From the NCBI RefSeq assembly GCF_012911925.1, contig NZ_JAAXKY010000009.1, forward strand, positions 1 to 64,000: a DNA stretch of 64,000 nucleotides, in the 5' to 3' direction. Shown in pieces: positions 1-64,000 of this stretch. The notes beneath the pieces are model-generated. The model searched no databases, was not told where the DNA came from, and worked only from the letters and a program-made list of their open reading frames with translations. The position numbers were made by a program, and so were the translations under genes. The DNA is from Pseudonocardia xinjiangensis. Its GTDB lineage: Bacteria; Actinomycetota; Actinomycetes; Mycobacteriales; Pseudonocardiaceae. The stretch's first letter is position 1. Every line of letters starts with the position of its first letter.

Positions 1-1
1 G

Positions 2-16477
<16,476 letters not shown>

Positions 16478-16876
16478 GACGGCCGTCACCCGGCGCGGCC
16501 CCGATCCGCCCGCTGCGGGAGGACTCGCCCACGCTGCTCGGCGTCGCCGACGAACGAGGAGCGGGATCATGCGCTCCTGCAGAGCGGCATCGGGCCGCGG
16601 ATCGCGCTCGCGACGCTCGCCGTGCTGAGCCCCGACGTGCTGCGCAGCGCGCTGGTCGAGGGGAGATCAGCACGATCTTCTCCCTGCGGCGATGTGGGTG
16701 CCGGCGCGGTCGCCACTCGCGGGTCGACCGGACCGGCCGCGTCGGCGGGCCCGGCGGGTCGCCGTCGGCGCTTACACCGCTTCAACTCGTCAGGATCGCC
16801 CGATCGCGTTCCGTGTCCGCCGCTGATCCGCGACAGTGATCACGGACCGCCCGACGACGTGATGGGGGATCACGAC
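16478..16876. other. Intergenic region, ~400 bp
   Basis: Apart from the ruvA remnant I see no supported gene here. A possible GTG/ATG extension upstream of the Rieske gene reads through this stretch in frame, but its composition is not protein-like and the good ribosome-binding site lies just before 16877. Confidence 0.6.
16504..16663 (+). pseudogene. ruvA: ruvA fragment (frameshifted remnant)
   Basis: From 16504 one frame reads REDSPTLLGVADERG. After a frameshift, from about 16577, the next frame reads LLQSGIGPRIALATLAVLSP and then DVLRSALVEG. These match the junction of RuvA domains I and II (the RED-LTL-GF-D strand, then the GIGP-ALA helix-hairpin-helix) as remembered for actinobacterial RuvA. 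No start, no upstream domain I and no rest of domain II are present. It is probably a relic of a rearrangement or transfer next to the giant gene. Identification is from memory of the family, not from an alignment. Confidence 0.6.
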
Positions 16877-17920
16877 ATGAACGACCTGTACTCCCGCGAC
16901 GCCCTGCGCACCGCCTTCCGGCACAACTGGTTCGTCGTCGCGCGGTCGCAGGACATCGGCACCCCGCAACCGGCGCAGCTGTTGGACCAGCAGCTCGTGG
17001 TCTTCCGGGATGCCGGCGGCGGGGCCAGGGTGCTGGACCGCCGCTGCATCCACCGGGGCGCCGACCTCGCCGCGGGCGCGGTCAGCGGCGACGCGCTCCG
17101 GTGCCCGTACCACGGCTGGGAGTTCGAGGGCAGCACCGGACGCTGCTCACGCATCCCGGCGCTCGCCGACCCCGCACGCATCCCGGTGAACGCCGCCGTG
17201 GCCGCCTACCCCGTGATCGAGCGCTTCGGACACGTGTGGACGTGCCTCGACGAGCCCGTCTTCGACCTGCCCCACCCGCCGGAGATCGCGGACCTCACCC
17301 TGGAGTGGCGCGCCGCGGCGCCGATCCCCGCCGAGTGCGGCTTCATGGCGGCGGTGGAGAACTTCCGGGACATGGCGCACTTCCCGTTCGTCCACGGCCC
17401 GTCGATGGGTGAGGTGGACCCTGTGGTGCCCGACCTCGACGTGCGGCGCGACGGCCGCGAGGTGCGCGTGTCCTACTACTACCCGCAGGTGGCCGGGTCG
17501 GACTTCTCCGGCACCGGTGACGCGTGGATGCACTACCACTCGTACGCGCCCGGCATCGCCACGATCCTGTACGACTTCGGCGCGCGCATCGGCAAGCGCT
17601 ACCTCGTCGACTTCCCCTCGCCCGTGAGCCACGACCGCTGCGTGATCTATTGGGCGGTCGCCACCGATGCGGGATTCACGGGCGGCTCGGTCGACCGGAT
17701 CCTGGAGATCGAGACGAAGGTGTTCGACGAGGACACCCCGATCCTGGAGGGCCTGGTGCCGAAGGAGGTGCCGCTGGCGCACGAGGCCGAGGAGGTCTCC
17801 AGCGCCGCGGACCTCTACACGCTGCAGTACCGCCGGGCCACCAAGTGGGCCGTCCAGGAGATCACCAGGGCGCGGCAGGCCGTCGCCGGGACGGCGGCGC
17901 GGCCGCGGGCCGGGCACTGA
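16877..17920 (+). CDS. Rieske non-heme iron oxygenase, alpha subunit (VanA-like)
   Basis: A 347-residue aromatic-ring-hydroxylating or O-demethylating oxygenase subunit. The Rieske [2Fe-2S] ligands are C57-x-H59 and C76-x2-H79. The mononuclear iron site is visible as ENFRDMAHFPFVH around residue 160, the usual N-x2-D-x2-H-x4-H arrangement. Size and layout resemble vanillate demethylase or carbazole-type single-component oxygenases. Start chosen at ATG 16877 because GGGGGA sits seven bases upstream; an in-frame extension exists but lacks homology. No ferredoxin, reductase or other catabolic gene lies nearby, so the electron donor and substrate cannot be inferred. It ends before a strong hairpin facing the convergent beta-helix gene. 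Confidence 0.88.
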   Translation: MNDLYSRDALRTAFRHNWFVVARSQDIGTPQPAQLLDQQLVVFRDAGGGARVLDRRCIHRGADLAAGAVSGDALRCPYHGWEFEGSTGRCSRIPALADPARIPVNAAVAAYPVIERFGHVWTCLDEPVFDLPHPPEIADLTLEWRAAAPIPAECGFMAAVENFRDMAHFPFVHGPSMGEVDPVVPDLDVRRDGREVRVSYYYPQVAGSDFSGTGDAWMHYHSYAPGIATILYDFGARIGKRYLVDFPSPVSHDRCVIYWAVATDAGFTGGSVDRILEIETKVFDEDTPILEGLVPKEVPLAHEAEEVSSAADLYTLQYRRATKWAVQEITRARQAVAGTAARPRAGH

Positions 17921-17940
17921 GCTCGGGATCTGCAGACGCC

Positions 17941-17973
17941 GTGCCCCCGACCGCGGGATGCGGCCGGGGGCAC
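17941..17973. terminator. Bidirectional terminator hairpin
   Basis: GTGCCCCCG-A-CCGC pairs with GCGG-C-CGGGGGCAC around a short GGAT loop: a 14-bp GC-rich stem with one mismatch. It sits between two convergent genes (stops at 17920 and 18000). No T-run follows, as is common in actinobacteria. Confidence 0.75.
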
Positions 17974-17999
17974 GTCAGGGGTGGGACCGCGATCGGCGG

Positions 18000-20105
18000 T
18001 CAGCGGCCCGGGTCGGGGACGCCCGCGCAGGCCGGGTTGATGCCGTTGAGGTTGGCGTTCAGCTCGGTCCGCAGGTCGGGCGCCACGCCCGCCGCGCAGA
18101 TCACGCCCAGGGCGTCGGCGGGCCAGTTGGCCGGGTCGACCAGCACGTTGTCGATGAGCTGGTTGCGACGCTCTTCGGCGGAGGGCACCTGGGCGCCCTC
18201 CTTGGTGTACCAGTTGTGCCGGATGACGTTGTCGCTGGTGTTGTTGCCCTCGCTGTAGCTGTTCGTGAAGACCCACGGGCTGGTGCCCTCGAGGACGTTC
18301 TCCTGCCAGGTCGTGTAGCGCGACCCCTCGTCGAGGTACAGGGCGACGCCGGAGACCTTGAAGAGGTAGTTGCGCTCGACGACCGAGCCGGGGCTCGCGG
18401 ACAGGTTGTAGAGGTTGCCGCCGTCGGCGAAGGCGGCCTTCGTGTCGTGGACGAGGTTCCCGGACACGACGTTGTCGCGCAGGGTCGTGGGGGTCGTGTA
18501 GCGGGGGTTCCACTTGTAGTAGCCGCGCTTCTCGTACTCACCCGAGCCGCCGGCGTCGTTGGCGCCCCAGCCGAAGCCGGTGTCGATGCCGTCGTAGGAG
18601 ACGTTGGCGACCTCGTTGTGGAGGATGCGGGCGCCGGTCACGTAGGTGCTGAGGATTCCCGAGTTGTCCTTGTACACGAGCGCCACGCGGTTGATGGTGT
18701 TGTCCTGCACCAGGACGTCGCTGTTGGTCATCCGCGGGTCGCTCGGGTGGTGGGCGTCGGGGCGGACGCCGCCGACGACGACGCCGTGTCCGCCCACCTC
18801 GGTGAAGACGTTGCCCACGGCCTTGATGCCCTGGGCGCCGAGGCCGACCCCCGAGAGCGTGGCGTTGGTGTCGTTGCCGATTCCGAGTGCGGACTGCCCC
18901 AGCGCGGTGAAGGTGTTCCGCGTGAACGAGACGTTGTGCGCCGCGGAGACCTGGACGGCGGCGGGCTCCTGCGCCCAGGTGTTGCGGGCCCGCTCGAACG
19001 CCTCGCAGCCGCGCGCGCACGAGGTGAAGGCGTCGGCGGGCCGGTAGTCGTAGGCGCCCTGCAGGAAGGTCCCGTTCTGCTGGTTGGCGTAGCCGTCCCG
19101 CGAGGGCCCGAGCCAGGTGGTGCCCGAGAAGCGCAGGCCCTCGAACGCCAGGTCGCTCACCGGCTTCTCGTAGCTCCCGCTGACGCTCACGAGGGTCTCC
19201 ACGCGCGGGAGCTCGACGTCGAGGTCGGCGGGGTTCGTCCCCGGGGTCGGCTTGTAGTAGAGCTTCCCGGCGGCCGGGTCGAGGTACCACTCCCCGGCCT
19301 CGTCCACGAAGGCCAGCGAGTTCTCGAGCGACCAGGTGGGCGCCGCGAGGAAGGACTGCTGAACCGTGTCGTAGCCCCAGGTGTTGTTGTCCCAGGCCGG
19401 CTGCGCCATGGTGACGAAGTTCGCGCCGATGCCCGCCACGGGGGAGTACCTGGTCGTGAAGTCGCCCAGCGACTGGAACTCGATCCGCTTCTGGTCGGGC
19501 AGGGCGGTCAGGCGCTGTGCCAGAGCCGGGTCGTTGATGGTCAGCCCGGTCGGGGTGAGGGTGATGTCGGACTGCTTCAGCGGGAGCGCCGCGCGGGGTG
19601 CGAGCTTGCCGTCCACGTACAGCTGGCGGGTGTCCAGGCCCACGGGGGTGTCGGCCACGTAGATCCCCGCCGCCGCGTCGTGCACCGACCAGCCGGAGAC
19701 GGGTGTGGCCCCGGAGATCTCAGGGTGCGCTCCGGGCGCGGCGACCCAGCGGACCGTCGACCCGTCGTGGCCGCCGTCCGCCTGGCCGAACTGCAGCGGC
19801 TTCGCGATGCGGTAGACCCCGTCGGCGAGCTCGACGGTGATGTCGCCCCGGCTCTTCGGGGCCTCGCGGCTGACAACGGCCTTGGCGCCCTCGATCGAGC
19901 ACGGGTTCTGCTGCTGACACGAGCCCTGGTCCCGGCCGTCGGGGGAGACGTAGTAGGTCCGGCCCTCGCCCGGCGGCGCGGCGAGGGCGGCGGTGGGGGT
20001 GATCACGGCGAGTGCGAGCGAGGCCGTGACCCCGGCCGCTGCGACAGCCGCTGCGCGGCGCCACCGTTCGCTGCGGCTGGTGGGCGTCCGTGACGTCGTC
20101 GTCAT
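18000..20105 (-). CDS. Secreted right-handed beta-helix protein, glycosidase/lyase-like
   Basis: A 701-residue exported protein. The chosen ATG gives basic residues then a hydrophobic run ending ALAAPPG, a Sec-type signal peptide. After it comes TYYVSPDGRDQGSC, the usual opening of surface parallel beta-helix enzymes, and the second half is rich in NVSFTRNTFTALG- and VVSGNLVHDTK-like coils (PbH1 repeats). The overall plan resembles GH141- or GH120-type glycosidases and pectin-active beta-helix enzymes, but no catalytic residues can be assigned by eye. It lies next to the FadR regulator and opposite the sugar-acid operon, with an operator-like palindrome in its promoter. This suggests that it releases the sugar the operon consumes. 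The upstream in-frame ATG at 20171 overlaps that palindrome and was not chosen. Confidence 0.75.
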   Translation of the reverse strand: MTTTSRTPTSRSERWRRAAAVAAAGVTASLALAVITPTAALAAPPGEGRTYYVSPDGRDQGSCQQQNPCSIEGAKAVVSREAPKSRGDITVELADGVYRIAKPLQFGQADGGHDGSTVRWVAAPGAHPEISGATPVSGWSVHDAAAGIYVADTPVGLDTRQLYVDGKLAPRAALPLKQSDITLTPTGLTINDPALAQRLTALPDQKRIEFQSLGDFTTRYSPVAGIGANFVTMAQPAWDNNTWGYDTVQQSFLAAPTWSLENSLAFVDEAGEWYLDPAAGKLYYKPTPGTNPADLDVELPRVETLVSVSGSYEKPVSDLAFEGLRFSGTTWLGPSRDGYANQQNGTFLQGAYDYRPADAFTSCARGCEAFERARNTWAQEPAAVQVSAAHNVSFTRNTFTALGQSALGIGNDTNATLSGVGLGAQGIKAVGNVFTEVGGHGVVVGGVRPDAHHPSDPRMTNSDVLVQDNTINRVALVYKDNSGILSTYVTGARILHNEVANVSYDGIDTGFGWGANDAGGSGEYEKRGYYKWNPRYTTPTTLRDNVVSGNLVHDTKAAFADGGNLYNLSASPGSVVERNYLFKVSGVALYLDEGSRYTTWQENVLEGTSPWVFTNSYSEGNNTSDNVIRHNWYTKEGAQVPSAEERRNQLIDNVLVDPANWPADALGVICAAGVAPDLRTELNANLNGINPACAGVPDPGR

Positions 20106-20166
20106 GTTCGTGGGTTTCCCTCGAAGCGGTGGTCGGGGTCGGGTGACCCCCGGACACCGGGAGGGA

Positions 20167-20180
20167 ATCATACGTATGAT
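20167..20180. promoter_or_regulatory. Palindromic operator ATCATACGTATGAT (putative FadR-type site)
   Basis: A perfect 14-bp palindrome about 62 bp upstream of the beta-helix start. Its TACGTA core and flanking bases recur at 21135-21148 in front of the ABC-transporter operon. Both sites flank the GntR/FadR gene, so they are probably its operators. Confidence 0.6.
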
Positions 20181-20257
20181 CTTTTGGGCAAGAGTGATCG
20201 AGTTCCGGCGCGGAGGCCGGGGGCGTCACCCGGCAGATCCACGCCCGATCGGGAGGG

Positions 20258-21043
20258 TCAGCGGAGGCGCTGGGTGCCCTTGTGGTCCGGAGGCCGTCGG
20301 CGGGTCCATGCGTCGCAGATGTGCGCGCGCATGGACTCCTCGGCCTCCCGCACGAGGCCCGCCTCGATCGCCCGGAAGACCCGCTCGTGCTCGCGGAGCG
20401 TTTCCTGGCGGAGCGAGAGCGGCGTGGCCACGTCGTAGCGGGCACTTTCGCGGGCACGCTCGAAGAGCACCCGGGCGATGCTCTCCGCGAGCCTGTTGCC
20501 CGAGGCGGCCATGACGATCTCGTGGAACGTGACGTCCGCAGCGTTGAAAACGGGGGCATCGTGCACGGAGACGCGCATGTCCTCCAGCGCGCCGCGCAGG
20601 ATGTCGAGCTCGACCGAGGACCGGGTGCGGGCCGTCTCGCCGGCCATGGCCGCTTCGAGTTGGCCTCGGACGACGGTCAGCTCGTCGAGCACGCCGAGGG
20701 TCCGGTCGTGGGCGATGAGGGCCTTGAGGACCACGCGGTCCATCGTGTTCCACGAGCGCGTCGGCTGGACCACGGTGCCCCTGCCCCTGCCCTGGCCGAC
20801 GCTGACGAGCCCCTTCTCCTCGAGCCGCTTGATCGACTCGCGCAGGACGGTCCGGCTGACGCCGAACTGCTGGCTGAGCGGAAGCTCGGGGGGAAGCGTG
20901 TCTCCGGGGGCCAGCGCGCCGGAGACGATGAGGTCGACGAGCGCCTCCACGACGGCCACGCCGAGCCGCGGCGCGGGCGACCGATCGGGGAGGGGTAGGA
21001 CCCGCGGGGCACCCCGGTCCGCCGCCGCGGCCTGCTCCGTCAT
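20258..21043 (-). CDS. GntR-family regulator, FadR/FCD subfamily
   Basis: A 261-residue regulator. The N-terminal winged helix (about residues 30-95) carries GDTLPPELPLSQQFGVSRTV and GLVSVGQGRGRGT, typical of GntR. The C-terminal half is all-helical with FHEIVMAASGN and a late REHERVF segment, as in FCD ligand-binding domains, which often bind sugar acids or other small carboxylates with a metal. Start set at the ATG just after an A-rich stretch, where the recognisable sequence begins. It lies between the beta-helix gene and the divergent importer/catabolic operon and most likely represses both until an inducer accumulates. Confidence 0.87.
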   Translation of the reverse strand: MTEQAAAADRGAPRVLPLPDRSPAPRLGVAVVEALVDLIVSGALAPGDTLPPELPLSQQFGVSRTVLRESIKRLEEKGLVSVGQGRGRGTVVQPTRSWNTMDRVVLKALIAHDRTLGVLDELTVVRGQLEAAMAGETARTRSSVELDILRGALEDMRVSVHDAPVFNAADVTFHEIVMAASGNRLAESIARVLFERARESARYDVATPLSLRQETLREHERVFRAIEAGLVREAEESMRAHICDAWTRRRPPDHKGTQRLR

Positions 21044-21134
21044 GGCGGCAGCGTACGCCGGGGGGCACGGCGGGTACGCAACGTCACCGGGAGGCGGGAC
21101 GGGCGCGGGGGACCGGCCCGATCTTGTCAAATAG

Positions 21135-21148
21135 GTATTACGTATGCT
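21135..21148. promoter_or_regulatory. TACGTA-centred operator upstream of sugar operon
   Basis: GTATTACGTATGCT shares ten of fourteen positions, including the TACGTA core, with the perfect palindrome at 20167-20180. It lies about 73 bp before the solute-binding protein gene and about 92 bp before the divergent regulator, so a single site could control both. Confidence 0.55.
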
Positions 21149-21220
21149 CCACTGTCGCGGCTTCTCCCACCGCAGGCCTGGACCCTCGCCAATGACGGCG
21201 AGACGCATGCGAAGGACGAC

Positions 21221-22579
21221 ATGACACTCACCCGCTCCGCCCGCCGACGGCTCGTCCCTGTGTCACTGGTGCTCGTCGGGTTGGCCCTCGCCGCCTGCGC
21301 CTCGCCCGCCGGGCGGACGTCCGAGCAGGCGGGCCCCCGCGGCTTCACCGAGGCCGAGCAGGTCGCCGGCAGCCCGATCACCGTCTGGGTCGACGCCAGC
21401 CGCGTCACCGCGGTCGACGCCTTCACCGCCGCGAACCCGGACGTCAAGGTCCAGGTCGAGACCTACGACGGCTCGGCCAACGGCTCGGACTCCTTCAAGA
21501 CGAAGATCAGCCTGCTCGACCGCGCCGGCAGCGGCTGGCCCGACGTCGTCTTCTCCACGCAGAACAACGACGCCGCCTGGGCCAGCGTCGGGGCGGGCGG
21601 GCAGCAGCCCTTCGCCGCGGTCCTGAACAAGGGGCTCGTCAAGGACGACCTGCTGTCCGGCTTCACCAAGGGCTCCCTCGACCCCTGCACGGTCGACGGC
21701 GCCGTCTACTGCCTGCGCAACGACCTGGCGCAGGACGTGCTCTGGTACGACCGGTCGCTGATGGACCAGTTCGGCTACAAGCTGCCCACCACGTGGGAGG
21801 AGTACACCGAGCTCGGCGAGCGGGTGGCGCGGGAGCACCCCGGCTACATCACCGGCGCGGCCGGCGACCCCTTCACCCCGGAGATCTTCTTCTGGCCGAG
21901 CAAGTGCGGCGCCAGCGGCGTCGTGGGCCCCCGTGCGATGACCGTGAACACCACGTCCCCGCAGTGCCAGCGGGCCGCGCAGCTCGTCGACCGCGGTGTC
22001 CAGGGCGGCTGGATGACCGACCTCAGCGTCTTCTCGCCCGAGTTCGTGCAGAAGTACACCGGCAAGGTGCTCATGATGCCGGGCCCGGCGTGGTTCGCCG
22101 GCGCCATCTTCAACAACGAGGCCTCGCTGAACGTCCCCGCCGGCCGGATCGGCGCCGCCGCACCGCTGCCGTGGGCGGGCGAGGAGCCCGCGACCGGAAA
22201 CGTCGGCGGCGGCACCTGGTTCGTCTCCAGCCACTCGAAGAACCTCGACGCGGCGACCCGGTTCGTCGACTTCGTCACGACGGCCGACGACTACCAGGTC
22301 GCCAAGGCGCCCGGGTACCCCGCCTACGCACCCGCTGCGGACAAGTGGATCGCCGGCCAGGAACGCAGCGGCTACTACGCCACCGACCTGTCGGCACTGA
22401 CCGTGGCGGCACCGCAGGTGTGGTCCGGGTGGGGCGCCCCCGCCTTCAGCCAGGAAGCGGTCTGGGCCCGGACCATGCAGCCGCTCATCACCTCCCGCCA
22501 GCCGCTCGAGCAGGCCCTCGGCACGTGGGGGCAGGCGATCGTGGACCAGGCCAAGGTCAACGGTTACACGGTCCAATGA
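21221..22579 (+). CDS. Sugar ABC transporter, solute-binding lipoprotein (family 1)
   Basis: A 452-residue extracellular binding protein anchored as a lipoprotein. Two arginine-rich residues are followed by a hydrophobic segment and the lipobox LAAC. The mature part contains ITVWVDASRVTAVDAF and YDGSANGSDSFKTK, typical of carbohydrate-binding family-1 proteins (MalE/UgpB-like). AAGGAC precedes the ATG by five bases. It overlaps the first permease by four bases, giving a binding protein-permease-permease order with no dedicated ATPase; such importers usually borrow a shared MsiK-type ATPase encoded elsewhere. Context suggests uptake of a sugar acid or oligosaccharide released by the beta-helix enzyme. 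Confidence 0.87.
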   Translation: MTLTRSARRRLVPVSLVLVGLALAACASPAGRTSEQAGPRGFTEAEQVAGSPITVWVDASRVTAVDAFTAANPDVKVQVETYDGSANGSDSFKTKISLLDRAGSGWPDVVFSTQNNDAAWASVGAGGQQPFAAVLNKGLVKDDLLSGFTKGSLDPCTVDGAVYCLRNDLAQDVLWYDRSLMDQFGYKLPTTWEEYTELGERVAREHPGYITGAAGDPFTPEIFFWPSKCGASGVVGPRAMTVNTTSPQCQRAAQLVDRGVQGGWMTDLSVFSPEFVQKYTGKVLMMPGPAWFAGAIFNNEASLNVPAGRIGAAAPLPWAGEEPATGNVGGGTWFVSSHSKNLDAATRFVDFVTTADDYQVAKAPGYPAYAPAADKWIAGQERSGYYATDLSALTVAAPQVWSGWGAPAFSQEAVWARTMQPLITSRQPLEQALGTWGQAIVDQAKVNGYTVQ

Positions 22580-23523
22580 CGGTCGAGTTGACGGCGGCCG
22601 CCGCCGACCCGGCGCCCACCCGGCGACGGCGGCGACCTGCACCCCGGCGTGGCCCGGGACCCACCCGGGCCATGGGGCTGGCCTTCGTCGGCCCGTACGT
22701 CGTGCTCATGCTCGCGTTCGGGATCATCCCGGCGGTGTACGCCGTGGCACTGGCGTTCAGCCGGGCGGACGGCGGCTTCGCAGGCCTGGACAACTTCGTC
22801 CGGGTGATCACCGACTTCCGATTCCTGCCGGCGGTCCAGCACGTGGCGGTCTACCTCGTGCTGTGGCTCGTGATGCTCACCGTGCTGGTCGTCGTTCTCG
22901 CGCTGGTCCTGCACGCGGTCACGACCCGGTGGGTGAGCAGGGCCCTGCGGCTCCTCTACTACCTCCCCGGTGCGCTGGCCGGCGCGTCCGCCGTCCTGCT
23001 GTGGCTCTTCGTGCTCAACCCCGACGCCGGTCCGGCGGGTCCGCTGCTGAAGGCCATGGGGTTCGAGACCTTCGCCCAGACGATCCAGCCCGGCAACCTG
23101 TCCCTCGTCTTCGCCGTCATCGCCTTCTGGACGGGCGCCGGTCAGTGGGTGATCGTGATGTACGGCGCCCTCAACAACATCCCCACCGAGGTGATGGAGG
23201 CGGCGCGCATCGACGGCGCCAACCCCGTCCAGATCGCACTGCGCATCCAGCTTCCGCTGTTGCGCAAGTGGATCGCCTACATGGCCGTACTGGCGCTGGC
23301 GGCCGGCACGCAGCTCTTCGTCGAGCCGACCCTGCTCTCCCAGGCCAGCACGGGCGTCGTCCCGAACGACTACTCGGTCAACCAGCTGGCGTACCAGTAC
23401 GCCTTCAACCTCAGCGACTTCAACGGCGCCGCCGCCATCGCGGTCCTGCTCCTCGTCGTGTCCGTCGCCCTGTCCGCCGTCTTCGTACTCCGCGGCGGCC
23501 TGTTCGACACGGAGGAGCCATGA
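22576..23523 (+). CDS. Sugar ABC transporter permease 1 (MalF/UgpA type)
   Basis: A 315-residue inner-membrane permease. A basic N-terminus (RRRRRPAPRRG) leads to about six membrane segments. The cytoplasmic ATPase-coupling loop EAARIDGANPVQIALRIQLP is the canonical EAA motif. Start is the ATG that overlaps the binding-protein stop as ATGA. It pairs with the second permease downstream, again through a four-base overlap. Confidence 0.9.
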   Translation: MTVELTAAAADPAPTRRRRRPAPRRGPGPTRAMGLAFVGPYVVLMLAFGIIPAVYAVALAFSRADGGFAGLDNFVRVITDFRFLPAVQHVAVYLVLWLVMLTVLVVVLALVLHAVTTRWVSRALRLLYYLPGALAGASAVLLWLFVLNPDAGPAGPLLKAMGFETFAQTIQPGNLSLVFAVIAFWTGAGQWVIVMYGALNNIPTEVMEAARIDGANPVQIALRIQLPLLRKWIAYMAVLALAAGTQLFVEPTLLSQASTGVVPNDYSVNQLAYQYAFNLSDFNGAAAIAVLLLVVSVALSAVFVLRGGLFDTEEP

Positions 23524-24440
23524 CGACACAGACCCTCGAGCGCACGCGGCGTCGCCGCTCGCGGGGGACGGACCTGTCGGGGTGGGGCGGTCGCGGCCTG
23601 GGGGCCGTCGTCCTCGGCGTGTTCCTGGTGTTCTTCGCGGTCCCGCTCCTGTGGCTGCTCATCGCCGTGACGAAGTCCGGCGGGGACCTGGTTCGCAGCG
23701 GCGCCTTCACACCGGGCTCGGTCGCCGGGCTGGTGGAGAACTGGCACGACCTGTTCGCCTTCCAGTCCGGAGCGGTGGGCACCTGGCTCGTCAACTCGGT
23801 CATGTACTCGCTGGGCGCGCTGGTGCTCACGCTGCTGGTCTCGGTGCCCGCCGGCTATGTCCTCGCGCTGGTGCGCTTCCCGGGCCGACGGCTCCTGCTG
23901 GTCGTGACCCTCGTGGTCATGCTCATGCCGAGCACGGCCCTGGTGCTGCCCGTCTTCCTGGAGATGAGTCTCCTGGGGCTGGTGGGCAACCCGCTGTCGG
24001 TCATCCTGCCGTTCTCCTTCTACCCCTTCGGCGTCTACCTCGCCTTCATCTACTTCTCCACGAGCATTCCCGCCGACCTGCTGGCCGCGGCGCGGCTCGA
24101 CGGCTGCTCGGAGATGCAGGTGTTCCTCCGCGTCGCGGTTCCGCTGGCCGCTCCGGTCGTCGCCCTGGTCGGCTTCTTCAGCTTCGTGCAGAACTGGAAC
24201 AACTACTTCCTGCCCTTCGTCATGCTCCCCGCGAGCAGCACGTACCCGATGCAGGTCGGCCTCACGACGCTGCTCTCCTCGACACCGGCCTTCAACCCCA
24301 GCGCAGCCGGATCGGACTCCGTGCAGCTGTCCACGCTCGCGCTGGCTACGGTGATCTCGGTGCTGCCCGTGCTCGTCGTCTTCCTGTTCTCCCAGCGGTT
24401 CCTCGTGGCGGGGCTCACGGCCGGTGGGACGAAGGAATGA
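23520..24440 (+). CDS. Sugar ABC transporter permease 2 (MalG/UgpE type)
   Basis: A 306-residue permease with about six membrane segments and the coupling loop AAARLDGCSEMQVFLRVAVP. The ATG overlaps the previous stop. NSVMYSLGALVLTLLVSVPA matches the second conserved membrane region of MalG-like proteins. No ATPase gene follows; the operon continues with catabolic enzymes. Confidence 0.9.
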   Translation: MTTQTLERTRRRRSRGTDLSGWGGRGLGAVVLGVFLVFFAVPLLWLLIAVTKSGGDLVRSGAFTPGSVAGLVENWHDLFAFQSGAVGTWLVNSVMYSLGALVLTLLVSVPAGYVLALVRFPGRRLLLVVTLVVMLMPSTALVLPVFLEMSLLGLVGNPLSVILPFSFYPFGVYLAFIYFSTSIPADLLAAARLDGCSEMQVFLRVAVPLAAPVVALVGFFSFVQNWNNYFLPFVMLPASSTYPMQVGLTTLLSSTPAFNPSAAGSDSVQLSTLALATVISVLPVLVVFLFSQRFLVAGLTAGGTKE

Positions 24441-24468
24441 CGCGCTCCTCTTTCTCGGAAGGCTCAGC

Positions 24469-25635
24469 ATGAGGATCACCGGGTACCGCTCCCTCGTCAC
24501 CCAGCACGACTGGGGGCGCCCGGTCGGGGACGTCAACGGCCACATCTCCGGCACGGCCACCCAGACGGACGTGCTCGTCCTCACCACGGACGTCGGGCTC
24601 GAGGGCATCGGTGTCGGGACGCACGCCGAGATCGACCGCGTCTTCCCGAGCATCGACGGCGAGGACCCGCGCAGTGTCGTGGCGCTGTACGACCGGATGC
24701 TCGCGCGGGTCTTCAAGCTCGGGCACGCCGGTTCGGTCTTCGGGACGATCGGCGCTGTCGACCTCGCGCTCTGGGACCTCAAGGCCAAGGCCGCCGACGA
24801 GCCGCTCTGGCGCCTCCTCGGGGCGCGGAACCGGCACGTGCCCGGCTACGCGTCGGCCCTGGAGATCGCGCTCGCGGACGAACAGCTCGCCGAGGTCTAC
24901 GGCGCCTTCGCCGACCGCGGGTACGGCGCCGCCAAGCTCAAGGGCGGCCGCTACCTGGATCACGACCTGCGCCGCCTGGGCATCCTGCGGGACATCTTCG
25001 CCGTCAACTCCTCCGCGCCGGGGCTCATGTTCGACGCCAACGAGTCCTGGCACCGGTCCCAGGCGGTCCGCTACGTCAGCCGGCTCGAGGAGCAGGTCGA
25101 CCTGACCTGGGTCGAGGAGCCCGTCCGGCGCTGGGACACAGCGGGGATGGCCGCCGTCCGAGCCGGGATCCGCGCCGGCGTGGCGAGCGGGGAGAACCTC
25201 ACGGGGATCGAGCAGCTACGCCCCCTGCTCGACGCCGACGCGCTCGACATCGTGCAGGTCGGGTCGTCCTGGGGCATCACCCATCTCCTGCGCGCCGCGG
25301 CGCTGGCGCACGGCCACGACCTGCCCGTCAGCCCCATCGGCTTCACCTCCGTCATCGCCCCGGCGGCAGCGGCCGTCCCCAACCTGCTCGCCGTGGAGGT
25401 GCAGGACGTCAAGCCGCCCCGCGGGCTGAGCATCGACCAGGAGGTCGCCGACGGCGGCATCGTCCTGGGCGACGCCCCGGGCAACGGCATCACCGTCGAC
25501 GAGGAGCTGTTACGCGCGCTGGGGGAGGGCCAGGGCTGGGCCGAGGTCGCAGGCCCGCACGTGCGCCCGGACCGGGCGGGGCTGCGCCTGGTACCCGAGG
25601 CCGACGGGGGCGCCCTGCGCCCGGCGCACTTCTGA
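24469..25635 (+). CDS. Enolase-superfamily sugar-acid dehydratase (mandelate racemase/MLE type)
   Basis: A 388-residue enzyme expected to dehydrate a sugar acid to a 2-keto-3-deoxy acid using Mg2+. A lysine pair K156-x-K158 (AKLKGG) and acidic ligands D189 and N191 (FDANESW), E216/E217 (WVEEP) and E242 (ASGENL) follow the superfamily barrel order. Where many dehydratases carry a catalytic His after SP (SPH), this protein has SPI (residues 288-290), so the second-half acid/base residue may differ or the reaction may be one-base. Start is the ATG at 24469 preceded by GGAAGG. It is followed by a lactonase two bases after its stop. Context favours a fuconate-, galactonate- or uronate-like substrate. 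Confidence 0.8.
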   Translation: MRITGYRSLVTQHDWGRPVGDVNGHISGTATQTDVLVLTTDVGLEGIGVGTHAEIDRVFPSIDGEDPRSVVALYDRMLARVFKLGHAGSVFGTIGAVDLALWDLKAKAADEPLWRLLGARNRHVPGYASALEIALADEQLAEVYGAFADRGYGAAKLKGGRYLDHDLRRLGILRDIFAVNSSAPGLMFDANESWHRSQAVRYVSRLEEQVDLTWVEEPVRRWDTAGMAAVRAGIRAGVASGENLTGIEQLRPLLDADALDIVQVGSSWGITHLLRAAALAHGHDLPVSPIGFTSVIAPAAAAVPNLLAVEVQDVKPPRGLSIDQEVADGGIVLGDAPGNGITVDEELLRALGEGQGWAEVAGPHVRPDRAGLRLVPEADGGALRPAHF

Positions 25636-25636
25636 G

Positions 25637-26521
25637 GTGGGCAACGAGCAGCGGGTGCCGGGGCCCGTCGTCGACGCCCACCTGCACGTCTGGGACCCGG
25701 CGCTGACCTCCTACCCCTGGCTCGTCGGCGGCCCGCCGGTCATCAACCGCGCCTTCGCGCTCGACGACGTCGTCCCCGACCTCGAGGCGGCGGGCGTCGA
25801 CTCGGTCGTGCTCGTGCAGTCGGCCGACGACGTCGCCGACACCGAACTGATGCTCGAGTGCGCCCGCAAGGACGCGCGCGTCGCGGGGGTGGTGGCCTAC
25901 GCCCCGCTTCAGGACCCGGAGGAGACCGGCCGCCTCCTCGACCGTTACCGCTCCGCCGAGCCCGTCGTGCGCGGCATCCGGGTCCTGGTTCACGAGCAGC
26001 CCGACCCGTGGTGGCTGCTGCGCGACGAGGTCATCGAGGGGCTCACCGCACTCTCGCGCAGCGGGCTGACCTTCGACCTCGTCGCCGTGCTGCCCGAGCA
26101 CCTGCGCGCGGCGCTGCGGGTGTCCGAGCTGCTGCCCGACCTGCCCATGGTGCTCGACCACCTCGGCCACCCTCCGCTGGACGGGGGCGGCCGGCAGGGC
26201 GAATGGTGGGACCTCGTCGCCGCGGTCGCCCGGAACCCGCGTGCCCACGCGAAGGTGAGCGGGCTCTACCCGGGCGGGCCGGGGGAGCCGTCGGCGGCCG
26301 TGGGGCGGGTGCGTCCGAGCGTCGAACACGCCCTCGACGTCTTCGGGCCCGCGCGGCTCATGTACGGCGGGGACTGGCCCATCTCGCTCCTGCACGGCGG
26401 CTACCCCGCGACCTGGCCACTCGCCACGGAGCTGCTCAGCGGCCTGTCCCGGCCCGAGCGCGACGACGTGCTGGGTGGCACCGCGACACGCTTCTACCGA
26501 CTCGACGAGCCCCGGCGGTGA
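25637..26521 (+). CDS. Amidohydrolase-family sugar lactonase (COG3618, fuconolactonase-like)
   Basis: A 294-residue TIM-barrel protein of amidohydrolase family 2. The first strand carries VDAHLHVWDP, the core has LDHLGHPP, and the end has YGGDWPIS, the landmarks of L-fuconolactonase and 4-sulfomuconolactonase relatives. It would open a sugar lactone to the acid acted on by the preceding dehydratase. GTG start directly after the dehydratase stop; its own stop lies before the dehydrogenase gene, indicating one transcript. Confidence 0.8.
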   Translation: MGNEQRVPGPVVDAHLHVWDPALTSYPWLVGGPPVINRAFALDDVVPDLEAAGVDSVVLVQSADDVADTELMLECARKDARVAGVVAYAPLQDPEETGRLLDRYRSAEPVVRGIRVLVHEQPDPWWLLRDEVIEGLTALSRSGLTFDLVAVLPEHLRAALRVSELLPDLPMVLDHLGHPPLDGGGRQGEWWDLVAAVARNPRAHAKVSGLYPGGPGEPSAAVGRVRPSVEHALDVFGPARLMYGGDWPISLLHGGYPATWPLATELLSGLSRPERDDVLGGTATRFYRLDEPRR

Positions 26522-26574
26522 CGACGAGCACGCCCCGCGGCGCTGCGCCGCACCCCGACCACGATGGAGGACCC

Positions 26575-27639
26575 GTGCCCACGACCCACCGCGCAGCCCA
26601 GTACCGGGGGGAGAGGACGATCACCGCCACCGTGGTCGGGCGGACGCCGCCCGGGCCCGGCCAGGTCGAGATCGCCCCCGCCTACACCGGCATCTGCGGT
26701 ACCGACCTGCATATCGCCGCCGGGGACATGGACGCCCGGGTGAGCCTGCCCGCCGTCATCGGCCATGAGACCGCCGGCCGCGTCACGGCCGTCGGGGAGG
26801 GCGTGTCCGGCTGGTCCCCCGGCGACCCGGTCACCGTCGTCCCGCTGCGGCCCGACGGCACCTGCCCCGCCTGCCGGGCCGGCAACGGCCACGTCTGCGA
26901 GCACATGGACTTCCTCGGCATCGACAGCCCCGGAGCACTGGCGGAGCACTGGGTCGTGCCCGAACACACGCTCCTGCGGCTGCCCGAGGACCTGTCCCTG
27001 CGTACCGCGGCGCTCCTGGAGCCCACGGCGGTCGCCGTACACGACGTCCGGCGCGCGCGCCTGGGCGCGGGGGAGTCCGCGCTCGTGGTGGGCGGCGGGC
27101 CCGTCGGCCTGCTCATCGCCCTCGTCGCCCGCGCGGGGGGAGCGGACGTCGTCGTCGCGGAGCCGGACGCGACCCGCCGTGGCACCGCCGCGGACCTGGG
27201 GCTCGACATCGTGGACCCGCGTGAGCAGGACGTCTCCGCCGTCGTGCGCGAGCGCACCGAGGGGGCGGGAGCCCGGGTGGCCTTCGAGGTCAGCGGGACC
27301 CAGTCCGGCCTGGACACCGCGGTCGCCGCACTGGCCGTGCGCGGCCGGCTGTGCCAGGTGGGCATCCACGCCGCCCCGCGCACGGTCGACCTGCACCGCT
27401 TCTTCTGGCGCGAGCTCGAGCTGCTCGGCGCGCGGCTCTACACCCGCGCGGACTGGGAGGAGGCCGTGCGCCTCGTCGCGTCCGGCGAGCTGCCGGTCGA
27501 CCGCCTCGTCAGCCGGATCGTGCCACTCGAGGAGGTGGGGGAGGCCTTCACCGCCCTCGCCACCGGAGGCGGTGTCGTCAAGGTGCTCGTGGACTGCCAG
27601 GCCGGTGCTCCCGGGAACACCCGGGGCGGCACGGCGTGA
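26575..27639 (+). CDS. Zinc-dependent alcohol/sugar dehydrogenase (MDR)
   Basis: A 354-residue medium-chain dehydrogenase. CGTDLH holds the catalytic zinc cysteine, GHETAGRV the zinc histidine, and a CPACRAGNGHVC segment supplies most structural-zinc cysteines. GGGPVGLLIALVARAGG is the Rossmann loop, with an acidic AEPDATRR after strand two that suggests NAD+. The GTG at 26575 has GGAGG four bases upstream and was preferred over the GTGA overlap at 26518, which would add 19 poorly ordered residues. Likely role: oxidation of the free sugar to its lactone, or of an intermediate alcohol. Confidence 0.85.
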   Translation: MPTTHRAAQYRGERTITATVVGRTPPGPGQVEIAPAYTGICGTDLHIAAGDMDARVSLPAVIGHETAGRVTAVGEGVSGWSPGDPVTVVPLRPDGTCPACRAGNGHVCEHMDFLGIDSPGALAEHWVVPEHTLLRLPEDLSLRTAALLEPTAVAVHDVRRARLGAGESALVVGGGPVGLLIALVARAGGADVVVAEPDATRRGTAADLGLDIVDPREQDVSAVVRERTEGAGARVAFEVSGTQSGLDTAVAALAVRGRLCQVGIHAAPRTVDLHRFFWRELELLGARLYTRADWEEAVRLVASGELPVDRLVSRIVPLEEVGEAFTALATGGGVVKVLVDCQAGAPGNTRGGTA

Positions 27640-28397
27640 GCGGGCTGTTCGACCTCACCGGGCGCCTGGCCGTCGTCACGGGCGCGACCCGGGGCATCGG
27701 GGCCGCCGCGGCCGTCGCGCTGGCGGCCGCCGGCGCCGACGTCGTCGGCTTGGGCTCCACCCGCCCCCCGGGGGACGACGTCGCCGGTGCCGTCCGCGCG
27801 CACGGGCGTACCTTCGAAGGGCTTGCCGCCGACCTGTCCGACCGCGCCGCCGTCCAGCAGCTGGCGGCCGACCTGGCACGCCGCGAACGCCCGATCGACG
27901 TGCTGGTCAACAACGCGGGCACGATCCGGCGCGAGCCCGCGGTCTCGCACTCCCTGGCCGACTGGGACGAGGTGCTCGCCGTCGACCTGACGAGCCAGTT
28001 CGTGCTCGCGCAGGCGCTGGGGCGCTCGATGGTCGAGCGCGGTCGCGGGAAGATCGTGTTCACGGCGTCGCTCCTGAGCTTCCAGGGCGGCATCACGGTG
28101 CCCGGCTACGCGGCCGCCAAGCACGCCGTCGCGGGCCTGACCAAGGCGCTGGCCAACGAGTGGGCACCCCGCGGGGTCAACGTCAACGCGGTAGCCCCGG
28201 GGTACGTGGCGACCGACAACACGCAGGCCCTGCGAGACGACCCCGACCGCTCGCGCAGCATCCTGGAACGGATCCCCGCGGGGCGATGGGCGTCGCCGCA
28301 GGACATCGCGGGCGCCGTCGTCTACCTCGCGAGCCCGGCGGCCGACTACGTGCACGGCGTCGTGCTGCCCGTCGACGGCGGATGGCTGGCGCGATGA
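27636..28397 (+). CDS. kduD: Short-chain dehydrogenase, KduD-like
   Basis: A 253-residue SDR. TGATRGIGAAAA binds the cofactor, NNAG follows strand four, and S-x12-Y-x3-K is present with YAAAK. The C-terminal half (LANEWAPRGVNVNAVAPGYV, then RIPAGRW and VDGGWLAR at the end) is strikingly like 2-dehydro-3-deoxy-D-gluconate 5-dehydrogenase (KduD). It therefore probably oxidises or reduces a 2-keto-3-deoxy sugar acid, the expected product of the dehydratase upstream. The GTG overlaps the previous stop as GTGA. Confidence 0.83.
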   Translation: MSGLFDLTGRLAVVTGATRGIGAAAAVALAAAGADVVGLGSTRPPGDDVAGAVRAHGRTFEGLAADLSDRAAVQQLAADLARRERPIDVLVNNAGTIRREPAVSHSLADWDEVLAVDLTSQFVLAQALGRSMVERGRGKIVFTASLLSFQGGITVPGYAAAKHAVAGLTKALANEWAPRGVNVNAVAPGYVATDNTQALRDDPDRSRSILERIPAGRWASPQDIAGAVVYLASPAADYVHGVVLPVDGGWLAR

Positions 28398-28473
28398 GCG
28401 GGGTGCACCGTCGGCGAGCGCGGCCCGCGGCAACCGACCGGTGCGGGAGCGGACTGACGACGAGGAGGACGAC

Positions 28474-28800
28474 GTGATCGTGGCGCTGCACTCGCGGCTT
28501 CTGGAGGGGCACGAGCACGACTACGACCGGGACCATGCGCGCGTACCCGACGATCTCGCGGAAGCCTTCGCGCGGCACGGCATCCGCGACTGGCGCATCT
28601 GGCGTGACGGCCTCGACGTCTTCCACCTCGTCGAGTGCGACGACTTCGTCGCTTCCATGACCGCTATGGGCGAGGAGCCGGCGAACGAGGCGTGGCAGGG
28701 CGTCATCGACCGGCACGTGAAGGGCTTCAGCGGCGACGGAACGGACTTCTCCAGCTGGGGTCTGCGCCACGTCTTCAGCCTGTCGGACCAGACCGCCTGA
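28474..28800 (+). CDS. L-rhamnose/L-fucose mutarotase family protein (DUF718)
   Basis: A 108-residue ferredoxin-like protein. HSRLLEGHEHDYDRDHARVP, then GIRDWRIWRDG and LFHLVE-like FHLVECDD, follow the RhaM pattern, in which a His near the start of the first helix and later aromatic residues interconvert sugar anomers. GAGGAGG five bases before GTG 28474 decides the start. It lies at the end of the operon and would supply the anomer needed by the dehydrogenase, supporting a deoxyhexose or closely related sugar as substrate. Confidence 0.78.
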   Translation: MIVALHSRLLEGHEHDYDRDHARVPDDLAEAFARHGIRDWRIWRDGLDVFHLVECDDFVASMTAMGEEPANEAWQGVIDRHVKGFSGDGTDFSSWGLRHVFSLSDQTA

Positions 28801-28801
28801 C

Positions 28802-28822
28802 CTCGGGGCTCTACCACCCGAG
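28802..28822. terminator. Possible terminator between convergent genes
   Basis: CTCGGG pairs with CCCGAG across a nine-base loop in the 36-bp gap between the mutarotase and the convergent marR gene. The stem is short, so the call is tentative. Confidence 0.4.
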
Positions 28823-28836
28823 AAGTAGGACGGGGC

Positions 28837-29334
28837 CTAGCGTCGGCGGCGAGGCGCTGCCGAACGGGGCGGCGCCGAGCGCATGTGGTCGCGCACCGGC
28901 GAGAGCAGGTCGGCGAGAGCCTGGGCGTCCGTGCGTGACAGTGGCTGGAAGAGCTGGCGGCTGATGACCTCGGTGTGGCCGGGCAGGACCTTGGTGAGCA
29001 GCGCCCGCCCGCCAGGCGTGATCGTGACCGTGACGCCACGCTCGTCGTCCGTGGCAGGCGTACGCGTGATCAGGCCCGCCTTCTCGAGCAGGCCCGCCTG
29101 GTAGGTCAACCCACTGCGGCTGTAGACGACGCCGTCGGCCAGGTCGGTCATCCGTTCGCTACCCGTCGGCGAGTTGAGACCAAGGCGCGCCAAGAGCTGG
29201 AACTGGACGTAGCTCAGGTCGCCGACCTCGCGCAGCTGCTGCTCGACCGCATGTCGCAGCAGGCCCGCCACCTCCATGAGGGCGAAGTACGCGCGCAGCT
29301 GGACGGCGTCCAGGGACGGCGGCGTGTCAGGCAT
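28837..29334 (-). CDS. MarR-family transcriptional regulator
   Basis: A 165-residue winged-helix regulator. The core has LSYVQFQLLARLG, RMTDLADGVVYSRSGLTYQA as the recognition helix, and LITRTPATDDERGVTVTITP as the wing. The Arg/Lys-rich tail (RSAAPRRRR) is unusual. It is divergent from a quinone-oxidoreductase-like gene, and three copies of TGCTTC-N6-GAAGCA lie in the shared promoter, so it is very probably an autorepressor that also represses the oxidoreductase. Confidence 0.9.
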   Translation of the reverse strand: MPDTPPSLDAVQLRAYFALMEVAGLLRHAVEQQLREVGDLSYVQFQLLARLGLNSPTGSERMTDLADGVVYSRSGLTYQAGLLEKAGLITRTPATDDERGVTVTITPGGRALLTKVLPGHTEVISRQLFQPLSRTDAQALADLLSPVRDHMRSAPPRSAAPRRRR

Positions 29335-29351
29335 GCCACGAGGCTACCAGT

Positions 29352-29369
29352 TGCTTCAAGCTCGAAGCA
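29352..29369. promoter_or_regulatory. MarR operator 1 (TGCTTC-N6-GAAGCA)
   Basis: Perfect 6+6 inverted repeat with six-base spacer, 18 bp upstream of the marR start. Its centre is 20 bp, about two helical turns, from operator 2. Confidence 0.75.
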
Positions 29370-29371
29370 CT

Positions 29372-29389
29372 TGCTTCGACTCCGAAGCA
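29372..29389. promoter_or_regulatory. MarR operator 2 (TGCTTC-N6-GAAGCA)
   Basis: Second perfect copy, two bases after operator 1, so two dimers could bind the same face of the helix. Confidence 0.75.
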
Positions 29390-29406
29390 CTGCTAGCGTG
29401 CCAGGA

Positions 29407-29424
29407 TGCTTCAGTTTCGAAGCA
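29407..29424. promoter_or_regulatory. MarR operator 3 (TGCTTC-N6-GAAGCA)
   Basis: Third perfect copy, ending 26 bp before the oxidoreductase start and therefore likely over its transcription start. Confidence 0.75.
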
Positions 29425-29449
29425 CATGTCGTCGAGAGTGAGGCGCCCG

Positions 29450-30394
29450 ATGAAGGCAGTCCGATTCCACGAGTACGGCGGTCCCGACGTCCTCCGCTAC
29501 GAGGACGTGGACCAGCCGGTGCCGAGCGCCGGGCAGGTGCGGGTGCGCGTCGCCGCGACGACGTTCAACGGCGTCGACGGCAACATCCGCGCGGGTCTCA
29601 TGCAGGGGCCGATGCCCCTCACCCTGCCGCACATCCCCGGCCTGGACGTCGCGGGAACGATCGACGCACTCGGCGAGGGCGTCAGCGGACTCGAGGTGGG
29701 TGACCAGGTCATCGGCTTCCTCCCGTTCGTCGACGACGGTGCCTCGGCGGAGTACGTCCTCGCGCCCATCGAGAGCCTTGCGCCCGCACCTACCAGCATC
29801 CCGCTGGCCGATGCGGCCGCGCTGCCCCTGGTTGGTCTCACCGCGTGGCAGGCCCTCTTCGACCACGCCGAGCTCGAGGCCGGGCAACGGGTCCTGATCA
29901 GCGGCGCCGGTGGGGCTGTCGGTGGCTACGCGGTCCAGCTGGCCAGGACAGCCGGCGCCCACGTGATCGCCGTCGCCGGCCCGCGCGGCAGGGACCAGGT
30001 CACAGCGAACGGCGCCGCCGAGGTCATCGACCACACCACCACCGACGTGACCACCGCGGTCAGCGAGCCCGTCGACGTCCTACTGAACCTCGCACCGATC
30101 GACCCTGCCCGGTTCGCTGCCTTGGCCGCCCTGGTCCGCGACGGCGGCGTCGTGGTCAGCACCACCGTGTGGATGCCCGCCCCCGGCGACGAGGACCGCG
30201 GCGTGCGTGGGATCGACGTGTTCGTCAACAGCGACGCCAAGCAACTGTCCGAGCTCGTTGCCCGGCTCGACCGCGGCGAGCTTGCCGTCGACGTCGCTCA
30301 CCGAGTCCCCCTCAGCGACCTGCCGGCCATCCACGCCGCCGCAGCCGCCGGCTCCCTCCAGGGCAAGGTCGTCGTTCTGCCGAACGCCGACTGA
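29450..30394 (+). CDS. NADP-dependent quinone oxidoreductase-like protein (zinc-free MDR)
   Basis: A 314-residue medium-chain reductase of the quinone-oxidoreductase type. The N-terminus MKAVRFHEYGGPDVLRYEDV and LPHIPGLDVAGTIDALGEGV are characteristic, and SGAGGAVGGYAVQLARTAGA is the Rossmann loop. No zinc-binding cysteines are present. It probably reduces quinones or alpha,beta-unsaturated carbonyls in a MarR-controlled electrophile response. The ATG at 29450 follows GAGTGAGG; an earlier in-frame ATG at 29426 abuts operator 3. Confidence 0.87.
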   Translation: MKAVRFHEYGGPDVLRYEDVDQPVPSAGQVRVRVAATTFNGVDGNIRAGLMQGPMPLTLPHIPGLDVAGTIDALGEGVSGLEVGDQVIGFLPFVDDGASAEYVLAPIESLAPAPTSIPLADAAALPLVGLTAWQALFDHAELEAGQRVLISGAGGAVGGYAVQLARTAGAHVIAVAGPRGRDQVTANGAAEVIDHTTTDVTTAVSEPVDVLLNLAPIDPARFAALAALVRDGGVVVSTTVWMPAPGDEDRGVRGIDVFVNSDAKQLSELVARLDRGELAVDVAHRVPLSDLPAIHAAAAAGSLQGKVVVLPNAD

Positions 30395-30459
30395 CGCCAC
30401 CCACGCCAGGAGCTCGTCCTGCTGTCGGAGGTGCTCCTGGCGGGCGAGCCGTTACGGCA

Positions 30460-30744
30460 TCACGTCGTCCCGGCCGGATCCGTCGGTCCCGGCCGGAGGG
30501 GCGCGATCGGGCCTCCGCCCCCGCCTCGGCCGCGCGGCTCCACCGCGATGGTCACCGGATGGGCCGGCGCAACCCGGCTGCCCGCTCCGGGTAGCTGCGC
30601 GATGACGACTCCGCTGACCGGGAGCGGCTCGGCCGGATCCGCCGCGACCGCGACCACCCGCGCGTTGAAGGCGAGTTCGTGCGCCTCACGCACCTCCAGC
30701 CCGACGAGGGCCGGTACCAACACTCTCTCCTGCTCTCCCACCAT
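30460..30744 (-). CDS. Single-PASTA-domain protein
   Basis: A short protein of about 94 residues. LVPALVGLEVREAHELAFNA and then LPGAGSRVAPAHPVTIAVEP reproduce the PASTA fold pattern (VP-L-G-EA opening, Q-P-G-V closing). A Gly/Pro-rich tail follows. PASTA domains usually bind peptidoglycan or muropeptides in Ser/Thr kinases and penicillin-binding proteins; here there is no kinase, membrane segment or signal peptide. Similar free-standing PASTA proteins occur in actinobacteria with unknown role. The ATG at 30744 has GGAG-like sequence close upstream; a GTG 24 bases later is an alternative. Confidence 0.6.
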   Translation of the reverse strand: MVGEQERVLVPALVGLEVREAHELAFNARVVAVAADPAEPLPVSGVVIAQLPGAGSRVAPAHPVTIAVEPRGRGGGGGPIAPLRPGPTDPAGTT

Positions 30745-30951
30745 TCTCCTGCTCGATTCCCCGGTGCTGCCCGAGGCGGGATCATCTGGGACCCCCTCGT
30801 CCCGCCCAAATAGGACGATATCGGTCGAATCAGGCCGACGTGCCGCGCGGGGGTCCGGGCAATCGCCCACCCCATCAGGTCGATCTCGTCCGGGGCGCGC
30901 CGCGCACACCGAGCCGAACTCGGCACCCCCACCGGCGGCGGGGCGCCGGCC

Positions 30952-31620
30952 TTACGCCGCCTGGTACCGGTGCATGTCCTCGGCGAGCTCGGCGAACACC
31001 GCGACGTTGCACTCGAAAGCGGTGAGCGTCTCGTCGACGACCCTGGTTCGGTCGGTCTCGTTCCATGGGGCGGTGTCGAGCTTGGCGCGGTAGCGGTCGC
31101 GGAATGCCGGGGCGCTGCCGATCCCGTCGAAGTGGTAGAACGACGCGCCCTTGTCGACGATGCCGTAGTTCGTGGCCAGCAACCGGCGGATGATCTGACC
31201 GCCTGCGATGTCGCCGAGGTAACGGGTGTAGTGGTGGGCGACATAACCGCCTGCCCACGCCGACGCCTCGTGAATGCGTCGCACGTACGACTCGGTGGCG
31301 GGGAGCGGGCGGATCGTCTCGCGCCAGTCCGGCCCGACGAGGAATGCCATGTCGGCCTCGAGCTTCGGCAGCCTGCGCAGCTCGTCGAAGACGAACTCGT
31401 GACCGGTGTCGTCGGCGGCCATGGTGTCGCTGACCTGTTCGATCGCCCGGTAGATGAAGTAGTACTGGATCGCGAGCTGCGTGTAGCCGGCCAGCGTGAG
31501 CTCGTTGCCCAACAGCGCGTTCATGTAGCCGGAGTGGTTGGCGCGCTCGTGGGCGCTCCTGGTGGACGCGCGCAGCGTCGCGGAGAACGGGGCCGAGACG
31601 AGGTCCGTGGTCACCGGCAT
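30952..31620 (-). CDS. Heme oxygenase (biliverdin-forming)
   Basis: A 222-residue all-helical heme oxygenase. STRSAHERANHSGYM contains the proximal His, and GDIAGGQIIRRLLA is the distal-helix GD-x2-GG signature that binds O2. It opens the heme ring, releasing iron, CO and biliverdin, in the cytosol. Start is ATG 31620 with GAGGAGAC upstream. A perfect TetR-type inverted repeat lies 23 bp upstream and an iron-box-like repeat just beyond, so both the adjacent TetR and an iron regulator may control it. No heme transporter is adjacent. Confidence 0.92.
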   Translation of the reverse strand: MPVTTDLVSAPFSATLRASTRSAHERANHSGYMNALLGNELTLAGYTQLAIQYYFIYRAIEQVSDTMAADDTGHEFVFDELRRLPKLEADMAFLVGPDWRETIRPLPATESYVRRIHEASAWAGGYVAHHYTRYLGDIAGGQIIRRLLATNYGIVDKGASFYHFDGIGSAPAFRDRYRAKLDTAPWNETDRTRVVDETLTAFECNVAVFAELAEDMHRYQAA

Positions 31621-31642
31621 GGGCGTCTCCTCGGGGCAACGA

Positions 31643-31659
31643 TCTGACACCTTGTCAGA
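31643..31659. promoter_or_regulatory. TetR-type operator TCTGACA-CCT-TGTCAGA
   Basis: Perfect 7+3+7 inverted repeat between the heme oxygenase and its upstream tetR gene. The TGACA-N3-TGTCA core is a common TetR recognition pattern. Its position close to the heme oxygenase start fits repression. Confidence 0.7.
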
Positions 31660-31683
31660 AAGACCATAGGTCATCAGCGCGAG

Positions 31684-31697
31684 TAAGGCTACCCTTA
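31684..31697. promoter_or_regulatory. IdeR/DtxR-like box
   Basis: TAAGGCTACCCTTA is a 5+4+5 inverted repeat resembling the AGG/CCT halves of actinobacterial iron boxes. It overlaps the tetR stop and lies 64 bp upstream of heme oxygenase. It is shorter than the 19-bp consensus, so support is moderate. Confidence 0.4.
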
Positions 31698-32312
31698 TCC
31701 AGCGGTCGTCTCGTCGGCCTCGGTCGCTCCGACTGCTCGCAACACGAACCGGACGGCGGCCTCGACGGCGCGATCCAGCTGCTCGGGCGGCACATCGACA
31801 ACCTGCCGACTGGTCAGTGCCGCAGTGATCATCGGGAGCAGGATGTCCGGATCCTCGGCCAGCAGCCGCCCCGCACGCCGGCCGGCGTCGAGAATCTCGC
31901 GCAGCTGCTCGGTGATCGGGTCGGCGTGCGCACTGATCCGCCGGTATGCGGCCGGGGCGAGCGCGGAGGCCAGCGCAGTGCCCGGCGGGAGGTGGTACTC
32001 GGCGAGCACGCGCAGCTGCAGTCGCACGAATGTGGCGAGCTTGGCCACCGGGTCGGGAACCGCGTCGACGGCCTCGCGCAGCCGGTCGACGTAGTGGGCG
32101 GCCTCGGCCTCGACGAAGGCGACGAGCAGGCTGTCCTTGTCGGGGAAGTGGTTGTACATGGCGGTACGACCGAGGCCGGCCTCCGCCGCGACCCCGGCGA
32201 GGGTGACCGCGTCGAACCCCCGCTCGTAGAGCTGGGTGCGCAGCACCTCGAAGACCCGGGCCCGCACCTGCTGGCGGTGGGCATGCAGCGAGCCCCCGAT
32301 GATCTTCGGCAT
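31695..32312 (-). CDS. TetR-family regulator of heme oxygenase (putative)
   Basis: A 205-residue regulator. The N-terminal helix-turn-helix carries GFDAVTLAGVAAEAGLGRTA and MYNHFPDKDSLLVAF. The C-terminal ligand domain is Ala/Leu-rich and not assignable to a ligand. It lies 74 bp upstream of heme oxygenase on the same strand, with a perfect TGACA-N3-TGTCA operator in the gap, so it probably controls that gene. It could sense heme or a tetrapyrrole, but nothing in the sequence shows this. Confidence 0.88.
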   Translation of the reverse strand: MPKIIGGSLHAHRQQVRARVFEVLRTQLYERGFDAVTLAGVAAEAGLGRTAMYNHFPDKDSLLVAFVEAEAAHYVDRLREAVDAVPDPVAKLATFVRLQLRVLAEYHLPPGTALASALAPAAYRRISAHADPITEQLREILDAGRRAGRLLAEDPDILLPMITAALTSRQVVDVPPEQLDRAVEAAVRFVLRAVGATEADETTAG

Positions 32313-32649
32313 CGCGCACCTCCCTCCGCCCGGGCCTGTGAAGGCAAACCTAGGGGACGCGCCTCGATCGGACTCTGACGAACGGGGAACGTCGGCGGGA
32401 CCCCGAGAGGACCCGGGTCGTCACGCTGAGTTCGCCCGCACGGTCGCCTGGGTCGGCGTGGGCGCACACCGGATGGCGGCGCATGTCGCCCGATCGGGCG
32501 ATCGCAGGAGACTGCATACCGTAACACTGTCTACTGTATGCGGTGTTGCAGGTCACACTGTCGTTAACGTTCGAGCACGACGGACGGAGCAGCGTGGCGC
32601 TGTGTCACCGCCACCAGGATCCCTGGACCCGTTCGAAGGGACACGCTGC
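32313..32649. other. Intergenic region between tetR and the pgs operon, ~340 bp
   Basis: Contains the possible iron box, a GC-rich self-complementary stretch around 32488-32504, and an inverted repeat GCATAC-N16-GTATGC at 32514-32541. The sequence after that repeat is less GC-rich and probably contains the promoter of the following operon. No additional gene is supported. Confidence 0.5.
32341..32354. promoter_or_regulatory. Possible iron box upstream of tetR
   Basis: Read on the minus strand, TAGGTTTGCCTT matches the left half and centre of the IdeR/DtxR consensus. It lies about 30 bp upstream of the tetR start, a plausible promoter position. The right half matches poorly. Confidence 0.35.
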
Positions 32650-34074
32650 TTGAGCACGCCCCGCGCCCCGCAGACTCTGCCGGACCCCGATCGGGGGACG
32701 TCCGCACCGCTGTTCCCGAACTTCCCGCGTCGCCGGTTCCCGGCCGGGGTGAGCGGCGGGCCGCTGGCAGTGCTGACCGTGCTCCTGGCCGCTGCGGCCA
32801 CGCTGGTCGCCGTGGCGATCGGAGGGGACGGCCGGTGGCCGGACTGGCGGATCCCCGGGACGCTCGTGCTGGTGGCCACCGTCGGGCACGTCCTGCTGTG
32901 GAGCGCGGTCGTGAACCCCGTCCAGCGGATCCGGGACGCAACAGCTCGGATGGCAGTCGAGGACAGCGCGGCCGTGGTGCCGCGGGTCCGCCCCGCCGAG
33001 CTCGACCGCATCGCCGCGGCGCTGCATCGGTTCGCCGGGCTCCCCGCGCGGGCGCGGGCCCACCGGGTCCGGATCTCGCTGGCCGTCGCGCCGTGCGTGG
33101 TGGCCGTGCTCGTCCTGGCCTGGGCGGTCCCGGCCGCGGTCATGACGGTCGGCGGTGCCGCGTCGCAGCCCGACACCGTCGTGCGCCAGGCCGGCGAGGG
33201 CGCCTCAGCGCGGGCCGAGAAGCTGCAGGCCGCGCTCCGTGGCGGGCTCGCCGTGCTGCAGCGCGCCGCCGACCCCCCGACGGGGGCCGAGGTGGCCGAC
33301 GCCGCCCGCACCGCGGCGCAGGTGCTCGCGGCCGAAGGACTGTTCCGGTCGGTGTGGGTGGTCGACGGTTCGGGGCGGCGGATCGCGGCCGCAGGCCGCC
33401 CGCCGAGCGCGCCGGTCACCGCCCCGCCACGTGAACTGCGGGTGGTGCAGGCCAACCGGGCGGGCAGCGAGCCACTCGTCCTCGCCTCGGCTCCGATGTG
33501 GGACGGCGCGACCTCGCTCGTGGCGGAGTTCGACCCGCGGGCGCTCAACGACCTGATCCGCACCGCCGGCGTGCACACCTGGGTGGTCGACGTGCACCGG
33601 GCCACCGTGCTCGACAGCTCCGGCTACACCGCCTTCGCTCCCTTGGACGACCCGGCGCTCGCAGCGCTCGCCGGTACGGCTCTCGCCGACGTCCCCGCTG
33701 TCGCGACGCCGGGCAACGGGGAGGTCAACGCGGCCCAGCGGGTGAGTACGGCGGGCGCGCCGACCGATCTCGGCTGGGTGCTCGTGGAGAACCAGGACGT
33801 CGCGGTCACCGCGTTCACCCATGACGGCAACCGCCGCGTCACGTTCGTCGTGATCGCGCTCGGCGCGAGCCTCGCCCTGGGGTCGCTGGCCTGGGTCATG
33901 GTCACGGTCGTCGCGCCGGCGCGCAGGCTGGCCCGCCACGTCGAGCGGTTGGCCGGCGGCGACGCGGTGCCGCCGCTGGCCCCGCAGCGCCTCGACGAGA
34001 TCGGCAGCGTCGTGGCGGCGACCAACCGATTCGTCGGCGCGCGCGCCCTGCTCGGAGCGACGGCCCGGTCGTGA
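32650..34074 (+). CDS. Membrane protein with two HAMP-like domains and exported sensor region, no output domain
   Basis: About 474 residues from a TTG start at 32650 (GAAGGG upstream; start uncertain). Two N-terminal membrane segments (GGPLAVLTVLLAAAATLVAV and a second near residue 70) are followed by a HAMP-like stretch beginning NPVQRIRDATARM. A third membrane segment precedes an outside region of about 200 residues containing SVWVVDGSGRRIAAAG and WVVDVHRATVLDSSG, like Cache/PAS-type sensors. A fourth membrane segment and a second HAMP-like stretch (PARRLARHVERLAGGD) end the protein. There is no kinase, cyclase or chemotaxis output. It overlaps pgsB by four bases, so it may sense or scaffold polymer synthesis. 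Confidence 0.65.
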   Translation: MSTPRAPQTLPDPDRGTSAPLFPNFPRRRFPAGVSGGPLAVLTVLLAAAATLVAVAIGGDGRWPDWRIPGTLVLVATVGHVLLWSAVVNPVQRIRDATARMAVEDSAAVVPRVRPAELDRIAAALHRFAGLPARARAHRVRISLAVAPCVVAVLVLAWAVPAAVMTVGGAASQPDTVVRQAGEGASARAEKLQAALRGGLAVLQRAADPPTGAEVADAARTAAQVLAAEGLFRSVWVVDGSGRRIAAAGRPPSAPVTAPPRELRVVQANRAGSEPLVLASAPMWDGATSLVAEFDPRALNDLIRTAGVHTWVVDVHRATVLDSSGYTAFAPLDDPALAALAGTALADVPAVATPGNGEVNAAQRVSTAGAPTDLGWVLVENQDVAVTAFTHDGNRRVTFVVIALGASLALGSLAWVMVTVVAPARRLARHVERLAGGDAVPPLAPQRLDEIGSVVAATNRFVGARALLGATARS

Positions 34075-35264
34075 CGTTCCTCTTCGGCGTCTACGTCGCC
34101 GGCTGCCTGCTCCTGCTCGCGGCCGGGCTGGTCGAGCACCGCAACCACCACCGGCGCCTGCTGTCCATAGCGGAGCGGATCGTCGTCAACGGTATCCGTG
34201 GCAAGAGCTCGATCACGCGGCTGTGCGCAGGAGCGCTGCGCGGCGGGGGCGTGCGGACCGTCGCGAAGACGACGGGCACGGCGGCCCGTTTCATCTTCCC
34301 GGACGGCACCGAGGAGCCCATCCACCGCAAGTTCGGACTCGCGAACATCGTCGAGCAGACCGGCATCGTCCGGCGGGCCACGCTCTGGCAACCGGACGCC
34401 CTGGTGATCGAGTGCATGGCGGTGCTGCCGGAGCTACAGGAGATCAACGAGCGGAAGCTGGTCCGCTCGACGATCTGCGTGATCTGCAACGTCCGGGAGG
34501 ACCACCTCGACGAGATGGGCCCCACCCTGGACGACGTCGCACGTTCGCTCGCGCGGTCGATGCCGGTGGGCGGCGTCTGTGTCACCGCGGAGCGCGACCG
34601 GCTGCACATCCTGCAGGCCGAGGCCGACCGGCGGGGCTGCCGGCTGGTGTCGGTGGACCCGGCGTCGGTCGGCGACGCCGAGATGGAGCGCTTCACCGGG
34701 ATCGCCTTCAAGGAGAACGTGGCGATCGGCCTCGCCGTCGCGCAGCTGTGCGGCGTCAGGCGCGAGGAGGCGATGGCCGGCATGGTGGCGGCGCCCCCCG
34801 ACCCCGGCGCGGTCGCCGTCGACACGTACGTCACCGGCCGCGGCCGGATCGCGTTCGCCAACGTGTTCGCCGCGAACGACCCCGAGTCGACGTTGATGAA
34901 CATCGAGCTGCTGCGGTCGCGCGGCCTGATCGCCGCGCCGCTCACGATCGTGGTCAACTGCCGGCCGGACCGCGTCGAGCGCAACGGGCAGATGGGCGAG
35001 CTGACCGGCCGGGTCCGCCCGGACCGGATCGTGCTGATCGGGGAGCAGACGCACACGGCGCGCGCCCGGGTGCCGCGTGAGCTGGCCGACCTCCTCGTCG
35101 ACCTCGGCGGCGCCCTCGACGTGGCCGCGTTCCTCGACGCCGTCGCGATCGAGCCCGGCGGCACGGGCTCGGTGGTCGCCGTCGGCAACATCCACGGCCA
35201 GGGTGAGGTGCTGCTGTCGCGGCTGGGCGCCATGGCGCGTCCCGTCCCGGTCGAGGCGGGGTGA
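34071..35264 (+). CDS. pgsB: PgsB/CapB-type poly-gamma-glutamate synthase ligase
   Basis: A 397-residue Mur-ligase-like ATP-dependent amide ligase. One N-terminal membrane segment precedes VNGIRGKSSITRL, the P-loop, and NVREDHLDEMG carries the acidic and His residues typical of CapB/PgsB. Its family activates glutamate gamma-carboxyl groups and polymerises them at the membrane together with CapC and CapA. The GTG overlaps the upstream stop, and its own stop overlaps pgsC. No pgsA/capA is found in the window, so the polymer type and export partner are open. Confidence 0.9.
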   Translation: MTFLFGVYVAGCLLLLAAGLVEHRNHHRRLLSIAERIVVNGIRGKSSITRLCAGALRGGGVRTVAKTTGTAARFIFPDGTEEPIHRKFGLANIVEQTGIVRRATLWQPDALVIECMAVLPELQEINERKLVRSTICVICNVREDHLDEMGPTLDDVARSLARSMPVGGVCVTAERDRLHILQAEADRRGCRLVSVDPASVGDAEMERFTGIAFKENVAIGLAVAQLCGVRREEAMAGMVAAPPDPGAVAVDTYVTGRGRIAFANVFAANDPESTLMNIELLRSRGLIAAPLTIVVNCRPDRVERNGQMGELTGRVRPDRIVLIGEQTHTARARVPRELADLLVDLGGALDVAAFLDAVAIEPGGTGSVVAVGNIHGQGEVLLSRLGAMARPVPVEAG

Positions 35265-35746
35265 TGGTTGCGGGCACCCTCGCGCCGCAGGACGCCACGA
35301 TCGCGCTGGCGATCGGGTTGCTGTTCGCGCTCGTCTGCTACCTCACCACCAACCTCTCACCAGGGGGCATGATCACGCCCGGCTGGTTGGCCCTCACCTT
35401 GGTGGAGGACGCCCGCAAGGTCGCCGTGATCGCTGTCGTCACGGTGATCACCTACTTCGGGGTGCGCGGCCTGCAGTCGGTGGTGATCCTCTACGGCAAG
35501 CGGCTGTTCGCGGCCGTGATGATGCTGTCGGTGCTGCTCTCGACGGGACTGTTCCTGCTGGTGCAGCGGGACTACCCGCTGCTCTTCGCGCACGAGACAC
35601 TCGGGTTCGTGATCCCGGGACTGGTGGCCTACCAGCTCGTGCGGCAGCCACCGGTCGCCACCGTGCTGGCGACCTCGGCGGTGAGCCTCGCCAGCTACGG
35701 GGTGCTTGCCAGCGGGCTCGTGCTCGGGGCGGTGCCGACGCTGTGA
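35264..35746 (+). CDS. pgsC: PgsC/CapC-type membrane subunit
   Basis: A 160-residue protein that is almost entirely membrane segments (four or five). ALVCYLTTNLSPGGMITPGW matches the conserved CapC/PgsC loop with the TG/SPGG-PG motif. It forms the membrane core with PgsB. The ATG overlaps the pgsB stop by one base; a GTG immediately before is possible. Confidence 0.88.
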   Translation: MVAGTLAPQDATIALAIGLLFALVCYLTTNLSPGGMITPGWLALTLVEDARKVAVIAVVTVITYFGVRGLQSVVILYGKRLFAAVMMLSVLLSTGLFLLVQRDYPLLFAHETLGFVIPGLVAYQLVRQPPVATVLATSAVSLASYGVLASGLVLGAVPTL

Positions 35747-36774
35747 CCGGGCGGTCCGGACTCGCCGCTCGACGGGCCGGCATGGGCGTGCTGGCCGTGG
35801 TCGTGGGTGTTTCGGGGATCGTCGTCGGCGATCTGCGGGAGGACGCGGGCGCGGCGGCCACGGCGGCGGCACCGCCGCCGCGGACCGCCGCGTGGTCCTC
35901 CGAGCTGCGTTACCTGCGGCGCGACGCCCTGGCTCGGACCTCCATGGTCGACGCCGCCGGCACGGTGCGGGCCACCTTCACCGACGGGGCCCGCACCGTC
36001 ACCCTCGACGGGCCGCTGCGCCGCTTCGCGGAGCCGCGGTTCACCACGGCGTCGGTGAGCACCCGGGTGTGGGTGCGGCTGCTACCCCGGCCGTGGCACG
36101 AGGGTGCGCAGCGGGAAGCGTGGTTCCAGCCGTGGCTGGCGGAGAACCTGGACAGCACGGCACCCGACGTGCTGGCCGTGGCGGCGGAGTACCTGGACGG
36201 TGTCCCGGACGGCTTCGATGGCGGCGGAGTGCGTGTCCGGGGCGACGCGCGGGCCGGTCCGTCGGGTCCGCCGGACGCTCCGCCGCTGGAGAACTCGGAC
36301 TTCTACGACTACCTCGGCATCCCCTGGACGTTCGGCGGCGACGATGTACGGATGCCTGACCTGGCACGCTACGGAGCCGTGGACTGCTCGGGGTTCGTCC
36401 GGCTCGTGTTCGGATACCGCTCGGGCTACCCCCTGCTCGGCGCCAACGGACCGGGCCCGGGCCTGCCGCGGCGGGCCTGGGCGATGCACGAGGTCGGCCC
36501 GGGCATCGCCGTGCTGCCCGACATGGGCGCACCGCCGTCGAACCTCGGTGCGCTGCAGGCCGGCGACCTGCTGTTCTTCGACCTCGATCGGGCCACCGAC
36601 CGGCGGATCGACCATGTGGCGATCTATCTGGGCCGCGACGACGCCGGGCATCACCGGTTCGTCTCCAGCCGGGCGCGGGCCGACGGCCCGACGCTCGGTG
36701 ACGCAGGCGGTACGTCCCTGCTCGACGGCGGCGGGCACTACGCGCGGGCGTTCCGGGCGGCGAAGCGGCTGTGA
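35743..36774 (+). CDS. Exported NlpC/P60-family hydrolase
   Basis: A 343-residue protein with an N-terminal membrane anchor or signal (GMGVLAVVVGVSGIVVG). The C-terminal half is an NlpC/P60 peptidase: DCSGFVRLVFGYRSGYPL holds the catalytic Cys, and RIDHVAIYLGRDDAG the catalytic His. The usual substrates are gamma-D-Glu-containing peptides. In this operon it may trim or release the polyglutamate product, as PgsS/CapD do in other species, or act on peptidoglycan to let polymer through. The GTG overlaps the pgsC stop as GTGA. Confidence 0.83.
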   Translation: MTGRSGLAARRAGMGVLAVVVGVSGIVVGDLREDAGAAATAAAPPPRTAAWSSELRYLRRDALARTSMVDAAGTVRATFTDGARTVTLDGPLRRFAEPRFTTASVSTRVWVRLLPRPWHEGAQREAWFQPWLAENLDSTAPDVLAVAAEYLDGVPDGFDGGGVRVRGDARAGPSGPPDAPPLENSDFYDYLGIPWTFGGDDVRMPDLARYGAVDCSGFVRLVFGYRSGYPLLGANGPGPGLPRRAWAMHEVGPGIAVLPDMGAPPSNLGALQAGDLLFFDLDRATDRRIDHVAIYLGRDDAGHHRFVSSRARADGPTLGDAGGTSLLDGGGHYARAFRAAKRL

Positions 36775-37658
36775 GCCGGACGCGTTCTGCCGTGGCCGTG
36801 CTCGGGACGCTGGTGCTGCTCGCACTCGTGGCGGTGACCCAGATCGGCGCCCGGAGGGCGGACCAGGCCTCGCTCGAGCAGCGGGTGCACGACTTCACCG
36901 GGCAGCTCACGCCGCGGGGGCCCTACCGTCCACCCGATCCGGCGGAGCGGGACGCGGTGCTCGGCGCCATCGCGGCGCTGGTCCCCACGGGGCCGGCCGC
37001 CGGCGGCGACACCCGCGACGCCCACCGGGTCCTGCGGGACGCGGGGTTCATCGTCGAGGTCGCGCAGGACGCGGCAGGGCGCGGGTTCCTCCTCGTGCGT
37101 AGCGACCCGAGCTCGGCGCGGTCCTGGGGGCTGATCGCGCTCCCGCTCGGCCGGGCCCCGCGGCTGCTCGTCGAGGTGCCGCACCCGAACTCGGACTACA
37201 ACACCGAGAACGTCGGGCTGGCGGTGCTCGCGATCGTGCCGGACGCGGTGTACATCGAGGCCGGGGCACACCGCAGGGCAGCGGACGGGCGCGCCGACGT
37301 GGCGCACGAGGAGGACTCGCTGTTCCACGCGCTGGCCGTGGACCTGAGCGTCCGGATGCGGCTGCCGCAGCTACAGCTGCACGGCTTCGGCGATCGCGAC
37401 GACCTGGACGAGGACGTGGTGCTCGGTCCGGGCGATGCGCACCCGGCCGTGCGGGAGCTCACCGACCGCATCGAGGAGGCGGGCCTGTCGGTGTGCCGGT
37501 CGTGGGTGCAGCGCTGCCCCGAGCTGGAGGGCTCGACGAATGTGCAGGGTCGGGCCGCGGCGCGGTACGGGCTGCCGTTCGCGCACGTCGAGATGAGCGC
37601 GTCCACACGGATGCGACCGGAGTCGGTGGCGCGAGCGCTCGCCACGCTGGCCGGCTGA
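36771..37658 (+). CDS. Exported protein of unknown function in pgs operon
   Basis: A 295-residue protein with one N-terminal membrane segment (AVAVLGTLVLLALVAV). The rest looks like a soluble extracytoplasmic domain. LLVEVPHPNSDYNTENVGLA, then YIEAGAHRRA and DVAHEEDSLFHALA, give a clustered set of His, Glu and Asp residues suggestive of a metal hydrolase. Gamma-polyglutamate hydrolases of the zinc-peptidase type and N-formylglutamate amidohydrolases have comparable His/Glu patterns, but I cannot align it with either. GTGA overlap with the NlpC gene puts it in the pgs operon. Its last codons are duplicated at 38417-38450. Confidence 0.6.
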   Translation: MSRTRSAVAVLGTLVLLALVAVTQIGARRADQASLEQRVHDFTGQLTPRGPYRPPDPAERDAVLGAIAALVPTGPAAGGDTRDAHRVLRDAGFIVEVAQDAAGRGFLLVRSDPSSARSWGLIALPLGRAPRLLVEVPHPNSDYNTENVGLAVLAIVPDAVYIEAGAHRRAADGRADVAHEEDSLFHALAVDLSVRMRLPQLQLHGFGDRDDLDEDVVLGPGDAHPAVRELTDRIEEAGLSVCRSWVQRCPELEGSTNVQGRAAARYGLPFAHVEMSASTRMRPESVARALATLAG

Positions 37659-37679
37659 GCCGTCGCGGAATCCCGGCCC
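37626..37679. repeat. Direct repeat, left copy (end of 36771 gene)
   Basis: This 54-bp segment, covering the last codons and stop of the preceding gene, recurs at 38417-38472 with a few substitutions and two single-base insertions. Together the copies bracket the truncated serine hydrolase. Confidence 0.85.
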
Positions 37680-37701
37680 GCGCCGACGGCTCGATCACAT
37701 T

Positions 37702-38358
37702 GGTCTGGACATCGCCGCGCAGATCGTCGAGGCGGTGACCGGCACCGTGTACTGGGACTACGTGCACGAACACGTCTTCGGGCGCTGCGGCATGACCGGA
37801 TCGGCGTACTACACCAGGCCGCAGTGGCTCACCGACGAACACATCGCGCACTCGTACATGCGGCAGGCCGACGGCAGCCGGGTGGACGCCGTCCGCAACC
37901 TGGACAAGGGCAGCCCGAGCCCGTTCCTGTTGGGCAAGAACCCGGGCCGCAACTTCATCGATCTCGTCGGGGACGGTGGCTTCGCCACCGCGCCGGACCT
38001 GGTCCGGTTCGCGCACGCGCTCCAGGACGGTACGGTGCTGGACCGGCCCTGGGCCGACGTGTTCACCGCGGCCAAGAAGCCCAACTGGGAGGACAAACCC
38101 GGTCAGCGACTCAACCGCGACGCCCCGCCGGGGTTCAGCACCTACGGGCCGACAGCCGCGATCAGCAACGGCCAGTGGGTGCTCGGGCGCGCCGGTGTCC
38201 ACCCCGGCAGCTCCGCAAGCTGGGACATCTACCCGGACACCGGCTGGGTCGGCGTCGTCCTGAGCAACTACGACGACATCCCGCTGGCGGAGATCCTCCA
38301 GCGGGAGAAGCAGGCCATCACCGGGGCTTCGTCCGGCGGCGGCGGTGGTGGTGGCTGA
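37702..38358 (+). pseudogene. Serine hydrolase (beta-lactamase family) C-terminal fragment
   Basis: The reading frame from 37702 encodes GLDIAAQIVEAVTGTVYWDY, then VFGRCGM, GDGGFATAPDLVRFAHAL and VLSNYDDIP, which match the C-terminal two thirds of class-C beta-lactamase/esterase-like proteins. The N-terminal part with the catalytic Ser-x-x-Lys is absent and replaced by sequence continuous with the preceding repeat. It ends in a run of about seven glycines. An internal GTG at 37735 could express about 207 residues, but the enzyme would lack its nucleophile. Probably a relic. Confidence 0.75.
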
Positions 38359-38416
38359 CGCGCGGCCACGGCCGTGTTGCCGTCCGCCTTCCGCTCAGCA
38401 CCGCCTCTGTCGCTGC

Positions 38417-38472
38417 GTGGCGCGAGCGTTCGCCACGCTGGCCGGCTGAGCCGGTCGCGCAATCCTCGGCCC
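38417..38472. repeat. Direct repeat, right copy
   Basis: Near copy of 37626-37679, including the coding tail ARxxATLAG and its TGA. No gene continues into it from the left, so it is a displaced duplicate. It marks the right end of the inserted or duplicated segment. Confidence 0.85.
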
Positions 38473-38500
38473 CATGACCGGCAGAATCATCCGCTGGGTG

Positions 38501-39274
38501 TCACGCTCGCCACTGATGGTCACCGAGCAATGTCACCTCGGCGCCGCCGTCGGCGAAGATCACCTGCCCGGTGACGAAGCGGTTCTCGGGGCTCGCCAGC
38601 CAGCTTATGAGGTGGCCGACCCACTCCGGGCGGCCCGGGAAGCCGCCGAGGGGTTGCGGTGCGGCCGCCTCGACGGCGGTCCGCACCTTGTCGTCGGTGA
38701 GGATCCAGGCGGCGGCCGGGGTGTCCACGACGCCGGGGGCCACCGCGTTGAGCGGGATGCCGACGCCGGCCCATTCGGCCGTCGGGGCGGTCCTTCGTAC
38801 CCACCCGTTGAGCGCGCGCTTGGCGATGCCGTAGGCGGAATCGCGTAGCGAGGGTTCGGCATCCACCACTGCGGTCGCGGTGGCTTCGTCGCCGTCCGCG
38901 CAGGCCCGGAGGACCCGTTCGTCCGCGGGTGCCAGTGATGAGGTCGACGACACCGCGACGGCTCGTGGAGCTTCGCTGCGGGTCAGCAGGGGACGCAGCC
39001 CTTCGAGCGTTGCGACCGTGCCGAAGTAGTTCGTCTCGAGGAGCCCGGTCCGGCCGCCGCCGGCGACCGCCAGTACCGCATCGACGTATCCCCACTTCGC
39101 CACCTGATCGACCAGCGACCGGCGGCCGGCAGGCGTCGACAGATCGGCGATGACGTCGGCGTCGCTCAGGTCGCAGCCGATGACCCTGGCACCTTGCTCG
39201 CGAAGGATCGACGCGGTGGCTGCGCCGATTCCGGAAGCCGAGCCGGTGACGACGTACCTGCGCTGATGATTCAC
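38501..39274 (-). CDS. Short-chain dehydrogenase/reductase
   Basis: A 257-residue SDR. TGSASGIGAATA is the cofactor loop, a CDLSDADVIADLS stretch suggests NAD+ selectivity, and YGIAK is the active-site Tyr-x3-Lys with a Ser about 40 residues earlier in AVSSTSSLAP. The spacing between that Ser and Tyr is longer than usual because of an Ala/Asp-rich insert. LNAVAPGVVDTP resembles 3-alpha-hydroxysteroid dehydrogenase-like proteins. The GTG overlaps the stop of the upstream membrane-protein gene, so it is translationally coupled. Confidence 0.85.
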   Translation of the reverse strand: MNHQRRYVVTGSASGIGAATASILREQGARVIGCDLSDADVIADLSTPAGRRSLVDQVAKWGYVDAVLAVAGGGRTGLLETNYFGTVATLEGLRPLLTRSEAPRAVAVSSTSSLAPADERVLRACADGDEATATAVVDAEPSLRDSAYGIAKRALNGWVRRTAPTAEWAGVGIPLNAVAPGVVDTPAAAWILTDDKVRTAVEAAAPQPLGGFPGRPEWVGHLISWLASPENRFVTGQVIFADGGAEVTLLGDHQWRA

Positions 39275-39981
39275 TCGCAAGCTCGCTCACCGGCCGTCCT
39301 GGTCGGAGTCGTCGTCGGCAGGTTCGGCCCCCGTAGGTGCGGTGCGCCCTTGCGCCTGAAGTACAGCTGGCTGATCACCTCGGCGAGGATGATCAGCGCC
39401 ACGAGCTTGAGCGCACCGATGAGCGGGACGCTGTCGATAGGCATCGTGTAGGCCAGTACCACCGTGCTCACGGCGTCCAGCAGCAATGCCGAACCCCAGA
39501 TCATCGTGCTCACGTGCACCACCCGCCGAAAGGCCGGCGTGTCACGCCACGCGGCGTTGATCTGTTCGCGCACCGTGCCGCCGGTGAAGGTTCGCAGGGC
39601 GTACAGGTAGTACGGGGTCCGTCGGAGCGTCAGGAGGATCCAGATGCCCGCCATGGCGGTGATCCAGCCGTCGCGCGCCAACAAGGTCCTCGGGCTGCCG
39701 GTCAGGAATGACAACGCAACGCTGAGAAGTAGGACGCTCATGACGAGGCCGGCGAGCATGTCGATCCGCCGTTTGGTGACCACCGAGTGCACCGTTTTGG
39801 CGGCCGGTGCGACCAGGCCCAGCATCAGGGCTGACCACTGGTCCACCCCAGCTGCGCGCAATCCGTAGAACACCGCGATCGGCGCCACCGCGTTGATCAG
39901 CAGGCTCATGACGATCTCGCGTTGCGGGCCGGCCTTGCTGCCGGTTGTTGCCGGGTCCGCTGCCGGGGAGGACGGGTTCAT
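39271..39981 (-). CDS. Multispanning membrane protein (VC0807-like family)
   Basis: A 236-residue protein with about six hydrophobic segments, including MSLLINAVAPIAVFYGLRAA and MAGIWILLTLRRTPYYLYAL. This arrangement resembles the VC0807 family of unknown function. The N-terminus is short and Pro/Ser-rich. A 10-bp-stem hairpin lies immediately before its start codon and two tandem operator-like repeats lie just upstream, so it is likely controlled by the neighbouring TetR. It is followed by an SDR gene through a four-base overlap. Confidence 0.7.
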   Translation of the reverse strand: MNPSSPAADPATTGSKAGPQREIVMSLLINAVAPIAVFYGLRAAGVDQWSALMLGLVAPAAKTVHSVVTKRRIDMLAGLVMSVLLLSVALSFLTGSPRTLLARDGWITAMAGIWILLTLRRTPYYLYALRTFTGGTVREQINAAWRDTPAFRRVVHVSTMIWGSALLLDAVSTVVLAYTMPIDSVPLIGALKLVALIILAEVISQLYFRRKGAPHLRGPNLPTTTPTRTAGERACE

Positions 39982-39984
39982 CGT

Positions 39985-40007
39985 CGCCTGCCGAGCTTCG
40001 GCAGGCG
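39985..40007 (-). promoter_or_regulatory. Hairpin over ribosome-binding site of 39981 gene
   Basis: CGCCTGCCGA-GCT-TCGGCAGGCG forms a perfect 10-bp stem with a three-base loop. On the minus strand it ends four bases before the ATG, so any ribosome-binding site would be inside the stem. Confidence 0.6.
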
Positions 40008-40014
40008 GATGCTG

Positions 40015-40030
40015 TTGACCATGGAGTCAA
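40015..40030. promoter_or_regulatory. TetR-type operator A (TTGAC-N6-GTCAA)
   Basis: Perfect 5+6+5 inverted repeat followed by TAGT. A second copy lies 28 bp away. Both lie upstream of the 39981 gene and downstream of the tetR stop. Confidence 0.6.
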
Positions 40031-40042
40031 TAGTGCCGAGTA

Positions 40043-40058
40043 GTGACTCTGCGGTCAA
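40043..40058. promoter_or_regulatory. TetR-type operator B (GTGAC-N6-GTCAA)
   Basis: Second copy with one mismatch, again followed by TAGT. Tandem arrangement with operator A suggests cooperative binding of two dimers. Confidence 0.6.
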
Positions 40059-40113
40059 TAGTGGTCGAGCGGCACGGGGTCGGCCGACTGGTGACGTCCG
40101 GTCCGGCGCTGCG

Positions 40114-40740
40114 TCAACTCCCGGCCTGCATGCCGCTGAGCAGGATCTCTGCGAGTTCGGATGCGTAGTCGCGTGGATCGATGTCGGGATGGTCGTCGAG
40201 GTACGCGAGCATGATGTCGATCGAGCCCTGGTAGGTGACCGCCATGACTCTGGGGTCGAAGTCACGGAGGCTGCCCTCGGCCTGGCCGCGGCGGAACAGC
40301 TCCTCCTGCCCGAGGTAGGTCTCCTCGTAGAAGTCGGCAACCACCCGTTCGGCGCCGTCGGACCGGTGAAGGTTGTGCACGATGCGGTTCAGCGCGATCA
40401 GTTCGTCCCGATGGGTCAGGATCTGCAAGGCGGCCTGGCGCAGGGCGGCGCGGATGATGTCCGGCACTGGCTGGTCCAGGTCGAGCGTGTCGACGATCTG
40501 TTGCCGCATGGTCTCCATCGTCACCTTCGCCGTGGATTCCATGAGGTTGTCCTTGCCGGTGAAGTAGCGCCAGACCAACCCCTTGGCGACATCGGCGCGC
40601 GCGGCTATCCGGGTCAACGACGCGCCCTCGTAGCCGTGGTCGACAACCTCCTGGATCGCCGCCACCATGATCTGCTTCCGTCGTTGATCCTCACTGAGGC
40701 GTTGTCGCGGGCCGCGCGACGGGCGCGAGGTGGCCGTCAT
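40114..40740 (-). CDS. TetR-family regulator
   Basis: A 208-residue regulator. EVVDHGYEGASLTRIAARAD followed by VAKGLVWRYFTGKDNLM is the helix-turn-helix. The C-terminal domain has QAALQILTHRDELIALNRIV and TYQGSIDIMLAYLDDHPDID, with no recognisable ligand clue. It lies upstream of the membrane protein/SDR pair in the same direction, and tandem TTGAC/GTCAA repeats sit between. ATG start; an Arg/Lys-rich leader (SRPSRGPRQRLSEDQRRKQI) precedes the DNA-binding helix. Confidence 0.88.
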   Translation of the reverse strand: MTATSRPSRGPRQRLSEDQRRKQIMVAAIQEVVDHGYEGASLTRIAARADVAKGLVWRYFTGKDNLMESTAKVTMETMRQQIVDTLDLDQPVPDIIRAALRQAALQILTHRDELIALNRIVHNLHRSDGAERVVADFYEETYLGQEELFRRGQAEGSLRDFDPRVMAVTYQGSIDIMLAYLDDHPDIDPRDYASELAEILLSGMQAGS

Positions 40741-40884
40741 GACAGCGTCGACTCCACAGGCTTCGCATCCACGACGTGCACGCTACTGACCACCCATCGG
40801 GTCGAGGCCGGCTGACCTCGGGCCTGCACCGATGCCGTGACACCCCGCGGGACCCCGGCCGAGCAGTTGACCGGACGGTCCCGG

Positions 40885-41847
40885 TCAGCGTCGCCGAGCC
40901 GGGTGCAGGTGGCTGCGCAGGAAGGCGAGGATCTCCTGGCGCGCGGGGCGGGCGGCCGGTACGAGGCCGGGGGTGCTGAGGAAACTGTGGGTGGCCTTCG
41001 GGTAGCGGACCAGCCGGGCGTCGACGCCGTCCTCGCGGAGCCGTTCGACGTACCGGTGTCCGTGGTCGGCCAGCGGATCCAGCGCCGCCGTGACGACCAG
41101 GGTTGGCGGTAGATCAGCGAGGTTCTCGTACATGAGCGGAGACACGCTGCGTGGGTCGAGAGTGGGCGGCACGCTCAGCTTGCGGCCCGCGCGCAGCCGC
41201 GACAGCGGGAGCGTGGGGTTGTCAGCGTTCTCGCTGATCGAGGGATAGTCGGCCATGGTCCCGGTCCAGTCCGTGCTCGGATAGTTGAGCACCTGGGCAC
41301 CGAGCGGTGGGCCGTCCTTCCGGGCGCGCAGTGCGATGAGCGCGGCGATCATCCCGCCGACACTCTCGCCCATGACCGCGACGGCGGCGGGGTCGACACC
41401 CCAGTCGACTGCGTCGTCGACAAGCCGGACGAGGGTGTCGTAGCCGTCCTCGACCGGCTGGGGCAGCGGGTGTTGCGGGGCCAACCGGTACTCCACCGAG
41501 ACCACCACCGCTGGGCAGCGGGCCGCGAGATGGCTGTTGAGCCAGTCGTTCTGCGCGGCGGTGCCCGCGATGAAACCTCCACCGTGGAACGAGACGATCA
41601 GGGGTAGCGCCCGGTCGGCGTTCTTCGGGCGGTGTACCCGCAGCACCAGGCGGCGGCCCGGGAGATCGACCGTGGACTCCCCGATGCGGGCGCGTCTGGC
41701 CGGCAGGCCGGTGATGATCCGGGCGGCTCGTGACGACCCGTTGCGGTTGGCCGCGTCGCGCGCGGCGATCACCTCGTCCTGGGTCATGGCCTCCCAGTCA
41801 TGGGCGTCCTTGAGAATGCGGGTGCCCAGTGGGGCTCTGCCTCTCAT
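40885..41847 (-). CDS. Alpha/beta hydrolase, hormone-sensitive-lipase family esterase
   Basis: A 320-residue carboxylesterase. VSFHGGGFIAG is the oxyanion-hole HGGG motif, MGESVGG holds the nucleophile Ser, and a late LDPLADHG and ATHSF supply Asp and His. These define the HSL/bacterial class IV family, which acts on short-chain esters in the cytosol. The ATG at 41847 has GGGAGA seven bases upstream. It lies 141 bp downstream of an AraC-type regulator on the same strand, with tandem 11-12-bp repeats in the gap that could be that regulator's binding site. Confidence 0.88.
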   Translation of the reverse strand: MRGRAPLGTRILKDAHDWEAMTQDEVIAARDAANRNGSSRAARIITGLPARRARIGESTVDLPGRRLVLRVHRPKNADRALPLIVSFHGGGFIAGTAAQNDWLNSHLAARCPAVVVSVEYRLAPQHPLPQPVEDGYDTLVRLVDDAVDWGVDPAAVAVMGESVGGMIAALIALRARKDGPPLGAQVLNYPSTDWTGTMADYPSISENADNPTLPLSRLRAGRKLSVPPTLDPRSVSPLMYENLADLPPTLVVTAALDPLADHGHRYVERLREDGVDARLVRYPKATHSFLSTPGLVPAARPARQEILAFLRSHLHPARRR

Positions 41848-41915
41848 GGTGCGTGTCTCCCACCGTCCGGCAATGGCTCGAAAGCCACCGCGCGCTGTCA
41901 CAGACGGCTGTCAGC

Positions 41916-41938
41916 ATCACCGGCGTATCACCGGCTGT
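41916..41938. promoter_or_regulatory. Tandem direct repeat, possible AraC site
   Basis: ATCACCGGCGT is followed directly by ATCACCGGCTGT. AraC-family regulators typically bind direct repeats, and an AraC-type gene lies immediately upstream of the esterase whose promoter this is. The call rests on position and pattern only. Confidence 0.35.
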
Positions 41939-41987
41939 ATTGGAGAAATGTCCCGCTCGGCCGGTCAGCGATGAGCGCCGATCCGGG

Positions 41988-42836
41988 TCAGACCCTGGGT
42001 GCTTGCTCCTGCGCAGTCCATGCGACGTCATCGACGGCGAGCCATGGCGCGACGGCCACGGCCGTGGCCGTCATGCCGGCAAAGGCCATGACATCCCGGC
42101 ACAGGTGGGACTGATCGACGAAGCCGCTCTCAGCCGCCACCGACGCGGCGCTGTGCCCCGCAGCGAGGCGGTGCACCGCGTGGTCGAAACGGACCAGCGT
42201 CGCGGCGCGCTTGGGACTGAGACCGGTCTGTGCCCGGAACCGGGACCACAACCGCTTACGGCTCCATCCCACCTCGGTCGCCAACCGCTCGACCCTGACC
42301 TGGCCACGGCTCGACACGATCTGCGCCCAGGCGAAGGCGACCTCCGGATCCACCGCCCGGCCTGCCGCATGCCGCCGCGCGAGCGCTGCCTCCATGATCG
42401 CGAACCGGCCCTCCCACGACCCGGCAGCGCGCAGTTGCTCCCGGGTCCGCGCCGCGTCGCGCCCCCAGAACTCCTCGAGGGCGACCACCGTCGCGCCCAA
42501 CCCCGGCGAGCCACCCAGCACCGCGTGCGCGACCACCGGCGAAAGCCGCACCTGGAGAAGGTCGACAGCGCTGCCGTGCCCTCGAACGGTGCCGGAGGTC
42601 AGGCCGACGACGACGTCGCCTTGCTGCCGCTCACCGCCGACGCCGTCGACGAGCAGCGCGTCGCCGAAGTCGATGAATACCGTCAGCGCCGGGTACGGGA
42701 CGACCTGGAGCTCGACCGGACCTTCCGCTCGACCGCGGAACCCGGCCATGCTGACCCCTGTCGTGAGGCTCGGCGCCGGTGGGACCGCGACGTCCAACTC
42801 GACCCCGGCCACCCGAACCGACTCGACGGGTCGCAT
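41988..42836 (-). CDS. AraC-family transcriptional regulator
   Basis: A 282-residue regulator. The C-terminal DNA-binding domain has RVERLATEVGWSRKRLWSRF and then ASVAAESGFVDQSHLCRDVM, the two AraC helix-turn-helix units. The N-terminal half (TVFIDFGDALLVDG and similar beta strands) is a cupin-like sensing domain without an obvious ligand. Start is the ATG opening MRPVESVRVAG. It probably activates the esterase downstream. Confidence 0.87.
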   Translation of the reverse strand: MRPVESVRVAGVELDVAVPPAPSLTTGVSMAGFRGRAEGPVELQVVPYPALTVFIDFGDALLVDGVGGERQQGDVVVGLTSGTVRGHGSAVDLLQVRLSPVVAHAVLGGSPGLGATVVALEEFWGRDAARTREQLRAAGSWEGRFAIMEAALARRHAAGRAVDPEVAFAWAQIVSSRGQVRVERLATEVGWSRKRLWSRFRAQTGLSPKRAATLVRFDHAVHRLAAGHSAASVAAESGFVDQSHLCRDVMAFAGMTATAVAVAPWLAVDDVAWTAQEQAPRV

Positions 42837-42904
42837 CCAGCCATGCTAGCGGCGCTGATCGTCCGAGTCGGGGCACGGCGGAGAGTCACCACGACCGGAC
42901 GCGA

Positions 42905-44149
42905 TCAGGCAGGCTCGGCCGGTTCCCGGGCCCGGGTGAATCCGCGGGCGCCGGGTGCCGCGGCGGCGGCGGCCGGGGCGAGGAGGCAGACCAGCGTGCA
43001 CGCGAGCAGGACCGGTCCCGTGCCGAAGGTAGCCATCGCCGGGGCGATCAGGGCGAGCCCGAGCGGGGCGAGGCCGTAGGAGAACAGGAAGTCGATCGAG
43101 GAGACGCGGGCGAGCAGTCGTGGGTCGACCTCGCGCTGGGTCGCGGTGAACCACGGGACGTTGAACAGCTCGATGCCGATCCCCGTCACGACGTACGCGG
43201 CGACGACGAGGAGCGCCGGTACGGGCAGCAGCAGTGACAGCGGTGCGAGCGCGTAGAGGCCGAGACCGGCCAGCGCGACCCAGCCCGGCCACGGCGGCCG
43301 CCAGCGGGCGATGACCAGCGCGCCGAGCAGGGCACCAGCGGTGTAGCCCGTGGTGGCGGCGGCGAGCACGACCTCGGTGCCGTAGCGGTCGCGGGAGACG
43401 AGCGGCAGTGCGACGCCGGTTGCCGAGTAGCCGGTGGCGATCACTGCCGTCAACGCGCCGAGTCCGGCGAGGAACCACGGGTGGCGTCGCGCCTCCCGCA
43501 GCCCCTCACCGAACTCGCGGCCGAACGACGGCCGTTCGGGGCGGTTGGTGGCATCGGCTGCGCCTCGGGGTGGGACGAGGGCCGCGACGAGCCACAGGAC
43601 TCCGGTGCCGACGACCAGCGCCCGGACGTCGGCCACGAGCGCGAGCAGTGCCGCGGCGCTCGGCGCGACCAGGACGGTGACGCGGACGGCGATGGTGACC
43701 GCCGCGTTGGCCTGCTGCCGCCTTCCGGGGTCGACGACCTCGGCGACCAGCGCCTGGAACGCCGGTCGGCATGCGCCCTGCCCGGCCCCGACGACTGCTG
43801 CTGCGGCGGCGGTCAGCAGGACCGAGCCGTCAACGCCGAGTGCGACGACCGGGCTGGCCAGCGCGGCCGCTCCGGCCGACCAGCCGACGACCCGCCGGCG
43901 CGGGTAGCGGTCGGCGAGTACCCCGGCGACCGGGACCGCCGCGAGGAACCCGAGCGTGCGGGCGGCCAGTGCGAGACCGAGCTCGACGGCGGTGACGAGG
44001 CCGTCGAGCAGCGCGAGGCCGACCAGAAACGGCAACGCCCAGGTGGCCAGACCGGAGGCCGTGGTCCCGATCCACAGCCGCAGGAACGCCGGCTCGCGCA
44101 GGACCGAGCGAGCCGGTGCGGCCGTGGCCGGTGGCGGCGGCGGTGTCAC
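42905..44149 (-). CDS. MFS exporter in Zur-box locus (putative metallophore exporter)
   Basis: A 414-residue, roughly 12-segment major-facilitator protein. FLRLWIGTTASGLATWALPF opens it, and GVLADRYPRRRVVGWS is the MFS loop 2-3 motif. The family resembles EntS-like and macrolide-type drug exporters. The GTG at 44149 overlaps the stop of a 33-codon ORF as GTGA. It is divergent from the methyltransferase-to-ABC-transporter operon across a Fur/Zur-type box. In such loci an MFS protein usually exports the newly made chelator. Confidence 0.85.
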   Translation of the reverse strand: MTPPPPPATAAPARSVLREPAFLRLWIGTTASGLATWALPFLVGLALLDGLVTAVELGLALAARTLGFLAAVPVAGVLADRYPRRRVVGWSAGAAALASPVVALGVDGSVLLTAAAAAVVGAGQGACRPAFQALVAEVVDPGRRQQANAAVTIAVRVTVLVAPSAAALLALVADVRALVVGTGVLWLVAALVPPRGAADATNRPERPSFGREFGEGLREARRHPWFLAGLGALTAVIATGYSATGVALPLVSRDRYGTEVVLAAATTGYTAGALLGALVIARWRPPWPGWVALAGLGLYALAPLSLLLPVPALLVVAAYVVTGIGIELFNVPWFTATQREVDPRLLARVSSIDFLFSYGLAPLGLALIAPAMATFGTGPVLLACTLVCLLAPAAAAAAPGARGFTRAREPAEPA

Positions 44150-44247
44150 GCGCGACCGCTCTCGTCCAGGTGGGGGAGGTCCGCGGGCTGGAAGAGGTCG
44201 AGCAGCGCGCGCAGCTCGACACCCGTGAGCGGCGCAGTGCGGGGCAT
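44146..44247 (-). CDS. 33-residue small ORF translationally coupled to MFS exporter
   Basis: ATG at 44247 is preceded by GGAGAGGA at ideal spacing, while the MFS gene's own GTG has no comparable site. The product is MPRTAPLTGVELRALLDLFQ followed by PADLPHLDESGRA, an amphipathic helix with an acidic His-containing tail. Its TGA overlaps the exporter's GTG. It could be a coupling leader peptide or a small functional protein; I do not recognise the sequence. Confidence 0.6.
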   Translation of the reverse strand: MPRTAPLTGVELRALLDLFQPADLPHLDESGRA

Positions 44248-44356
44248 CCGAGTCCTCTCCGGGATGTCGGCCCAGGTTCCTGCAGCAGGCTTGCAAGAGA
44301 GAGAAGCATGCAGCATGAGCATCCGCGGCCTCCCCCTCCATGGTCAAGACTCCCTC

Positions 44357-44384
44357 TTGTTTTGGTAATGATAATCATTAACAT
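44357..44384 (+). promoter_or_regulatory. Promoter of metal locus, likely leaderless transcript
   Basis: TTGTTT (44357-44362) and TAACAT (44379-44384) are spaced 16 bp apart and point to a transcription start near the methyltransferase ATG at 44392. No ribosome-binding site is seen between. The Zur-type box fills the spacer and the -10. Confidence 0.5.
44363..44383. promoter_or_regulatory. Fur-family box, most likely Zur
   Basis: The core TAATGATAATCATTA (44366-44380) is a perfect 7-1-7 inverted repeat extended by TG and CA at its outer ends. It matches the AATGAT/ATCATT pattern of actinobacterial Zur boxes and the classical Fur 19-mer at 17 of 19 positions. Iron control in actinobacteria is mainly through DtxR/IdeR, so zinc control is the better guess. 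It is the only such site seen between the divergent transcription units. Confidence 0.75.
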
Positions 44385-44391
44385 AGCTCGC

Positions 44392-45165
44392 ATGATCCCG
44401 ACCCGCCCCGTGCTGCCGGGCGTCGCCGCCGACTGGGAGCTGCACGACCGGCTGCCCCAGACCCTGTCGCCCGACGTGATCCGTGCGATCAACCCGCCGA
44501 GCCGGGCCATCCACGAGCACCGCCGCTACTCGTGGAACGGGTGGGACTTCGAGCTCCCGCCCGGGGTGTTCCAGCCGGGTGCCACCAGCAGGCTGGTGCA
44601 CAGCCGGCTGCTCGACGGCACGCTTCCGGTGGCGGGCCTGCGCTACGCCGCGATGGGGTCCGGGCTCGGGGTCGAGGCCGTGGTGGCCGGCGTGCGCGGG
44701 GCGGCGGCCGTGTACGCCCTCGACGTGCACCCGGAGAGTGTGCGGACCACGGTGAGGCACTTCGAGCGGATCGTGGGTCCGGCCGGCCCGCCGTTGCACC
44801 CGGTGGTCGCCGACGTCTGGGAAGGCTTTCCCGACGGCGTCCAGGTCGACGTGGTCACGTTCAACCCGCCCGCGATCGAGCTGCCGCTGTCGGACGACCC
44901 GGACATCGCGCGGAACCTCTGCGTAGGCCGCGAGATCGCGGCGCGGTTCTTCGCTCAGCTCGTGGGACGCGACCTGCTGGCGTCCGGTGGGGTCGTGTAC
45001 CTGATCGTCTCCAACACCGCTCCGCTGCGCGAGATCGTGGCGATCGCGCTCGACGCCGGGTTCGGCGCCGAGGTCGTGCACGTGGAGGACTGGCCAGGCG
45101 ACGACGTCCAGACGTACCTGTTCGCGCTGCGTCGCGCAGGCACCTGCCCGGTGTCCGACCGCTGA
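44392..45165 (+). CDS. Class I SAM-dependent methyltransferase-like enzyme in Zur-box locus
   Basis: A 257-residue protein. The SAM-binding loop is AAMGSGLGVEAVVAGV with YALDVHPESV after strand two, and FNPPAIELP is the NPP motif found in N-methyltransferases of the HemK/RlmG type. The N-terminal 80 residues (WNGWDFELPPGVFQPGATSR) are reminiscent of post-SAM amino-group transferases. It might methylate or transfer an aminocarboxypropyl group to the PLP-enzyme product; the sequence cannot tell which. First gene of the operon, ATG nine bases after the Zur-type box. The next gene starts on its stop codon. Confidence 0.75.
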   Translation: MIPTRPVLPGVAADWELHDRLPQTLSPDVIRAINPPSRAIHEHRRYSWNGWDFELPPGVFQPGATSRLVHSRLLDGTLPVAGLRYAAMGSGLGVEAVVAGVRGAAAVYALDVHPESVRTTVRHFERIVGPAGPPLHPVVADVWEGFPDGVQVDVVTFNPPAIELPLSDDPDIARNLCVGREIAARFFAQLVGRDLLASGGVVYLIVSNTAPLREIVAIALDAGFGAEVVHVEDWPGDDVQTYLFALRRAGTCPVSDR

Positions 45166-46205
45166 TGCACCGGCACTACGCGGAAGCGATCGCGGATCCC
45201 GACCTCATCCAGATCGAACCGGGACTGGTGTGCCTGCGGTTCGAGATCATGAAGGTGCGCTCGGCCCTCGGCGCCGTGCGGCATCTGCTCGACGCCGGAC
45301 TGGTGCGCCGCGGCGACACGCTCGTCGACAGTTCCAGCGGGATCTACGCGCACGCCCTCGCCCTGGCCTGCCACCGGCACGGCATGCGGTGCCACATCGT
45401 CGGCTCCACCACGGTGGACCGGACGTTGCGCGTGCAGCTCGAGATCCTCGGCGCGACGCTGGAGCAGGTGCGTCCGTCGGCGGACCTCAAGCTCGACCAG
45501 AACCTGCGGGTGCAGCGGGTGGGGGAGCTGTTGCTGGCGCACCCCGACTACCACTGGATGCGGCAGTACCACGACGGCGTGCACTACGTCGGCTACCGGT
45601 CGGTGGCCGACACGGTCGGGCAGGAGCTGCCGTCAGGCCCGCTCACCGTCGTGGGCGGCGTCGGAACCGGGGCGTCGACCGGAGCGCTGGCCACCTACCT
45701 GCGTCAGGCGGGTCGTGACGTCGAGCTGGTAGGGATCCAGCCGTTCGGCAGCGTCACCTTCGGCGCGGAGCACACCTCGGACCCGGACATGATCATCGCC
45801 GGCATCGGGAGCTCGATCGAGTTCCGCAACGTCCGTCGTGACCTGTACGACCGCCTGCACTGGATGGCGTTCACCTACGCGCGGGCCGGCGCCGTGGCGC
45901 TGCTGCGCACGAGCGGTGTGTTCGCCGGTCTCTCGGCCGGCGCCGCCTACCTGGTCGCCCGCCACGAGCGCCACCGGGCTCCGGACCGGACGGTGGTGTT
46001 CCTGTCGCCCGACACCGGGCACCGCTACGTCGACGCGGCCTTCGAAGGCCACGAGCGCGTCCCCGCGGTGGACGGCCTGGCCCCCGAATCCGTCGAGAGC
46101 GTGCACGACCTGGTCCTGCCCTGGTCGACCACCGACGTAGTTCCGGGTTCCCGTGGTGCCGACGCCCGGGATGCGCGGTCTCAGCGCGCGGGCACCCGGT
46201 CATGA
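45165..46205 (+). CDS. PLP-dependent cysteine-synthase-like enzyme in Zur-box locus
   Basis: A 346-residue fold-type II PLP enzyme. FEIMKVRSALG supplies the Schiff-base Lys (about K30), SSSGIYAHALAL replaces the usual substrate loop after LVDSSSG, and GGVGTGASTGALATYL is the phosphate-binding glycine loop. Relatives such as SbnA replace the beta-substituent of O-phosphoserine or O-acetylserine with an amino group to build siderophore precursors, and Zur-controlled EDDS synthesis in Amycolatopsis is reported to use a cysteine-synthase-like enzyme. A similar beta-replacement here is plausible. The ATG shares one base with the preceding stop, and the next gene overlaps by four bases. Confidence 0.78.
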   Translation: MHRHYAEAIADPDLIQIEPGLVCLRFEIMKVRSALGAVRHLLDAGLVRRGDTLVDSSSGIYAHALALACHRHGMRCHIVGSTTVDRTLRVQLEILGATLEQVRPSADLKLDQNLRVQRVGELLLAHPDYHWMRQYHDGVHYVGYRSVADTVGQELPSGPLTVVGGVGTGASTGALATYLRQAGRDVELVGIQPFGSVTFGAEHTSDPDMIIAGIGSSIEFRNVRRDLYDRLHWMAFTYARAGAVALLRTSGVFAGLSAGAAYLVARHERHRAPDRTVVFLSPDTGHRYVDAAFEGHERVPAVDGLAPESVESVHDLVLPWSTTDVVPGSRGADARDARSQRAGTRS

Positions 46206-47011
46206 CGCCGGCGACGGTGGGCGTGCTCACGGCGGACGTCCTCGCCGGCCGGTACGGGCCCTCGCCGGCGGACCTGGTGGCGACCAGCGTGTTCTGGGTC
46301 CACCACGGCACGCGCCTCGCGGGCGGCACCACGACGTACCGCAACCAGTACCTGCTGGTCCGCGTCGGGGCGGTGTTCGGGGCCTGCGCCTTCGAGGCCG
46401 GGGAGGTCGATCCGGAGGTTTGCGCGGCCGCGTCGGGCAGTCCGCTGGACGTACTGCTGCGCGCCGGGCCGGGGGCGCTGCGGACCGCCGCCCTCGACGC
46501 CTACCTGGCTGCCCAAGCCCCGCACCGGGACTCGGTCGCGACGCCCGTCGTGCTCCCGGCCGGACCGCCCGAGGCCAGGGCCCAGGCCCGCGACACGGCC
46601 GTCGCCGGGCTGCTCGACGTGGCTCCTGGCGCGCGGGTGGCGCTGATCGGCGTGGTCAACCCGCTGGTCGCCGCCATCCGGGACCGCGGGGCCGAGCCCC
46701 TGCTCTGTGACCTGAACCTGCGGGTCACACAGTGGGGAGATCCGGTCACCGCCGTCATGGCCGACGTCCTCGAGACGGCGGACGCGGTGGTCGCCACCGG
46801 CATGACGCTTGGCAACGGCACGTTCGACCTGATCCTCGACCGTTGCCGGGAGCGGGCCGTCCCGCTGATCGTCTATGCGCAGACGGCCAGTGCGGTCGCC
46901 CGGGCTTTCGTCGGCGGTGGGGTCACCGCGCTGTCGGCCGAGCCCTTCCCGTTCTCGCAGTTCAGCGCCGACCCCACCGTCCTCTACCTCTACCGGGAAG
47001 GGCGCTCGTGA
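46202..47011 (+). CDS. DUF364-type Rossmann protein, putative heavy-metal chelation family
   Basis: A 269-residue protein. The C-terminal half (GARVALIGVVNPLVAAIRDR, ADAVVATGMTLGNGTFDLIL, VPLIVYAQTASAVARAF) follows the DUF364 Rossmann-like domain, annotated in Pfam as putative heavy-metal chelation. The N-terminal half corresponds to its usual enolase-N-like partner domain. No reaction is established for the family. Its fixed position between a PLP enzyme and a metal-type ABC importer suggests a role in making or handling the chelator-metal complex. ATGA overlap with the gene upstream, GTGA with the one downstream. Confidence 0.72.
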   Translation: MTPATVGVLTADVLAGRYGPSPADLVATSVFWVHHGTRLAGGTTTYRNQYLLVRVGAVFGACAFEAGEVDPEVCAAASGSPLDVLLRAGPGALRTAALDAYLAAQAPHRDSVATPVVLPAGPPEARAQARDTAVAGLLDVAPGARVALIGVVNPLVAAIRDRGAEPLLCDLNLRVTQWGDPVTAVMADVLETADAVVATGMTLGNGTFDLILDRCRERAVPLIVYAQTASAVARAFVGGGVTALSAEPFPFSQFSADPTVLYLYREGRS

Positions 47012-48105
47012 CGGCGCCGCACGGCATCGACGCAGCCGCCGCGGCGCCCGCACGGCCTGCGGCCGGCCCGACGTCGGTCGGGTTGGTGGTCGCCGCAACC
47101 GGGCTCTTCCTGGTGCTGCTGGCCTCGATCGTCGTGGCGATCGGGCTCGGTCCTGCGGTGATCAGCCCGGGGGAGACCGCGCGCTACCTCTGGGCGGCGC
47201 TGAGCGGCGGCCGGATCTCCGCGTCCGAGGTCCCCGCCTACCAGATCATCTGGCAGGTGCGGACACCCCGGGTGCTCCTGGCCGCCGCCGTGGGCGCAGG
47301 CCTCGGGGTGGTCGGGGTGGCCGTCCAGGCCATGGTGCGCAACGCGCTGGCCGACCCGTTCGTCCTGGGCGTGTCGTCCGGGGCGTCGGTGGGGGCGGTC
47401 ACCGTGATCGTCTTCGGGGTCCTGGCGGGCCTGGGCATCCACGCGGTGTCGATCGGAGCCTTCCTCGGCGCCGCACTGGCGTCGGTCCTGGTCTACGCGG
47501 CGTCGGTTACGCGGGCCGGGATCACGCCGTTGCGTCTGGTGCTGACCGGCATCGCGCTGTCCTTCGGGTTCCAGGCCGTGATGAGCGTGCTCATCTACCT
47601 CGCGCCGGACGGGGAGGCCACCAGCACCGTGCTGTTCTGGACGATGGGCAGCTTCGGCGCGGCCACGTGGCAGTCGCTGCCGGTGGTCGCCGCGGTCGTC
47701 GTGCTCGGCGCGGTGGTGCTGCGCCGGTACGGGCGCTCGCTGGACGCGATGGCTCTCGGCGACGAGACGGCGGTCAGCCTGGGAGTCGACACCACTGCGG
47801 TACGCACCGCCCTGTTCGTGCTGACCTCGCTGATGACCGGAGCGATGGTGGCCGTGAGCGGGGCGATCGGGTTCGTCGGGCTGGTCATGCCGCACCTGGT
47901 CCGCCTGGTGGTGGGGGCCGGCCACGCCAAGGTCCTGGTCGTCACCCCGCTGGTCGGAGCCGTCTTCATGGTGTGGGTCGACCTGCTCTCCCGCACCGTG
48001 GTCGCTCCACGTGAGCTGCCGCTCGGGGCGATCACCGCGCTCGTCGGGGTTCCGGTCTTCGTCGTCCTGATGCGTCGGCGCGGCTACCTGTTCGGCGGTC
48101 GCTGA
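47008..48105 (+). CDS. FecCD/BtuC-type ABC permease
   Basis: A 365-residue permease with about ten membrane segments. LPLGAITALVGVPVFVVLMR is the typical C-terminal end of FecCD permeases, RTPRVLLAAAVGAGLGVVGV the N-terminal signature, and GFVGLVMPHLVRL the coupling helix region. A single permease gene indicates a homodimer. It imports siderophores, cobalamin, heme or metal chelates. Part of the Zur-box operon. Confidence 0.9.
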   Translation: MTAPHGIDAAAAAPARPAAGPTSVGLVVAATGLFLVLLASIVVAIGLGPAVISPGETARYLWAALSGGRISASEVPAYQIIWQVRTPRVLLAAAVGAGLGVVGVAVQAMVRNALADPFVLGVSSGASVGAVTVIVFGVLAGLGIHAVSIGAFLGAALASVLVYAASVTRAGITPLRLVLTGIALSFGFQAVMSVLIYLAPDGEATSTVLFWTMGSFGAATWQSLPVVAAVVVLGAVVLRRYGRSLDAMALGDETAVSLGVDTTAVRTALFVLTSLMTGAMVAVSGAIGFVGLVMPHLVRLVVGAGHAKVLVVTPLVGAVFMVWVDLLSRTVVAPRELPLGAITALVGVPVFVVLMRRRGYLFGGR

Positions 48106-48914
48106 TGCGGCTTCAGCTGCGCGGGCTGACCGTCGAGGTCGCGGGCCGGGCCCTGGTCCGCGAACTCGACCTCGACGTCGGCAGCGGCGAGGTGGTCGGC
48201 CTGGTCGGCCCGAACGGGAGCGGCAAGTCCACGGCCTTGAGATGCGTCTACCGGGCGCTGCGCCCCACCCATGGCGCGGTGCTGCTGGACGGTGAGGACT
48301 CGGCGCGCCTGCGCCTGCGGGACAGCGCCCGCCGGGTGGCGGCGCTGACCCAGGAGAACGGCGCCGACCTCGACTTCACCGTCGCCGAGACCGTCGCACT
48401 CGGGCGCAGCCCTCACCAGCAGGGCAACCAGCCGCTCACCACCCGGGAACGTGAGCTGTGCGCGCGGGCGATGCACCAGCTCGACGTCGCACACCTGGCC
48501 CACCGCGGGGTGCTCTCCCTCTCCGGCGGGGAGCGCCAGCGCGTGCTCGCCGCCCGTGCGCTGGTGCAGGAACCGCGGGTGCTGGTCCTCGACGAGCCGA
48601 CCAACCACCTCGACGTGCGTCACCAGATCGAGCTGCTGTCGCTGTTGCGCGGATCCGGACTGACGGTGCTGGTCGTCCTGCACGACCTGAACCTCGCCGC
48701 CGCCACCTGCAACCGCCTCGCCGTCCTCCTGGAGGGCTCGCTCGTGGCCGTGGGAGACCCGTGGGAGGTGCTCACGGCCGAACTCGTCCAGCGCGTCTTC
48801 GGCGTCGCGGCGACCGTCGTCCCGCACCCGCTGACCGGTGATCCGCAACTCCTCTACTCGCTCTCCCCGGCGAGCCCCGTTCCGTCACCCGCCTCGGAAG
48901 GAAGCCTCCCGTGA
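48105..48914 (+). CDS. FecE/BtuD-type ABC transporter ATPase
   Basis: A 269-residue ATPase. Walker A is GPNGSGKST, the signature is LSGGERQRV, Walker B is VLVLDEPTNHLD, and the switch His lies in LVVLHDLNLAAA. Pairing with the FecCD permease completes a chelate importer. ATG overlaps the permease stop by one base, and the binding-protein GTG overlaps its stop. Confidence 0.92.
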   Translation: MRLQLRGLTVEVAGRALVRELDLDVGSGEVVGLVGPNGSGKSTALRCVYRALRPTHGAVLLDGEDSARLRLRDSARRVAALTQENGADLDFTVAETVALGRSPHQQGNQPLTTRERELCARAMHQLDVAHLAHRGVLSLSGGERQRVLAARALVQEPRVLVLDEPTNHLDVRHQIELLSLLRGSGLTVLVVLHDLNLAAATCNRLAVLLEGSLVAVGDPWEVLTAELVQRVFGVAATVVPHPLTGDPQLLYSLSPASPVPSPASEGSLP

Positions 48915-49906
48915 CCCCGTCCCGGACCGTCCGGCACACCGCGCCGGTCGTCGCACTCTCGCTCCTGCTCGTCGGCTGCGGGGCCGAGGTCGTCCCACGG
49001 ACCGACGCTCCGGCGCCCGTCACCGTTGCGCGCTGCGGCGAGGAGATCTCCTACCAGCGTCCGCAGCGGGCGGTCGCCTACGAGGCGGGGAGCGCGGACA
49101 AGCTGTTCAGCCTCGGCTTGACCGACGCCGTGCGCGGGTACGTGATGCCGCCCGCGAACCCGCCCGTGGAGGAGTCGCCGTGGGCGGCGGAGTACGCGCA
49201 GGTGGAGCTGCTCAGCCGCGACCTGCTCAACCGGGAGCTCGTGGTGGACGCCGGGGCCGACCTCGTCGTCGCCGGATGGCGTTCGGGCTTCAGCGACCAG
49301 CGCGGGATCACCCCTGAGATCCTCGACGGCCTCGGCATCCAGAGCTTCATGCACACCGAGACCTGCTACAACTATCCGAACTTCCCTGAACACCTGCCAC
49401 CGTTCGAGGCCCTCTACACCGACCTGGACCGTCTCGGCCGGATCTTCGGCGTGGAGGAACGCGCGAGCGCCTACATCGCCGAGCTGCAGGGCAGGGTCGC
49501 CGCCGTCCGGCAGCAGGCCCCCCGCCTGGACCCGCCGCCGTCGGTGTTCCTCTACGACTCCGGCACCGACCGCCCGTTCACCGCAGCGAGCCAGGTGCCG
49601 CCGAACCAGATCATCGAGTTCGCGGGGGCGCGGAACATCTTCGCTGACCTCTCGGCGCGCTGGACCGACGTCGGATGGGAGGCGGTGGTCCAGGCCCAAC
49701 CCGAGATCATCGTCATCCTCGACTACCAGGACCAGCCGGCCGAGGAGAAGATCGCCTTCCTCAAGGCGCACCCCGCCCTGCAGTCACTGCCGGCGATCCG
49801 GCACAACCGGTTCCACATCCTCGACTACAACGAGGCGATCAGCGGGCCGCGGATCGTCGACGGGGCGGAGCGGTTCGCCGAATACATGCACAGTTTCCGA
49901 CGCTGA
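48911..49906 (+). CDS. Periplasmic-binding (FecB/BtuF-type) lipoprotein
   Basis: A 331-residue lipoprotein with lipobox LLVGC. The class III binding fold is indicated by RAVAYEAGSADKLFSLGL, a central long-helix segment (LDRLGRIFGVEERASAYIAE) and IIVILDYQDQPAEEKIAFL. It would deliver a metal chelate to the FecCD/FecE importer. Its ligand pocket is not assignable. It is the last gene of the Zur-box operon. Confidence 0.9.
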   Translation: MTPSRTVRHTAPVVALSLLLVGCGAEVVPRTDAPAPVTVARCGEEISYQRPQRAVAYEAGSADKLFSLGLTDAVRGYVMPPANPPVEESPWAAEYAQVELLSRDLLNRELVVDAGADLVVAGWRSGFSDQRGITPEILDGLGIQSFMHTETCYNYPNFPEHLPPFEALYTDLDRLGRIFGVEERASAYIAELQGRVAAVRQQAPRLDPPPSVFLYDSGTDRPFTAASQVPPNQIIEFAGARNIFADLSARWTDVGWEAVVQAQPEIIVILDYQDQPAEEKIAFLKAHPALQSLPAIRHNRFHILDYNEAISGPRIVDGAERFAEYMHSFRR

Positions 49907-50460
49907 ACCGTGGAGCCCTGTCCTGGTCGGCGCCGCTCATGTCCGCGGCCGGCGGCGAGATCTGCTGGAGAGCCGCGCTCGGGGTTTCGACCACTTCCCC
50001 GACGTTCACGCCTTGCTACCACAGAGGTGGAGCATTGGCTCCAGCCGCCCAGAACCCCGGAAAACTGACGGTGTCCACCGCCGTCATCACACTGTCGACG
50101 GCGTTCGTGGGATGCGTTGGCGCTTTCCTTAGTGCGTACCCACAACTCTCTGCGGTCTTTTCCGGCCAGCCGGTGGTCGAGAGGGACCTCGGAGAATCTT
50201 GGCGAGAATAAGCTCCCGGACGGGTATCCGGGATTTCCGCAGCTGCCGGCCGGCGCAACGATCGTGGATGAGATCGAGGTGACTCTCTCCGCGTGATCGG
50301 GGAAGGGCTGACGGCGAGGTCCGACGACAACGCGGGTAGGCGGGCGCGTGGCCCGCGGTCATCGAACTGGTCTACCCGGGCCCGCTCGAACCCGCCCGAC
50401 GCCCGATCGGAAGCGGCGAGGGCAGGGGCGAGCGGAGCCCGAGCAGGAGCATGCGTCGGC
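49907..50460. other. Intergenic region, ~550 bp
   Basis: No supported gene. A hairpin with arms TCCCGGA and TCCGGGA occurs at 50214-50233 and is followed by TTT. It could terminate the metal operon's transcript, although it is about 300 bp downstream of the last stop. The remaining sequence has lower GC than its surroundings and short reading frames without family resemblance. Confidence 0.5.
50214..50233 (+). terminator. Weak intrinsic-terminator-like hairpin
   Basis: Seven-base perfect arms (TCCCGGA/TCCGGGA), six-base loop and a short T-run. Position and strength make this tentative. Confidence 0.4.
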
Positions 50461-50808
50461 TCAGCGGAGGCCGAGCTTGCTGGAACACACCGGCCATGCT
50501 TTCCAGCCCTGCCCGGCGAGCACGCGCTCGGCGACAGCGATCTGCTGCTCACGGCTGGCCTGGTGGGGCATGCCCTGGCCGCCGAATCCTCGCCAGGTGC
50601 TCAAGGTGAACTGCAGCCCACCGAAGAAACCGTTTCCGCTGTTGATCTTCCAGTTGCCGGTGCTCTCGCACTGGGCGAGCCTGTCCCACACGCTGGCGGG
50701 AGCGGCATTGGCGGTTCCGGCGATGGCGAGTGGGACGCCGAGTGCGACCGTGCCGGCCAGGGTGAGGCGCAGCAGGGTTCGACCCATGCGGGACTTGGGG
50801 GAATTCAT
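50461..50808 (-). CDS. Resuscitation-promoting-factor (Rpf) domain protein
   Basis: A 115-residue secreted muralytic protein. The signal peptide is RTLLRLTLAGTVALGVPLAI ending GTANAAPA. The mature domain SVWDRLAQCESTGNWKINSG contains the catalytic Glu (ECES-like QCEST), and FFGGLQFTLSTWRGFGG and the late REQQIAVAERVLAGQGWKAW with VCSSKLG give the conserved Cys pair of the Rpf/lysozyme-like fold. Rpf proteins cleave peptidoglycan and promote regrowth of dormant cells or spores. Start ATG 50808 has GGAGAAA upstream. No LysM, G5 or other targeting domain is attached. The leader is long and apparently structured, with a CRP-type site upstream. Confidence 0.92.
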   Translation of the reverse strand: MNSPKSRMGRTLLRLTLAGTVALGVPLAIAGTANAAPASVWDRLAQCESTGNWKINSGNGFFGGLQFTLSTWRGFGGQGMPHQASREQQIAVAERVLAGQGWKAWPVCSSKLGLR

Positions 50809-50830
50809 TGTGATTTCTCCATGGCACACC

Positions 50831-50983
50831 CCGAGACGTACCTGCTCGTCGGCAGGTCGAGAACTGCCCGGCAAACGGGGTCCGGGTGTCTCGTCGAGTC
50901 GTGGGGGTCGTGGGGAACGACTCGAACAATTGTCGTCTCGGCCAGTCCCGATTCGGGATCGACGGACCGGAACCAGGGACTGG
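50831..50983 (-). ncRNA. Candidate structured 5' leader RNA of rpf gene
   Basis: On the minus strand, helix P1 (CCGAGACG with CGTCTCGG; 50934-50941 with 50831-50838) encloses three hairpins: P2 (TCGAGTCGT arms, 50894-50902 with 50917-50925), P3 (CCCGG arms, 50867-50886) and P4 (ACCTGC/GCAGGT, 50840-50857). Upstream, CCAGTCCC at 50942-50949 can pair with GGGACTGG at 50976-50983 or lose its last four bases to a competing TCCCGA/TCGGGA hairpin (50946-50958). It does not match the ydaO c-di-AMP motif known from some rpf genes. Confidence 0.45.
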
Positions 50984-51073
50984 GGGCGGTGCGACGGTTC
51001 CGGATGTATTCCGGTCGCCCCTCGTCGGACGACCGCCACAGGACATTACGAGTTCCGTCCGCATGATCGGTGG

Positions 51074-51087
51074 GTGACCTATCTCAC
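51074..51087. promoter_or_regulatory. CRP-type site GTGA-N6-TCAC
   Basis: Perfect GTGA/TCAC dyad with six-base spacer, the CRP/GlxR core. It lies about 265 bp upstream of the rpf start, just beyond the structured leader. Rv3676 (CRP) regulation of rpfA is known in Mycobacterium tuberculosis. Confidence 0.5.
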
Positions 51088-51513
51088 TTGATCAGGAGAT
51101 GGAGTCGCCGATCTGGTGTATCGCCTGGTGGCAGAGGGGATGTGTCGAATGGATCACGATTGGTGGAATATATTCATTCCGAAACTAGTGGCATGGCGCA
51201 CATGTTGCGTTATCCCGGCCATTCGTGGGGTGCCCGGTGGGCGATAGGGACCCGGCAGCGGGGGAGAAATAGGACGGGGGTGCGGTAGTCGCAACGACGA
51301 CGACGACGGCGTCTCGGAGGGTCCTTGCCGGCGGGTCGCGGTCCGCTGGGAGCGCTGGTGTGGGCCCGGCCGGGCCCGCAACCTCCACCGGGTGCGACCC
51401 GGTCTGCTGCCTCGTCGGTGGAGGGGTCCGACGGGAGTTCGCCGCCGCACCGGAAGGGTCGCCGAGCACCGTCGGAGCGTGAACGACGGTTGCCGGGTCG
51501 TGACCGGCGGAGC

Positions 51514-51542
51514 CTTGACGCCGGGCGATGTTAGCGCTCACA
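51514..51542 (+). promoter_or_regulatory. Promoter with LacI-type operator for sugar importer
   Basis: TTGACG at 51515-51520 is a likely -35. TGTTAGCGCTCACA (51529-51542) matches the TGTTAGCGCTAACA LacI-family palindrome at 13 of 14 positions and overlaps the expected -10. It is 53 bp before the binding-protein GTG. No LacI gene is in the window. Confidence 0.6.
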
Positions 51543-51594
51543 GTTGCCGCTGATGCGATGTGGGTCACACCGAAGACGACGCCTGGGAGGCACT

Positions 51595-52605
51595 GTGCGC
51601 ACGCGGACGACGTTGCCCGCACTCGGGAAGCTGGCCGCCCTTGCGGCAGCCGCGCTCGTACTCGCCGCCTGCGGAGGTGGGGGTGGCGGTGGCGGCGCCA
51701 CCGCACCCGGCGCCGGCGCCGGCGGGGAGGCGCTCACGCTGGGCTTCTCTCAAGTGGGGGCCGAGAGCGGCTGGCGGACGGCCAACACCAAGTCGGTCCA
51801 GGATGCCGCGGGGGCAGCCGGGATCGAGCTGCAGTTCTCCGACGCCCAGCAGAAGCAGGAGAACCAGATCAAGGCGATTCGCTCGTTCATCCAGCAGCGC
51901 GTCGACGTGATCGCCTTCAGCCCGGTCGTCGAGTCGGGCTGGGACACCGTGCTGATGGAGGCCAAGCGCGCGAACATCCCGGTGATCCTCACCGACCGGG
52001 CCGTCGACTCGACCGACACCACGCTCTACAAGACCTTCCTCGGCTCGGACTTCGTGGAGGAGGGCCGCAAGGCCGGGCAGTGGCTGGTCGAGGACACCGC
52101 AGGCGGGAGCGGGCCGGTCAACATCGTGGAGCTGCAGGGCACCACGGGGTCGGCTCCGGCGATCGACCGCCAGGAGGGCTTCGCCGAGACGATCGCGCAG
52201 AACCCGGACCTGAAGGTGATCGCGTCGCAGACCGGCGACTTCACGCGGTCCGGCGGCCGACAGGTGATGGAGGCGTTCCTCAAGACGCACCCGGACATCG
52301 ACGTCCTCTACGCCCACAACGACGACATGGGCCTGGGGGCGATCGAGGCGATCGAGGCCGCGGGCAAGGTGCCGGGCACCGACATCAAGATCATCACGGT
52401 GGATGCCGTCAAGGACGGCATGCAGGCGCTGGCCGACGGGAAGATCAACTACATCGTCGAGTGCAACCCGCTGCTCGGCCCGCAACTGATGGACCTCGTG
52501 AAGAAGGTCGCCGCGGGCGAGGAGGTGCCCCAGCGCGTCGTCACCGAGGAGACCACCTTCGACACCGCGGCCGCGAAGGCTGCGCTGCCGAGCCGGCAGT
52601 ACTGA
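51595..52605 (+). CDS. ytfQ: Sugar ABC transporter binding lipoprotein (YtfQ-like)
   Basis: A 336-residue pentose/furanose-type binding lipoprotein. The lipobox LAAC is followed by a run of glycines. LGFSQVGAESGWRTANTKSV, then AFSPVVESGWDTVL and ILTDRAVDSTDTTLYKTFLG, follow galactofuranose-binding YtfQ closely. GTG start at 51595 with GGGAGG four bases upstream. It heads a four-gene operon in exactly the ytfQ-ytfR-ytfT-yjfF order. Substrate is likely a furanose, such as galactofuranose. Confidence 0.88.
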   Translation: MRTRTTLPALGKLAALAAAALVLAACGGGGGGGGATAPGAGAGGEALTLGFSQVGAESGWRTANTKSVQDAAGAAGIELQFSDAQQKQENQIKAIRSFIQQRVDVIAFSPVVESGWDTVLMEAKRANIPVILTDRAVDSTDTTLYKTFLGSDFVEEGRKAGQWLVEDTAGGSGPVNIVELQGTTGSAPAIDRQEGFAETIAQNPDLKVIASQTGDFTRSGGRQVMEAFLKTHPDIDVLYAHNDDMGLGAIEAIEAAGKVPGTDIKIITVDAVKDGMQALADGKINYIVECNPLLGPQLMDLVKKVAAGEEVPQRVVTEETTFDTAAAKAALPSRQY

Positions 52606-54125
52606 TGGATCGCAGTGCCCTGGTGGAGATGACCGGCATCTCCGTGGCGTTCGGGCCGGTGCAGGCGCTGCAGTCGGTGGACCTGCGGCTGCACCCTGGC
52701 GAGGTGCACGCCCTGATGGGTGAGAACGGTGCCGGCAAGTCGACGCTGATCAAGACCCTCACCGGCGTGCACCCCGTCGACGCCGGGGAGATCCGGGTGC
52801 GGGGGGAGCCGGTGGCGTTCGCCGGGCCCGCCGCGGCCCAGGCGGCCGGGATCAGCACGGTCTACCAGGAGGTGAACCTCTGCCCGAACCTCTCGGTGGG
52901 CGAGAACCTGCTCCTGGGACGCGAGCCGCGCCGCGCTGGTCGCATCGACTGGCGCGGCGTGCGGCGGCGGGCTGCCGAGGTTCTGGGCCGGCTGCACCTG
53001 GACGTCGACCCGTCCTCGCCGCTCGGCGCGCACTCCATCGCACTGCAGCAGCTCGTCGCGATCGCGCGGGCGGTCGAGGTGGAGGCACGGGTGCTGGTGC
53101 TCGACGAGCCCACGTCGAGCCTGGACGCGTCCGAGGTGGCGGAGCTCTTCCGCGTGGTGCGTCGGCTGCGCGAGTCGGGCGTCGCGATCCTGTTCGTCTC
53201 GCACTTCATCGAGCAGGTCTTCGAGATCTCCGACCGGATGACCGTGCTGCGCAACGGCCGGTTGGTCGGCGAGTACGCCACGGCGGACATCTCGCGGAGG
53301 CAGCTGGTCTCGGCGATGGTGGGGCGCGAGCTGGAGGTGCTCGAGCAGTTGGACCGCGCCCCCGCCGAACCGGCCGCCGACGCCGAGCCCCCGGTCCTCG
53401 CGGCCACGGGGCTCGGGCGCCGCGGCGCCATCGAGCCGGTCGACCTCGCGGTGCGGCCCGGGGAGGTCGTCGGCCTGGCCGGGCTGCTCGGCTCGGGGCG
53501 CACCGAGCTCGCCCGGCTGCTGTTCGGCGCCGACCGCGCCGACACCGGTGAGCTCACGGTCGGTGGGCGCCCGGTGCGGCTGCGCACGCCGCGGGCCGCC
53601 ATCGACGCGGGAATCGCCTTCAGCCCGGAGGACCGCAAGGCCGAGGGCGTGGTGGCGGACCTGTCGGTACGGGCGAACATCGTGCTCGCCATGCAGGCCT
53701 CCCGGGGCTGGATGCGCCGCATCCCGCGGCGCAAGCAGGACGAGCTCGCGCGGCGCTGGATCGAGCTGCTCGACATCCGCCCCGCCGACCCCGACGCCCT
53801 CCTGGGCAACCTGTCGGGCGGCAACCAGCAGAAGGTGCTGCTGGCGCGGTGGCTGATCACGCAGCCCCGGTTGCTCATCCTCGACGAGCCCACCCGGGGC
53901 ATCGACGTCGGCGCGAAGGCCCAGATCCAGGCCCTCGTGGCCGAGCAGGCGCGGGAGGGCACCGCCGTCGTGTTCATCTCCGCGGAGCTCGACGAGGTGG
54001 TGCGCCTGTCCGACCGCGTGCTGGTACTGCGGGATCGACGGCCCGTCGCTCAGCTGGCAGGGGAGGACGTCGAACTGGACCGCGTCATGGAGCTGATCGC
54101 CACCGGGGGAGGCGCCCGTGCGTGA
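52605..54125 (+). CDS. ytfR: Sugar ABC transporter ATPase with two nucleotide-binding domains (YtfR-like)
   Basis: A 506-residue tandem ATPase. Domain 1 has Walker A GENGAGKST, a degenerate signature (SIALQQLVAIARAV in place of LSGGQ) and Walker B VLVLDEPTSSLD. Domain 2 has a degenerate Walker A (GLLGSGRTE), an intact LSGGNQQKVLLARWL signature and LLILDEPTRGIDVGAK. This asymmetry is normal for the RbsA/MglA/YtfR family. ATG shares one base with the ytfQ stop. Confidence 0.92.
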   Translation: MDRSALVEMTGISVAFGPVQALQSVDLRLHPGEVHALMGENGAGKSTLIKTLTGVHPVDAGEIRVRGEPVAFAGPAAAQAAGISTVYQEVNLCPNLSVGENLLLGREPRRAGRIDWRGVRRRAAEVLGRLHLDVDPSSPLGAHSIALQQLVAIARAVEVEARVLVLDEPTSSLDASEVAELFRVVRRLRESGVAILFVSHFIEQVFEISDRMTVLRNGRLVGEYATADISRRQLVSAMVGRELEVLEQLDRAPAEPAADAEPPVLAATGLGRRGAIEPVDLAVRPGEVVGLAGLLGSGRTELARLLFGADRADTGELTVGGRPVRLRTPRAAIDAGIAFSPEDRKAEGVVADLSVRANIVLAMQASRGWMRRIPRRKQDELARRWIELLDIRPADPDALLGNLSGGNQQKVLLARWLITQPRLLILDEPTRGIDVGAKAQIQALVAEQAREGTAVVFISAELDEVVRLSDRVLVLRDRRPVAQLAGEDVELDRVMELIATGGGARA

Positions 54126-55167
54126 CCTGCTGCGCAGACCGGTCTGGCCGCTCGTCGCGTTGTTGCTGCTCAACCTGGCGGTGATGCCGAGCTTCTTCGC
54201 CGTGCGCCTGCAGGACGGGCGGCTCTACGGCAGCCTGATCGACATCCTGCACAACGGCGCCCCGCTGGCGCTGGCCGCACTGGGCATGACGCTGGTGATC
54301 GCGACGCGCGGCATCGACCTGTCCGTCGGCACGGTCGTCGCGATCTCCGGCGCCGTGGCCTGCACATGGATCGCGAGCAGCCCGGACCCGGCGAGCCCCG
54401 GCACCGCGCTCACCGGGATCGGGCTCGCCCTCGCGCTGGCAGCGGCCCTCGGCGCGTGGAACGGGTTCCTCGTCGCCCGGCTCGGCATCCAACCGATCAT
54501 CGCGACGCTCGTGCTGATGACGGCCGGCCGCGGGCTCGCCCAGCTCGTCACGGACGGGCAGATCATCACCGTGAACAACGGGTTCTTCGCGGGGATCAGC
54601 GGCAGCGCGCTGCTCGCCGTGCCGCTGACGGTGGTCGTCGCCGCCGCGGTGTACGCACTGGTGGCGCTCGTGACCCGGCGCACGGCACTGGGGACGCTCG
54701 TCGAGGCCGTCGGGATCAACCCCGAGGCCAGCCGGCTGGCCGGCGTGCGCTCGCAGAGCATCGTCTGGACGGTCTACGTCTTCGCGGCGCTGTGCGCGGC
54801 CGTGGCCGGGCTGATGATCAGCTCGAACGTCAACGCCGCCGACGCCAACAACGCCGGCCTGTGGCTGGAGCTCGACGCGATCCTCGCCGTCGTCATCGGC
54901 GGCACGTCGCTCGCCGGCGGCCGGTACTCGATCGCCGGCACGCTGCTCGGCGCGCTCACGATCCAGACGCTGACCACCACGATCTACTCAGTCGGCATCC
55001 CGCCGGAGGTGTCGCTGGTGTTCAAGGCGCTCGTCGTGATCCTCGTGTTCCTGGCGCAGGCACCGAAGGTCCGCGCGCTGATGCGACGGCGGCGCCGTCG
55101 CCGCGACGACGCCCCGCCGCCGGCAGCGACCGCTGTCCCGGCGGAGACCGCGGGGAGCGGGCGGTGA
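54118..55167 (+). CDS. ytfT: Sugar ABC transporter permease (YtfT-like)
   Basis: A 349-residue membrane protein of the RbsC/YtfT class. LGMTLVIATRGIDLSVGTVV is the conserved motif after the second membrane segment, and AILAVVIGGTSLAGGRYSIA the later one. It overlaps ytfR by eight bases with a GTG start. The cytoplasmic C-terminus is Arg- then Pro/Ala-rich. Forms a heterodimer with the next permease. Confidence 0.9.
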   Translation: MRDLLRRPVWPLVALLLLNLAVMPSFFAVRLQDGRLYGSLIDILHNGAPLALAALGMTLVIATRGIDLSVGTVVAISGAVACTWIASSPDPASPGTALTGIGLALALAAALGAWNGFLVARLGIQPIIATLVLMTAGRGLAQLVTDGQIITVNNGFFAGISGSALLAVPLTVVVAAAVYALVALVTRRTALGTLVEAVGINPEASRLAGVRSQSIVWTVYVFAALCAAVAGLMISSNVNAADANNAGLWLELDAILAVVIGGTSLAGGRYSIAGTLLGALTIQTLTTTIYSVGIPPEVSLVFKALVVILVFLAQAPKVRALMRRRRRRRDDAPPPAATAVPAETAGSGR

Positions 55168-56159
55168 CCGCGGTCGCCGAGCGGGTGCGGCACGCGGCCG
55201 GGCGCCGGGTGCCCACCCGCTTCCTGCCCGTGGTGGTGACGTTCGCGCTGTTCGTGCTGATGTTCGCCGGGGGAGGGCTGCGCTACGAGTCCTTCGCGTC
55301 CGGGCAGGTGCTGCTCAACCTGCTGATCGACAACTCGTTCCTGGTGGTGCTGGCCGTCGGGATGACGTTCGTGATCCTCACCGGGGGCATCGACCTGTCG
55401 GTCGGGTCGGTCGTCGCCCTCTCGACGATGGTGGCCGCCGCGCTGCTGCGCGCCGGCTGGTCGCCGGTCCTCGTCATGCTCGTGGTGCTGGTCGGCGGGG
55501 CCGTCTTCGGGCTCGCGATGGGCGCGGTGATCCACTACCTGGAGATCCAGCCCTTCATCGTCACGCTCGCCGGGATGTTCCTGGCCCGCGGCCTGTGCTA
55601 CGTGATCGACCTCGAGTCGATCCCGATCGACGACCCGCTGTTCCGCACGATCGCGCAGACCGCGGTGCCGCTGGGCGGGGAGCTGTTCGTCAGCCCGAGC
55701 GTGCTCGTCGCGACCGTCGTGGTCGCGATCGCGGTGTACGTGCTGCACCTGACCCGGTTCGGGCGGACCGTCTACGCCGTCGGCGGCAACCCGCAGTCGG
55801 CGATGCTCATGGGGTTGCGGGTGGCGCAGGCCCGCGTCGGCGTGTACGTGATCAGCGGGGCCTGCTCGGCGCTCGCCGGGCTGCTGTTCACCTTCTACAT
55901 GCTCTCGGGCTACAGCCTGCACGCCGTGGGGATGGAGCTCGATGCGATCGCCGCCGTCGTCATCGGGGGGACACTGCTCACCGGAGGTTCCGGGTTCGTG
56001 CTCGGCTCGGTGCTCGGCGTGCTGGTGCTCGGCACGATCCAGACGATCCTCTCGTTCGAGGGGACCCTCAGCTCCTGGTGGTCGCGGATCGTCATCGGTC
56101 TCCTGCTGCTGGTGTTCGTGGTCCTGCAGCGGGTGCTGGCGAGACGCGGCGTCGCCTGA
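55164..56159 (+). CDS. yjfF: Sugar ABC transporter permease (YjfF-like)
   Basis: A 331-residue partner permease. VGMTFVILTGGIDLSVGSVV, LEIQPFIVTLAGMFLARGLC and IAAVVIGGTLLTGGSGFVLG are hallmark YjfF sequences. GTGA overlap with ytfT. It completes the furanose importer; its stop lies only 15 bp from the stop of a convergent peptidase gene, without an obvious terminator. Confidence 0.9.
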   Translation: MTAVAERVRHAAGRRVPTRFLPVVVTFALFVLMFAGGGLRYESFASGQVLLNLLIDNSFLVVLAVGMTFVILTGGIDLSVGSVVALSTMVAAALLRAGWSPVLVMLVVLVGGAVFGLAMGAVIHYLEIQPFIVTLAGMFLARGLCYVIDLESIPIDDPLFRTIAQTAVPLGGELFVSPSVLVATVVVAIAVYVLHLTRFGRTVYAVGGNPQSAMLMGLRVAQARVGVYVISGACSALAGLLFTFYMLSGYSLHAVGMELDAIAAVVIGGTLLTGGSGFVLGSVLGVLVLGTIQTILSFEGTLSSWWSRIVIGLLLLVFVVLQRVLARRGVA

Positions 56160-56174
56160 GCCGGGGATGCACCC

Positions 56175-58109
56175 CTACCGTGCCGACGCCGGCGTGGAGG
56201 TCGAGCCGCCGAGGTGCTCGGCGAAGTGCCGCTCGACGGCGCGGTTGAGCCGCATCCGGTTCTCGGGATTGGCGAAGCCGTGGCCCTCGTCGTCGGCGAC
56301 GAGGTACTCGACCGGCACGCCGCGCTCGCGCAGGGAGGCGACGATGGTGTCGGACTGGGCCCGCACGACGCGGACGTCGTTGGCGCCCTGGGCGACCAGC
56401 AGCGGGGTGCGGATCCGGTCGACCAGTGTGATCGGCGAGCGGGCGAGCATGTCGGCCTCCTGCTCGGGGATCTCCGGGTCGCCGACGTAGCGGTACCAGT
56501 TGTTGACGAAGTAGGGACGGCTGAACGGGGGCAGGGTGCGCAGGAGGTGGGCGAGGTCGGACACACCGACGTAGTCGACCGCGGCGGCGAAGCGCCCGGG
56601 GGTGACGGTGACGCCGACGAGGGCGGCGTAGCCGCCGTAGGAGCCGCCGTAGATGCCGACGCGGTCGGGGTCGGCGTAGCCCTGGGCGACGGCCCAGTCG
56701 ACGGCGTCGAGCAGGTCGTCGTGCATGGCGCGGGCGAACTCGCCGATCGCGGCGGTGACGTGGCGGCGCCCGTAGCCGGTCGAGCCGCGGAAGTTGACCT
56801 GTAGCACGGCGTAGCCGCGGTTGGCCAGGAACTGCGCGTCCGGGCTGAAGCTCCAGGTGTCGTGGGACCAGGGTCCGCCGTGCACGAGCAGCACCAGCGG
56901 CAGGTTCTCGGGTGCGACGCCGACGGGCAGGGAGAGGTACGCGTGCAGCGGCAGCCCGTCGCGGGCCGGGAAGCCGACCGGCCGCATCGGGGCCAGGGTG
57001 GCGGGGTCGAGGTCGGGGTAGGCGCGGAACAGCTCGCGGCTCTCCCCGGTGGCGTGGTCGTAGAACCAGGTCACGGCCGGTTCCCGGTCGTGCACGTAGG
57101 TGGCGACCCAGCGTCGGCCCGCCTCGTCGGAGGACAGCGTGCCCAGCACGCCGTCGGAGAGCGTCGCGAGCCGGGCGTACACCTCGGCGAACTCGGGGTC
57201 GAGGACCTCGATGTGCGGGCGGTCGGCGACGAACCGGGCTGCCAGCACCTCGCCGTCGCGGCGGCCGGTGAACACGGTGGGCGGCAGCACCCCGGGCATC
57301 ATCATGCCGGAGATGTCGAGGTCGTGGCCCTCGACGGCGGCGACCACGGTCTCCGCCCCGGTCTCCCGGTCGATGCGCACCAGGCGCAGGTGGTCGCCGT
57401 CCTGGAAGGAGCCGACGAGCAGGCCCGTCCCGTCGGGGGTGACCAGCTGGGGCTGCACGCCCATCGGGTGCTCCGCGCCACCGACGCTGGTCAGCGGGCG
57501 GACGTCCCCGGTCTCGGTGTCGACGGCGGAGATCTCGACCGTGCCGTCGCCTGCCGGGCGGAACCGGAAGGCCGGCCGGCCGTCGCGGTCGAGCAGGACG
57601 GTGTCGGCCGGGTCGGTCTGCTCGAGGTGCAGCGTGGTCGCGCCGGTGGCGACGTCGACCCGGAAGGTGTCGAAGAACAGCGGCCGCCGGTTCATCCAGA
57701 CCAGCACCGTGCCGGGGTCCGACGGGAGCGACTCGACCCCGACCACCCGGGAGCCGGGGTCCATGGGGGTCAGGTCGACGGCAGGCTCGTCCGGGTGGTC
57801 GAGGTCGACGCGGTGCAGGTGCCAGTCCTCGTTGCCGTCGGTGTCCTGGAGGTAGAGCAGCCAGCGGGGGTCGTCGGTCCAGTGGTAGACGGTGATGCCG
57901 CGGCGGGTGTCGTGGGTGACGGGGACGGCGTCGGCGTGGGTCCGGTCGATGCCGCGGACCCAGATGTTGCGCCGCCCGCGGTGCGGGGCGAGGTAGGCGA
58001 TGCGGGTGCCGTCCGGGGAGATGGTCGGAACGGCGAACTGCGGGTCGGCGAAGAGCGCCTCGATGTCGATCAGGTCGGGCGTCTTCTCGTCGGTCGCTGC
58101 GACGGTCAC
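56175..58109 (-). CDS. S9-family serine peptidase (acylaminoacyl/dipeptidyl type)
   Basis: A 644-residue cytosolic peptidase with an N-terminal beta-propeller (repeated D-x-DG and T-P-DGT blades, e.g. VPTISPDGTRIAYLAPHRGR) and a C-terminal alpha/beta-hydrolase domain. The nucleophile is in GIYGGSYGGYAA, the acid in GANDVRV and the His in DEGHGF. GTG start with GGAGG five bases upstream. A 9-bp-stem hairpin lies immediately upstream of that site, and a MerR-type promoter nearly identical to the one at 58809-58841 lies 60-90 bp upstream. It probably degrades short peptides as part of a MerR-controlled response. Confidence 0.9.
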   Translation of the reverse strand: MTVAATDEKTPDLIDIEALFADPQFAVPTISPDGTRIAYLAPHRGRRNIWVRGIDRTHADAVPVTHDTRRGITVYHWTDDPRWLLYLQDTDGNEDWHLHRVDLDHPDEPAVDLTPMDPGSRVVGVESLPSDPGTVLVWMNRRPLFFDTFRVDVATGATTLHLEQTDPADTVLLDRDGRPAFRFRPAGDGTVEISAVDTETGDVRPLTSVGGAEHPMGVQPQLVTPDGTGLLVGSFQDGDHLRLVRIDRETGAETVVAAVEGHDLDISGMMMPGVLPPTVFTGRRDGEVLAARFVADRPHIEVLDPEFAEVYARLATLSDGVLGTLSSDEAGRRWVATYVHDREPAVTWFYDHATGESRELFRAYPDLDPATLAPMRPVGFPARDGLPLHAYLSLPVGVAPENLPLVLLVHGGPWSHDTWSFSPDAQFLANRGYAVLQVNFRGSTGYGRRHVTAAIGEFARAMHDDLLDAVDWAVAQGYADPDRVGIYGGSYGGYAALVGVTVTPGRFAAAVDYVGVSDLAHLLRTLPPFSRPYFVNNWYRYVGDPEIPEQEADMLARSPITLVDRIRTPLLVAQGANDVRVVRAQSDTIVASLRERGVPVEYLVADDEGHGFANPENRMRLNRAVERHFAEHLGGSTSTPASAR

Positions 58110-58124
58110 GAATCCTCCGATGAG

Positions 58125-58145
58125 TGGTGGGGCGGTGCCCCACCA
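58125..58145 (-). promoter_or_regulatory. Hairpin upstream of S9 peptidase ribosome-binding site
   Basis: TGGTGGGGC pairs perfectly with GCCCCACCA around a three-base loop; it ends about seven bases before GGAGG. It may terminate ridA transcription or influence translation of the peptidase. Confidence 0.5.
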
Positions 58146-58166
58146 GGCAGGTGGCGCTGAGCGACC

Positions 58167-58197
58167 AGGCAACACCGTGCCGTTGCGGCATGGTCAA
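58167..58197 (-). promoter_or_regulatory. MerR-type promoter of S9 peptidase
   Basis: On the minus strand TTGACC (58197-58192) and TTGCCT (58172-58167) are separated by 19 bp containing ATGCCGC-AA-CGGCA. A 19-bp spacer is characteristic of MerR-activated promoters. The whole element aligns with the promoter at 58809-58841 at about 26 of 33 positions. Confidence 0.65.
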
Positions 58198-58246
58198 CAC
58201 ACCGAGCAGATCCGCAGCCGTGCCGGCGGTCTCACCCGCGGCCGGG

Positions 58247-58678
58247 TCAGACCCGGGCGACGAGTTTGATCTCGACGAGGAGCTCCCGGAACGCCAGGCG
58301 CGGGATCCCGATCATCGTGCTGGCGACCTGCGGGTCCGGTCGGCCGTAGGCCTCCTTGCGCACCGGTCCGGCGGCGGCGTCCGCGGCCTCGATGTCGACG
58401 ACGTAGAGGACCTCGTCGACGACGTCCTCCAGCGAGGCGCCGAAGCGGGCGAGCAACCGGGCCGCGTTGGCGTAGCACTGACGCATCTGGGCGGCGGTGT
58501 TACCGGTGTCGGTGACCCGCCCGTCGGCGTCCGTGGGAGCCGGTGCGACGAGGTCGGACCCGTCGTGGGCGACCTGACCGGAGATGTAGATGGTGTCCCG
58601 GTGCTGGACCGCCTGGACGTAGCCGTATTTCGTCTCCCACGGCACACCGTGGGACTCCGTCTTCCTCGTCGTACTCAT
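58247..58678 (-). CDS. RidA-family (YjgF/YER057c/UK114) protein
   Basis: A 143-residue RidA-like protein. YVQAVQHRDTIYISGQVAHD and the C-terminal LAFRELLVEIKLVARV resemble imine/enamine deaminases that hydrolyse 2-aminoacrylate and related intermediates, although the classic RidA Arg cannot be placed with certainty. ATG start. It lies upstream of the S9 peptidase in the same direction but 137 bp away with a separate promoter in between, and divergent from the MerR regulator. Confidence 0.85.
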   Translation of the reverse strand: MSTTRKTESHGVPWETKYGYVQAVQHRDTIYISGQVAHDGSDLVAPAPTDADGRVTDTGNTAAQMRQCYANAARLLARFGASLEDVVDEVLYVVDIEAADAAAGPVRKEAYGRPDPQVASTMIGIPRLAFRELLVEIKLVARV

Positions 58679-58808
58679 GAGCGTTGATTGTCGGCGAGCA
58701 CCCGTCGGGTCAGTGTGCGGACAGATGCCGGATCGGTCGCCGCGGGTTGACGGACCCTCGAATCCGCGGCGGCTTTCCTCCGCCGCGGGCGTCGGTCATC
58801 GCCGAACC

Positions 58809-58841
58809 TTGATCATGCCGCTGCGGCAGGGTGTGGGATGG
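58809..58841 (+). promoter_or_regulatory. MerR-type autoregulatory promoter
   Basis: TTGATC (58809-58814) and TGGGAT (58834-58839) are 19 bp apart with the dyad TGCCGCTGCGGCA (58816-58828) centred between. The predicted start of transcription coincides with the merR ATG at 58846, and no ribosome-binding site is visible, so the message is probably leaderless. Confidence 0.65.
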
Positions 58842-58845
58842 CCGC

Positions 58846-59571
58846 ATGGCCTGGAGCACCCGTGAGCTCGCCGAACTGGCCGGTACCAGCCTGCGGGCGG
58901 TCCGGCACTACCACGAGGTCGGGCTGATCCCCGAGCCCGAGCGCCGCTCCAACGGCTACAAGCAGTACGGCGTCAGCCACCTCGTGCGACTGCTGCGGAT
59001 CAAGCGGCTGGTCGATCTCGGGTTCTCGCTGTCGCAGATCGCCGCCATGGGCGACGACGACCACCACCCGGCGGAGGCGTTGCGCGCCCTCGACGCCGAG
59101 CTGGCCGCGACCGTCGAGCGGCTGCAGCGGGCGCGCGTCGAGCTCGGGCTGATCCTGCGCCACCACGCCCCGGCCGACCTGCCACCCGACATCGCCCCGG
59201 CGGCCGGTGGAGCGAGGCTGTCGGAGGCCGACCGGTCGCTGGTGTTGGTCATGACCCGGGTGATGGGGCCCAAGCACGTCGGTGCCTACGCCGAGATGCT
59301 GCGCACCGTGGCGGCCGACCCGACCGACGGGGAGTTCGACTCCCTGCCCGCCGACGCCGACGACGAGGTGCGCCAGGACCTGGCCGAACGCATGCTCCCG
59401 CACATCCGCCGGATCCGGGCCGAACACCCGGACCTGATGGCGCCCGACACCGAGGCCCCGCGCGGCGCGCGGTTCGTCGCCGAGACGGCAGCCGCCGCCA
59501 TGCAGGAGCTCTACAACCCGGCTCAGCTGGATGTCATCCGACGGGTCGGCGCACTCCTGAAGGACCCGTGA
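58846..59571 (+). CDS. MerR-family regulator with long ligand/effector domain
   Basis: A 241-residue regulator. STRELAELAGTSLRAVRHYH then VGLIPEPERRSNGYKQYG and LLRIKRLVDLGFSLSQIAAM form the MerR winged helix and dimerisation coil. The C-terminal 120 residues are helical and acidic, like the TipAS/drug-sensing class, without the Cys residues of metal-binding MerRs. ATG 58846 chosen because an upstream GTG would disrupt the promoter. It probably activates both itself and the S9 peptidase. Confidence 0.87.
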   Translation: MAWSTRELAELAGTSLRAVRHYHEVGLIPEPERRSNGYKQYGVSHLVRLLRIKRLVDLGFSLSQIAAMGDDDHHPAEALRALDAELAATVERLQRARVELGLILRHHAPADLPPDIAPAAGGARLSEADRSLVLVMTRVMGPKHVGAYAEMLRTVAADPTDGEFDSLPADADDEVRQDLAERMLPHIRRIRAEHPDLMAPDTEAPRGARFVAETAAAAMQELYNPAQLDVIRRVGALLKDP

Positions 59572-59653
59572 ACCGACGCCCGTCGCCGCAGCGCCGAATC
59601 CCGTGACGTACCGGACGAGCGCGACGGTCGGAGGATCGGGAACACCGCGATCG

Positions 59654-59668
59654 TCTACGCGGCGTAGA
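59654..59668. promoter_or_regulatory. Inverted repeat TCTACGC-G-GCGTAGA
   Basis: A perfect 7-1-7 palindrome in the 285-bp gap between merR and the small membrane protein. It looks like an operator, but no candidate regulator is adjacent other than MerR, whose dyad is different. Confidence 0.35.
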
Positions 59669-59856
59669 AAGGTCTGTGGGCGGTCGGTGCATCTGGCCGC
59701 CTGGTCGGACACATCGGATCTCGGAGACTCAGTGGTCATGTTCACGCCGATCGGCACGTCCCGGCAGGTGGAGCTCGTCGTCACAACCGGACGTGGCGAA
59801 CGCCGCACGCAGGAGTCCGGCGGTTCGTCGCGCCGTCGCTCGATCTTCTGGGGGCT

Positions 59857-60213
59857 ATGACAGTGCTCGCGCCCCACTTCGCTGCGGCCGCGGACCGTGT
59901 CGCCACGACCGCAGCGCCAGTGACGTCCGGGATCACCGTGACGGAGGCCATCGCCATCTTCGTCGGGATTCCGGCCCTACTGGTCCTGATCATCACCGCG
60001 GCCGTCTACGCCTCCACCGGCGGGAGCCGGCGGCGCCACGCCGCGTGGAAGCGCCGGCCCGTCGACCACATCGGCGGTGCGCGCCCGTCCGCGGATCCGG
60101 GGACGGCAGGATCCGTGCCGGCCCAGCCGTCTCCGGACAGACAGCCCGATGCAGCGGGCCCAGCCGGCGCCGAGGCGGCATCGCCCCGGCCGGCCGAAGA
60201 GGGGTCCGCGTGA
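59857..60213 (+). CDS. Small single-span membrane protein (possibly CtaJ-like)
   Basis: A 118-residue protein with an N-terminal outside segment, one membrane span (TEAIAIFVGIPALLVLIITA) and a cytoplasmic tail that is first basic (GGSRRRHAAWKRRP) and then Pro/Ala/Asp-rich. The span and the basic segment after it are reminiscent of small membrane proteins annotated as CtaJ, a cytochrome aa3 oxidase subunit in actinobacteria, but the match is from memory and weak. No oxidase genes are nearby. Confidence 0.45.
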   Translation: MTVLAPHFAAAADRVATTAAPVTSGITVTEAIAIFVGIPALLVLIITAAVYASTGGSRRRHAAWKRRPVDHIGGARPSADPGTAGSVPAQPSPDRQPDAAGPAGAEAASPRPAEEGSA

Positions 60214-61070
60214 GCGTGGCGCCCGTACGGGGTGCAGCACCGACCGGGGACGCGGCCTCGGGTCGCTGACCCACCACACCCGAACTGCCGCGTCCTCAGC
60301 GCCATAGGCCGAGGGCGCGCCGGAGATCGAGACCGTCGGCACGAGATGCGGAAGCCGGCGCAGCCGTTTTGCGGTATCCTTCTGCCTCTTCTCGTACCGA
60401 CCGGCGATCAACCGGTCGCGCTGATACGGGGAATCTGCGCCTTTTCTCAAGACCGAGCAAAACTCCCGCTGCCGGCATTACCTCGACACAACGTCTCCGT
60501 GCGCGGGCGTGGGTTTCGATTGGTGGACGCCGCCTCGCGGTGGCGCATGACCCCGGCCGGGCCGCGTATTCCCGCAAGGGTGGAAAGTCACTGTGCCCTC
60601 CCGATCGACCGCGCTGATCGGTGGCTTGCCGGGCCATACCCGTACGTAAACCGGTGCGCCATGGTTCAGGTTCCAGCCCTTCGGTACTTGTGATCTGAAA
60701 GCATCGGACTTCGCTTGACAGCGTCGCGATGACCGTGGCTACTCTGGAGTCACCACCGGTTGCACCCCGTGCGGCGGCAGCACCGCCCTTTGCACGTCAC
60801 CGGGTCTCCGGGCGTCCCGCAGCGTGGCCCGACGCGAGGAACAAGACCAGCCATGCCCTTCGTTCGACGATCTACCCGGGTCGGTTTCCCGGCTCCGTCA
60901 TAGAACCTGCCCAGCGATTGGCCGAAGCTCCATCCAGGCCGGCCACAGTCCCAGGTCCCCGCAGTCGCGGACGACACCGCGGGTCCTTCTCAGGGATTCG
61001 ACGCGCGCTGCCGGCAGGCGTCGCCGAAACGCATCGGCATGGCTAACCCTGGAATGAAGGAGTCGAACTC
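60214..61070. other. Intergenic region, ~860 bp
   Basis: No recognisable gene. A 105-codon reading frame at 60729-61046 has an unconvincing, Arg/Pro-rich product without family resemblance; I left it out. The region from 60350 to 60720 is distinctly less GC-rich than its surroundings. A sigma70-like -35 (TTGACA) lies at 60715. Confidence 0.5.
60715..60745 (+). promoter_or_regulatory. Possible sigma70-type promoter
   Basis: TTGACA at 60715-60720 followed after 19 bp by TACTCT. If real it would give the Pls-like gene a leader of about 320 bases. The spacer is long for a typical promoter. Confidence 0.3.
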
Positions 61071-63590
61071 GTGGGGGAACTTGCCGAGGCTTCCGATCCG
61101 CATGCAGCTGAAGCCTCACGCATGCCCGCCGGGCGCATCAGCCCGACAGCCAGCATCAAGCAGAAGCTCGGCGACGTGCTGGCGGAGATCATGCACACCG
61201 ATCGAGTGTCCGCAGACAGTAACTTCTTCGACGACCTGGGCGCCGACTCGCTGCTGATGGCCCAGTTCTGCGCACGGATCAGGAAGCGAGCCGACCTGCC
61301 GGCCGTGTCGATGAAGGACGTCTACCGGCATCCGACCATCAGGAGCCTGGCAACAGCGCTCGCGGAACCCGCGTCCGCCCCCGCGGAGTCGCCGGTTGCG
61401 GCGTCGCCCGAGGTGACGGCGCCGGCGAGCAGGGTGGAGTACATCGTCTGCGGAACGCTGCAGTTCCTGATCTACCTCGGCTACTCGTTCCTCGTCGCGA
61501 TCGTTCTCGAGGAGGGCTACGACTGGGTCTCCGCCGCCCCCGGCGTGGCCGACATCTACCTGCGGTCGGTCCTGTTCGGTGCGCCGACCTTCCTCGGCCT
61601 GTGCATTCTTCCCATCGTGGCGAAGTGGGTGCTCGTCGGGAGGTGGAAGCCCCGGCAGATCCGCATCTGGAGCCTGACCTACGTCCGCTTCTGGACCGTG
61701 CGGATGCTCGTCCGCGCGAGCCCGATGATCCTCTTCGTCGGCTCGCCGCTCTACGTGCTCTACCTGAGAGCGCTCGGCGCGCACATCGGGCGGGGGGTCG
61801 CGATCCTCTCCCGGGACGTGCCGGTCTGCGCCGACCTGCTCACCGTCGGCGACGGCACCGTGATCCGCAAGGACTCGTACTTCACGTGCTACCGCGCCCA
61901 CGCCGGCCTCATCCAGACCGGTCCGGTCACCCTCGGCAAGAACGCCTACGTCGGCGAGTCCACGGTGATCGACATCGGGACGGCGATGGGCGACGGGACG
62001 CAGCTCGGCCATTCCTCCTCCCTGCACAGCGGGCAGTCCGTGCCGGACGGCGAACGCTGGCACGGGTCTCCCGCTCGGCGCACCACAGCGAACTACCAGA
62101 CGATCGAGCAGCAGGCCGGCGCCGGCGCGCTGCGGAAGGCCGTCTCCGCGATCCTGCAACTGCTGGGACTGCTGCTCGTGGTGCTGCCGGTGCTGATCGG
62201 CGGCGCCGCGTTCCTGCTCCTCGCCATCCCACGGGTGGCCACCCTGCTCGGAGCAGGTGCACTGGACCTGGTCGACTGGAAGTTCTACGTCTACGCCCTG
62301 GCCGCGTCCTTCGTCATCTTCTTCGGCCTGGTTCTCGTGGGCTTCCTGGTCGTGACCACCGTCCCGCGCCTGCTCGGCCTCGCCATCACGCCGGACAAGG
62401 TCTATTCGCTGTACGGCTTCCACGCCGCGCTGCACCGGGCGATCACGCTGATGACGAACCTGCGCTTCTTCACCTACCTGTTCGGCGACAGCTCCTACAT
62501 CGTCAACTACCTGAACTGGCTCGGGGGCAAGGTGTCCCGGGCCGAGCAGACCGGGTCCAACTTCGGCCTGGAGGTGAAGCACGAGACCCCGTTCATGACC
62601 ACGGTCGGCGCCGGAACGATGGTGGCCGACGGACTGTCGATCATCAACGCCGACTACTCGAACACGTCCTTCCGGGTCTCCCGGGCGAGGATCGGTGCCC
62701 ACGTCTTCCTCGGCAACAACGTCGCCTTTCCCGCCCGGAACCGCCTGGGCGACAACACCCTGGTGGCCTCGAAGGCCATGGTGCCCATCGACGGACCCGT
62801 CCGGGAGAACGTCGGGCTGCTGGGGTCGCCCAGCTTCGAGATCCCGCGGACGGTCCACCGCGACAGCAAGTTCGACCACCTGCGCAGCGGGGACGAGCTG
62901 CGTCGCCGCCTCTCGGTCAAGAACAGGCACAACCTCCGGAGCATGGGGATGTACCTGCTCGTGCGGTGGGTCTACTTCTTCGGTGCCGTCGTACTGTTCC
63001 TGGCCGCCGACGAGCTCTACGGCCGGTGGGGTGCCTGGGTGAACGTGCCGGCCGACGTCCTCCTCCTGTCGAGCGTGCTGTACTTCGTACTGATCGAGCG
63101 TGCGATCACCGGGTTCCGCACTCTGCAGCCCCGGTACTGCTCGATCTACGACCCGTACTTCTGGTGGCACGAGCGGTTCTGGAAGGTGCCCGCGATGGGC
63201 TACCTCCTCCGGGTTTTCGACGGCACCCCGTTCAAGAGCATGATCTGGCGGCTGCTGGGCACGCGGGTCGGGAAGCGGCTGTTCGACGACGGTTGCGCAC
63301 TGCCGGAGAGGTCGCTCGTGACGATCGGCGACGACGTCACCCTCAACGTGCATTCGAAGATCCAGTGCCACTCCCAGGAGGACGGCGCCTTCAAGTCCGA
63401 CCGCATCATGATCGGGTCCGGGTGCACCCTGGGCGTCGGCGCGTTCGTCATGTACGGCGCGACGCTGGGTGACGGCGCGGAGCTCGAGCCCGACTCGTAC
63501 CTGATGAAGGGCGAGGACGTTCCCCCGCACGCTCGGTGGGGCGGGAACCCGGCAACGGACTTCCGGGCGGAGAACGAGCGGGCGGCCTGA
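61071..63590 (+). CDS. Carrier-protein plus Pls/PosA C-terminal-type membrane acyltransferase, without adenylation domain
   Basis: An 839-residue protein. Residues 25-100 are a peptidyl-carrier domain with FFDDLGADSLLMAQF (the phosphopantetheine Ser in DSL). About six membrane segments follow, interleaved with hexapeptide-repeat (left-handed beta-helix) blocks such as VGDGTVIRKDSYFTCYRAHA, GAGTMVADGLSIINADYSNT and IGSGCTLGVGAFVMYGATLG. This is the C-terminal architecture of epsilon-poly-lysine synthetase and related Pls/PosA NRPS termini (TIGR02353-like), but the adenylation domain is missing and no adenylation gene is in the window. It may load from a trans-acting A-domain. GTG 61071 is preceded by GAAGGAG. 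Confidence 0.82.
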   Translation: MGELAEASDPHAAEASRMPAGRISPTASIKQKLGDVLAEIMHTDRVSADSNFFDDLGADSLLMAQFCARIRKRADLPAVSMKDVYRHPTIRSLATALAEPASAPAESPVAASPEVTAPASRVEYIVCGTLQFLIYLGYSFLVAIVLEEGYDWVSAAPGVADIYLRSVLFGAPTFLGLCILPIVAKWVLVGRWKPRQIRIWSLTYVRFWTVRMLVRASPMILFVGSPLYVLYLRALGAHIGRGVAILSRDVPVCADLLTVGDGTVIRKDSYFTCYRAHAGLIQTGPVTLGKNAYVGESTVIDIGTAMGDGTQLGHSSSLHSGQSVPDGERWHGSPARRTTANYQTIEQQAGAGALRKAVSAILQLLGLLLVVLPVLIGGAAFLLLAIPRVATLLGAGALDLVDWKFYVYALAASFVIFFGLVLVGFLVVTTVPRLLGLAITPDKVYSLYGFHAALHRAITLMTNLRFFTYLFGDSSYIVNYLNWLGGKVSRAEQTGSNFGLEVKHETPFMTTVGAGTMVADGLSIINADYSNTSFRVSRARIGAHVFLGNNVAFPARNRLGDNTLVASKAMVPIDGPVRENVGLLGSPSFEIPRTVHRDSKFDHLRSGDELRRRLSVKNRHNLRSMGMYLLVRWVYFFGAVVLFLAADELYGRWGAWVNVPADVLLLSSVLYFVLIERAITGFRTLQPRYCSIYDPYFWWHERFWKVPAMGYLLRVFDGTPFKSMIWRLLGTRVGKRLFDDGCALPERSLVTIGDDVTLNVHSKIQCHSQEDGAFKSDRIMIGSGCTLGVGAFVMYGATLGDGAELEPDSYLMKGEDVPPHARWGGNPATDFRAENERAA

Positions 63591-63623
63591 CGACCGCGAC
63601 CCTGGCCAACATCGTGGACCGGG

Positions 63624-63653
63624 CATTCCAGACCATTCCGGAGTCTGGGATGT
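63624..63653 (+). terminator. Possible terminator hairpin
   Basis: ATTCCAGA and TCTGGGAT pair with one G-U pair across a loop, about 35 bp downstream of the Pls-like gene. No long T-run follows, so the call is tentative. Confidence 0.35.
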
Positions 63654-63794
63654 CCGGTCTCGCATCAGTTCAGTAGAAAAATGCTGGGATCGAGGGCGAC
63701 GATGTAAGAAGCAAAGCGCGTATGATTCGGTCGAAGGCGGCGCTCCCGATGGGCATTGCCAGGCGATCCATGGCCAACGATGAGGGGAACGCGC

Positions 63795-64000
63795 ATGCGC
63801 AGGAGCAGAGTCGTACTGGCGGGGATTCTTTCTCTGGCGGCTGTCCTCCTGATCCCCGCGACAGCTTCCGCCGAGACCGCGCGTCAGCCGGGCCTGAGCA
63901 CCACGCAGAAGGCGGCCCTGCTGACCGATTTCGGAACAGCGCTCAGGAATATCGACCCCGGAGCCATGGCTGCGGTGGTGACACCGAACGTGGTCTGGAA
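63795..64000 (+). CDS. Secreted protein, N-terminus only (truncated by window end)
   Basis: ATG 63795 follows AGGGG at suitable spacing. The product opens with MRRSRVVLAGILSLAAVLLI, a signal peptide ending ATASA. The mature part begins ETARQPGLSTTQKAALLTDF and continues out of the window. No family can be assigned from the visible 68 codons. Confidence 0.7.
   Translation, partial: MRRSRVVLAGILSLAAVLLIPATASAETARQPGLSTTQKAALLTDFGTALRNIDPGAMAAVVTPNVVW

Follow-up and report, generated by a model that had tools for sequence, protein, structure and literature searches.

A possible Zur-controlled zincophore system in Pseudonocardia xinjiangensis with an SbnA-like PLP enzyme and a DUF364 protein

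In the window (the whole 64,000-nucleotide stretch of Pseudonocardia xinjiangensis DNA that we analysed), six genes on the forward strand form an operon. The first encodes MT, a class I SAM methyltransferase (44392-45165) recognised by its NPP and GxGxG motifs, its AlphaFold fold and NCBIfam matches. It is followed by a fold-type II PLP enzyme similar to SbnA and cysteine synthase (45165-46205; Pfam, NCBIfam and an alignment to SbnA), by an enzyme of the DUF364 family (PF04016) at 46202-47011, identified by Pfam and by its two-domain DUF364 fold, and by three genes of a metal-chelate-type importer, all with Pfam and NCBIfam matches: a FecCD-type permease (46993-48105), a FecE-type ABC ATPase (48105-48914), and a Peripla_BP_2 (FecB/BtuF-type) substrate-binding protein (48911-49906) whose N-terminus, judged by eye, resembles a lipoprotein signal. 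Adjoining genes overlap, and the ATG of the PLP enzyme has one base in common with the stop codon of MT. Divergent from the operon, across a Zur-type operator, the reverse strand carries a gene for an MFS transporter (42905-44149; Pfam, NCBIfam), a candidate exporter for which the GTG start at 44149 is our choice in an open frame that extends to 44347. The Pfam scores are 107 bits for PALP, 295 for FecCD, 111 for ABC_tran, 76 for Peripla_BP_2 and 121 for MFS_1. The coordinates and the Pfam and NCBIfam matches, and for MT the structure model, agree with the tight overlapping operon of the original prediction, which also placed the MFS gene behind a small ORF. Both are present and divergent from the operon, but the small ORF, a 33-codon reading frame that overlaps the MFS start (44146-44247, reverse strand), is recognisable solely in the nearest relative amongst 80 loci (L003, E 2.5e-5; the next is L012, E 0.018).

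From its catalytic lysine onward, the PLP enzyme can be aligned with SbnA of the staphyloferrin B pathway in S. aureus. It scores 127.7 bits against the SbnA model (TIGR03945), under the NCBIfam equivalog cut-off of 349.95. Its residues K31, R116 and Y136 (numbered from codon 45162) align with SbnA Lys47, Arg132 and Tyr152, and they are invariant in 26 aligned relatives out of 73 detected. The roles of the SbnA residues, including those that select the phosphate, are described in excerpts of PMC12414870. The third phosphate-selecting residue of SbnA, Ser185, is Gly168 here, such that three of the four SbnA residues are kept, and the substrate loop is altered from ESTSGNL in SbnA to DSSSGIY. 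By sequence, its reaction is probably a beta-replacement in which an O-phospho-amino acid is coupled to an amine.

The next protein scores 48 bits against the DUF364 profile, for which the cut-off is 23, and it has the DUF364 fold. The family is labelled "putative heavy-metal chelation", and its structure was solved in 2010 without a function. For the structures of Dhaf4260 (3L5O) and PH1506 (3NPG), the excerpted account assigns a reaction to no member of the family, and mentions no stable link to a PLP enzyme or to Zur.

MT has no Pfam match, and its NCBIfam matches are all weak ("putative methyltransferase", HemK2/MTQ2). Its AlphaFold model (pLDDT 88.7) has the class I methyltransferase fold, and its NPP and GxGxG motifs, which do not vary among 21 aligned relatives, are those of the N6AMT1/PrmC-type class. 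The best 50 structural neighbours listed include the N-directed enzymes N6AMT1 and PrmC and a carbamoyl N-methyltransferase, and the model suggests that MT is probably an N-methyltransferase. An azetidine synthase (AzeJ/VioH) is a less likely assignment: the MT family has GxGxG together with NPP, whereas the AzeJ loop is GxxxG according to excerpts of PMC11794875, and AzeJ is absent among those best 50 matches.

Between the two divergent units, where a Fur/Zur-type palindrome had been predicted, lies TGGTAATGATAATCATTAACA (44363-44383), symmetric in 9 of 10 base pairs by manual count. It consists of two overlapping 15-bp copies (44363-44377 and 44369-44383) of the S. coelicolor Zur motif, given as tGaNNatSatNNtCa in excerpts of PMC5472717, with one mismatch each, which bears the prediction out. 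Across the 7.76 Mb genome, WATGAWWWTCATW with at most one mismatch occurs at 3 places (reversed control, 0), and the A/T-rich form TGAWWATSATWWTCA with at most two mismatches has 4 matches at 3 places (reversed control, 0), located upstream of this operon, of a znuA operon and of a CobW-type gene. As published, the motif is far looser (TGANNATSATNNTCA): with at most one mismatch it occurs at 102 places (control, 7), the operon site being one of these; without mismatch it occurs at 5 places, the operon site not among them, and three of these exact matches, on contigs C110, C133 and C295, rank above the operon site. Because the loose form is so frequent, the operon site stands out by the A/T-rich form, and because an A/T-rich site also precedes znuA, we take Zur, rather than an iron-dependent regulator, as the probable regulator. 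The operon thus has predicted sites upstream of its genes, as in the actinobacterial Zur regulon, and the motif indicates that it is apparently zinc-controlled through Zur.

The original prediction suggested looking in other actinobacterial genomes for co-occurrence of the genes for MT, the PLP enzyme and DUF364, and for Zur sites preceding them. We collected 79 loci, which are stretches of up to about 20 kb fetched by presence of MT. The three genes occur together within 6 kb in 70 of them, always on one strand (70/70). Somewhere in the stretch, a metal-chelate-type importer (FecCD- or Opp-type) is encoded in 59 of these 70 trio loci, an MFS gene in 60, and both in 52; relatives of this particular MFS type are found in 43. 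The importer was not found in 11 trio stretches and the MFS gene not in 10, with some stretches ending at contig ends. Many trio loci (42/70) add a GHMP kinase as fourth enzyme; there is none in this operon, and a search of this genome, run without a positive control, gave no match. Other tailoring genes are TauD (9 trio loci), PhyH (7) and RimK (3). In four Nocardiopsis loci (L006, L007, L010, L011), no DUF364 gene lies within 6 kb of MT; three of the four have a PLP gene at that distance, and all four genomes have a DUF364 gene elsewhere. Amongst loci with MT only, L013 and L080 come from genomes without a DUF364 match, and L070 from a genome with two.

The A/T-rich Zur form also recurs in the relatives. 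With at most two mismatches, it has 106 matches in 64 of the 79 loci (1.49 Mb; reversed control, 0), against about one expected at the rate of this genome, and with one mismatch 53 matches in 41 loci (reversed control, 0). It was not found at two mismatches in the other 15 loci. The loose published form with one mismatch has 95 matches in 61 loci. Twenty scrambled palindromes gave at most 9 matches in 8 loci, and 12 of the 20 gave none, but scrambled palindromes underestimate the background of a loose motif. A harder control is the count over the whole genome (102 places, control 7), from which about 20 background matches would be expected among the 95. Since this background is higher than that of the scrambled control, the case rests on the A/T-rich form.

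An independent search, this time for DUF364, covered 394 genomes of the class and gave 30 positives. The surroundings were fetched for 20 of them, of which 11 have a close form of the cluster and 9 a distant form, with about 40% identity in DUF364 and about 31% in the PLP enzyme. In all 20, a PLP gene lies within about 3 kb of DUF364 on the same strand, directly adjoining it in the 9 distant loci. The distant loci also have an ATP-grasp gene (9/9), an SBP_bac_5 (Opp/Nik-type) importer protein (9/9) and an MFS gene (8/9); epimerase and methyltransferase genes are typed in distant locus L128 and annotated in plasmid pRZP2, where the run also includes an MFS gene. The typed importer protein resembles NikA (154 bits against a cut-off of 600) and, less strongly, CntA (67.5 against 800), and two distant-form PLP enzymes score 238.9 and 250.7 bits against the SbnA model, both under its cut-off of 349.95. 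The A/T-rich Zur form with at most two mismatches was not found in 3 of the 9 distant and 2 of the 11 close loci. The PLP enzyme with DUF364 is the most constant pair; in several clusters MT is replaced or was not found. Four of the 11 close-form loci (L137, L140, L143, L145) gave no MT, so not every member of the family can depend on it.

The locus differs from the metallophore pathways with which we compared it. No models of NRPS, IucA/C or opine dehydrogenase are among the Pfam and NCBIfam matches listed for the eight locus proteins (for FecE, the NCBIfam screen comprises the best 25 of 193 matches). The prediction that the locus is without NRPS, IucA/C, nicotianamine synthase, opine dehydrogenase and SbnB holds in the matches listed for the eight proteins tested. 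Like staphyloferrin B, the locus has the logic of an amino-acid metallophore with export and import; it differs in the change of Ser185 to Gly, in its zinc-type control site and in the absence of an SbnB-like match among the eight locus proteins tested. It also differs in IucA/C, the mark of NIS siderophores: IucA/IucC (PF04183) has no match in the genome, and the same search was positive in 2 of 14 control genomes. As OCD-family genes (the SbnB family) occur on other contigs of the genome, an SbnB-like step may be encoded away from the locus. The opine zincophores staphylopine and pseudopaline have the same make-export-import layout without NRPS, and the NikA-like importer protein of the distant form, with its CntA match, is a further likeness. 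They are set apart by the lack of a nicotianamine-synthase-like or opine-dehydrogenase match, and of a cnt-type pair (CntL-like with CntM-like), in the matches listed for the eight proteins, and by the SAM enzyme, which here is a methyltransferase of HemK/N6AMT1 type. The original prediction had recognised no known pathway in the operon, and our comparison has identified none.

Given the linkage of the trio, the Zur-type sites in its relatives and this outcome, the proposal of a possible new zincophore system is supported, and we consider it likely that the locus encodes a zincophore system under Zur repression, and that its family has an SbnA-like PLP enzyme and DUF364 as its basis.

An improbable alternative is that the operon encodes a rearranged Amycolatopsis aes pathway whose product is an already known zincophore, [S,S]-EDDS for example, or an obvious derivative of one. 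EDDS synthesis in Amycolatopsis reportedly uses a cysteine-synthase-like enzyme, and the trio cluster is present in several Amycolatopsis, but to our knowledge MT and DUF364 are not part of the EDDS pathway, which is set apart here by its description. Zur control of [S,S]-EDDS synthesis in Amycolatopsis japonica, also an actinobacterium, is described in excerpts of PMC6103462, yet no excerpt of any source links MT or DUF364 to EDDS, and the extra enzymes (GHMP kinase, TauD, PhyH, RimK, ATP-grasp, epimerase) differ among clusters, as a family of products would predict. We give equally little weight to a Zur-controlled small molecule that stays in the cell, as a zinc buffer or metallochaperone ligand, next to an importer for chelates made by others. 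The A/T-rich site at the CobW-type gene, a family suggested as metallochaperones in excerpts of PMC6103462, and the ten trio stretches without an MFS gene favour it; the MFS gene in the remaining 60, in 8 of the 9 distant runs and in pRZP2, and its position in the window, divergent across the same operator, argue against it. A shade less probable again is a natural product with a different function, such as a signal, an antibiotic or an enzyme inhibitor, for whose synthesis zinc sets no more than the timing: zinc affects antibiotic production in S. coelicolor according to excerpts of PMC5472717, and the tailoring genes vary, but a metal-chelate-type importer is present in most trio loci (59/70), and the importers that accompany the cluster belong to two unrelated types, FecBCDE and Opp/Nik.

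As a Zur-repressed zincophore system, the locus would work as follows. When zinc is scarce, zinc-free Zur would leave 44363-44383, as the motif suggests, and both units would be transcribed. The PLP enzyme would convert an O-phospho-amino acid into aminoacrylate, the substrate being O-phosphoserine in this operon and perhaps O-phosphothreonine where a GHMP kinase is present. The amine of an amino acid would then add to the aminoacrylate, which, going by the conserved SbnA residues, would give an aminopolycarboxylate of the N-(2-amino-2-carboxyethyl)-amino acid type. DUF364 would carry out a second step on this product, perhaps a condensation, and MT would N-methylate an amine. The MFS protein would export the chelator, and the FecB-CD-E importer would return its zinc complex.

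With less assurance, though we lean towards it, a large class of actinobacterial metallophores, so far undescribed, may have DUF364 and the SbnA-like PLP enzyme as its core. DUF364 would then provide a bond-forming step on the product of the PLP enzyme, and genes for kinases, methyltransferases, hydroxylases, ATP-grasp enzymes and epimerases would diversify the product. Literature searches, with subscription journals largely outside their coverage, gave no account of the cluster among the matches listed. If the reading is correct, a family of actinobacterial zinc scavengers has so far been overlooked because it is without the NRPS, IucA/C and opine dehydrogenase signatures by which metallophore clusters are usually recognised. 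More clusters could be searched for by a simple rule: an A/T-rich Zur site close to genes for a PLP enzyme and DUF364 that share a strand. DUF364 would gain a testable role, and the clusters would point to new small aminopolycarboxylate ligands of zinc.

The window operon encodes a class I SAM methyltransferase, a PLP enzyme resembling SbnA and cysteine synthases, a DUF364 protein and FecCD, FecE and FecB importer parts, with a divergent MFS gene across a Zur-type site. We scanned a one-genome-per-species collection with the methyltransferase alignment, which gives 129 relatives. The best 80 of these 129 were taken, and after removing L022 there are 79 loci, several from the same genome being counted as separate loci. 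L020 and L022 are the two ends of a single Amycolatopsis palatopharyngis contig, each apparently bearing the cluster, in a terminal-inverted-repeat-like arrangement. Within 6 kb of the methyltransferase, 73 of the 79 loci have a PLP gene and 71 have DUF364; 70 loci have the two together, and in all 70 the trio lies on one strand. The grouping of the three genes noticed in the original prediction recurs across genomes. Host genera include Streptomyces, Nocardiopsis, Amycolatopsis, Pseudonocardia and Kibdelosporangium. The order methyltransferase-DUF364-PLP occurs in 44 of the 70 trio loci, 38 of them with a GHMP kinase, and the order methyltransferase-PLP-DUF364 in the other 26, 4 of them with the kinase. 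Importer, MFS and tailoring genes were counted anywhere in the fetched stretch, example members were typed, and some loci are cut short by contig ends. On that count, trio loci carry a FecCD permease (54/70), an Opp-type importer gene (8) or either one (59), an MFS gene (60, counting two MFS types), and importer and MFS together (52). The extra enzymes are GHMP kinase (42), TauD (9), PhyH (7) and RimK ligase (3).

Two methyltransferase relatives (L013 and L080) stand alone in genomes without a DUF364 match, and they probably have a function different from that of the cluster enzyme. Three Nocardiopsis loci have the methyltransferase and a FecB-type binding protein, with the PLP gene present in L006 and L007 and partial in L011. 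None of the three has DUF364 within 6 kb, and it is found elsewhere in those genomes; L006 and L007 also carry a RimK-like ATP-grasp gene.

Starting from DUF364 instead, a search of 394 genomes from the class finds relatives (E 1e-10 or better) in 30, of which 21 are close and 9 distant, and the surroundings of 20 of the 30 were fetched (11 close, 9 distant). All 20 have a same-strand PLP gene within about 3 kb, directly beside DUF364 in distant loci and often with a GHMP kinase in between in close ones. The window-type methyltransferase is present in 7/11 close loci and 0/9 distant loci. The distant loci have an ATP-grasp gene (9/9), an SBP_bac_5 importer protein (9/9), an MFS gene (8/9) and a different methyltransferase (4/9). 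Together with a Rhodococcus plasmid, pRZP2 (L164), the distant loci L128-L136 form a sister cluster family with a core of ATP-grasp ligase, DUF364 and PLP enzyme, to which typed or annotated members add a dipeptide epimerase, MFS, methyltransferase and Opp/Nik-type ABC importer. In the annotation of pRZP2, an ATP-grasp gene is followed by a hypothetical protein, which is the DUF364 match, a PLP-dependent cysteine synthase family protein, a dipeptide epimerase, an MFS gene, a class I methyltransferase and an ABC importer. On Tsukamurella tyrosinosolvens plasmid 26 (L163), the run comprises, in order, three importer genes (FecCD-type permease, ATPase and binding protein), DUF364, an MFS gene, a hypothetical protein and the PLP enzyme; none of its genes is annotated as a methyltransferase. 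Of 62 genomes of the genus, 16 have a DUF364 relative, so the gene is patchy within it.

An excerpt of PMC5472717 gives the S. coelicolor Zur ChIP motif as tGaNNatSatNNtCa, and the 21 bases at 44363-44383 contain two overlapping copies with one mismatch apiece. At one mismatch this loose motif has 102 places in the whole genome vs 7 for the reversed control, so it cannot by itself single out 44363-44383. The A/T-rich form TGAWWATSATWWTCA can: with up to 2 mismatches it finds genome-wide only 44363-44383, C308:79602-79616 and C257:16671-16685 (reversed control 0), and a 13-base form also picks up a single weak site, on contig C221. The C308 site immediately precedes a CobW-type gene (cobW 187 bits), and the C257 site sits just ahead of znuA (146 bits). 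Behind znuA come an ABC ATPase, an ABC-3 permease and then a second permease fused in frame to a FUR domain. Both sites are among the five mismatch-free places of the loose motif, and 44363-44383 is not; the other three (C110:61885, C133:52746 and C295:7949) have G/C at the free positions. The fused gene, P0242 (C257:19475-20653, in the stretch L095, C257:11000-24000), joins the ZnuB-type permease and FUR domain in one uninterrupted frame, the FUR profile match beginning only at position 26; in a relative, G401, the two parts match separately, about 120 bp apart. P0242 is possibly a membrane-tethered Zur, or else a recent deletion or an assembly error.

Across the 79 loci (1.49 Mb), with position anywhere in the fetched stretch, the A/T-rich form has 106 matches, spread over 64 loci, when up to 2 mismatches are allowed, and 53 matches in 41 loci at 1 mismatch. 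The reversed control is 0 in both cases, and about one match is expected at the own-genome rate. The loose form at 1 mismatch has 95 matches in 61 loci, of which about 20 are background by its whole-genome rate, and 20 scrambled palindromes reach at most 9 matches in 8 loci. Many sites sit between MFS and methyltransferase, or just before importer genes. In DUF364-side loci, the A/T-rich form is in 6/9 distant and 9/11 close ones, and the loose form (1 mismatch) in 4/9 and 7/11.

For the chemistry, the PLP enzyme was aligned with SbnA (PDB 5d84, 5d87), numbering from codon 45162 and counting by hand along the alignment. Its K31, R116 and Y136 align with SbnA Lys47, Arg132 and Tyr152, and are invariant in 26 aligned relatives of the 73 detected. 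According to an excerpt of PMC12414870, Lys47 binds PLP, and Arg132, Tyr152 and Ser185 are responsible for selective O-phosphoserine binding. Unlike SbnA, the window enzyme has Gly168 at the Ser185 position and an altered substrate loop. The GHMP kinase of relatives (GHMP_kinases_N 30 bits; annotated as such on a Streptomyces plasmid) presumably resembles the threonine kinase PduX, and would fit as the source of an O-phospho-amino acid. It is absent from the window operon, and a search run without a positive control gave no match in the genome. The DUF364 model is of high confidence (pLDDT 93.8) and matches the known DUF364 fold; DUF364 may catalyze a second biosynthetic step. The 2010 DUF364 structure paper proposes condensation or hydrolysis near metal transporters, possibly on the way to siderophore-like compounds.

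An EDDS-type product is possible for the window operon. OCD-family genes are present on other contigs, so an SbnB-like step may be encoded away from the locus. Against a non-NRPS zincophore family stand the non-universal methyltransferase, the kinase missing here, the 15 of 79 loci in which the A/T-rich form was not found, and the loci without importer or MFS genes in the fetched stretch. Among the literature matches listed, we found no description of the cluster. The locus claim is upheld and strengthened: Zur-type sites and a make-export-import layout around a PLP-DUF364 core recur in many actinobacteria, and the most likely reading is a family of non-NRPS zincophores.
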